This document shows, one piece after another, positions 1-33,978 of a DNA stretch of 33,978 nucleotides. Both the position numbers and the translations under genes were made by a program. The stretch spans positions 1 through 33,978 of the forward strand of contig JACRHD010000033.1 of NCBI GenBank assembly GCA_016234115.1. Direction: 5' to 3'. Source of the DNA: Nitrospirota bacterium (GTDB taxonomy: Bacteria > Nitrospirota > Thermodesulfovibrionia > UBA6902). Under the pieces are notes generated by a model, which was not told where the DNA came from, did not search any database, and worked only from the letters and a program-made list of their open reading frames with translations. Position 1 is the stretch's first letter, and every line of letters starts with the position of its first letter.

Positions 1-114
1 CGGAGGCACAGAGTTAAAAAATAAGAGAAAAGGCCAATATGAATCATTCACCTAAGTGATGAAGCAAAATTATTCGATAACCTCTTGTTTTCTCAGTGTC
101 TCTGTGCCTCTGTG
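1..114. repeat. Word-array inverted repeat at the left edge
   Basis: Bases 3-13 (GAGGCACAGAG) are exactly complementary to bases 100-110. An inner pair, GAGAAAA near 25-31 and TTTTCTC at 88-94, extends the hairpin. The right arm reads as phased 8-mers (CTCAGTGT, CTCTGTGC, CTCTGTGG). The window begins inside the left arm, so the element is probably incomplete. Confidence 0.7.
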
Positions 115-150
115 GTAAATGAACTGCTGTTTTTAGGATAATAGCTTAAT

Positions 151-384
151 ATGACCTCATGCAGACATAACACCCTCGTACTGTTGTCCGGGGAGAAGAA
201 ACGGCTTCGCTGCAGGCGCTGCTACCTGTTGATCAAGGCTGAAGAACTTGGGGAAAACTGTTGTCCGGAATGCCTTGAGGAACGCGGCGAGAAGCGATAT
301 GACTTTGAAGAAGTAAGGGCCGCGGAGACAGACGCACTCAGGTACAGATGTGAGGAATGCGGTGTTATCATTGAAAGCGCGTGA
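151..384 (+). CDS. Small zinc-ribbon-like protein, 77 aa
   Basis: Family not recognised. The protein carries three paired-cysteine motifs: CRRC near residues 21-24, CCPEC near 37-41 and CEEC near 67-70. Such pairs usually bind one or two zinc ions, as in small zinc-ribbon or rubredoxin-like proteins. There is no signal peptide or membrane segment, so it should be cytoplasmic. The ATG has only a weak, distant AGGA upstream. The gene ends inside a tandem direct repeat (GAAAGCGCGT twice, 373-392) and converges with the two-CW gene. DNA or RNA binding is possible, but nothing in the sequence shows it. Confidence 0.6.
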   Translation: MTSCRHNTLVLLSGEKKRLRCRRCYLLIKAEELGENCCPECLEERGEKRYDFEEVRAAETDALRYRCEECGVIIESA

Positions 385-428
385 AAGCGCGTAAGGTTGA
401 AACCATTTAAAAGATCGGCGGATAAAGG

Positions 429-728
429 CTATCTTATCGATTGTCCATACTGCTGCCCGGCCCTTAGCAGCAGGAATTTCTCACCCTGTTCCCGTTTGAC
501 CGTCCTGAAAAAGTCGCAGGACATACAGGACACGGATTTTTTCGCGAAATCGCCCTGAACCTTTCCTCCGCAGAAAGTCCCGGCTACGGCCCAGCAGATG
601 CGGCCCGCCTTATTCCCGTCATTCAGTCCGGTGCAGGAAACATCCGTGGCAGCCGGGCACGCGCCTGTTTCTCCCCCGCCCGCGTTTCTGCCGCATTTCT
701 TGAATTCCCAACAGTTGAGTTTAGTCAT
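429..728 (-). CDS. Two-CW domain protein, 99 aa
   Basis: The protein opens with a Cys-Trp motif (LNCWEFKKCGR) and has a second one (RICWAVAGTFCGG), followed by CMSC-DFF. This is the two-CW layout: eight or more conserved cysteines within about 75 residues, thought to bind metal. The start ATG has a good ribosome site (GGGAGA). A sigma54-type promoter lies 81 bases upstream (809-825) and a palindrome lies further upstream (982-995). The next gene upstream on the same strand encodes an NtrC-type activator, so control by it is plausible. A related Cys pattern occurs in the N-terminus of the GGDEF protein at 19567-20550. Function is unknown; a redox or metal sensor or an anti-activator role are possibilities only. 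Confidence 0.75.
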   Translation of the reverse strand: MTKLNCWEFKKCGRNAGGGETGACPAATDVSCTGLNDGNKAGRICWAVAGTFCGGKVQGDFAKKSVSCMSCDFFRTVKREQGEKFLLLRAGQQYGQSIR

Positions 729-808
729 GTTTCTCCCTGAAAATCTTTATCTGTTGCCGAAATGAAGACATGAAAACTATTATTTGTCCCTTAAAAGAAC
801 TATTTCTT

Positions 809-825
809 AGCAAGAATGATTCCAA
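809..825 (-). promoter_or_regulatory. Sigma54-type promoter (-24/-12)
   Basis: On the minus strand the site reads TTGGAATCATTCTTGCT. It has GG and GC separated by exactly 10 bases and a TTGCT -12 block; the consensus is TGGCAC-N5-TTGCW. Transcription would start near 798 and give a 70-base leader for the two-CW gene. The -24 block is imperfect (GGAAT instead of GGCAC). Confidence 0.5.
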
Positions 826-981
826 TGACAGGGACTTGTAAGTTATCTTAAAAAATGAACATGATACGCGACCATACGTGACCGGGCATATTGAAAAGAG
901 GTGCGACGTCTATTGCGATAATATTGTGATGGTATTACAATCCCCTTGAAAATCCGGAGTATTTACAAAGTGCAAAGCTTG

Positions 982-1007
982 TTGCGCAGGCGCAAATAAT
1001 GTTGCGC
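982..1007. promoter_or_regulatory. Palindromic activator-type site plus half site
   Basis: TTGCGCAGGCGCAA (982-995) has perfect 6-bp arms around a 2-base centre. A further TTGCGC half site follows at 1002-1007. It lies about 185 bases upstream of the expected start from the sigma54-type promoter, the usual distance for an NtrC-family enhancer site. It also lies just beyond the 3' end of the NtrC-type regulator gene. A terminator is less likely because no T-run follows on either strand. Confidence 0.4.
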
Positions 1008-1039
1008 TTTCAGGAGGATGTCTGAGTTGCGGTCCCTTG

Positions 1040-2455
1040 TCATTCCCGCTTCGATTTCCTCAACAGCCGCCTGTTCAGTGCCTGGCGGGTAATGCCAAGG
1101 AGGGACGCGGCGGTCGCCTGCTTCCCCTGTGCCCGTGCCATCGCTTCGGTTATGGCAAAGTCTTCAAGCTCCTTCAGGGTAGGGAACTTGCCGCTGATGC
1201 GCGGCCATATGACCGGCTCTTCAGGAGGGTCAGGAAACAAATCTTCCCGGACCCCTTTATTTTGCGTAAGATAATCCCTGAAATCACCGGCCGTCAGCGC
1301 GCCGGACCGGCGCCGTGTCATGACATCATAGACCATGGCCTGCAGCTCGCGGACATTGCCGGGGAAATGATATGTTGAAAGCATGGATGCGGTCCTGTCT
1401 GAATGCAGAGGCTTTTCTTTTGACAGGGACGCCGAGGCCTGTTCAAGGAAGTGATCAAGAAGCAGGGGAATGTCCTCCGTCCTCTCACGCAGCGGCGGGA
1501 CATGAATGCTGTGGCCGCAGAGCCTGTAATATAAATCTTTCCGGAACGTCCCGCGCGCCATCGCTTCTTCAAGGTCTTTATTGGTGGACGTTATAATGCG
1601 GGCGTCGCTCTTTTTGGGGACATCGGACCCTATGGGGTAATACTTATGCTCTTCAAGCAGACGGAGCAGCTTGACCTGCGACGTCTCGCTCAGGTCGCCG
1701 ATTTCATCAAGAAGCAGGACCCCGCCGGAGGCGCGCTCAATCAGGCCCGCCCTTTCGCTTTCCGCGCCTGTAAACGCCCCTTTTTTATGCCCGAACAATG
1801 TATCTGGAAAAATCGCGTCATCCAGACCCGCAACATTGACGGGGACAAATTCACCTTTCAGATCGCTCAATATAAATATTGCTTCTGCCAGCAATTCCTT
1901 CCCGACCCCTGTTTCCCCGACAATACAAACCGGCCTCTGCGTCTTTGCTACAGCCTCGGCATAACGGAAAATGGCAAGCATTTTGGGGCTGTTTGTTATG
2001 ATTGATGAAAAGGCGTCTTCGCGTTCAATGCCGTCGGCCAGCATGTGGTGTTTGAGATAAGACACTTCATCATTAAGTTCCCTGAACTTCAACGCCTTCT
2101 CGACACTTGAAACGAAGCGGCTCCTGTCGACAGGTTTGACAAGATAGTCAAAGGCCCCCGCCTTCATGCACTCAACAGCGACATCAAGCTCATTGACCGC
2201 GGTCATGACAATGACCGGTATGTGAGGAAATTCACTCCTGATCCCGGCGAGCAGTTCTTTTCCCGGCAGATGAGGCATGATCAGATCAAGTACGACGACC
2301 GCCGCATCCTGTTCGCCCAGGAGCGGCAGGACCTTCCGGCCGTCGCAGATGGAAAGGACCCGGCCCATTCCCGCGTAGCGCAAAAACATGCCGTAGTTGA
2401 GCAGGATCTCTTCTTCGTCATCCACAAGAAGTATCGGAAGACCGTGATCGTTCAA
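1040..2455 (-). CDS. NtrC-family sigma54-dependent response regulator
   Basis: A receiver domain is followed by an AAA+ sigma54-activation domain and a Fis-type helix-turn-helix. Counting from the longest frame (GTG at 2482), the acidic pair is D21-D22, the phospho-acceptor D66 and the conserved lysine K116. The Walker A motif GETGVGKE is near 189-196, the sigma54-contact loop GAFTGA near 235-240 and Walker B LLLDE near 256-260. The C-terminus (TAASLLGITRQALNRRL) is the DNA-binding helix pair. The TTG at 2455 is the better start: GGAG sits 6 bases upstream, while the GTG at 2482 lies in repeat sequence. It follows the histidine kinase gene and is its likely partner. The target may be the sigma54-type promoter at 809-825. 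Confidence 0.9.
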   Translation of the reverse strand: MNDHGLPILLVDDEEEILLNYGMFLRYAGMGRVLSICDGRKVLPLLGEQDAAVVVLDLIMPHLPGKELLAGIRSEFPHIPVIVMTAVNELDVAVECMKAGAFDYLVKPVDRSRFVSSVEKALKFRELNDEVSYLKHHMLADGIEREDAFSSIITNSPKMLAIFRYAEAVAKTQRPVCIVGETGVGKELLAEAIFILSDLKGEFVPVNVAGLDDAIFPDTLFGHKKGAFTGAESERAGLIERASGGVLLLDEIGDLSETSQVKLLRLLEEHKYYPIGSDVPKKSDARIITSTNKDLEEAMARGTFRKDLYYRLCGHSIHVPPLRERTEDIPLLLDHFLEQASASLSKEKPLHSDRTASMLSTYHFPGNVRELQAMVYDVMTRRRSGALTAGDFRDYLTQNKGVREDLFPDPPEEPVIWPRISGKFPTLKELEDFAITEAMARAQGKQATAASLLGITRQALNRRLLRKSKRE

Positions 2456-2496
2456 GTGTCGCTCCTTTTTTAAAAAAACCACAGAGCATAGTGACA

Positions 2497-2570
2497 GAGT
2501 TGAGAGTTGCGAGTCAAGAGTTGAAATATGGCTGCTTATGCCTGACTCATAACTCTTGACTCATGACTCT
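2497..2570. repeat. Heptad inverted repeat between kinase and regulator genes
   Basis: The left arm has four phased 7-mers (GAGTTGA, GAGTTGC, GAGTCAA, GAGTTGA; 2497-2524). The right arm has four more (TGACTCA, TAACTCT, TGACTCA, TGACTCT; 2543-2570). The arms are complementary with a few mismatches. The right arm lies inside the kinase gene and encodes its last ten or so residues. Confidence 0.8.
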
Positions 2571-4845
2571 TCTTATTATACACGGGCAGCCGGACGCACG
2601 CGGTAGTGCCCCGGCCCGGCGCGGAGCGGAATTCCATGCTGCCTTTATGCTCTTTTATTATCGCATAGGATATTGAAAGCCCCAGTCCCGTGCCGCCCTT
2701 ATCAAGCCTCGTGGTGAAAAACGGCTCGGTAATACGGTCGAGGACGTCCGCCGGAATACCGCATCCTTCATCTTTGACTTCGATAATGACCTCGCCCGCA
2801 ATTCCATCATGCAGGGTCGATATCCACACGCCTCTTTCCACGTCGTCCAATGCCTGCAGCGAATTCATCAGAAGATTGATTACCACCTGCTCGAGCTGCC
2901 GGGAGCTTCCTTTTACGCAAGGGACATGGTCCGCGCAGACAACATGGAAACGGCCCGTGTATTTTCTTATCCCGGCATCAAGAATGAATACGGCGTTTTC
3001 GACCACCCTGTCGACGTCGACTTCTTCCTGCAGCGCTCCCGTGTCCGTCCTGGCGAAACCGGTCAGGTTCTCGACAATATTCTTTATCCGTTCAGTCCCT
3101 TTATGGATGCTGTTGAGCAGTTTCGGCACATGGGCCTGCAGGTCCTGAAAGCTCATATTCCCGATGGCGAAGTCGCCCTCTCTCCGGTAATGTTCTTCAA
3201 GGACATGAAAAATATCTTTCCAGATTTCATTAAACAACTGGGCATTGGACATGATAAAACTGTTGGGGTTGTTGATCTCATGGGCGACGCCGGAGACGAG
3301 CGTGCCCAGAGACGTCATCTTGTTTGCATGAATAAGCCTCGCCTGGATCCTTTTCGCCTCATCCTCCAGTCTCCTGCGTTCGGAGATGTCGCGTATGACG
3401 GCAATGGAGACGTATCCGCCTTCCGATTGCGCGCAGGATACTGTCAGCTCGACCGGGAATTCACGCCCCTCACGGTGACACGCGATCGTCTCGAAAGGCC
3501 TGTCGTACTCGGTCCCGTGACCCGCCACGTACAGTTGTTCAAGGTTTTTTACGAACGACTCCCTGCGTCCCGGCGGGATGATGGTCCCGGACATCTTCCG
3601 GCCCAGGGCCTCCTGCCTGCTCCATCCGAACATCGTCTCGGCCCTGGGGTTCCAAGTTGTAATCACATCATCGGCGGCGGTCGTTATAATGGCGTCAAAG
3701 GCATTGCCGACAATCAGGCGCGTCTGCTCCTCGGCGTCTCTTTTTATGATCTCGCGCGACCTGACGACCTCTACAGTCAACTGGCGGAACCGTTCTTCAA
3801 GTATATGGAGCTGGTCTCCCCTATATAGTTCTTCCTTCTGATGCACGCCCAGTGTGTGTTGTGAAAAGTCCGCCACCCGTCGGGTCAGACGCTGTATGCG
3901 TTGAGTAATATAGAACGTAACGATAGCGAAGGCGGCAATAAGCACCAGGGCCGATAAGGCGCGCTCCTTTCGTTCCTTCATAATCAGGGTCCCGGTCACG
4001 GAATTTACCTCGGCCATGGATAAAAAAGAGGCGAACTTCAAACTGAGTTCAGAAGAGCCGTAATCAAAGAACTCTTTGCCCGTCATGAGATAATTGCCCT
4101 GAAGCTCCTCAAGCGGCGCGCCGGGCGGAATTTTCAGGGGATCGCTGCTCGTCAGCACCCTGGAATTATCTCCGGGCGTCAATAATGCCGTCACCCCCCT
4201 GTCGGTCGAACCGCCCAGGGCGGCAATCAGAAACTGCTCATTTATGGGGGTGGCCAGCATTAAAGTGGCCGACGGCTTCCCGGACGCGTCGGTATACAGG
4301 GCCGACGTGACGAGAAAAGGGACGGCGTCGAGAGTCAAAAGATAACTCTGCTGACGGCTCATTTCAATCATAAGCGGCCCCGGGTGAAGCAGCGCCGGCG
4401 GGACAGGGTCCTTCCCGTCCTGATACACTTCTCTGACATTTCCCTGAGGATCTATCAACACGGCATAACGGGGGCAGGCAAGGGCATAAAGCAGTGAACG
4501 CGAGGAAAACCACTTCGGGGGCTGTTTATGGTATATGACCTCCGCAGAATTTCTTCCCCGCCATTGGCCGCTCTCGACGTAATCGCTGAAATTCTTCTGG
4601 ATTACAAAAAGCCTCGCCAGATGCCGGTATACCCTCATGTAGCGGTCTAGGTGAAGCCTGTCGTCCATCGCATGCCGCTGCAGCCGCTCACTTGATTGGG
4701 CCAGGAAGATATCTTTGATCCTCCGGCTTTGAATGTAGTCCAGTACGACCCATAGCACGATTCCCGTTACAACGCTGAGAGCCACCAGCTTGACGGTCAA
4801 CGGAATACGGTAATACAAGTTGCGGTATCTTGCGCGTATATTCAC
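2536..4845 (-). CDS. Membrane PAS sensor histidine kinase, 769 aa
   Basis: Domain order: transmembrane helix (about 17-37), a large periplasmic sensor region (about 40-290, possibly CHASE4-like), a second helix (about 297-315), a linker or HAMP region, a PAS domain (about 375-490), then HisKA and HATPase. The phospho-acceptor is H522 in VAHEINN. ATP-site motifs are NLLMNSLQAL (N box, about 657), DEGCGIP (692-698), EPFFTT (707-712) and GGTGLGLS (717-724). The GTG start overlaps the stop of the binding-protein gene (GTGA), so the two are translationally coupled. The last residues (about SHESRVMSQA) are encoded by the heptad repeat, so the native C-terminus was altered. It likely phosphorylates the downstream NtrC-type regulator. 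Confidence 0.9.
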   Translation of the reverse strand: MNIRARYRNLYYRIPLTVKLVALSVVTGIVLWVVLDYIQSRRIKDIFLAQSSERLQRHAMDDRLHLDRYMRVYRHLARLFVIQKNFSDYVESGQWRGRNSAEVIYHKQPPKWFSSRSLLYALACPRYAVLIDPQGNVREVYQDGKDPVPPALLHPGPLMIEMSRQQSYLLTLDAVPFLVTSALYTDASGKPSATLMLATPINEQFLIAALGGSTDRGVTALLTPGDNSRVLTSSDPLKIPPGAPLEELQGNYLMTGKEFFDYGSSELSLKFASFLSMAEVNSVTGTLIMKERKERALSALVLIAAFAIVTFYITQRIQRLTRRVADFSQHTLGVHQKEELYRGDQLHILEERFRQLTVEVVRSREIIKRDAEEQTRLIVGNAFDAIITTAADDVITTWNPRAETMFGWSRQEALGRKMSGTIIPPGRRESFVKNLEQLYVAGHGTEYDRPFETIACHREGREFPVELTVSCAQSEGGYVSIAVIRDISERRRLEDEAKRIQARLIHANKMTSLGTLVSGVAHEINNPNSFIMSNAQLFNEIWKDIFHVLEEHYRREGDFAIGNMSFQDLQAHVPKLLNSIHKGTERIKNIVENLTGFARTDTGALQEEVDVDRVVENAVFILDAGIRKYTGRFHVVCADHVPCVKGSSRQLEQVVINLLMNSLQALDDVERGVWISTLHDGIAGEVIIEVKDEGCGIPADVLDRITEPFFTTRLDKGGTGLGLSISYAIIKEHKGSMEFRSAPGRGTTACVRLPVYNKKSHESRVMSQA

Positions 4846-5855
4846 GGCTCCCCGATCAATTCATCACCCCTGAATTTCCATCCCGCCTTTTTCAGGCGTG
4901 AAGCGGGTACGATGTTATGCTCTTCGCCGAGCTTGCCGGCATGCTGTAACAGATGCTCAACCAGTTGTCCGGCCTTTGTATTTTCAAGCCCTTTGCCTTC
5001 CCAGGTTGTCAGATTATATACCCGATACAGCGGATACCTGAGCGAGATGAGATTTTCCGCATTATACGGGCTGTAACCATTAATGCTGATGGCCTTGACT
5101 TTCCCCCTGTCCTTATAGCGGACAGTGTTCCATAAGACCTCATATCCGATGGCCCCCGGATTTAAGGCAACCTGTGAGATCACATCCGGAATGGCGCCTA
5201 CGTCCTGAACATCGGGTGTAAACATGTCTTCATTGTCGAGGAGCAGCCGCCAGTGCCCCGGTCTCAATTTGCAGTGCAATCGCGTAACAGGTTGTATCAG
5301 CACGTCTTTACCCATAATGCCGAGCGGCCCGGTCAGTTCGGACCAGCGATGAATTTCCCCCATGAAGATTTTCCGGACCTGTTCCAATGAGACATTATCA
5401 ATGGGATTGTCGGGATGGACAAGAAGCGCCTTCGCGTCAATCCCAAGTGTATGGAACTTCAATCCCGGCAGCCTGTCGGTTTTGTCGGGTGGACAACAGA
5501 ACCCGGCGATATCGACCGTCTTTTTAGACAGAAGCCCGAAGGCAATGCCGCAGGTAGCGTCCTCGACAGTGATATTCAGGTTGTGTTTTTTTGCATACGC
5601 CTGAATGACCGGCAAAAGGGCGCCGTACAAATGCTGGTCAAGGACAACCGCTATGTCCGGGTCGCTTGCCGCCGGACCATGTTTGACAGGCCGCCTTTTC
5701 CAGTCTTCGGGCATCGGCTGCATTGCCGAGGGGTCGGAAAAAGCCGGGCCTCTCAAGGCCTTCCCGGCCTCGGGTTCGGCAAGACCTGATGCTGAAAATA
5801 ACAGGAGCGCCGCAAGTAAAAATACGGGCAGTATCCGAAATAAAAATGACCTCAT
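4842..5855 (-). CDS. PstS-like periplasmic substrate-binding protein
   Basis: A signal peptide (hydrophobic run LPVFLLAALLLFSASGLA) is followed by a PBP-like fold of the phosphate-binding type. Typical segments are the LVHPDNP strand, LEQVRKIFMGEIHRWSEL and the late PGAIGYE motif. No ABC permease or ATPase genes are nearby. Instead the gene overlaps the kinase by 4 bases, so a role as a ligand-sensing partner of the kinase fits better than transport. The ligand is uncertain: phosphate, molybdate or another oxyanion. The ATG at 5855 has GAGGAG 7 bases upstream; the longer frame from 5870 starts with a TTG inside that ribosome site and is less likely. Confidence 0.75.
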   Translation of the reverse strand: MRSFLFRILPVFLLAALLLFSASGLAEPEAGKALRGPAFSDPSAMQPMPEDWKRRPVKHGPAASDPDIAVVLDQHLYGALLPVIQAYAKKHNLNITVEDATCGIAFGLLSKKTVDIAGFCCPPDKTDRLPGLKFHTLGIDAKALLVHPDNPIDNVSLEQVRKIFMGEIHRWSELTGPLGIMGKDVLIQPVTRLHCKLRPGHWRLLLDNEDMFTPDVQDVGAIPDVISQVALNPGAIGYEVLWNTVRYKDRGKVKAISINGYSPYNAENLISLRYPLYRVYNLTTWEGKGLENTKAGQLVEHLLQHAGKLGEEHNIVPASRLKKAGWKFRGDELIGEP

Positions 5856-5890
5856 GTTTTTTCTCCTCAAAGTGACGGGAAATATTTTTT

Positions 5891-5899
5891 AGTATAACA
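5891..5899 (-). promoter_or_regulatory. Extended -10 promoter for the sensor operon
   Basis: On the minus strand the site reads TGTTATACT, an extended -10 (TGnTATAAT type), about 36 bases upstream of the binding-protein start. No good -35 is visible, which is common when TGn is present. Confidence 0.4.
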
Positions 5900-5941
5900 A
5901 AACAGCCTGCAGGAATAGCGATAGCGCGCACAGAAGCAATT

Positions 5942-6020
5942 AAGTAGCCAGTAGTAAGTAGTTAGTAGTTAAGGGATACACTTTAAGAAATCATTCCCCT
6001 TAACTACTAACTACTGCTAC
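5942..6020. repeat. Heptad inverted repeat, 19-bp perfect stem
   Basis: The left arm is AAGTAGC, CAGTAGT, AAGTAGT, TAGTAGT, TAAGGG (5942-5975). The right arm is TTAACTA, CTAACTA, CTGCTAC (6000-6020). Bases 5957-5975 are exactly complementary to 5997-6015. It lies between the divergent sensor operon and the trpB-like remnant. A short tandem CCCTTGA pair follows at 6036-6049. Confidence 0.85.
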
Positions 6021-6037
6021 TTTCATTCTTCTTCCCC

Positions 6038-6066
6038 TTGACCCTTGACCTCTCTTGATGTATATT
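6038..6066 (+). promoter_or_regulatory. Sigma70-type promoter upstream of the trpB-like remnant
   Basis: TTGACC (6038-6043), a 17-base spacer and TATATT (6061-6066). The -35 hexamer is part of a tandem CCCTTGA word pair next to the inverted repeat. Confidence 0.5.
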
Positions 6067-6094
6067 GAGAAAATATTGAAAGGATGCCGCAACC

Positions 6095-6444
6095 ATGGAA
6101 ACTAAAATCCTTCTCTCCGAAAAAGAAATCCCTGACTGCTGGTACAACGTCACTCCGGACCTTCCCGAACAACTGCCGCCACCTCTTAATCCCGCAACGG
6201 GAAAGCCGGTGGGCCCTGACGACCTGTCGCCCATCTTCCCGATGGAGATCATCAAGCAGGAAGTCAGCGCCGAGAGGTGGATCGACATCCCCGATGATAT
6301 TATTTCAGCGTACAAAATTTACAGGCCCACGCCGCTTCACCGCGCTCTCAGGCTTGAAAAGGCGCTGAAGACAAACGCGACGACTACGAATATTCCGAAG
6401 ATAAAATTAAAGAGGCGATTTCGAAGATACCGAGAGTCGGGTAA
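6095..6444 (+). pseudogene. trpB2-like gene with its middle deleted
   Basis: The first 90 or so codons match the start of the TrpB2 (TrpB-like PLP enzyme) family: [13 protein letters not shown], then [24 protein letters not shown] and [15 protein letters not shown]. The intact protein is about 430-450 aa and makes tryptophan from indole and serine. Immediately after KALKT the frame changes. Reading from 6379 in another frame gives [18 protein letters not shown] and a stop at 6442-6444, which resembles the C-terminus of the same family. About 300 codons, including the PLP lysine region, are missing and the joint is out of frame. The promoter and ribosome site (AGGA) remain. Either a real internal deletion or an assembly error could explain this. 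Confidence 0.75.
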
Positions 6445-6454
6445 GCCTGATAAT

Positions 6455-6511
6455 ATCGTGATCCGCGTCCGCGAAAAACGTACACGGGCAACGGACACGC
6501 ATACCGGTTAT
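6455..6511. repeat. Convergent-gene spacer element, copy 1
   Basis: It has two blocks shared with 19492-19564. ATCGTGATCCGCGTCCG (6455-6471) matches 16 of 17 bases. The 30-base block at 6482-6511 (core CAACGGACACG, ending ACCGGTTAT) matches 27 of 30. The spacer between blocks is 10 bases here and 26 in the other copy. It ends directly at the helicase stop codon. Confidence 0.75.
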
Positions 6512-7756
6512 TTATTTCCGGCGGCGCGTCGGGGGATGGCTGCGGGGATGATTTCTCCGGGGGGGCGCTTCATTGTTCTTCTTCGGCGCGACCCGGGGCC
6601 TCCTCCGGTAATTGGTGACGATCATTTCGTCGGTCAACTGCATCACCGGGATTTTCAGTTTAATGAAATCCTCGATGTCGGAGAGGGAATGGATGTATTC
6701 CTCGTCTGCAAGACTGATGGCCTTGCCGCCCGCCCCGGCCCTTGCAGTCCTGCCTATCCGGTGCACATAATCCTCGGGGTCCTGGGGCAGGTCATAGTTG
6801 ATCACATGCGTTACGCCGTCTATATGGAGCCCCCGGCTTGCCACATCCGTGGCAACGAGAATCGGCAACTCGCCTTCTTTGAAACGGGTGAGCACCTTCA
6901 TGCGTTTCCTCTGGTCAAGGTCTCCGGAAATGGAGGCCGTCGCCAACCCGTTGGCGTTCAGAAGGAGTTCGAGGCGCTCAACGGCGGCCTTCGTGTTACA
7001 GAAGATGAGATACCGGCCCGAGGGTTCCCTTTTGAGTATCCCGAGGAGCAGGCCGTTCTTCTCGGACCTTCCCACGTGATAGATCTCCTGTTCGATCTTC
7101 TCCACAGTCATCTTCTCCGGCGTCAGGGAGAACTGCACCGGCAGATTCATATGCTCATAGCACAGTTCGAGGACGCGGTGTGAAAGGGTGGCTGAAAAGA
7201 GCATGGACTGCCGCTTGTTATAAGGAGACATTCTCCTGAAGAGGAACCTGAGATCGCTGATGAAGCCCATGTCGAACATGCGGTCCGCCTCGTCGATTAC
7301 CAGGAACTGGGTCTTTTTCAGACTGTAGACATTCTGCTTCAGATAATCGATGAGCCGCCCCGGAGTTCCTATAAGCATGTCAACCCCTTTTGAGATGTCT
7401 TCGCGCTGCTTCAGGTAGTCAACGCCCCCGAACACCGGGAGGATCCTGAAACCTGCAGCACCGCCAAGCAGTTTCGCCTCGGCGTTTATCTGCATCACGA
7501 GCTCCCGTGTCGGCGCGATTATAAGCGCGCGCGGCGACGGTCCTTTTTCAGGCTGACGCGTTGTGAGCATCCGGGAGAACACGGCGATCAGGAAGGCCGC
7601 GGTCTTGCCGGTGCCTGTCTGCGCCTGTGCAGCGATGTCCTTTCCGCGCAGGGCCTCGGGAAGCGTCTGCTCCTGCACCGGGGTGCATTCGGCAAACCCG
7701 GCGGCCCTTATACCATCAAGGACCTTTTCAGGTATGTTTAATTCTTCAAATTTCAC
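6512..7756 (-). CDS. DEAD-box ATP-dependent RNA helicase, 414 aa
   Basis: All core motifs are present: the Q motif (TPVQEQ), motif I AQTGTGKT (45-52), PTREL, TPGR, DEAD (155-158), SAT (188-190), then [19 protein letters not shown] and [10 protein letters not shown] in the second RecA domain. It ends in a short basic tail ([12 protein letters not shown] and PPTRRRK) typical of RhlB/RhlE/CsdA-type proteins that bind RNA non-specifically. The start is a GTG. It unwinds short RNA duplexes, for example in cold adaptation, ribosome assembly or mRNA decay. It converges with the trpB-like remnant; the cold-shock gene lies about 0.6 kb upstream on the same strand, and another DEAD-box gene at 9315. 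Confidence 0.92.
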
Positions 7757-7810
7757 AACGTATACTATACATCAATCAGGGGTGATCCATAAAGCGGAGG
7801 TGAAAAAAAA

Positions 7811-7845
7811 GGGGCAAGGGTCAGGGGTCCGGGGTCAGGGGACAA
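7811..7845. repeat. Single-arm heptad array
   Basis: Five phased 7-mers: GGGGCAA, GGGTCAG, GGGTCCG, GGGTCAG, GGGACAA. No complementary arm is visible nearby, unlike most arrays in this window. The words resemble those before mrdA (30537-30571). Confidence 0.65.
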
Positions 7846-7883
7846 GCGCTCCGTCGTTGATATAGGTGCCTGACAGTGTCGTC

Positions 7884-8258
7884 TCATTTATACTTTATCA
7901 TGGCTTCATACTCGATGCTTGCATGGTCGGCAGACCTCGCATCTATGTTCCCGTGACAGTCGATAGAGCCCTTTTTTACCTTCTTGCGGGTTTTGACCAT
8001 ATCAACGACTACGGATGTCAGATCAAAACCTCCTCCGTCACAGCCCCTTATCATGCAATCCATTTTGAAAAGGGCGTAAGAGGTGGGGACGATGTTTACA
8101 GTGCGCACCATAAGGACGGGCCTCTCGCCTCTCTGAAAATACGTCATATTAATTACAATGTCCGAAACTGAAGGGAACCGGTCCGAGACGAGTCCGGCAG
8201 CAAGATTGTTCTGCTTCTTCAATTCCTTTATCGCGGCATAATTTTGCCTGTTTGCCAT
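7884..8258 (-). CDS. Hypothetical protein, 124 aa
   Basis: Family not recognised. The ATG at 8258 has a strong ribosome site (GGAGG 2-7 bases upstream) and is preferred over a longer frame from 8300. The protein has no signal peptide or clear membrane helix. It shows a basic N-terminus (ANRQNYAAIKELKKQNN), a beta-rich centre (DIVINMTYFQRGERPVLMV), a Cys-containing stretch (DCMIRGCDGGG) and a basic segment (TRKKVKKG) before SIDCHGN. It lies 61 bases downstream of the cold-shock gene in the same orientation, so read-through expression is possible if the hairpin between them is leaky. Confidence 0.55.
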   Translation of the reverse strand: MANRQNYAAIKELKKQNNLAAGLVSDRFPSVSDIVINMTYFQRGERPVLMVRTVNIVPTSYALFKMDCMIRGCDGGGFDLTSVVVDMVKTRKKVKKGSIDCHGNIDARSADHASIEYEAMIKYK

Positions 8259-8279
8259 TACTACCTCCAAAATGAGAAT

Positions 8280-8306
8280 CCCCCCTGCCTTAAGCAGCAA
8301 GGGGGA
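8280..8306 (-). terminator. Hairpin downstream of the cold-shock gene
   Basis: CCCCC (8281-8285) pairs with GGGGG (8301-8305), and TGC (8286-8288) with GCA (8297-8299), leaving one bulged base and a short loop. On the minus strand it follows the cold-shock stop by 14 bases. The T-run after it is weak (ATTCTCATTTT), so termination is probably partial. Confidence 0.45.
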
Positions 8307-8319
8307 CTTAGTCTGTCAC

Positions 8320-8520
8320 TTACAATTTAACAACGTTGACAGCCCTGGGGCCTTTCGGGCCGTTTTCGGTATCAAAGCTGACTGCTTCGCCTTCGGCAAG
8401 GGATTTAAAACCGTTGCCTGCGATCGAAGTATGGTGGACAAATACTTCACTTCCGTTATCAGCCGAAATAAAGCCGAAGCCTTTTGAATCGTTGAACCAC
8501 TTTACTGTTCCATTAGCCAT
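8320..8520 (-). CDS. cspA: Cold-shock protein, CspA family, 66 aa
   Basis: A full-length single CSD domain. It starts [18 protein letters not shown], with RNP1 (KGFGFI) and RNP2 (VFVHHT) and the usual ending GPRAVNV. These bind single-stranded RNA or DNA through surface aromatics and act as RNA chaperones. The ribosome site is strong (GGAGG). A good promoter at 8643-8671 implies a leader of about 115 bases with a stable hairpin at 8581-8606. Long structured leaders are typical of temperature-controlled csp genes. Two DEAD-box helicase genes nearby fit a cold- or RNA-remodelling neighbourhood. Confidence 0.95.
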
Positions 8521-8580
8521 TTCATTTACCTCCTTTTTATAAAACTGAAATCTCAGAAGGTATCATCACAAATAAAATAA

Positions 8581-8606
8581 GCCACAAAGTCAAAAGTCTT
8601 TGTGGC
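8581..8606 (-). promoter_or_regulatory. Leader hairpin of cspA, terminator-like
   Basis: GCCACAAAG (8581-8589) and CTTTGTGGC (8598-8606) form a perfect 9-bp stem with an 8-base loop. On the minus strand it is followed by TTATTTTATTTG. Given the promoter at 8643-8671, it lies inside the cspA leader. It could terminate the upstream gene, attenuate cspA or stabilise the leader. Confidence 0.55.
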
Positions 8607-8642
8607 TGCTTGAACTGCAAAAACTTCCAAAATTCTGGATTA

Positions 8643-8671
8643 ATCATAACAGTTCTGTTTCATTAAGTCAA
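8643..8671 (-). promoter_or_regulatory. Sigma70-type promoter of cspA
   Basis: On the minus strand TTGACT (8671-8666), a 17-base spacer and TATGAT (8648-8643). Expected start near 8636. Confidence 0.6.
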
Positions 8672-8688
8672 TGAAAGGGCCGGGCTGC

Positions 8689-9000
8689 TCAAACATCCAT
8701 TCCGCATGAGGCGAAACTCTCAAGAAAAAGCGGGAACGGTTCCTTAGGGCAAAGTTCGTACAGCTTTTTCACGAAGTCGATTACATACGGGGCGCCCCGG
8801 TGCTTCAGGTGGGCGTCCTGGTCGGTAAAGATTATAAAGTGGATAAAGCTCGTGGGGTCGTTCTTTAACTGAAGGGAGTTGTAGAGCAGCGTTCCAGGCT
8901 CTTTTTCTCTCACGTTTGAGATGAGTTCATTAATCAGCTTCTTCGCCTCATCGAGTCTGTCTTTCTTTACCTGAAAAGGGATCATTACATATTCCTTCAT
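8689..9000 (-). CDS. ABM-domain (YgiN-like) monooxygenase-fold protein
   Basis: A small protein of the antibiotic biosynthesis monooxygenase (ABM) fold. The strand patterns VMIPFQVKKDRLDEAKK, EPGTLLYNSLQLKNDP and FIHFIIFTDQDAHLKH match the usual order, with a C-terminal helix (YVIDFVKKLYELC). Relatives such as YgiN act on quinones, and others degrade haem or have no known substrate; the substrate here cannot be read from sequence. GAGG lies 6 bases before the ATG at 9000; the ATG at 9006 abuts it and is less likely. It is transcribed ahead of cspA, but cspA has its own promoter just after this gene's stop. Confidence 0.75.
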   Translation of the reverse strand: MKEYVMIPFQVKKDRLDEAKKLINELISNVREKEPGTLLYNSLQLKNDPTSFIHFIIFTDQDAHLKHRGAPYVIDFVKKLYELCPKEPFPLFLESFASCGMDV

Positions 9001-9090
9001 CGTCATCCTCGCTTTATTATGATATTTACAATTGGGACATCCCGGATATATTAGAACAACGCTTCAACCGTTTCAACCAGTCAACGGAAA

Positions 9091-9164
9091 GGCTTTCAGC
9101 GATCAGCCTTCAGCTAAGGCGGTTCTTTTTTGAGCCGACCGCTGAAAGCTGATCGCTGAAAGCT
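9091..9164. repeat. Heptad inverted repeat (NNTCAGC words)
   Basis: The left arm TTTCAGC, GATCAGC, CTTCAGC (9094-9114) and right arm GCTGAAA, GCTGATC, GCTGAAA (9141-9161) are complementary at 22 of 24 positions when flanking bases are included. Related words occur at 11725-11790 and 22293-22394. It lies between divergent genes, in a 300-base gap that otherwise holds only promoter sequence. Confidence 0.8.
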
Positions 9165-9181
9165 TACCTCGGTGCCAATAC

Positions 9182-9210
9182 TTGACACAACTTCCCCAAA
9201 CTGTTAGGCT
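9182..9210 (+). promoter_or_regulatory. Promoter for the second DEAD-box helicase
   Basis: TTGACA (9182-9187), a 17-base spacer and TAGGCT (9205-9210). The -35 is perfect and the -10 weak. The leader would be about 100 bases. Confidence 0.4.
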
Positions 9211-9314
9211 TAGTCAACAAATAACTGCAGTACCGGATGAAAACTACGTCATTGTAATCCCCGAATACACCCTGGCTTTTTTTTACCCCGAACGCAGAAA
9301 GAAAAAAGGAGATT

Positions 9315-10664
9315 ATGGAATTCGACAAATTTAATTTGCACCCGAATGTCGCGGCCGGGGTAAAGACCGCAGGTTATATAACGCCGACGCCGATCCAGGC
9401 GCAGGCGATCCCGCTGGTCCTTAGCGGACAGGACGTAATGGGACTTGCGCAGACAGGGACCGGAAAGACAGCGGCCTTTATGCTGCCGATTCTGCACCGC
9501 CTGATGCAGGGGACGCGAGGCCGGCTCCGCGCCCTTGTCATTGCTCCGACACGTGAACTGGCAGAGCAGATACATGAGGCCGCAGTGGGCCTGGGGAAGC
9601 AGACCCGTGTCCGCAGCGCGACCGTATACGGCGGCGTGGGCATGACCCCGCAGATACAGAAATTACGAAGCGGCGCCGAGATCGTCGTGGCCTGTCCGGG
9701 CCGTTTGTTAGATCACATCAACCAGCGCACTATCAACCTGTCGCATGTAGAGGTGCTCGTGCTCGACGAGGCGGACCGGATGTTGGACATGGGCTTTCTT
9801 CCTGATATAAAAAAGATCATCAGTCACGTGCCGTCGAAAAGACAGACGCTCATGTTTTCGGCAACCATGCCGGATGATATCCGCGGGCTGGCCCTTGAAG
9901 TCCTCCATGCCCCGGTCACGGCGCAGGTCGGTCACTCCGCCCCCGTAAACACAGTCGCTCACGCGCTGTACCCCGTTGAGCAGCACCTGAAAACCGCGCT
10001 GCTCCTTGAGCTGCTGCGCCATACGGATACGGACTCCGTGCTGGTTTTTACGCGCACCAAGCACCGCGCCAAACGCGTTGGGCAGCAACTGGAAAAGTCA
10101 GGTTACAGGTCTGTGTCGCTTCAGGGAAACCTGTCTCAAAACAAGCGTCAGGCTGCGCTGGAAGGTTTCCGAAACGGCACATATCAGGTACTTGTTGCAA
10201 CGGACATAGCCGCTCGCGGCATTGATGTATCGAGCATATCCCATGTCATAAATTACGACATGCCTGACACCGCCGACGCCTACACCCACCGGATAGGTCG
10301 TACAGGGCGCGCTGCGAAGACCGGCGATGCCTTTACGTTCACTACCCGTGAAGACAATGAAATGGTGAGGGCCATCGAACGTGTCCTCGGCGAAAGGGTG
10401 GAGCGCCGTACGCTGGAAGGCTTTAATTATAAGACCCCGACGCCCGCGCGCGATACCGAATTTGCCCGCCCGCCGCGTCAACCGCAGCACCGCAGAGAAC
10501 ATACCCCGGTCTCTCCAAAACAGAAGGGCGCTCACGCAGGCAAGACTGAAGCGCGTAAGCCGGTTAATACGGAAGTCAAAAAGCCCTCCCGGCGCAGTGC
10601 CGCTTCACGGCGCTTCTCATGGTCGAAGGTAGACAACAGCCGGGAGCACAAGCCCGCCGTTTAA
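9315..10664 (+). CDS. RhlE-like DEAD-box RNA helicase, 449 aa
   Basis: The core is complete: Q motif [16 protein letters not shown] (45-52), PTREL, CPGR, DEAD (151-154), SATMP, then VFTRTKHRAK, ATDIAARGIDV and HRIGRTGRAAKTG. A long basic tail (about 375-449, rich in Arg, Lys, Pro and Ser) is typical of RhlE and helps hold RNA. The ATG has AAAGGAG just upstream. The protein differs clearly from the helicase at 6512-7756, so this is not a recent duplication. Likely roles are ribosome maturation or mRNA turnover, especially in the cold. Confidence 0.92.
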   Translation: MEFDKFNLHPNVAAGVKTAGYITPTPIQAQAIPLVLSGQDVMGLAQTGTGKTAAFMLPILHRLMQGTRGRLRALVIAPTRELAEQIHEAAVGLGKQTRVRSATVYGGVGMTPQIQKLRSGAEIVVACPGRLLDHINQRTINLSHVEVLVLDEADRMLDMGFLPDIKKIISHVPSKRQTLMFSATMPDDIRGLALEVLHAPVTAQVGHSAPVNTVAHALYPVEQHLKTALLLELLRHTDTDSVLVFTRTKHRAKRVGQQLEKSGYRSVSLQGNLSQNKRQAALEGFRNGTYQVLVATDIAARGIDVSSISHVINYDMPDTADAYTHRIGRTGRAAKTGDAFTFTTREDNEMVRAIERVLGERVERRTLEGFNYKTPTPARDTEFARPPRQPQHRREHTPVSPKQKGAHAGKTEARKPVNTEVKKPSRRSAASRRFSWSKVDNSREHKPAV

Positions 10665-10744
10665 TCCGGATTATTCATAAGCTCCGGGATGTGAGCCTCG
10701 CAGACCTAAAGGCCCGGAAATTTTCTACGGCGGACCTATGAGGC

Positions 10745-10785
10745 TTGACATGATTGTTCCGTTTCAATTATGATAGTGATTATCA
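10745..10785 (+). promoter_or_regulatory. fur promoter with overlapping Fur box
   Basis: TTGACA (10745-10750), an 18-base spacer and TATGAT (10769-10774). The sequence TGATAGTGATTATCA (10771-10785) matches the 7-1-7 Fur box (TGATAATnATTATCA) with one mismatch and overlaps the -10. Autoregulation of fur by Fur is the simple reading. Confidence 0.7.
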
Positions 10786-10806
10786 TATTCAACTGAGGCG
10801 TGACGC

Positions 10807-11241
10807 ATGGCATTCGATGAAGAACAGAAGATTCTTGACGACTTTGTCAGGGAAAAGGGGCTTAAGCACAGCGGGCAGAGGAAGGACATACTCCTGACAT
10901 TCCTGAAAACCGAAAAGCACCTCTCGGCAGATGAGCTTTATGCTCTCGTGAAAAAGAAAAATCCCGCCATAGGCATCGCGACTGTATACAGGACCTTGAA
11001 ACTGCTCTGTGAAAGCGGGCTCAGCAGCGAGCTCAGGCTGGGCAGCGGCGCAGTGAGGTATGAGCACTTTTACGGACATGAACACCATGATCATCTCGTA
11101 TGCGTGAAGTGCGGGGAATTTATCGAGGTGGTGGACCCCGAGATCGAAAAATTGCAGGAACGGCTTGCCGCAAAGGAAGATTTCAGCCTCCAGGGGCACA
11201 AGCTGCTGATGTACGGCATATGCAGGAAATGTAAGGGTTAA
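10807..11241 (+). CDS. fur: Ferric uptake regulator Fur, 144 aa
   Basis: A winged-helix DNA-binding domain (HSGQRKDILLTFL, then the recognition helix region IGIATVYRTLKLL) is followed by the dimerisation and metal domain with HEHHDHLVC (about 91-99). C99/C102 and C139/C142 form the structural zinc site. The length is normal for Fur. It represses iron uptake genes when Fe2+ is present. It has a Fur box in its own promoter and a perfect Fur box just downstream, before the feo genes, so it is probably the direct regulator of that cluster. PerR or Zur are alternatives, but the iron-type boxes and feo neighbours favour Fur. Confidence 0.9.
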   Translation: MAFDEEQKILDDFVREKGLKHSGQRKDILLTFLKTEKHLSADELYALVKKKNPAIGIATVYRTLKLLCESGLSSELRLGSGAVRYEHFYGHEHHDHLVCVKCGEFIEVVDPEIEKLQERLAAKEDFSLQGHKLLMYGICRKCKG

Positions 11242-11259
11242 TTTTTTTTGATATGTTGC

Positions 11260-11274
11260 TGATAATGATTATCA
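11260..11274 (+). promoter_or_regulatory. Perfect Fur box upstream of the feo cluster
   Basis: TGATAATGATTATCA is an exact 7-1-7 palindrome. A possible -10 (GATAAT, 11261-11266) lies inside it, with a weak TTAATT 17 bases upstream. It should repress the feo genes when iron is sufficient. Confidence 0.8.
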
Positions 11275-11307
11275 ATTTCACTAACGAATCTCAAAAAGGA
11301 AGTCTCT

Positions 11308-11444
11308 GTGAGTATTGCGCTTTTTGGAGGGGCCTGATTTATTCTGTGACGGAATACCTCGATTTTGATTTCGGCATCAAAGGCGGTCTTGACAGGCCTG
11401 AGACGGATTTCACAGTCCTTGCAGGGATGGCGGCAAGGTTCTGA
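11308..11444 (+). pseudogene. Remnant of an outer-membrane beta-barrel protein gene
   Basis: A GTG at 11308 has AAGGA 7 bases upstream and opens a 9-codon frame (VSIALFGGA) that hits a stop. From about 11334, in another frame, the sequence reads IYSVTEYLDFDFGIKGGL and ends VLAGMAARF. Alternating residues with a final Phe are typical of the last strand of outer-membrane barrels; the pattern recalls the phenol MetA-pathway (PF13557) transporter family. The middle of the gene seems to be missing. A 63-aa frame from 11253 spans the region, but its start lies in the Fur box and is not credible. An iron-regulated porin at the head of the feo operon may have been lost. This is an inference from about 36 codons. 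Confidence 0.4.
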
Positions 11445-11471
11445 TAAATGAAAAAAGGAGGAAGAAAAAAT

Positions 11472-11723
11472 ATGTCACCGCTCGGACTTTTATCAGCAGG
11501 CGAAAAGGCGGAGGTCGTAGAGGTAATGATGCAAAAGGGCTGCTGCCAGGGAGCAGGAAAGGGCCAATCCTGTCATGCGGAGGATATGGGATTGCGCGCC
11601 GGAAAGGTCGTAGAAATGTTGAATAACGGGGGAGGAGGCCCCCTTTTGCTGAAGGTGGATGAGTCAAGGATAGCCATCAGTAGAGGCATGGCGATGAAGA
11701 TAATGGTGAAGAAAAGCGATTAG
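11472..11723 (+). CDS. feoA: FeoA-domain protein 1, 83 aa
   Basis: A FeoA-type SH3-like domain. It begins MSPLGLLSAGEKAEVVEV and ends with the usual DESRIAISRGMAMKIMV strand pair. A Cys-containing insert (KGCCQGAGKGQSC) sits where the first loop is normally plain, and a Gly-rich turn (NNGGGG) follows the GLRAGKVVEM segment. FeoA helps FeoB import ferrous iron. The ATG at 11472 has GGAGG 9-13 bases upstream; the frame is open further upstream to 11448, but that start lies before the ribosome site. Two feoA genes before feoB is a common arrangement in anaerobes. Confidence 0.88.
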   Translation: MSPLGLLSAGEKAEVVEVMMQKGCCQGAGKGQSCHAEDMGLRAGKVVEMLNNGGGGPLLLKVDESRIAISRGMAMKIMVKKSD

Positions 11724-11724
11724 C

Positions 11725-11790
11725 AATCAGCATTCAGCTTTCAGCAAGAGGCTTTTTTCTTAAGCTGATTCCTGAAAGCTGATAGCTGAC
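11725..11790. repeat. Heptad inverted repeat between the two feoA genes
   Basis: The left arm is AATCAGC, ATTCAGC, TTTCAGC (11725-11745). The right arm (11764-11790) reads AGCTGAT-type words, with 16 of 18 bases complementary in the core. The NNTCAGC word is shared with 9091-9164 and 22293-22394. It starts 2 bases after the first feoA stop and ends 22 bases before the second feoA. Confidence 0.8.
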
Positions 11791-11811
11791 CGCTCTATAA
11801 AGGAGGTTTCT

Positions 11812-12039
11812 ATGAATCTTGCAATGCTTAAACCCGGTGAATACGGGACGATAACAAAGATCGGGTCTATAGGCCCGATTAAACGAAGGTTGATGGATAT
11901 GGGTGTTCTCGTGGGCGAAAAGGTAAAGGTGGAAAAGGTCGCTCCCCTCGGCGACCCCATAGAGGTGACAATAAAAAACTATAACCTGTCGCTGAGGAAA
12001 AAAGAGGCGGAGGGGATAGCCGTGGAGGCGATAAAATGA
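11812..12039 (+). CDS. feoA: FeoA-domain protein 2, 75 aa
   Basis: A compact FeoA domain: the MNLAMLKPGEYGTITKI start, the central helix RRLMDMGVLVGEKV and the closing strand YNLSLRKKEAEGIAV. It has a strong ribosome site (AAAGGAGG). The stop codon overlaps the feoB start (ATGA), so translation of the two is coupled, as expected for a FeoB partner. It lacks the Cys-containing insert of the first FeoA. Confidence 0.93.
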   Translation: MNLAMLKPGEYGTITKIGSIGPIKRRLMDMGVLVGEKVKVEKVAPLGDPIEVTIKNYNLSLRKKEAEGIAVEAIK

Positions 12040-14270
12040 GTTTACAATTAAGTAGGGGCGAGGTGACCTCGCCCGTACAGAGTCAAGAGTCAAAGTCTAC
12101 AGCAGCTCCTCATGAGAAAACCATCACCGTCGCTGTCGCCGGGAACCCGAATTCCGGAAAGTCCACGCTTATCAACGCGATCGCCGGCACGAGGCTTTAT
12201 GTCGGCAACTGGCCCGGCGTGACGGTGGAAAAGAAGTCCGCCATGTTTGAACACGGGGGCAGGAAGATAAAGTTGATCGACCTGCCCGGCACATACAGCC
12301 TGAGCCCGTATACACAGGAAGAGATCATTGCGAGGGACTACCTTGTGAAGGAAAAGCCGGACGTGATTATTAATGTGGTTGACGCAACAAACATCGAAAG
12401 AAACCTTTATCTCACCGTACAGTTGTTAGAGTTGGGCATACCCCTTGTTATCGCCTTGAACATATACGATGAGGCGGAACAGAAGGGTTATAGAATAAAC
12501 ACGAAGGCAATGGAGGAGATGTTAGGCGTTAAGGTAACGCCTACAGTGGCTACAAAGAAAGCGGGACTGGAGGAATTATTAAAGGCAGCAACAGAGTCGG
12601 CCGACAATCCGTCCCGGTATCTGCCGAAGCAATTAAATTACGGTGATGACATCGAATCCGCGGCGGCCGTTATCCGGACACATATCAGCGAACAATATCC
12701 TTCACTGGACGGTATATATCCCACGAGATGGCTCGCCTTCAAATTCATGGAAGGCGACAGCCGTGCTGCGGAAGAAGCTTCCCTGAAGATGGACGCCGCC
12801 TTTATCGATAAGGCGACGGCGCATCTGAAAAAGGCGCACGGTGACGACATGGAATCCATCATGGCTGATGAGAGATACGCATTGGCAACCGGCCTTACCC
12901 GCGAGGTTGTAAAAAGACCTGAAGTCAGGAAGGTGGAAATAACGGAGAAGATAGACAGGTGGGCCTTAAACAGGTTTTTGGGGATACCGATATTCCTTGC
13001 CGCAATGTGGATAGTATTCAAACTTACCTTTGATATCTCACAGCCCTTCGGCGACTGGATAGACGGCGCGACGGCCGGGCCTGTCAGCAGGCTGGCGGAT
13101 AAAATGATCGCGGCCGTAAACGGCCCGTTGTGGATAGCGTCCCTCGCCACAGAGGGCGTCATCGCGGGCGTCGGTTTTGTGCTGGCGTTTGTGCCGGTGA
13201 TATTCGCGATGATGTTCTTTATCACGTTTCTTGAGGGAAGCGGTTACATGGCAAGGGCCGCGTTCGTCATGGACAGGGCGATGCACAGCATGGGGCTGCA
13301 CGGCAAATCGTTTATACCTATGCTCCTTGGTTTCGGCTGCAACGTGCCCGGCATTTATGCCACAAGGACCCTTGAGAACCCCAGGGACAAGGCGCTTACG
13401 GCGCTGCTTTTGCCCCTTATGTCGTGCGGCGCGAGACTGCCTGTATATGTAGTCTTCATCGGGGCCTTCTTCTCCTCTTACGCGGGGACAGTTCTGTGGT
13501 CGATGTACGTAATGGGGATCGTCCTTGCGATATTAATGGGCGTGATATTTAAACGCACACTGTTTCGCGGGGAATCTCCGATGTTCATCATGGAGCTGCC
13601 GCCTTACAGGATGCCGTCATTGAGGAGCCTTATGATACATACATGGGAAAAGGGAAAACACTTTTTGATTAAAGCCGGGACGTACATCTTTGCGGTGTCG
13701 ATACTCGTATGGTTTTTACTTAATCTCCCGTGGGGCGTTGAGAACAAGAAGGATTCCTATCTCGGAAAGACGGGACAGATAATCGCGCCCGTCCTTGAGC
13801 CCGTTGGGTTTGGAAACTGGGAGGCCGCCTCGGCGCTCGTCACAGGACTGATCGCCAAAGAGATAGTAGTAGGGTCGATGGCTGAGATATACGCGGTGGA
13901 ACAGGCGGAAGAAGCGCCGACTACCGTATCGGAAGATTTGAAAGAGATGGGGACAACCTTTGTGGCCGCAGCAGGCGATTCCTTCAGGAACGTCTTTGCC
14001 ACCTTCGGAATTGCAAGTATCTCCGCTGAGGAGGATGAAGGCGCCTCAGGTCTGAAGACAGTCATACAAAAGACCTTCACGCCCCTTACTGCGTATGCCT
14101 TCATGGCATTCGTCCTCCTCTATATGCCGTGCGTTGTGGTCGCGATAGCCATGAAACATGAGTTCGGCTCGTGGAAATGGTTCGGGGTGGCGTTCGCTTA
14201 CCAGATGGTACTGGCGTGGGGCGTGGCGCTGGTGATTTATCAGGGCGGAAAGTTTTTGGGAATTGGATAA
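12036..14270 (+). CDS. feoB: Ferrous iron transporter FeoB, 744 aa
   Basis: An N-terminal G domain has G1 GNPNSGKS (36-43), the switch region GNWPGVTVEKK, G3 DLPGTY (82-87) and G4 NIYD (142-145). A helical insertion domain (about 200-300) and a polytopic membrane domain with two Gate motifs follow (GFGCNVPGIYATRT and the later ALVTGLIAKEIVVG). It moves Fe2+ across the inner membrane. The first 25 or so residues are not family-like: they are encoded by a palindrome (12056-12074) and two GAGTCAA words. The ATG overlaps the feoA stop. Expression is probably controlled by Fur through the box at 11260. Confidence 0.95.
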   Translation: MSLQLSRGEVTSPVQSQESKSTAAPHEKTITVAVAGNPNSGKSTLINAIAGTRLYVGNWPGVTVEKKSAMFEHGGRKIKLIDLPGTYSLSPYTQEEIIARDYLVKEKPDVIINVVDATNIERNLYLTVQLLELGIPLVIALNIYDEAEQKGYRINTKAMEEMLGVKVTPTVATKKAGLEELLKAATESADNPSRYLPKQLNYGDDIESAAAVIRTHISEQYPSLDGIYPTRWLAFKFMEGDSRAAEEASLKMDAAFIDKATAHLKKAHGDDMESIMADERYALATGLTREVVKRPEVRKVEITEKIDRWALNRFLGIPIFLAAMWIVFKLTFDISQPFGDWIDGATAGPVSRLADKMIAAVNGPLWIASLATEGVIAGVGFVLAFVPVIFAMMFFITFLEGSGYMARAAFVMDRAMHSMGLHGKSFIPMLLGFGCNVPGIYATRTLENPRDKALTALLLPLMSCGARLPVYVVFIGAFFSSYAGTVLWSMYVMGIVLAILMGVIFKRTLFRGESPMFIMELPPYRMPSLRSLMIHTWEKGKHFLIKAGTYIFAVSILVWFLLNLPWGVENKKDSYLGKTGQIIAPVLEPVGFGNWEAASALVTGLIAKEIVVGSMAEIYAVEQAEEAPTTVSEDLKEMGTTFVAAAGDSFRNVFATFGIASISAEEDEGASGLKTVIQKTFTPLTAYAFMAFVLLYMPCVVVAIAMKHEFGSWKWFGVAFAYQMVLAWGVALVIYQGGKFLGIG
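12056..12093. repeat. Palindrome and heptads inside the feoB 5' end
   Basis: GGGCGAGGTGACCTCGCCC (12056-12074) has 9-bp perfect arms around one base. It is followed by two GAGTCAA words (12080-12093), the same word as at 2511-2517. The stretch is in frame with feoB and adds residues to its N-terminus. Confidence 0.7.
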
Positions 14271-14271
14271 A

Positions 14272-14351
14272 GCGCAGAAGAGCAGAAGAGCAAAAGAGCA
14301 GCAGGGTAACGTCTGGGGACTACTGCACTTCTGCGCTACTACTCTTCTGCA
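14272..14351. repeat. 8-mer inverted repeat after feoB
   Basis: The left arm is GCGCAGAA, GAGCAGAA, GAGCAAAA, GAGCAGCA (14272-14303). The right arm is CTACTGCA, CTTCTGCG, CTACTACT, CTTCTGCA (14320-14351). The arms pair imperfectly. It lies between feoB and the FeoB-associated small gene and could act as an mRNA stabiliser or weak terminator. Confidence 0.75.
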
Positions 14352-14372
14352 TTAAGGAAAAGGAGGTTTAAA

Positions 14373-14507
14373 ATGGGAATTACGGATATTTTATTTATGG
14401 TTTTAATTATAAGCGGCGCGTGTTATCTTCTATACCGCTCGCTCTGGAAAAGAAAGGGGCATTGTCAGGGGTGCGATTCAGAGACATGCGACGTGAAGAA
14501 GCGTTGA
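14373..14507 (+). CDS. FeoB-associated Cys-rich membrane protein, 44 aa
   Basis: A short gene with a strong ribosome site (AGGAGG, 7 bases upstream). The protein has one membrane helix (ILFMVLIISGACYLLYRSLW), a basic patch (KRKG) and a Cys tail (CQGC then ETC). This is the layout of the FeoB_associated family (PF12669), small proteins encoded next to feoB. The role is unclear; metal hand-over or FeoB stability have been suggested for such proteins. Its position as the last gene of the feo cluster supports the call. Confidence 0.75.
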   Translation: MGITDILFMVLIISGACYLLYRSLWKRKGHCQGCDSETCDVKKR

Positions 14508-14540
14508 ATTGATTTGATACTGAATGTGAGGGATGCGTCC

Positions 14541-14569
14541 TTGCGCCCTTTTCTGTTGAACCTTATAAT
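14541..14569 (+). promoter_or_regulatory. Promoter giving a near-leaderless cca transcript
   Basis: TTGCGC (14541-14546), a 17-base spacer and a perfect TATAAT (14564-14569). Transcription should start near 14576, about 3 bases before the ATG, and no ribosome site is visible before the gene. Confidence 0.5.
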
Positions 14570-14578
14570 TAATACACC

Positions 14579-17197
14579 ATGGACGTAATCACCTGTCATT
14601 TAAACGCGGACTTTGACGCCCTGGCCTCGATGGTCGCGGCGAAGAAATACTATCCGGACGCCGCCCTTGTCTTCTCCGGGTCGCAGGAGAAGAGCGTGCG
14701 AGATTTTCTTTCATCCCCACACGTTGCCCTGGAGTTCAAAAAAGTGAGGGACATAAACCTTGCCGATGTGACCAGGCTCATACTCGTGGACGTCAGGAGT
14801 CCGGACAGGATCGGAAAGTTCTCCGGGCTGTTGGAGAGGAAGGACATGGTAATCCATATCTATGACCATCACCATCTTACGCCCGGCGACATCAGAGGGC
14901 AGAAGGAAGTTATCGATACCGTCGGGGCCACTGCGACGATTTTCGCGGAAATGCTGCAAAGGGACAAAATCCCCGTGTCCCCCCTTGAGGCCACGATATT
15001 GATGCTCGGAATTTACGAGGAGACCGGCTCTCTTCTTTTCCCTTCCACAACTGTAAGAGACATAACCGCCGCGGCGTATCTCCTGAAAAAAGGGGCGAAC
15101 CTGAACATAGTCTCAAGCTTCATTATCAGGGAACTCGGTCCCGAGGAGATAGACCTTCTCAATGACCTGATGCATTTTTCCAGGGATTTCGTGGTCCATG
15201 ACTTAAGGATTAAAATCGCCAAGGCTTCGAGGGAAGCTTATATCGGGGACATTTCGTTCCTGGCCCATAAGATACGGGACATCGAAGACGTGGACGTCAT
15301 TTTTCTCCTTGTATCCATGGAGGACAGGGTCCAGATCATAGCAAGGAGCCACATCCCGGAGGTTGATGTTTCTGAAATAGCGCAGGTATTCGGCGGCGGC
15401 GGTCACCCGCAGGCGGCTTCCGCTACGGTCAGGGACAGGTCTCTTGAAGAAACGGAAAACGAGCTTGTTAAGGCATTACAGGACAAAATACGCCCGACCA
15501 GGACGGCAAAGGACATCATGACGAGCCCGGTGAAGACGATTCCATGGACCAGCACATTATCAGGCGCTGAAAAGGCGATGACGAGATACGAGGTGAATGT
15601 CCTCCCCGTTGTCAAACAGAATGGTTATTACGGGCTCATTTCGAGAGAGGCGGTGGAGAAGGCCCTTCATCACGGCTTCGGCGGGAGCAGGGTCTCTGAG
15701 TTCTGCTCGACGGACGCATCGACCGTAACGTCTTCGACGCCGGCGAGCGTTGTCGAGTCCCTGATGATAGAGCAGAACCAGAGGTTTATGCCTGTAGTTG
15801 AAGAAGACCGGATAATCGGGGCGATCACGCGCACCGACCTGCTGAGGTCGATGTATGAGACCCTCTTGAGGAAGGACAGGGTCGTTTCCCACGAAAGGCT
15901 GACCGAAAAACCGTCCATAGGAAAGAACCTGCTGCCCCTGCTGAAGGCGAAATTCCCTGTCGAGGTGCTCAACCTCCTCAAACTATCGGGGGAAATCGCC
16001 GCCGAATCAGGCTTTATGGCATATCTCGTGGGAGGCTCCGTGCGGGACCTCCTGAGGGGGGAGTCAAACCTCGATATCGATGTTGTAATCGATGGAGACG
16101 GGATAATGTTTGCACAGGCCCTGGGGAAAAAGCTCCGCGCGCGCGTAAAAAGTCATAAGCGTTTCGGGACCGCGGTGGTCGTGACCGAATTCCTGAAATT
16201 CGACGTTGCCTCGGCGAGGACCGAATATTACGAATCTCCCGCCGCCCTGCCGCGCATAGAGATGTCTTCAATCAAGAAAGACCTCTACAGGCGGGACTTT
16301 ACAATAAACACAATGGCCGTAAGACTGAACCCCGACCGCTTCGGTCAGCTCCTTGATTTCTTCGGGGGGCAGAGGGACATCAAGGAAAAAACGATCCGGA
16401 TACTGCATAACCTGAGTTTCATAGAAGACCCCACGAGGGCGTTCAGGGCCATACGGTTTTCAGAAAGGTTCGGCTTTAAAATAAGCAGGCATACGCTCAA
16501 TCTGATCAGGACCGCGGTGAGGATCAACCTCTTTGACAAACTTTCGGGCGCGAGGATGTACGATGAGATCAACCTCCTCTTTCTGGAGACTGAACCGGTC
16601 AGGGCCGTCAGGAGGCTGGCCGAGCTGGACCTCCTGAAATTCATACATCCCCGCCTGTCTGTTACGAGGGCCGTTGAAGAGACGTTTATTTCCATCCAGG
16701 AGACAGTCGCATGGTTTAAGCTGCTATTTATCGAAGAAGATGTAAACAGGGCGCATCTCTTCCTTATGGCGCTCATGGAGGGGCTTACTTACCAGGAGAG
16801 AGGAGAGGCGTTGAAGAGACTTCGCGTCCCCCCGTCGGCGAGCAGGCAGATGCTCGACGGCATCAGGAACGCAAACGAGGTGCTTGAAAGACTGCAGGAG
16901 GCGTCGGAAAAGGACATATACCATACCCTTCAGCCGCTCGATATACAGACTATTCTTTTTACAATGGCGAAGGCCGGGAGTAAAGAGCAGAAGAAGGCGG
17001 TTTCAATCTATTTGACCTCATTAAGGAAGATCAGTATCGAGCTCACGGGAAAGGACCTGAAGGAGATGGGATATCCGCCGGGGCCTCAATTCAAAAAGAT
17101 ACTGACTGCGATAATTGACGCAAGGCTCGAAAGACGGATCAGGAGCCGGGAAGACGAGGTAGCGTTTGTGCGGGAAAATTTCAAATTTGAAATTTGA
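14579..17197 (+). CDS. cca: Multidomain tRNA nucleotidyltransferase (DHH-CBS-PolyA pol)
   Basis: An 872-aa fusion. The N-terminal DHH phosphoesterase part has HLNADFDALAS (7-17), DHHH (96-99) and the DHHA1 motif GGGGHPQAA (272-280). Two CBS domains (about 310-430) may sense a nucleotide. The class II nucleotidyltransferase head follows, with GGSVRD (485-490) and the catalytic DID (499-501), then the RNA-binding neck and tail (EDPTRAFRAIRFSERFGF). Proteins of this layout in Aquifex and Deltaproteobacteria add the CCA end, or only the A or CC part, to tRNA. Which activity applies cannot be told here. The ATG has no ribosome site; the promoter suggests a leaderless mRNA. Confidence 0.88.
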   Translation: MDVITCHLNADFDALASMVAAKKYYPDAALVFSGSQEKSVRDFLSSPHVALEFKKVRDINLADVTRLILVDVRSPDRIGKFSGLLERKDMVIHIYDHHHLTPGDIRGQKEVIDTVGATATIFAEMLQRDKIPVSPLEATILMLGIYEETGSLLFPSTTVRDITAAAYLLKKGANLNIVSSFIIRELGPEEIDLLNDLMHFSRDFVVHDLRIKIAKASREAYIGDISFLAHKIRDIEDVDVIFLLVSMEDRVQIIARSHIPEVDVSEIAQVFGGGGHPQAASATVRDRSLEETENELVKALQDKIRPTRTAKDIMTSPVKTIPWTSTLSGAEKAMTRYEVNVLPVVKQNGYYGLISREAVEKALHHGFGGSRVSEFCSTDASTVTSSTPASVVESLMIEQNQRFMPVVEEDRIIGAITRTDLLRSMYETLLRKDRVVSHERLTEKPSIGKNLLPLLKAKFPVEVLNLLKLSGEIAAESGFMAYLVGGSVRDLLRGESNLDIDVVIDGDGIMFAQALGKKLRARVKSHKRFGTAVVVTEFLKFDVASARTEYYESPAALPRIEMSSIKKDLYRRDFTINTMAVRLNPDRFGQLLDFFGGQRDIKEKTIRILHNLSFIEDPTRAFRAIRFSERFGFKISRHTLNLIRTAVRINLFDKLSGARMYDEINLLFLETEPVRAVRRLAELDLLKFIHPRLSVTRAVEETFISIQETVAWFKLLFIEEDVNRAHLFLMALMEGLTYQERGEALKRLRVPPSASRQMLDGIRNANEVLERLQEASEKDIYHTLQPLDIQTILFTMAKAGSKEQKKAVSIYLTSLRKISIELTGKDLKEMGYPPGPQFKKILTAIIDARLERRIRSREDEVAFVRENFKFEI
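17176..17195. repeat. Perfect 20-bp palindrome at a convergent gene end
   Basis: AAATTTCAAATTTGAAATTT reads the same on both strands and is part of an AAATTTG 7-mer run. It covers the last codons and part of the stop of the nucleotidyltransferase gene and lies 9 bases from the stop of the convergent DUF3553 gene. It may end transcription from both sides, although it is AT-rich and so a weak hairpin. Confidence 0.6.
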
Positions 17198-17203
17198 AAT
17201 TTA

Positions 17204-17419
17204 TTAAATGAGCCGGACCCCTGCGTAGTAGCAGCACAGGGCGCTGTCAAGATCGTTGATGAAAGACCTCTCGTTTCCATCCTCGAACATTACCCTGACG
17301 AGGCAGAAGCCCCCTGAAAGCTGTGAATGCTTTTCTTCGACAACCTCTCCCACACCCCAGCCGGAATATTTGAGATGATTGACCTTGTCCCCGACTCTCA
17401 GATACAGCCTCTTTCTCAT
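17204..17419 (-). CDS. DUF3553 domain protein, 71 aa
   Basis: The pattern GDKVNHLKYSGWGVGEVVEE followed by VRVMFEDGNERSF matches the DUF3553 fold, a small Tudor/SH3-like barrel also found at the C-terminus of UvrD/PcrA helicases, where it contacts RNA polymerase. A stand-alone role is unknown. On the minus strand a TATAAT ends about 10 bases before the ATG, which suggests a very short or absent leader; no ribosome site is visible. It converges with the nucleotidyltransferase gene. Confidence 0.7.
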   Translation of the reverse strand: MRKRLYLRVGDKVNHLKYSGWGVGEVVEEKHSQLSGGFCLVRVMFEDGNERSFINDLDSALCCYYAGVRLI

Positions 17420-17560
17420 AAATAATTATAATACAAAATCGTGCAGCGGAGAAAGTTTCCTTATTTAATTTTACGCCCCTTGATTCATCATCAGGAAAAT
17501 AAAAAAACCTCGTTATCCCAAAGTCGAAGTGGACACCCCGGATTCACCATCAAGAGACAA

Positions 17561-17705
17561 ACCACAGAGACCACAGAGGAAAAAAATAAATATTAATCCA
17601 CAGATTACACTGATTAACACAGATGTATTTAGAAATAATTTATCAATCTGTGAAATCTGTGTAATCTGCGGATAAATAAATCTTTTCTCTGTGACCTCTG
17701 TGGTT
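17561..17705. repeat. Nested 9-mer inverted repeat
   Basis: The outer arms ACCACAGAGACCACAGAGG (17561-17579) and CTCTGTGACCTCTGTGGTT (17687-17705) are complementary. The inner arms 17598-17624 (CCACAGAT, ACTGAT, AACACAGAT words) and 17645-17671 pair at most positions. Words are 9 bp long. Outside it, CCCCTTGAT occurs as a direct repeat (17475 and 17727 regions). The 385-base gap 17420-17804 holds no gene. Confidence 0.85.
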
Positions 17706-17804
17706 AGGTGATGGATTCTGGACGCACCCCTTGATATTGCTTTTTTTTAAACGGTCAGGCAGAATATGTGGCTGTTGTAAATATCTCGGATTTTTGAGGA
17801 CAGA

Positions 17805-19121
17805 ATGTTGATGAACTCCTGCAAAAAACACGAAGGAAACGGCTTCAGCCGCGTTGCGACGGCGTTTGTTCTGTTTTTCGTTGTCCTCGTAACGGGGTTT
17901 TTCGCATACCGGTTATTTTTCGCGGCCGCCCCTCTCATAAATGGAACGGAGGCATTCAGCTCTTTGCCTGCCGAGAAGACCGTTACTCTTGTGGGAAAGA
18001 ATATCGGGTCCGTTGAAATTTCAATCAACCAGGGCGGCAGGGTAATCGAGTTGCTGAAGGACGCCGCCGGCGGTAAAGAGAAGACATACACGATAAAGGT
18101 GAGGCCTAAAGAGCTCGGATTGTCCGACGGAGGCGCAAGCGTGGTCGTCTTCGCGGAAGCCGGCATGTTTAAAAAGCTGAAACAGGACGTCAACGTCGTT
18201 ATCGATACTACGCCGCCTTCTCTTGAGGCGCTTAAGACCCCTGAGACCGTTAATCAGGGCGGGGCGGGGTTTGCAGTGCTCAGGGCAAAAAAAGCGGGGT
18301 CCGTCTTTGTAGAGCTCGAAGGTGAAATGTATCCGGCATTCCCGGTGACCGCCGGGACAGAGGGGGCAGCGGATTATTATGTATTTTTCCCCGTTCCGTT
18401 CAATGTGAAAGAGGGTTCCGTCCTGCACGCAGTGGCGATGGATGCCGCCGGCAACCGGAATGTGCTGTCGTTTCACACCTCGATAAAGACGACGCCGTAC
18501 AGGTCGTCGGACATTACCATCGAAGACACTTTTATCAAGACGGTGGCTTCATCGCTTCTGAACGAGACCGGCATATCCGATCCTGAAGCCGCCTTCAAAA
18601 AAGTGAATGAGGAATTAAGGGCGAACGCCCTCGCGAAGCTGAAGGACATAGCAAAGCAGACGGAACCGAAAAGGTTGTGGGACGGGGCGTTCCTGCAGAT
18701 GAAGAACAGCAAGGTAATGGCGGTATACGGGGACAAAAGGGCGTATCTGTACAAAGGCAGGACGATCAGCCGGAGTGTTCACCTGGGTTATGACCTTGCC
18801 TCTAACGCCCATGCGCCCGTCGAGGCAGCCAACTCCGGCCTTGTCAGGTTCGCCGGAGACCTTGGAATATACGGCAACGCGGTGATCATCGACCACGGCA
18901 TGGGACTTATGAGTCTTTACGGGCATATGTCCGTGATAAATGTTTCAGAGGGACAGAAGGTCGGCAAGGGGGACATAATCGGCAAGTCCGGCTCCACAGG
19001 GCTTGCGGGCGGAGACCACCTGCATTTCGGGATACTGATTCACGGTCATGAAGTGTCTCCGCTGTTCTGGTGGGACCGGCACTGGATCAGCGTAAACGTA
19101 TTTGACGAAGCGGCAGGCTGA
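17805..19121 (+). CDS. M23-family peptidoglycan peptidase, 438 aa
   Basis: One N-terminal membrane helix (about 19-39) is followed by a periplasmic region and a C-terminal LytM domain. Zinc ligands fit H326 and D330 (HLGYD) and H407 in HLHF (405-408). The other catalytic histidine is in LYGHM. All are present, so the enzyme may be an active peptidoglycan endopeptidase. The middle (about 40-300) looks beta-rich and may be a targeting or Ig-like region. The ATG at 17805 has GAGGA 5 bases upstream. It stands alone, with a repeat-rich gap before it and a separate promoter after it. Confidence 0.88.
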   Translation: MLMNSCKKHEGNGFSRVATAFVLFFVVLVTGFFAYRLFFAAAPLINGTEAFSSLPAEKTVTLVGKNIGSVEISINQGGRVIELLKDAAGGKEKTYTIKVRPKELGLSDGGASVVVFAEAGMFKKLKQDVNVVIDTTPPSLEALKTPETVNQGGAGFAVLRAKKAGSVFVELEGEMYPAFPVTAGTEGAADYYVFFPVPFNVKEGSVLHAVAMDAAGNRNVLSFHTSIKTTPYRSSDITIEDTFIKTVASSLLNETGISDPEAAFKKVNEELRANALAKLKDIAKQTEPKRLWDGAFLQMKNSKVMAVYGDKRAYLYKGRTISRSVHLGYDLASNAHAPVEAANSGLVRFAGDLGIYGNAVIIDHGMGLMSLYGHMSVINVSEGQKVGKGDIIGKSGSTGLAGGDHLHFGILIHGHEVSPLFWWDRHWISVNVFDEAAG

Positions 19122-19154
19122 TTCATAAGAAATTCAATATCATGATGTAAGGTA

Positions 19155-19182
19155 TAGACAAAGAGTAAATACGCGATATAAT
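19155..19182 (+). promoter_or_regulatory. Promoter of the 92-aa hypothetical gene
   Basis: TAGACA (19155-19160), a 16-base spacer and a perfect TATAAT (19177-19182). Expected start near 19189, 25 bases before the ATG. Confidence 0.5.
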
Positions 19183-19213
19183 TCCAACTATAAAATGTGA
19201 GGTAAGAAAAATT

Positions 19214-19492
19214 ATGGATCGTCAGGTTACAAGAGAAGAAGTGCCGGCTTATGAAATCGTCGAAGAGAAGATCAGGGAGATCGACGGCTCTATCATAATC
19301 CTAAGGATTTTTTATATCTTCATGCACATTGCGTACAAGTTTCAACTGATAAAGAACGACAAACTGTGCACTGTTGAGATCCCGAGGAAGCTGCTTGAGG
19401 GATTGAGAAGCCGGAACCTGAACCTCGAAGAGGAATTGAACAGGCTCATATATGATTCCCTGGAGCATTCCGACTGCTGGAACAAGGTTTAA
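19214..19492 (+). CDS. Hypothetical protein, 92 aa
   Basis: Family not recognised. The protein is mixed charged, with a central hydrophobic run (SIIILRIFYIFMHIAYKFQL) that may be a membrane-associated or buried helix. The C-terminal half (PRKLLEGLRSRNLNLEEELN, then LIYDSLEHSDCW) looks helical and resembles ribbon-helix-helix antitoxin-like layouts only superficially. It has its own promoter (19155-19182) and ends at the shared convergent-gene repeat. No operon partner is visible. Confidence 0.5.
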   Translation: MDRQVTREEVPAYEIVEEKIREIDGSIIILRIFYIFMHIAYKFQLIKNDKLCTVEIPRKLLEGLRSRNLNLEEELNRLIYDSLEHSDCWNKV

Positions 19493-19564
19493 TCGTGAAC
19501 CGCGTCCGGTTGACGTGACGCGCAATTCAAACGGACACGGACAACGGACACGTAAACCGGTTAT
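19492..19564. repeat. Convergent-gene spacer element, copy 2
   Basis: The blocks ATCGTGAACCGCGTCCG (19492-19508) and 19535-19564 (core CAACGGACACG, ending ACCGGTTAT) match copy 1 at 6455-6511. An extra 16 bases lie between the blocks. As in copy 1, it fills the space between a plus-strand stop and a minus-strand stop. Confidence 0.75.
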
Positions 19565-19566
19565 GC

Positions 19567-20550
19567 CTATTCATATCTGACGCTTGCGTTGCCGCCTTTG
19601 TTCTTGGCGAGGTAGAGGGCCTTGTCGCTCTGGTTGAGCAGCTCCTCGATACTGATCTCATTGGTTTTGTAGGGGAAGGACGCGGTGATGCCGATGCTGA
19701 GGGTGCGCGATATGAAGGATTCCGAGTCGCTTCCTCTTTTGGTCGCCTTAAAGGTCTTGGCCTCGAACCCTTTCCTTATACGCTCCGCTACGATATAGGC
19801 AAGGGTAATATCGGTCTCGGGAAGGACGACAATAAATTCTTCGCCGCCGTAGCGGAAAGAGCGGTCGAATTTTCTCGTGTTCTCCTTTATCAGCCCCCCG
19901 ACATACTCCAGCATGGCGTCTCCGGCAGACTGACCGTAGTTGTCGTTAATGCTCCTGAAATTGTCGATGTCGATCATCATGACGGCAAAGGGGTGCCCGT
20001 ACCTGTTGCAGCGGGCGATCTCGTCCTCGAGGACGGAAATGAGATGGTGACGGTTATACAGGCCGGTAAGCTTGTCGGTTATCATCATCTTTTGTATTTC
20101 CCTGTTCTTGGCGTCGATCTGCTCCAGCGCCGAAATGAGCTCCCTGTTAAGATGCTCGATAAGCTCTTTATCTTTCAGCAGCTCCTTTTTTTGTTTGCCG
20201 AGAAGAAACATCATATTGTTATAATGCTCCCCCAACTCTTCCACAATCGTAGGACATGAACCCTTGAAGACCTTGCAATTGAAGCACTCGCCGCGCTTCT
20301 CCTTTAAATCGCCCTGATGCTCTGCGCCGCAGCAGGCGGCCTCGACCTGCCAGCATCTGACGCCGTCAGGCGCGCTCTTATGCAGGACGCATGCGTCGGA
20401 TTTGCATTCCAGCGTGCTGCAACTGATGAGATGGGGATTATCGAAGGCAGCGCAGGCATTGTTCGACAGGGCCTTTTCGAACATGGGCAGGATCTCTTCC
20501 CTGAGCCTCTTTAGAACGGCATTTATTGTTTTTTCTGGTCCGGAGCTCAA
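19567..20550 (-). CDS. Diguanylate cyclase with Cys-rich N-terminus
   Basis: The C-terminal GGDEF domain (about 155-327) has the active GGEEF (235-239). The inhibitory I-site RKFD (226-229) sits exactly five residues before it, so the protein should make c-di-GMP and be product-inhibited. A helical coiled linker (about 105-155) precedes it. The N-terminal 100 residues carry about ten cysteines, with CWQVEAACCG and CFNCKVF matching the second half of a two-CW domain, so it may sense a metal or redox signal. There are no membrane helices, so it is cytosolic. The start is a TTG at 20550 with a weak GAGAG site; a later start is possible. Confidence 0.85.
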   Translation of the reverse strand: MSSGPEKTINAVLKRLREEILPMFEKALSNNACAAFDNPHLISCSTLECKSDACVLHKSAPDGVRCWQVEAACCGAEHQGDLKEKRGECFNCKVFKGSCPTIVEELGEHYNNMMFLLGKQKKELLKDKELIEHLNRELISALEQIDAKNREIQKMMITDKLTGLYNRHHLISVLEDEIARCNRYGHPFAVMMIDIDNFRSINDNYGQSAGDAMLEYVGGLIKENTRKFDRSFRYGGEEFIVVLPETDITLAYIVAERIRKGFEAKTFKATKRGSDSESFISRTLSIGITASFPYKTNEISIEELLNQSDKALYLAKNKGGNASVRYE

Positions 20551-20836
20551 CTTACTCTCTACCTGTTTAACAAAAGACCCGGAGGTCCCCTCTTTTTTCA
20601 GGAAAAACCCGATAAAAAATCATCCGCCTGTTACATCGGCACATTCCACGTCATAGTTTAGGCAATCACCCTTATGAACTATATTACATTACGCCCGAAA
20701 ATAACAACAATCACTTCCCTGAATTTCGGGAAATATTCGGCCTGCCGAACAAATGTACGGCGGACAGTGAGATCTTATGACTGACATCATATGCATTCTC
20801 CGCGTATTTATGTGAAAATTAATTCAGGAGGTGCGC

Positions 20837-21079
20837 ATGCTAAAGAACGGATGTCCCGGCAGTCAGGAAATAAAACAGCCGAAACCCGAAGACATAAGAT
20901 GCCGTCACTGCGGCAGGGAAGTGGAAATATGGAGTGACGAGACTGAGCGCAAGTGCAAGTTTTGCGGGAAGCTGAATACGCGTGTAATAGGCCAGACCTG
21001 TCTGGACTGGTGCGCATTCGCGAAAGAATGCGTCGGCGAGGAGAAATACAGAAGACTGAAGGCAGGCCGCGGGAACTGA
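20837..21079 (+). CDS. Small zinc-ribbon-like protein, 80 aa
   Basis: Cysteine pairs CRHC (about 22-25) and CKFC (about 40-43) fit one zinc site, and a later CLDWCAFAKEC gives three more cysteines. The opening GCPGSQEIKQPKPEDIRC and the closing CLDWC-AKECVG are shared by small proteins of anaerobes that are sometimes labelled phosphohydrolase because larger relatives carry HD domains. No catalytic residues are present here. The ATG at 20837 has AGGAGG 5 bases upstream; the GTG at 20831 overlaps it and is unlikely. The 286-base gap before it, between divergent genes, shows no clear element beyond a weak TTCGG/CCGAA hairpin near 20736-20749. Confidence 0.65.
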   Translation: MLKNGCPGSQEIKQPKPEDIRCRHCGREVEIWSDETERKCKFCGKLNTRVIGQTCLDWCAFAKECVGEEKYRRLKAGRGN

Positions 21080-21094
21080 TACAGTAACGGCCCT

Positions 21095-21880
21095 TTATTT
21101 TTCTTCCTTGTCCGTCGCGGGCTTCCTTCTCTTCAGTAGCCGTGACGCCCATATCCCTGCTTCATATAATATAATCATCGGCACCGCCATCAGCGTCTGG
21201 TTGAAGACATCGGGAGTGGGCGTTAATATCGCCGCCGCTACAAACGCTATGAGAACGGCGTATTTCCTGTTTTTTGCCAGAAAATCAGCCGTTACGATAC
21301 CCATCCTTGTAAGAAAGACCTCCAGGACCGGCAGCTCGAAGACAGCGCCGAAGGCCAGTATGAATTTCAGGCAGAAGTCTATATACTTTTCCGCTGAAAG
21401 CATAGGTTTGATATTTTCAGTCTTATATGTCATCAGAAAATTAACGGCAAAGGGTATGACTATGACGAAACAAAAAAGCGCGCCTAAGAGAAAAAGAATG
21501 GTCGTGAAAAAAACAAACGGGACGGCGAACCGTTTCTCTTTAGGCATGAGGCCGGGGGCGATAAACTTCCATACCTGATAAAAAAGGACGGGGGAGCTTA
21601 TTATGCACGCGAAGATGAATGCAATTTTCAGGTGCATCCACAGCGCCTCTGCCGGCGCCAGGAACACAAGGTTGAGGTCGGGGTTTTGCGAGGGTATAAC
21701 GGAAACGAAAGGGCTTTCAAGTGAAAAGCTGAGTACGTTGTGCAGGGGCATGGTCAGGACATGGAATATATTCTCGGAATAGGAGAAACAGACACCGAAT
21801 GCAATGCTGATGGTAATGAGGGCTATGACTATCCTGTTTCTTAATTCGGTGAGGTGCTCGGTCAGCGGGGCCTTATCCAT
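21095..21880 (-). CDS. tatC: Sec-independent translocase TatC, 261 aa
   Basis: A polytopic membrane protein with the TatC signature LTEHLTELRNRI at the N-terminus, six hydrophobic segments and the conserved PVLFYQVWKFIAPGL and FGAVFELPV regions. TatC binds the twin-arginine signal peptide. The ATG at 21880 starts 8 bases inside the upstream tatB-like gene (overlap ATGGATAA), so the two are coupled. An open frame extends 30 codons upstream, but that part is basic shadow sequence of tatB. Folded redox proteins would be the typical cargo. Confidence 0.93.
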   Translation of the reverse strand: MDKAPLTEHLTELRNRIVIALITISIAFGVCFSYSENIFHVLTMPLHNVLSFSLESPFVSVIPSQNPDLNLVFLAPAEALWMHLKIAFIFACIISSPVLFYQVWKFIAPGLMPKEKRFAVPFVFFTTILFLLGALFCFVIVIPFAVNFLMTYKTENIKPMLSAEKYIDFCLKFILAFGAVFELPVLEVFLTRMGIVTADFLAKNRKYAVLIAFVAAAILTPTPDVFNQTLMAVPMIILYEAGIWASRLLKRRKPATDKEEK

Positions 21881-22196
21881 CTTTTTCTTTCCCTGACGCC
21901 GCCTCCTTTTCCCCCACAGGCGATTCAGGCTGCTTTGCCGCGGTAGTTTCTTTTGTCGCTTCAGGCTCAACGGCTTTATTTATTGTATTATGTATGTCCG
22001 CCTTCACGTCCTGTATTCCCTTCGATATATCCAGTTCCGACTTCTCAATAGTTTCTTTTACATTCGACAGGGCGGACCTGAGCTCCTTGAGCCCTTTTCC
22101 GACCGTCCTGGCCAGGTCCGGCAGCTTCTTCGGGCCGAAGACAAGAAACGCAACAAGAAATATTACAATAAGCTCCTGCATGCCGAGATCAAACAT
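21873..22196 (-). CDS. tatB: TatA/TatB-family translocase subunit, 107 aa
   Basis: An N-terminal membrane helix (ELIVIFLVAFLVFGPKKLP) is followed by the amphipathic helix (DLARTVGKGLKELRSAL) and a long charged, disordered tail. The MFDLG start is TatB-like while FGPKKLP is common in TatA, so the subtype is uncertain; in two-gene systems one protein does both jobs. It is the first gene of a tatB-tatC pair with its own promoter. Confidence 0.85.
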   Translation of the reverse strand: MFDLGMQELIVIFLVAFLVFGPKKLPDLARTVGKGLKELRSALSNVKETIEKSELDISKGIQDVKADIHNTINKAVEPEATKETTAAKQPESPVGEKEAASGKEKDG

Positions 22197-22253
22197 AATT
22201 ACCCCGAATATAATGACAATTAAAGTCTGCTGAGATGAATCACATTCATATTG

Positions 22254-22282
22254 AACATATCAAAATGTGCCGATTGTGTCAA
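22254..22282 (-). promoter_or_regulatory. Promoter of the tat operon
   Basis: On the minus strand TTGACA (22282-22277), a 17-base spacer and TATGTT (22259-22254). Expected leader about 50 bases. Confidence 0.55.
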
Positions 22283-22292
22283 TTTTTTTATA

Positions 22293-22394
22293 GCTCTCAG
22301 CGATCAGCAATCAGCTTTCAGCGTTCAGATTAATCACACTTACCGTCTTTGCTGACTGCTGAGAGCTGATCGCTGATCGCTGAGAGCTGAATGC
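22293..22394. repeat. Large heptad inverted repeat (NNTCAGC words)
   Basis: The left arm (22293-22329) has five words ending TCAGC or TCAG. The right arm (22351-22394) has TGACTGC, TGAGAGC, TGATCGC, TGATCGC, TGAGAGC and TGAATGC. A 16-base block, GCTGATCGCTGAGAGC, is exactly complementary to the start of the left arm. It lies between the divergent tat and dapA promoters. Confidence 0.85.
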
Positions 22395-22397
22395 TAC

Positions 22398-22426
22398 TTG
22401 ACCTTGCGCTGAATTTCACATAAACT
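22398..22426 (+). promoter_or_regulatory. Promoter of dapA
   Basis: TTGACC (22398-22403), a 17-base spacer and TAAACT (22421-22426). The -35 starts 4 bases after the repeat. Confidence 0.5.
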
Positions 22427-22463
22427 TTAGTCTCATAAAAAATAATAACTATCGGGAGGACAT

Positions 22464-23342
22464 ATGTTTAAAGGTTCAATAGTTGCTATCGTTACACCGT
22501 TTAAAGAGCAGAAAGTGGATGAAAAGGCCCTGTGTGAACTTATTGAGCATCATATCTCGGAGGGCACCGATGCGATTGTGCCGTGCGGGACAACCGGGGA
22601 GTCAGCCACTCTCGATTATGAGGAGCATTACAGGGTCATAGAGATTACAGTCAAGGCGGTAAATAAAAGGGCGCCTGTAATAGCCGGGACCGGCGCAAAT
22701 TCGACAGATGAGACGGTCATGATTACAAAAAAGGCAAAAGAATTAGGCGCGGACGGGGCCCTTCTGGTGGCCCCTTATTATAACAAGCCTACGCAGGAAG
22801 GCCTTTACAGGCACTATAAGACGGTCGCCGAGAAGGTCGATATCCCTATCGTCCTTTATAACGTGCCCGGGCGTACCGCCGTAAATATGCTGCCGTCTAC
22901 CGTGGCAAGGCTCGCGGAAATTAAAAACATTGTGGCCATAAAAGAGGCCACTGGCGATATGAGGCAGGCAAGTGACATCATACGTCTTTGCGGTGACAGG
23001 ATAGCGGTAATATCAGGTGATGATTTCACGACCCTGACTCTCATGGCGCTCGGCGGCAAAGGGGTCATATCCGTTTCAGCAAACGTAGCCCCCCGGGATG
23101 TAGCCGATATGGTGCACGCATGGGAGAAGGGCAATATGGAAGAAGCGAAAAGATTACATTTCAAACTTGAACCGTTAAATCAGGCGATGTTTATAGAGAC
23201 AAATCCTATCCCTGCCAAAACCGCCCTCGCCATGATGGGCAAGATCCGGGAGGAATTCAGGCTCCCGCTTTGTGAGATGAGCAGTGAGAACAGGGAGAAG
23301 CTGAGAAAAGTTCTTGTTTCTTACGGAGTCTTACCGAAATAG
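22464..23342 (+). CDS. dapA: 4-hydroxy-tetrahydrodipicolinate synthase DapA
   Basis: A full-length (292 aa) TIM-barrel aldolase. The active-site residues are all in place: T43-T44 in CGTTGES, Y132 and R137 in LYNVPGR, and the Schiff-base lysine K160 in AIKEATGD. Together with Y106 in APYYNKP these fit DapA rather than a sugar-acid aldolase. It joins pyruvate and aspartate semialdehyde on the path to lysine and to meso-diaminopimelate for peptidoglycan. It has its own promoter and ribosome site (GGGAGGA). No other lysine gene is in the window. Confidence 0.95.
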   Translation: MFKGSIVAIVTPFKEQKVDEKALCELIEHHISEGTDAIVPCGTTGESATLDYEEHYRVIEITVKAVNKRAPVIAGTGANSTDETVMITKKAKELGADGALLVAPYYNKPTQEGLYRHYKTVAEKVDIPIVLYNVPGRTAVNMLPSTVARLAEIKNIVAIKEATGDMRQASDIIRLCGDRIAVISGDDFTTLTLMALGGKGVISVSANVAPRDVADMVHAWEKGNMEEAKRLHFKLEPLNQAMFIETNPIPAKTALAMMGKIREEFRLPLCEMSSENREKLRKVLVSYGVLPK

Positions 23343-23377
23343 CACAGTATTGAACCGACGGTCTGTTATTAAAAAAC

Positions 23378-23407
23378 TTGATTAATGGCCGACTTTTCTG
23401 GTATAAA
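23378..23407 (+). promoter_or_regulatory. Promoter of the putative 6S RNA
   Basis: TTGATT (23378-23383), an 18-base spacer and TATAAA (23402-23407). It lies about 40 bases after dapA, and no gene start is near the expected +1 (about 23414). Confidence 0.5.
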
Positions 23408-23413
23408 ATTATA

Positions 23414-23590
23414 AATAGATAACAAGGAGATTGCCTGCCTTGTTGGTGATTTGGGAAAGGAACTTGTTCCGACATTTGGAAAATTTTGGGAGCCGTCGTA
23501 AATGCAAGTGTTGTGCTTTTCCGAAGGGAATATGCCTGATCTTGCTTTCAAGGCGCCCACCTGTGTAAACAGGGATCAAAGTTTTTTTCT
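23414..23590 (+). ncRNA. ssrS: Probable 6S RNA upstream of rarA
   Basis: A 177-base stretch has no credible gene, a promoter at 23378-23407 and rarA as the next gene, a neighbourhood known for 6S RNA in several phyla (for example bsrA beside the rarA homologue in Bacillus). GCCTTG (23437-23442) can pair with CAAGGC (23549-23554) to close a long imperfect rod. GGAAC-TT-GTTCC and GGAAAA/TTTTCC pairs lie inside. The 3' part carries CAAGGCGCCCACCTGT and a T-run at 23582-23588. 6S RNA binds the housekeeping polymerase and down-regulates it in slow growth. The call rests on position and fold impression; the ends are estimates. Confidence 0.5.
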
Positions 23591-23612
23591 CTCACGGCAA
23601 GGTGGGTACCTT
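23550..23612 (+). other. Long stem at the 3' side of the putative 6S RNA
   Basis: AAGGCGCCCACCT (23550-23562) pairs at 12 of 13 positions with AGGTGGGTACCTT (23600-23612). The loop contains a small CCTGT-GTAA-ACAGG hairpin and seven Ts. It could be a processing signal, an alternative 3' end or a regulator of rarA. The rest of the gap (23613-23905) shows only a doubtful 52-codon frame and is probably the rarA leader. Confidence 0.5.
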
Positions 23613-23905
23613 TAAATTTGACTCGCAGGCGCGGGACAAAAAAAGCTTATGACAGTCAAGGTTCTTTCGGGCATGGATAACTATAGAAAAGTAACTCAGA
23701 ATATAAGACCCCATAAAACTTTCCTGATTTTTTATAGTCTTTCAGATATTGGAACACATGAGTTGCCGGTTTACCCGGGCGGGGTTAAGAAGAATTCAGG
23801 TTCCTGAAACTTAATCCGGCCGTTTTCAGAAAGACCCTTCTGTCCTAAAAGCCTTTCCATGTCATCGCATCCTGCCTGATAGATTGGGGGATTTCAAATA
23901 AAGCG

Positions 23906-25171
23906 ATGGAATTGTTGAAGCCTGTAAAAAGGCGGCCCCTTGCCTGGAGAATGCAGCCGGGGAACTTAGATGAGTTTTTGGGTCAATTGCACGTTCTTGG
24001 CCGGGGAAAGCCCCTGAGGGAGGCAATTGAAACTGATTCCATCGTTTCGCTGATATTGTACGGACCGCCGGGGACCGGCAAGACAGCGCTTGCCCATATT
24101 ATTGCCGGAAGGACGAGGGCGTATTTTATTGCCCTCAACGCCGTTACATCAGGGCTTGGTGACATAAAAGATGCCCTGAATGAAGCAAGGGACACGGAGA
24201 GGGCCATCCTCTTTGTCGATGAAATCCACAGGTTCAACAAACTTCAGCAGGATGCGCTCCTGCCTGACGTAGAAAACGGCAATGTGACCCTGATCGGGGC
24301 TTCAACACAAAACCCGTTTTTTTCCATAATCCCTGCTTTATCGTCACGGTCCATGATATTTCAGTTTTCCCCCCTTACGGTATCCGAAATCAAGACGTTG
24401 CTCGACAGGGCCCTGAAGGACAGGGAAAACGGTCTCGGTGAATTTGACATAAAACTGGATTCCGATGCCGCTGAGATCATCGCATCAATGTCCGAAGGTG
24501 ACGCACGAAGGGCCTTAAATGCCCTTGAGATGGGATTTATGATCCTCAGGAGCAACGGGCAAAGCGTATTCGATGTTCAGCTTGCAAAGGAGGTTTTGCA
24601 AAAGAAATCACTCTATTACAGTGAAGATGAACATTATGACACCATCTCCGCGTTCATAAAGAGCATGAGAGGAGGAGACCCTGATGCCGTTCTTTACTGG
24701 CTGGCCAAGATGATAGAGGCGGGAGAAGACCCTCTTTATATTGCGAGAAGGCTTGTTATATGCGCATCCGAAGACGTTGGAAACGCGGACCCGAGGGCGC
24801 TGGAACTGACTGTGGCCGCTTTTCACGCGGTAGAATCCATCGGGATGCCGGAGGGACGTATTCCGCTGGCGCAGGCCGCAATATACGTCGCAATGGCGCC
24901 TAAAAGCAATTCTGCATATAAGGGGATCGATAACGCGCTTTCAGTTGTCAGGGAGGAGAGACTGTCTCCGGTGCCTTCGCATCTGAAGAGCGCCAATTAT
25001 AAGGGGGCCGCCCGGCTTGGCGCGGGTATCGGTTACAAATACCCCCATAGCTTTAAAGGGAATTTTGTCGACCAGCAGTACCTTACAAACGGCAGGATTT
25101 TCTTTTACCCGTCTGATCAGGGTTACGAAAAAATTTTCAAGAAAAGGTTAAGTAAAAGGAGGAGCAGATAA
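23906..25171 (+). CDS. rarA: Replication-associated recombination protein RarA
   Basis: An AAA+ ATPase of the RarA/MgsA/WRNIP1 family. Walker A is GPPGTGKT (53-60), Walker B ILFVDE (101-106) followed by [14 protein letters not shown], and the sensor region is [13 protein letters not shown]. The C-terminal part has the family block [19 protein letters not shown] and the tetramerisation domain ending in a YKYPHSF motif. It acts at stalled replication forks with SSB. The ATG has no good ribosome site; the leader runs from the 6S region. Its stop TAA shares one base with the rny start. Confidence 0.95.
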
Positions 25172-26724
25172 TGAATATCACACTATTTCTCGCTGCAGGG
25201 CTCGTTGCCGGGTTCGTTCTGTCGTTCCTGTACTTTAAAGTAAGCACAAGCAAAAAGGCCAAAGAGATAGAGGGAAACGCGCAGAGGCTTCTGCAAAACG
25301 CGGAAAAGGAAGCAGGGAATTTAAAGAAAGAGGCCCAGCTTGAGGCGTCCGACACGGTCCTTCGCATGAAGGCGGAGGCGGAAAAAGAGCTCAGGGAACG
25401 GCGCACGGAGCTCAGCCAGACGGAAAAGAGACTGCGGCAGAGAGAAGAAATGTATGACAGGAAGATCGAGCAGCTTGACAAGAAAGAAAATTTCTTCAGT
25501 AAGAAAGACAGGGAATTAAACAACAGGGAGAAGGGGCTGTTGGAAAAAGAGCAGAACTATGAAGCCCTCCTGAAGAAACAGAATGAGGTGCTTGCGCAGA
25601 TCTCGACCCTTTCAGTCGACGAAGCCAGGAAAGAACTGTTTAAGCGCGTTGAAGAGGAATCGAGGTTCGAAGCGGCGAAGGTCGCAAAACGTATTGAAGA
25701 CGAGACGATAGAGATTGCCGACAGAAAATCGAAAGACATACTGAGCCAGGCGATCCAGCGCTATGCCAGTGAATATGTCAGCGACAATACGGTTTCCACG
25801 GTCAGTCTCCCCAATGATGAGATGAAAGGCAGGATAATCGGGAGGGAGGGCAGGAACATAAGGACGCTTGAAGCGACGACAGGGGTGGAATTCATCATAG
25901 ACGACACCCCCGAGTCCGTCATACTTTCATGCTTCGACCCGGTTCGGAGAGAGATAGCGAGGATATCGCTTGAACGTCTTATCACGGATGGAAGGATACA
26001 TCCCACGCGTATTGAAGAGATCGTGGAAAAGGTCACGAAGGAGATAGAGCAGACTATAAAAGAAGAGGGTGAAAAGGCCGTCTTTGACCTCGGCCTGCAC
26101 GGCCTGCATCACGAGCTTGTCAGGCTCATCGGGAGACTGAAGTACAGGACCTCCTACGGGCAAAATGTCCTGCGGCATTCACGGGAGGTCGCGTACCTGG
26201 CCTCGGTGATGGCAGGAGAGCTCAGGGTGGACCAGAGGCTTGCAAAAAGGGCGGGCATACTGCACGACATAGGGAAGGCCATTGATCACGAAGTAGAGGG
26301 TTCGCATCAGTCCATCGGCGCGGACATGGCGAAGAAATACGGAGAAAACGCAAAGGTGGTGAATGCCATACTCGTCCACCACGGTGAAGGCGACCCCGCG
26401 ACAGTGGAGGCCTCGCTTGTGGCTGCTGCGGACGCGCTTTCGGCGGCAAGACCGGGGGCGCGCAAAGAAACGCTGACGGATTATTTGAAGCGGGTTGAAA
26501 AGCTGGAACAGATAGCCACATCCGTCGAGGGCGTAAACAAGTCCTATGCGATTCAGGCGGGAAGGGAAGTAAGGATAATCGTCAAGCCGGACGAGGTCAA
26601 CGACGTGTTATGCGCCCAGATATCCAGGGACCTTGCCAAAAAGATCGAGGCCGAGCTTACCTACCCTGGACAGATCAAGGTTACTGTAATCAGGGAATCG
26701 CGGTTTGTGGAGTACGCGAAATAG
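25171..26724 (+). CDS. rny: Ribonuclease Y, 517 aa
   Basis: An N-terminal membrane helix (about 4-22) is followed by a long charged coiled coil (about 26-200), a KH domain with [11 protein letters not shown] (220-230) and an HD domain with H336, HD at 365-366 and the later [11 protein letters not shown]. Length and order match RNase Y, which starts bulk mRNA decay at the membrane. The ATG overlaps the rarA stop (TAATG), so the pair is coupled. The ymdB gene downstream is its usual neighbour. Confidence 0.96.
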
Positions 26725-26731
26725 AGACAAT

Positions 26732-26824
26732 AACCGCAAAGGCGCGAAGAGCGCGAAGAGAAGATTAATTGCTGAAAACAATAAGATTTAATTTTTTCTT
26801 TGCGTCCTTTGCGCCTTTGCGGTT
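26732..26824. repeat. Inverted repeat between rny and ymdB
   Basis: AACCGCAAAGGCGC (26732-26745) is exactly complementary to 26811-26824. The left arm continues as CGCGAAGAG repeated twice (9-mers) and the right arm as CTTTGCGTC and CTTTGCGCC words. It starts 8 bases after the rny stop. Confidence 0.85.
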
Positions 26825-26865
26825 CGATGTCTTTGGTACCCGGTTTTGGATGAGGGATTAAAATT

Positions 26866-27648
26866 ATGAAAATTTTATTTATTGGAGACATCGTCGGGAG
26901 CCCGGGAAGAAGGGCCGTAAAGGAAGGGCTTCCCGATCTCGTAAATAAATTAAAGATTGATTTTGTCGTCGCCAACGGAGAAAATGCGGCAGGCGGTTTC
27001 GGCATTACAGAGTCGATCAGCGAGGAGCTGTTTGCCCTCGGCATAAATGTGCTTACATCGGGGAACCATATCAGGGACAAAAAAGAAGCGGTCACTTACA
27101 TAGAAAAAGAAAACCGGTTATTGAGGCCCGCCAATTATCCCCCCGGCGTGCCGGGCTCCGGCAGCATCGTGCTGAACACCCCCGCCGGAGACAGGATTGC
27201 CGTCCTTAATCTTTCCGGAAGGGTCTATATGTCTCCGATGGACTGTCCGTTCCAGACAGCGCAAAGGGAAGTTGCGGCCCTCAGGAAACAGGCAGCCGTG
27301 ATAATAATCGATTTTCATGCTGAAGCCACTTCCGAAAAAGCAGCCATAGGCTGGATGCTGGACGGTGAGGTGAGCGCGGTCATCGGCACTCATACCCACG
27401 TTCAGACGGCTGATGAAAGAATACTGCCCAAGGGCACGGCGTTCATATCGGACGTCGGGATGACGGGCCCCGTGGATTCGATCATAGGGGTGAAAAAGGA
27501 GCAGATAATACAGAAATTTCTAAACCAGATACCGACGAGGTTTGAGACCGCAAAAGGGGAGACCGTTCTTTCATGCGTTGTCCTGGAGGTTAATCCGAAG
27601 ACCGGCGGGGCGACGTCGATACAAAGGATACAGATGACTTTTGCCTGA
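26866..27648 (+). CDS. ymdB: YmdB-type metallophosphoesterase, 260 aa
   Basis: The metal-binding residues of the family are visible: D8 (FIGD), E39-N40 (GEN), N67-H68 (GNH), H151 (DFHAE) and H176/H178 (GTHTH). Length is normal. YmdB-type enzymes hydrolyse 2',3'-cyclic nucleotides and affect biofilm and motility choices in Bacillus; rny-ymdB pairing is common. The usual GNHIWDK appears here as GNHIRDK, a change outside the metal ligands. The upstream spacer is occupied by the rny-ymdB repeat, so co-transcription is likely but interrupted by a hairpin. Confidence 0.93.
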   Translation: MKILFIGDIVGSPGRRAVKEGLPDLVNKLKIDFVVANGENAAGGFGITESISEELFALGINVLTSGNHIRDKKEAVTYIEKENRLLRPANYPPGVPGSGSIVLNTPAGDRIAVLNLSGRVYMSPMDCPFQTAQREVAALRKQAAVIIIDFHAEATSEKAAIGWMLDGEVSAVIGTHTHVQTADERILPKGTAFISDVGMTGPVDSIIGVKKEQIIQKFLNQIPTRFETAKGETVLSCVVLEVNPKTGGATSIQRIQMTFA

Positions 27649-27657
27649 CGGCGTTAT

Positions 27658-27719
27658 TTGATAAATTAAGCGGTTCCTTATATACTTTTCTTGAAATAAA
27701 ACAATACATCTGTTAGTAT
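27658..27719 (+). promoter_or_regulatory. Two tandem promoters for the RDD-mre operon
   Basis: P1: TTGATA (27658-27663), 17 bases, TATACT (27681-27686). P2: TTGAAA (27691-27696), 17 bases, TAGTAT (27714-27719). P2 would start about 8 bases before the RDD start codon, giving a very short leader; P1 gives about 40 bases. Confidence 0.55.
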
Positions 27720-27733
27720 TTACTGGAATTGAA

Positions 27734-28222
27734 ATGAGTGTTTCCGAGTCCCTTTTTGATCAACCCGTCAGCGAGCAGAAAGAATCCGGCAAGGCAGGGC
27801 TGTTAAACAGGGTAATAGCCAGGACAATTGATTTTATTATTGTGGCCGCCCTGTATGAGGTGATCCCGAAGGCGGGTTTTTTTGCCGGGCTTACGTATCT
27901 TCTCATCGCCGACGGGCTGTTTGACGGCAGGAGCGTAGGCAAGAAACTGATAGGACTCAGGGTATTGATTTATAATAATATGGATAGAGTAAGGGCTTGC
28001 AGCTTCAGGGAATCGATCCTGAGAAACTTCCCTTTTGCCGTGGGGTTTGTCCTGTTCGGCATTTTCAATATGGTCCCCCTTATAGGCTGGATATTTTCGT
28101 TTCTCGTAGTCGCTGTAATTGTCCTCTTTGAAAGTCTCGTCCTTATCGGCAGTGAACACAGCATGAGGGCCGGAGATGAGCTGGCAAAGACACACGTTGT
28201 GCAGGAAAGACAGGAGGAGTAG
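27734..28222 (+). CDS. RDD-family membrane protein, 162 aa
   Basis: The RDD signature is visible: an Arg/Asp pair in IARTIDFIIV at the first membrane segment, the central DGRSVGKKLIGLRV block and later hydrophobic segments (FAVGFVLFGIFNMVPLIG and FSFLVVAVIVLFESLVL). Three or four membrane helices are likely. RDD proteins are of uncertain function; some are linked to ion transport. It is the first gene of the cluster, with its stop directly followed by the mreB ATG, so it is probably co-transcribed with the cell-shape genes. Confidence 0.82.
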   Translation: MSVSESLFDQPVSEQKESGKAGLLNRVIARTIDFIIVAALYEVIPKAGFFAGLTYLLIADGLFDGRSVGKKLIGLRVLIYNNMDRVRACSFRESILRNFPFAVGFVLFGIFNMVPLIGWIFSFLVVAVIVLFESLVLIGSEHSMRAGDELAKTHVVQERQEE

Positions 28223-29239
28223 ATGTTCCACAAAATTCTTGGATATTTTTCGAGCGATCTGGCGATAGATTTAGGCACTGCCAATACACTGGTGTTTGTA
28301 AAGGGCAAGGGTATTGTCTGTGATGAGCCGTCTGTTGTCGCAATCCAGAAGGACAAGGTAATAGCGGTAGGACTGGAGGCGCAGAAGATGTTAGGCAAGA
28401 CGCCCGCCAATATCATTGCGATGAGACCCCTCAAGGACGGAGTCATCGCCGATTTTGACAAAACGGGCGAGATGCTGAAATATTTCATAAGGAAGGTGCA
28501 TAACCGCAAGAGCTTTATCTCGCCGAGAATAGCGATAGGGGTCCCCTCCGGAATAACACAGGTGGAGCAGCGGGCCGTTAAAGACGCCGCCCAGGCCTCG
28601 GGCGCGCGGGAAATCTATTTGATCGAAGAGCCGATGGCCGCCGCCATCGGGGTCGGCCTGCCGATCGGAGAGCCCTGCGGCAATATGATCGTCGACATCG
28701 GGGGCGGCACCACCGACGTAGCGGTCATCTCCCTGCACGGCGTTGTTTACAGCAAGGCGGTCAGGATGGGCGGCGACAAGATGGATGAGGCCGTGGTGAA
28801 CCATATCAAGAACAAGGGAAGGATACTCATCGGCGAGCGCACGGCGGAGCACATCAAGAAGCAGATCGGCTCGGCCTTTAAGATCGACGACCAGAACAGG
28901 ACCATGGAGGTGAAGGGGAGGGACCTTGTTTCAGGCATTCCGAAGACAGTCACGATCTATGAAGACGAGATCAGGGAGTCCCTGAGCGAAAATGTTACCG
29001 TAATAATAAATGCCATAAAGGTCGCGCTGGAAAATACACCGCCGGAGCTGGCCTCCGATATTGTAGACAGGGGTATTGTCCTGGCGGGCGGAGGCGCCCT
29101 GTTGAGAGGGCTCGACGAATTGCTTAAACACGAGACCGGTCTCACTGTTATCGTAGCCGAGGACCCGCTTACCGCGGTGGTGAAAGGCGTCGGAAAGGTG
29201 CTGGATGATCTGGATATCCTGAGAAGAGTCGCGATTTAA
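28223..29239 (+). CDS. mreB: Cell-shape actin homologue MreB, 338 aa
   Basis: The actin-fold phosphate loops are DLGTANT (16-22) and DIGGGTTD (158-165), with the adenosine motif ([11 protein letters not shown]) near the end. Length is typical. MreB filaments guide lateral wall synthesis with MreC, MreD, PBP2 and RodA. It starts directly after the RDD stop with a strong ribosome site (AGGAGGAG). It leads the mreB-mreC-mreD-mrdA series, which keeps standard order. Confidence 0.97.
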
Positions 29240-29248
29240 TTAATATAG

Positions 29249-30013
29249 ATGTTTAAAAAAAAATTTATCCTTCTTGCCTTTTTTGTTCTGCTCGTTTTTT
29301 CGCTGCTGACATACCAGAGTATAAAAGGGGGACAGCATGCCCTTGATTTCGCCCTCTATCCTTTAAAAATAATCGAACAGGGAGGCTCGGCCCTTAAGAG
29401 CGTTTTCGGTCAAATCCCTTTTTTCAGAAAAGACGATACCCTTCAGAGGCTGAGCCGGTGCGAAGAAGAGAGGATCAAATACAGGGAAGCGGCCTATGAA
29501 AATGAAAGGCTGCGGGGACTTCTGGACCTGAAGGCGCAGAGGTTCGATTATGTCGCTTCCGCCGAAGTCTTCGCGCGAGAGCCTACCAACTGGTTTCAGA
29601 TCCTGTGGCTGAACAAGGGACTGGGCAGCGGCATCGCCAAGGACATGGTGGCGGTCACGCCCCTGGGGCTTGTGGGGAGGATCCACAGGGTCTTCAGCGG
29701 GAGGGCCAGCGTTATTCTTATGACGGACGCCAATTCCGCGGTCGCGGTCAGGCTGGAATCCTCGAGGACGGAAGGCATACTTGAAGGAAACGGCGATAAT
29801 AAGTGCTACCTGAAATATATATCGAAGGACTTCGACGTTGCGGAAGGTGAAACCGTAATTACTTCAGGGCTTGACGGCATATATCCCGAGGGGCTTCTGG
29901 CCGGATATGTAAGCATGGTGGACAGGGAGTCCGGAGAGGCGTTCCAGCTTATCGAGGTGACGCCGGCGCAGCTTCTCAGCAGAGTGGAGGAAGTTGCCAT
30001 ACTGAAGAAATGA
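29249..30013 (+). CDS. mreC: Rod-shape protein MreC, 254 aa
   Basis: A short N-terminus and one membrane helix (about 5-22) precede a coiled coil (about 60-95) and the periplasmic beta-barrel domains, with WFQILWLNKG and VTPLGLVGRI typical of MreC. The protein bridges MreB and the wall synthases. The ATG follows mreB by 9 bases without a clear ribosome site, and coupling to mreB is probable. Length is slightly short but in the family range. Confidence 0.93.
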   Translation: MFKKKFILLAFFVLLVFSLLTYQSIKGGQHALDFALYPLKIIEQGGSALKSVFGQIPFFRKDDTLQRLSRCEEERIKYREAAYENERLRGLLDLKAQRFDYVASAEVFAREPTNWFQILWLNKGLGSGIAKDMVAVTPLGLVGRIHRVFSGRASVILMTDANSAVAVRLESSRTEGILEGNGDNKCYLKYISKDFDVAEGETVITSGLDGIYPEGLLAGYVSMVDRESGEAFQLIEVTPAQLLSRVEEVAILKK

Positions 30014-30026
30014 GGCGGGAGAAGTG

Positions 30027-30530
30027 ATGAAGCCGGGAAGGCGGGGAGAGGGAGTAATAGTGAAGACGTTTCTGATATACAGCGGTCTTGCATATCTTGC
30101 CCTCGCGATACAGGGCCTGTTGTTCACCGGGACAAAGCCGGACCTCGTGCTCGTGCTGGTCTGTTTTTATTCGGCGAGACATGAGCAGGGCAGGGGCATG
30201 GCCTACGGCGCATTTACCGGCCTGCTGATCGATGTCTCAGGCGGGTTTATTGTCGGCCCCAATATTGTCGGCAAGACGGTTGCCGCCGTCCTGACGAGGA
30301 CCGTCAGGGACAATCTTTTTGAATGGAATATCGTAGTCGGCGCGTTCGTGGTCGCGGCGCTTTCGGTGATCGACCTTGCCGTGGTGAATATTTGCTATGA
30401 GACGTTTTCAAAGATATCCTTTGTCAACAGAACATGGGGGACTTCGGTCGCGGGCTCCGTCTACACAGTGGCCGCGGCAGCGGTAATGTTCCCCTTGTTT
30501 AACAGGAGTAGAGATGCGCTGTGGCATTAA
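30027..30530 (+). CDS. mreD: Rod-shape membrane protein MreD
   Basis: A small polytopic protein (four to six hydrophobic segments) with MreD-like features: an early FLIYSGLAYLALAIQGLLF helix, PDLVLVLVCFY, and the AFTGLLIDVSGG motif near the middle. It lies 13 bases after mreC. Two starts compete: ATG at 30027 (GGGAG 5 bases upstream) and GTG at 30060 (GGAG 5 bases upstream). The latter begins VKTFLIY, which is closer to the usual MreD start, so the first 11 residues may not be translated. Confidence 0.87.
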   Translation: MKPGRRGEGVIVKTFLIYSGLAYLALAIQGLLFTGTKPDLVLVLVCFYSARHEQGRGMAYGAFTGLLIDVSGGFIVGPNIVGKTVAAVLTRTVRDNLFEWNIVVGAFVVAALSVIDLAVVNICYETFSKISFVNRTWGTSVAGSVYTVAAAAVMFPLFNRSRDALWH

Positions 30531-30536
30531 TTTTGA

Positions 30537-30626
30537 GGGTCAAGGGTCAAGGGTCATGGGTCATGGGTCGAGTAACAGAGGGCGGGAAGTAATTTTTTGC
30601 CCCTTGCCCCTTGCCCCTTGCCCCTT
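30537..30626. repeat. Heptad inverted repeat directly before mrdA
   Basis: The left arm is GGGTCAA twice, GGGTCAT twice and GGGTCGA (30537-30571). The right arm is GCCCCTT four times (30599-30626). Each heptad pair matches at 6 of 7 positions. The array starts 6 bases after mreD and ends 11 bases before the mrdA ATG, and it replaces any ribosome-binding site there. Confidence 0.85.
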
Positions 30627-30637
30627 TGTTGATCACT

Positions 30638-32479
30638 ATGTATAAGAGAATAAACATCGCCTTCATCATCGTCCTTTGCGTCTTCGGGGTCTTTGTGCTC
30701 AGGCTCTGGCATCTTCAGATAATAAAGGGCCCCGAGTATAAAAAGATCGCCGAGAGCAACAGGTCCAGGGTCATAGATATTCCGGCGCCGAGAGGCGTGA
30801 TATATGACAGGAACGACGTTCCCCTCGTAAGGAACATATTGTCTTTCGATATATCGATGATAGGGGAACATATGCCTGAAGACCCCGGCTCCCTGGCCGA
30901 GTTAGGCAGGGTGGTGGAGGTCGAGCCCGGGCATATCAGGAAACTTGCAAGGGCATCGTCAAATCCGTATGAGGTCATTTCCCTCAGGCGCAACGTCTCA
31001 TTCGAGGAAGTCGCCAGGATAGAGGCGAGGAAGATCGACTTTCCCGGACTCCAGGTGGAAGTCGCAAGCGCACGGGGGTATATTTACGGGCAAACGGCAA
31101 GTCACGTCCTGGGTTATCTCGGCAATCCCACTCCCAGGCAGTTGGCTTCACCTGAATTCAGCGATGTCCCAAGTCAGGCCTTCATAGGGCAGTTCGGGAT
31201 CGAGAAACGTTATGACGGCACGCTGCGGGGGGTAGCCGGTAAAAAGATAGTCGAAGTCGACGCCCTCGGCAACGTAATCAGGTTTGTCAGGATACAGAAG
31301 CCCGGACGGGGCGAGGACCTGAAACTCACAATCGACATCAATGCCCAGATGGAGGCGGAAAAAAGCCTTCAGGACAAGACGGGCGCGGTAGTGGCCATAA
31401 GGCCCGATACAGGGGAAATACTGGCGCTGGCCAGTTCTCCTTCCTTTGATCCGAACCTTTTTGTCGGAGGGATAGAGCGTGAGGAGTGGAGGGGACTGAC
31501 AGGCGATCCCAGGAAACCCCTGATGAACAGGGCCATTTCAAACCAGTATCCGCCCGGTTCTACCTTTAAAACAGTCACCGCCCTTGCGGCTCTTGAAGGG
31601 GGGATCGTCACTGAGAGCACGCCCGCATTCTGCGGCGGGGGGACATATTTCGGGCGACTGTTCCGGTGCTGGAAGGAGGGAGGTCACGGCGGCGTCAGCC
31701 TTCACAGGGCGCTTGTCGAGTCCTGCGACGTTTATTTTTATGAGATCGGAAAGAGGATAAATATAGATTTGATTGCAAAATATGCAAACGCGTTAGGCTT
31801 AGGCAGTCGTACCGGGATCGAGCTCGACGGAGAGGCCCAGGGAATCGTCCCTTCTACTAAATGGAAGCTTAACGCCAGGAAAGACAAGTGGTACCAGGGC
31901 GAGACCCTCAGTGTCGCTATAGGGCAGGGTTATCTTTCAGTGACACCGATCCAGATGGCAAGGATGATCGCTACCGTGGTAAACGGAGGCAAACTTTACA
32001 AACCTCATCTTGTAAGCGACGGCAGCGATGCAAAGCCTGAACGCGTCCTTGATTTCAACCCGGAATACGTGGAGATGGTAAAGAGCGCGCTTGTCGGCGT
32101 TGTTTATGAAAGCGGCGGCACGGGCGGCAGGGCGCGCTCGGACATTGTCAGCATCGGGGGCAAGACCGGGACGGCGCAGGTCATAGCGGGCGCTGTCAGG
32201 GGAAAGGCCCTCTCTGACGAGCAGCAGGACCATGCATGGTTTATCGCGTTTGCCCCCCAGCAGAAACCGGAAATAGCCCTGGCGGTGTTTGTCGAACACG
32301 GCGGTCACGGGGGCTCGACGGCCGCGCCGATAGCGAAGCGGGTGATAGAGGCGTATTTCAATCCGCCGAAACCGGAGGGCGAGGAAGCGGCGCCGGAGAA
32401 TTTGGAACAGGGTCCGATAAGGCCGCAGGAGGGCCCGGTTTTAGTGGAGCAAACACCAGAGCCGGCATCCGGGGATTAA
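30638..32479 (+). CDS. mrdA: Penicillin-binding protein 2 (elongasome transpeptidase)
   Basis: A membrane helix (about 7-27) is followed by the PBP dimerisation domain and the transpeptidase domain: S308-TFK (SxxK), SCD (362-364) and KTG (509-511). This is the cell-elongation PBP2 that works with RodA and MreC. The ATG at 30638 starts the family-like MYKRINIAFI; the frame is open to 30611, but those codons are repeat sequence. No ribosome site is visible. The Pro/Glu-rich tail after residue 575 is not conserved. The stop overlaps the end of the truncated IS66 transposase frame by 4 bases. rodA, expected next, is absent. Confidence 0.95.
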   Translation: MYKRINIAFIIVLCVFGVFVLRLWHLQIIKGPEYKKIAESNRSRVIDIPAPRGVIYDRNDVPLVRNILSFDISMIGEHMPEDPGSLAELGRVVEVEPGHIRKLARASSNPYEVISLRRNVSFEEVARIEARKIDFPGLQVEVASARGYIYGQTASHVLGYLGNPTPRQLASPEFSDVPSQAFIGQFGIEKRYDGTLRGVAGKKIVEVDALGNVIRFVRIQKPGRGEDLKLTIDINAQMEAEKSLQDKTGAVVAIRPDTGEILALASSPSFDPNLFVGGIEREEWRGLTGDPRKPLMNRAISNQYPPGSTFKTVTALAALEGGIVTESTPAFCGGGTYFGRLFRCWKEGGHGGVSLHRALVESCDVYFYEIGKRINIDLIAKYANALGLGSRTGIELDGEAQGIVPSTKWKLNARKDKWYQGETLSVAIGQGYLSVTPIQMARMIATVVNGGKLYKPHLVSDGSDAKPERVLDFNPEYVEMVKSALVGVVYESGGTGGRARSDIVSIGGKTGTAQVIAGAVRGKALSDEQQDHAWFIAFAPQQKPEIALAVFVEHGGHGGSTAAPIAKRVIEAYFNPPKPEGEEAAPENLEQGPIRPQEGPVLVEQTPEPASGD

Positions 32480-33138
32480 TGTGACCGCGCTATGGTTCGG
32501 CTTGAAAAACCCGAAGACCGCTTACCGGCTTTCGAGGACAGGTTAAGCCGATATTGCTTCTCTACCATCACCGAGGCTATCAGCCCTGCCGTCGCTATCG
32601 TCTTTGGCAATAACTGCACCGGTGCCGGCGCGATCTGTACCGCTGCCTTGTCGCTTTCCACTCCCTCGCACTGCCTGCATGCATACTTAGGACGGATATG
32701 CCGGATAACACGACAATGACGGGGAACGATGTCGAGCTCTTCCGTTACTTCCTCACCGATTCGGCTCAACTTACAGCCGCATCCGCATATCTCCTCCTCC
32801 TCAGGGATATCATGCACTTCTTCTACCCGGGGAAGGTTATCAGGCAATGCGCGGCGGCCGCCTTTCTTCCTCTCATACTGTATGACCTGTATCTCTTCGG
32901 CTATCCCGTCCTCTTTCGCCGTCGCTTCAGCTTCGTTGAAAAGATGAGCCTGCACCTCCGGCTCTACCACCACCATACGCTCGCTCCTGGGCCCGAACAT
33001 CTTCTGTCTCAGAAGGCGAAGCTCTGTCTGAAGGTGCTCTATTTCGATGACGTGAGACTCTATGGTTACTGCATTTTTCTGAAGAATGGATTTGAGTTCG
33101 GAGTTTTCTTCGCGGAGTGTAGTCAGCTCAGCTATCAC
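32476..33138 (-). pseudogene. tnpC: IS66 TnpC transposase, 3'-truncated
   Basis: The N-terminal coiled coil (AELTTLREENSELKSIL), the MFGPRSERM motif, the zinc-finger region (CGCGCKLSRIG and YACRQCEG) and ASVMVEK match the first 200 residues of an IS66 TnpC. An intact protein is about 500 aa with a DDE catalytic core; that core is missing. After VEKQYR the match fades, with a hint of the family pattern in the last residues (SGFSSRTIARSH), suggesting damage before the cut. The start is a GTG. It cannot catalyse transposition. Confidence 0.85.
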
Positions 33139-33213
33139 ACCCGAAAGTATACCAAAACACCTTCTGTTTTGAAATAGAAAAACGGCAGGAAAACAGAAAA
33201 TATTTATCTTTTT

Positions 33214-33567
33214 TTACGTCACAGATGTGTACTGCAATTGCCGGTGCGCGCTGCCCTGAACTACCTCCAGTCCGTCAAGCAGCCACCTCAACTCCCGGGG
33301 GCTTATCCTCATCACTTCTTCTGTGGTTTCCGGCCACCGGAACCGCTCCCGCTCCAAGCGCTTCTGCCACAGACAAAACCCGTTTCTCTCCCAATACAAC
33401 GCCTTCACAGTTGAACGTTTCCGGTTGCAGAAAACAAACACGCTGCCGGAAAACGGGTCAAGCTCCATGCTCTGCTCCACCAGAATCGACAGGCTGTTAA
33501 TCTGCTTGCGCATGTCCGTCGAGCCTACTGCGAGATACACCTGTACGGCGAAACTGCTCTCCCACAT
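33214..33567 (-). CDS. tnpB: IS66 accessory protein TnpB
   Basis: Typical IS66 Orf2: VYLAVGSTDMRKQINSL, the FVFCNRKRSTVKALYWERNG core, LWQKRLERERFRWP and the closing WLLDGLEV. Length (117 aa) is normal and the frame is intact. It is required, with TnpA, for IS66 transposition in studied members; its exact job is unknown. Its ATG overlaps the tnpA stop (TAATG). Confidence 0.93.
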   Translation of the reverse strand: MWESSFAVQVYLAVGSTDMRKQINSLSILVEQSMELDPFSGSVFVFCNRKRSTVKALYWERNGFCLWQKRLERERFRWPETTEEVMRISPRELRWLLDGLEVVQGSAHRQLQYTSVT

Positions 33568-33923
33568 TACATTCGGTTCAGCACGTGAAGGACTGTTTCA
33601 AGTGTGCCCGGAGAAAACGCATCAGGTATCTCTACCCGGTATCGCTCGTTTACCACAAGCTTAAGTGTGCCGGCATTATGCAGCGCCGAGGACACTATCC
33701 GAGAGGGGATTGCTACGAGAGCTCCGGACTGTTTCTGACCTTCGCGGTCAAGACGCCGCTTCCATGTGCCAAGTCGCTCAAGTGATATCCCCTCCTTGAG
33801 GCTGTATTCCTTCTGCGTCAGGCCGCTGTCCCTCCACTGCTGTACCTGACCCCTCCAGTACTGACGACACGCCCTGAGGGCTCCTTCCCTCTTGCTCTTC
33901 GTTTGCTCCATAACTCTTTCCAT
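33567..33923 (-). CDS. tnpA: IS66 accessory protein TnpA
   Basis: An N-terminal helix-turn-helix-like region (WRDSGLTQKEYSLKEGISLERLGTW, two parts) is followed by a basic linker and the C-terminal VEIPDAFSPGTLETVLHVL block typical of IS66 OrfA. It has a strong ribosome site (GGAGG, 7 bases before the ATG). It probably binds the element ends. The frame is intact, so the damage to this element is confined to the tnpC side as far as visible. Confidence 0.88.
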   Translation of the reverse strand: MERVMEQTKSKREGALRACRQYWRGQVQQWRDSGLTQKEYSLKEGISLERLGTWKRRLDREGQKQSGALVAIPSRIVSSALHNAGTLKLVVNERYRVEIPDAFSPGTLETVLHVLNRM

Positions 33924-33978
33924 CGCCGTGCCTCCTTTCGATTATTTCAAAATAGAATGACACGGATGGCCGGCATAG

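Follow-up and report, generated by a model that had tools for sequence, protein, structure and literature searches.

A probable dedicated sigma54-dependent sensor-regulator system with one adjacent two-CW target gene in a Nitrospirota bacterium

The window analyzed here, a 33,978-nucleotide stretch of contig JACRHD010000033.1 from a Nitrospirota bacterium (assembly GCA_016234115.1), raises the question of whether a small two-CW domain gene is directly controlled by the regulator encoded next to it. A first-pass annotation had proposed such control from a sigma54-type promoter, a palindrome and a neighbouring NtrC-type regulator with a GAFTGA loop, belonging to an otherwise orphan system. Indeed, the neighbouring protein has the receiver, GAFTGA-bearing AAA+ and Fis-type HTH domains of an NtrC-type enhancer-binding response regulator (Table 1). 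It is not a bare orphan: on the minus strand, the genes for a solute-binding protein, a histidine kinase and the regulator follow one another as a cluster with a sigma70-like -10 element upstream, and the two-CW gene comes after a gap of 311 bases. For the solute-binding protein, the ATG at 5855 was used as the start; the open reading frame as listed begins at 5870. The intergenic gap between the kinase and regulator genes (~2500-2580) looks repeat-rich.

Table 1. Positions of the genes and putative control elements in the window.
Feature	Position	Strand	Remarks
Two-CW domain protein gene, predicted target	429-728	minus	99 aa; NF045718
Sigma54-type -24/-12 promoter TGGAATCATTCTTGCT	824-809	minus	motif match and conservation
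Operator dyad 3 CGCAATAGACGTCGCA	902-917	minus	putative site; 93 bp upstream of -24 box; one half-site mismatch
Operator dyad 2 CGCAACAAGCTTTGCA	971-986	minus	putative site; 162 bp upstream of -24 box
Palindrome TTGCGCAGGCGCAA (TTGCGC-AG-GCGCAA)	982-995	unstranded	junction of dyads 1 and 2
Operator dyad 1 CGCAACATTATTTGCG	991-1006	minus	putative site; 182 bp upstream of -24 box
NtrC-type response regulator, predicted activator	1040-2482	minus	receiver, AAA+ with GAFTGA loop, Fis-type HTH
Sensor histidine kinase	2536-4845	minus	PAS, HisKA and HATPase_c domains
Exported PstS-like solute-binding protein	4842-5855	minus	PF12849; TIGR02136 below cut-off
Extended -10-like element TGTTATACT	5891-5899	minus	upstream of solute-binding protein gene; shared by the four orthologous loci

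The promoter that had been reported 81 bases before the start codon (GG-N10-GC with TTGCT) was found as described. TGGAATCATTCTTGCT has the TGG-N8-TTGCW form of a sigma54 promoter, with GG and GC dinucleotides 10 bases apart, lies 81 bases from the two-CW ATG at 728 and predicts a transcription start at ~798; counting against it, the -24 box reads AAT after TGG where the consensus reads CAC. The palindrome TTGCGCAGGCGCAA is likewise present, lying ~185-197 bases before that predicted start, in agreement with the earlier figure of about 185. In the window taken by itself, neither element is better than chance, since TGG-N8-TTGCW occurs twice against 2.09 matches expected and perfect 6-2-6 inverted repeats 15 times against ~8 expected, and the case therefore rests on comparison with relatives and on conservation. 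The second strict promoter match, at 5950-5935 on the minus strand, is probably a chance occurrence; it is missing in the relatives and adjoins a perfect inverted repeat. This 19-bp repeat, CCCTTAACTACTAACTACT, spans window positions 5957-6015 upstream of the solute-binding protein gene. Further along, the first ~95 residues of a plus-strand frame at 6095-7183, which runs across a DEAD-box helicase gene (6512-7756, minus strand), match the TrpB-like enzyme NF009057, which suggests a truncated trpB-like gene.

For the comparison, orthologous loci with the same three genes were available from three genomes of the same genus (L032 in G006, L033 in G001 and L034 in G008). Their regulators are 73-74% identical to the window regulator; over the intergenic stretch that reaches from dyad 1 to the promoter, identity with the window is 54-58%. 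In the four-genome alignment, the promoter is invariant at all 13 compared positions and the half-sites at 23 of 24, against 64 of 174 columns elsewhere, with Fisher p values of 5e-6 for the promoter columns and 1.5e-8 for the half-site columns that are optimistic because the columns were chosen after the alignment had been seen. The promoter TGGAATCATNNTTGCW lies downstream of the regulator gene in each of the three orthologous loci, and the window genome carries an rpoN gene. On these comparative grounds, TGGAATCATTCTTGCT is very probably a real sigma54-type promoter. In L034, the kinase frame is split into a frame of 529 aa and a second, short one directly ahead of the regulator; a frameshift or an assembly error may be the cause.

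Upstream of the promoter, the conserved unit is YGCAA-N6-TTGCR, present in three copies per promoter in all four genomes at 181-183, 161-163 and 91-93 bp from the -24 box, so that the spacings agree within 2 bp. Dyad 1 of L033 ends in T, and at the position of dyad 3 all three relatives read TGCAA-N6-TTGCG. Dyads 1 and 2 stand in tandem with a 20-bp period and their half-sites alternate every 10 bp, which is why the pair allows a palindrome to be read in two phases; only GCAA-N6-TTGC agrees with the isolated third copy, and this settles the phase. Accordingly, TTGCGCAGGCGCAA was rejected as the operator unit: its GCGC symmetry is unconserved, whereas GCAA-N6-TTGC is conserved and also recurs at the isolated third site. 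The enhancer proposed earlier thus stands, at the sequence level, as an array of three conserved upstream dyads of the kind expected for a sigma54 promoter, but the palindrome named as its unit had been read out of phase. Conservation in relatives, by which the first-pass annotation had wished its palindrome to be judged, is divided in the same way, the GCAA/TTGC half-sites being kept and the outer GCGC symmetry not. It had also advised a genome search for the palindrome upstream of other sigma54-type promoters; TTGCGCAGGCGCAA occurs once in the window genome, which gives no support to a wider regulon.

Single dyads number about a dozen per genome. Of the 37 family genomes, four contain the exact tandem operator, each a single time and always adjoining the orthologue of this regulator; it is absent from the other 33, though more distant relatives of the regulator occur there. 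In a tree of related regulators, the four proteins form one clade (SH-aLRT 100), and they share the helix ITRQALNRRLLRKS, where the paralogues mostly have ITRQALNKRL. These observations bear on the alternative that the promoter and array are real and that the main activator is another enhancer-binding protein of the same cell. With more than 30 long matches to NtrC-type regulators in the window genome, cross-binding by a paralogue is possible; nevertheless, family genomes without this regulator lack the tandem operator, and those with the regulator carry the operator nowhere but next to its gene, whereas the paralogues are spread elsewhere in the family, and we consider a different main activator unlikely.

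The two-CW protein itself is a clear member of its family, matching NF045718 over the whole model at 91.5 bits (cut-off 35), one of seven two-CW matches in the window genome, five of which exceed the cut-off. A weaker two-CW-like stretch (23.1 bits, below the cut-off) lies at 20263-20391 inside a longer minus-strand frame, 19567-20550. The same control does not extend to other two-CW genes: among ten two-CW loci, only that of the window combines the operator with a strict promoter match in the same direction within ~1.5 kb. The phrase 'two-CW domain' occurs in none of the papers of the library searched. In the window, the two-CW gene stands directly behind the promoter. In the three relatives, the operon is longer, with a beta-propeller protein (459-478 aa) first or second and the two-CW protein last, and the neighbour of the beta-propeller gene encodes a PEP-CTERM-like, a lectin-like or a PAS-LuxR protein depending on the genome. 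Therefore, the proposal that the two-CW gene is the target holds in that conserved sequence, spacing and one-to-one co-occurrence probably link it directly to the neighbouring regulator, and needs amending in that it is the sole target only in the window genome.

The operon structure of the relatives also invites the view that the promoter is an ancestral remnant, whose main target was deleted and which drives the two-CW gene weakly or by accident. All three relatives have the beta-propeller gene (459 aa), which is missing throughout the window genome (97% complete), and dyad 3 is imperfect here. On the other hand, the promoter and dyads 1 and 2 have stayed intact after long divergence and the two-CW gene is common to the operon in all three relatives, and a remnant is accordingly an improbable reading. 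Since the window regulator has a longer branch in the tree than its orthologues and the beta-propeller gene has been lost from the operon, the circuit could be decaying in the window genome; alternatively, the change may reflect specialisation.

A role for the inverted repeats at the RNA level, be it as a hairpin or as a terminator downstream of the regulator gene, is very improbable. Dyad 1 can be folded as a 6-pair hairpin, but the fold z-score is only -1.6, neither a T-run nor a terminator match was found, and the dyads keep a constant distance from the promoter but not from the stop of the regulator. An Rfam search of the window returned 6S RNA alone, at another place. That promoter and palindrome are both chance matches is hardly credible: although the window by itself shows no excess of either motif, conservation, spacing and co-occurrence all speak against coincidence.

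The reading that we prefer, considered likely from sequence, domain content, conservation, spacing and one-to-one co-occurrence, is a dedicated sigma54-dependent system in which a solute-binding protein, a kinase and an NtrC-type regulator activate one adjacent target. In all four genomes, the extended -10-like, sigma70-like element TTTTGTTATACTAAAAA stands before the solute-binding protein gene, and no dyads occur there; this suggests that the sensor genes are expressed in sigma70-type fashion and that sigma54 control is reserved for the output. In the proposed mechanism, the exported PstS-like protein and the membrane kinase would sense an external solute and phosphorylate the regulator, whose dimers would bind all three upstream dyads (182, 162 and 93 bp from the -24 box) and assemble there. 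DNA looping would then bring the GAFTGA ATPase to sigma54-RNA polymerase at TGGAATCATTCTTGCT, which would be opened, and the two-CW gene would be transcribed, the control presumably being activation rather than repression. In the relatives, the equivalent control region would drive a longer operon of exported proteins ending with two-CW.

At glnA-type promoters, NtrC, a GAFTGA ATPase with a Fis-type HTH, acts from tandem dyads of the GCAC-N-GTGC type upstream of a -24/-12 promoter. The window has all of these elements, namely tandem dyads, a -24/-12 promoter, GAFTGA and a Fis-type HTH, but its dyad differs in sequence and, at 325 bits, its regulator falls below the NtrC equivalog cut-off of 558.6. 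PrsK/PrsR, a kinase and an NtrC-type regulator controlling PEP-CTERM genes (Haft et al. 2006, PMC1569441), is similar in having long intergenic regions in which a sometimes repeated operator is followed by a sigma54 promoter before exported-protein genes, and several paralogues of the window regulator are likewise followed by PEP-CTERM-like targets. In contrast to YGCAA-N6-TTGCR, motif 1 of PrsR, reported in Proteobacteria only, ends in TTTACA ~63 bp before motif 2 (PMC1569441), and no TTTACA-ended motif occurs in 830-1039 on the coding strand as read. The window regulator was also rejected as PrsR by TIGR02915 (268-271 bits against a cut-off of 502.6); a separate true PrsR is encoded in the window genome. 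In Desulfovibrio, the gene of regulator DVU2275 is likewise co-localized with an operon whose sigma54 promoter is conserved and has a palindromic site predicted upstream of it, but the lineage is another, the palindrome is AT-rich and the operon encodes pyruvate formate-lyase (PMC4641369). Judged by its letters, the layout is that of textbook sigma54 enhancer control and resembles PrsK/PrsR without being a member.

A similar arrangement recurs among related regulators. When 300 bp after the regulator's stop were searched, 21 of 41 loci had a sigma54-like site (p<0.05), and in 19 of the 21 this site lay 174-233 bp (about 175-235) after the stop. The 30 co-directional loci gave 13 strict promoter matches against 0.48 expected, counts that are not independent because some loci are close relatives, and for which the co-directional sorting was partly manual. 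Many family loci have the variant half-sites TGCGACA and TTGCACC after the stop. Some paralogue targets carry PEP-CTERM-like tails, which pass the TIGR02595 cut-off of 16 bits in two cases (L052 and L057) and stay below it in six; others are small cysteine-rich proteins without family matches. At the window the target is two-CW and not a PEP-CTERM protein; the window genome has two exosortases. After the regulator relatives at L053, L054, L059, L060 and L045 come small proteins (79-105 aa) in which cysteines are conserved (FSCLSG...CLCEVE...YICNCP), and two that were tested had no NCBIfam match. Downstream of still more distantly related regulators, in named genomes that include Desulfobacterales and Accumulibacter, a sigma54-like site is also frequent, as counted without a shuffled control.

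Two other features lie after regulator genes of this family. At L045, L050 and L056, a putative leader containing TTTAGCGGGGCAGGGG, ~250-370 bases after the stop and between a sigma54-like promoter and the next gene, shows three helices with four pairs changed on both sides in three sequences. It is a possible structured RNA, with no Rfam match, and a model built from it finds only these three copies, all in one genus, among 37 family genomes. At L067, L068 and L069, CCATACAGCCCCCTG is conserved ~100-220 bases after the stop, before a formate dehydrogenase-like operon, and is followed by a terminator-like hairpin with a T-run (in L068, GGGGAATACTTTAAGG...CCTTGAAGTATCCCCTTTTT). Rfam had no match for the L069 region; the stretch and hairpin are perhaps a leader or riboswitch.

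It seems an evenly balanced proposition that the expanded NtrC-type family of this lineage is hard-wired to the next gene downstream, through a private operator array after the stop and a sigma54 promoter ~200 bp on, with outputs that would be mainly surface proteins (PEP-CTERM-like or beta-propeller) or small cysteine-rich proteins, two-CW being one such output. For the two-CW gene, the analysis provides a likely activator, operator and promoter, with a predicted binding site at letter level. Family-wide, it would offer a simple rule for predicting the targets of many unstudied regulators, and the control of PEP-CTERM-like surface proteins by sigma54, described in Proteobacteria, would gain examples outside that group.
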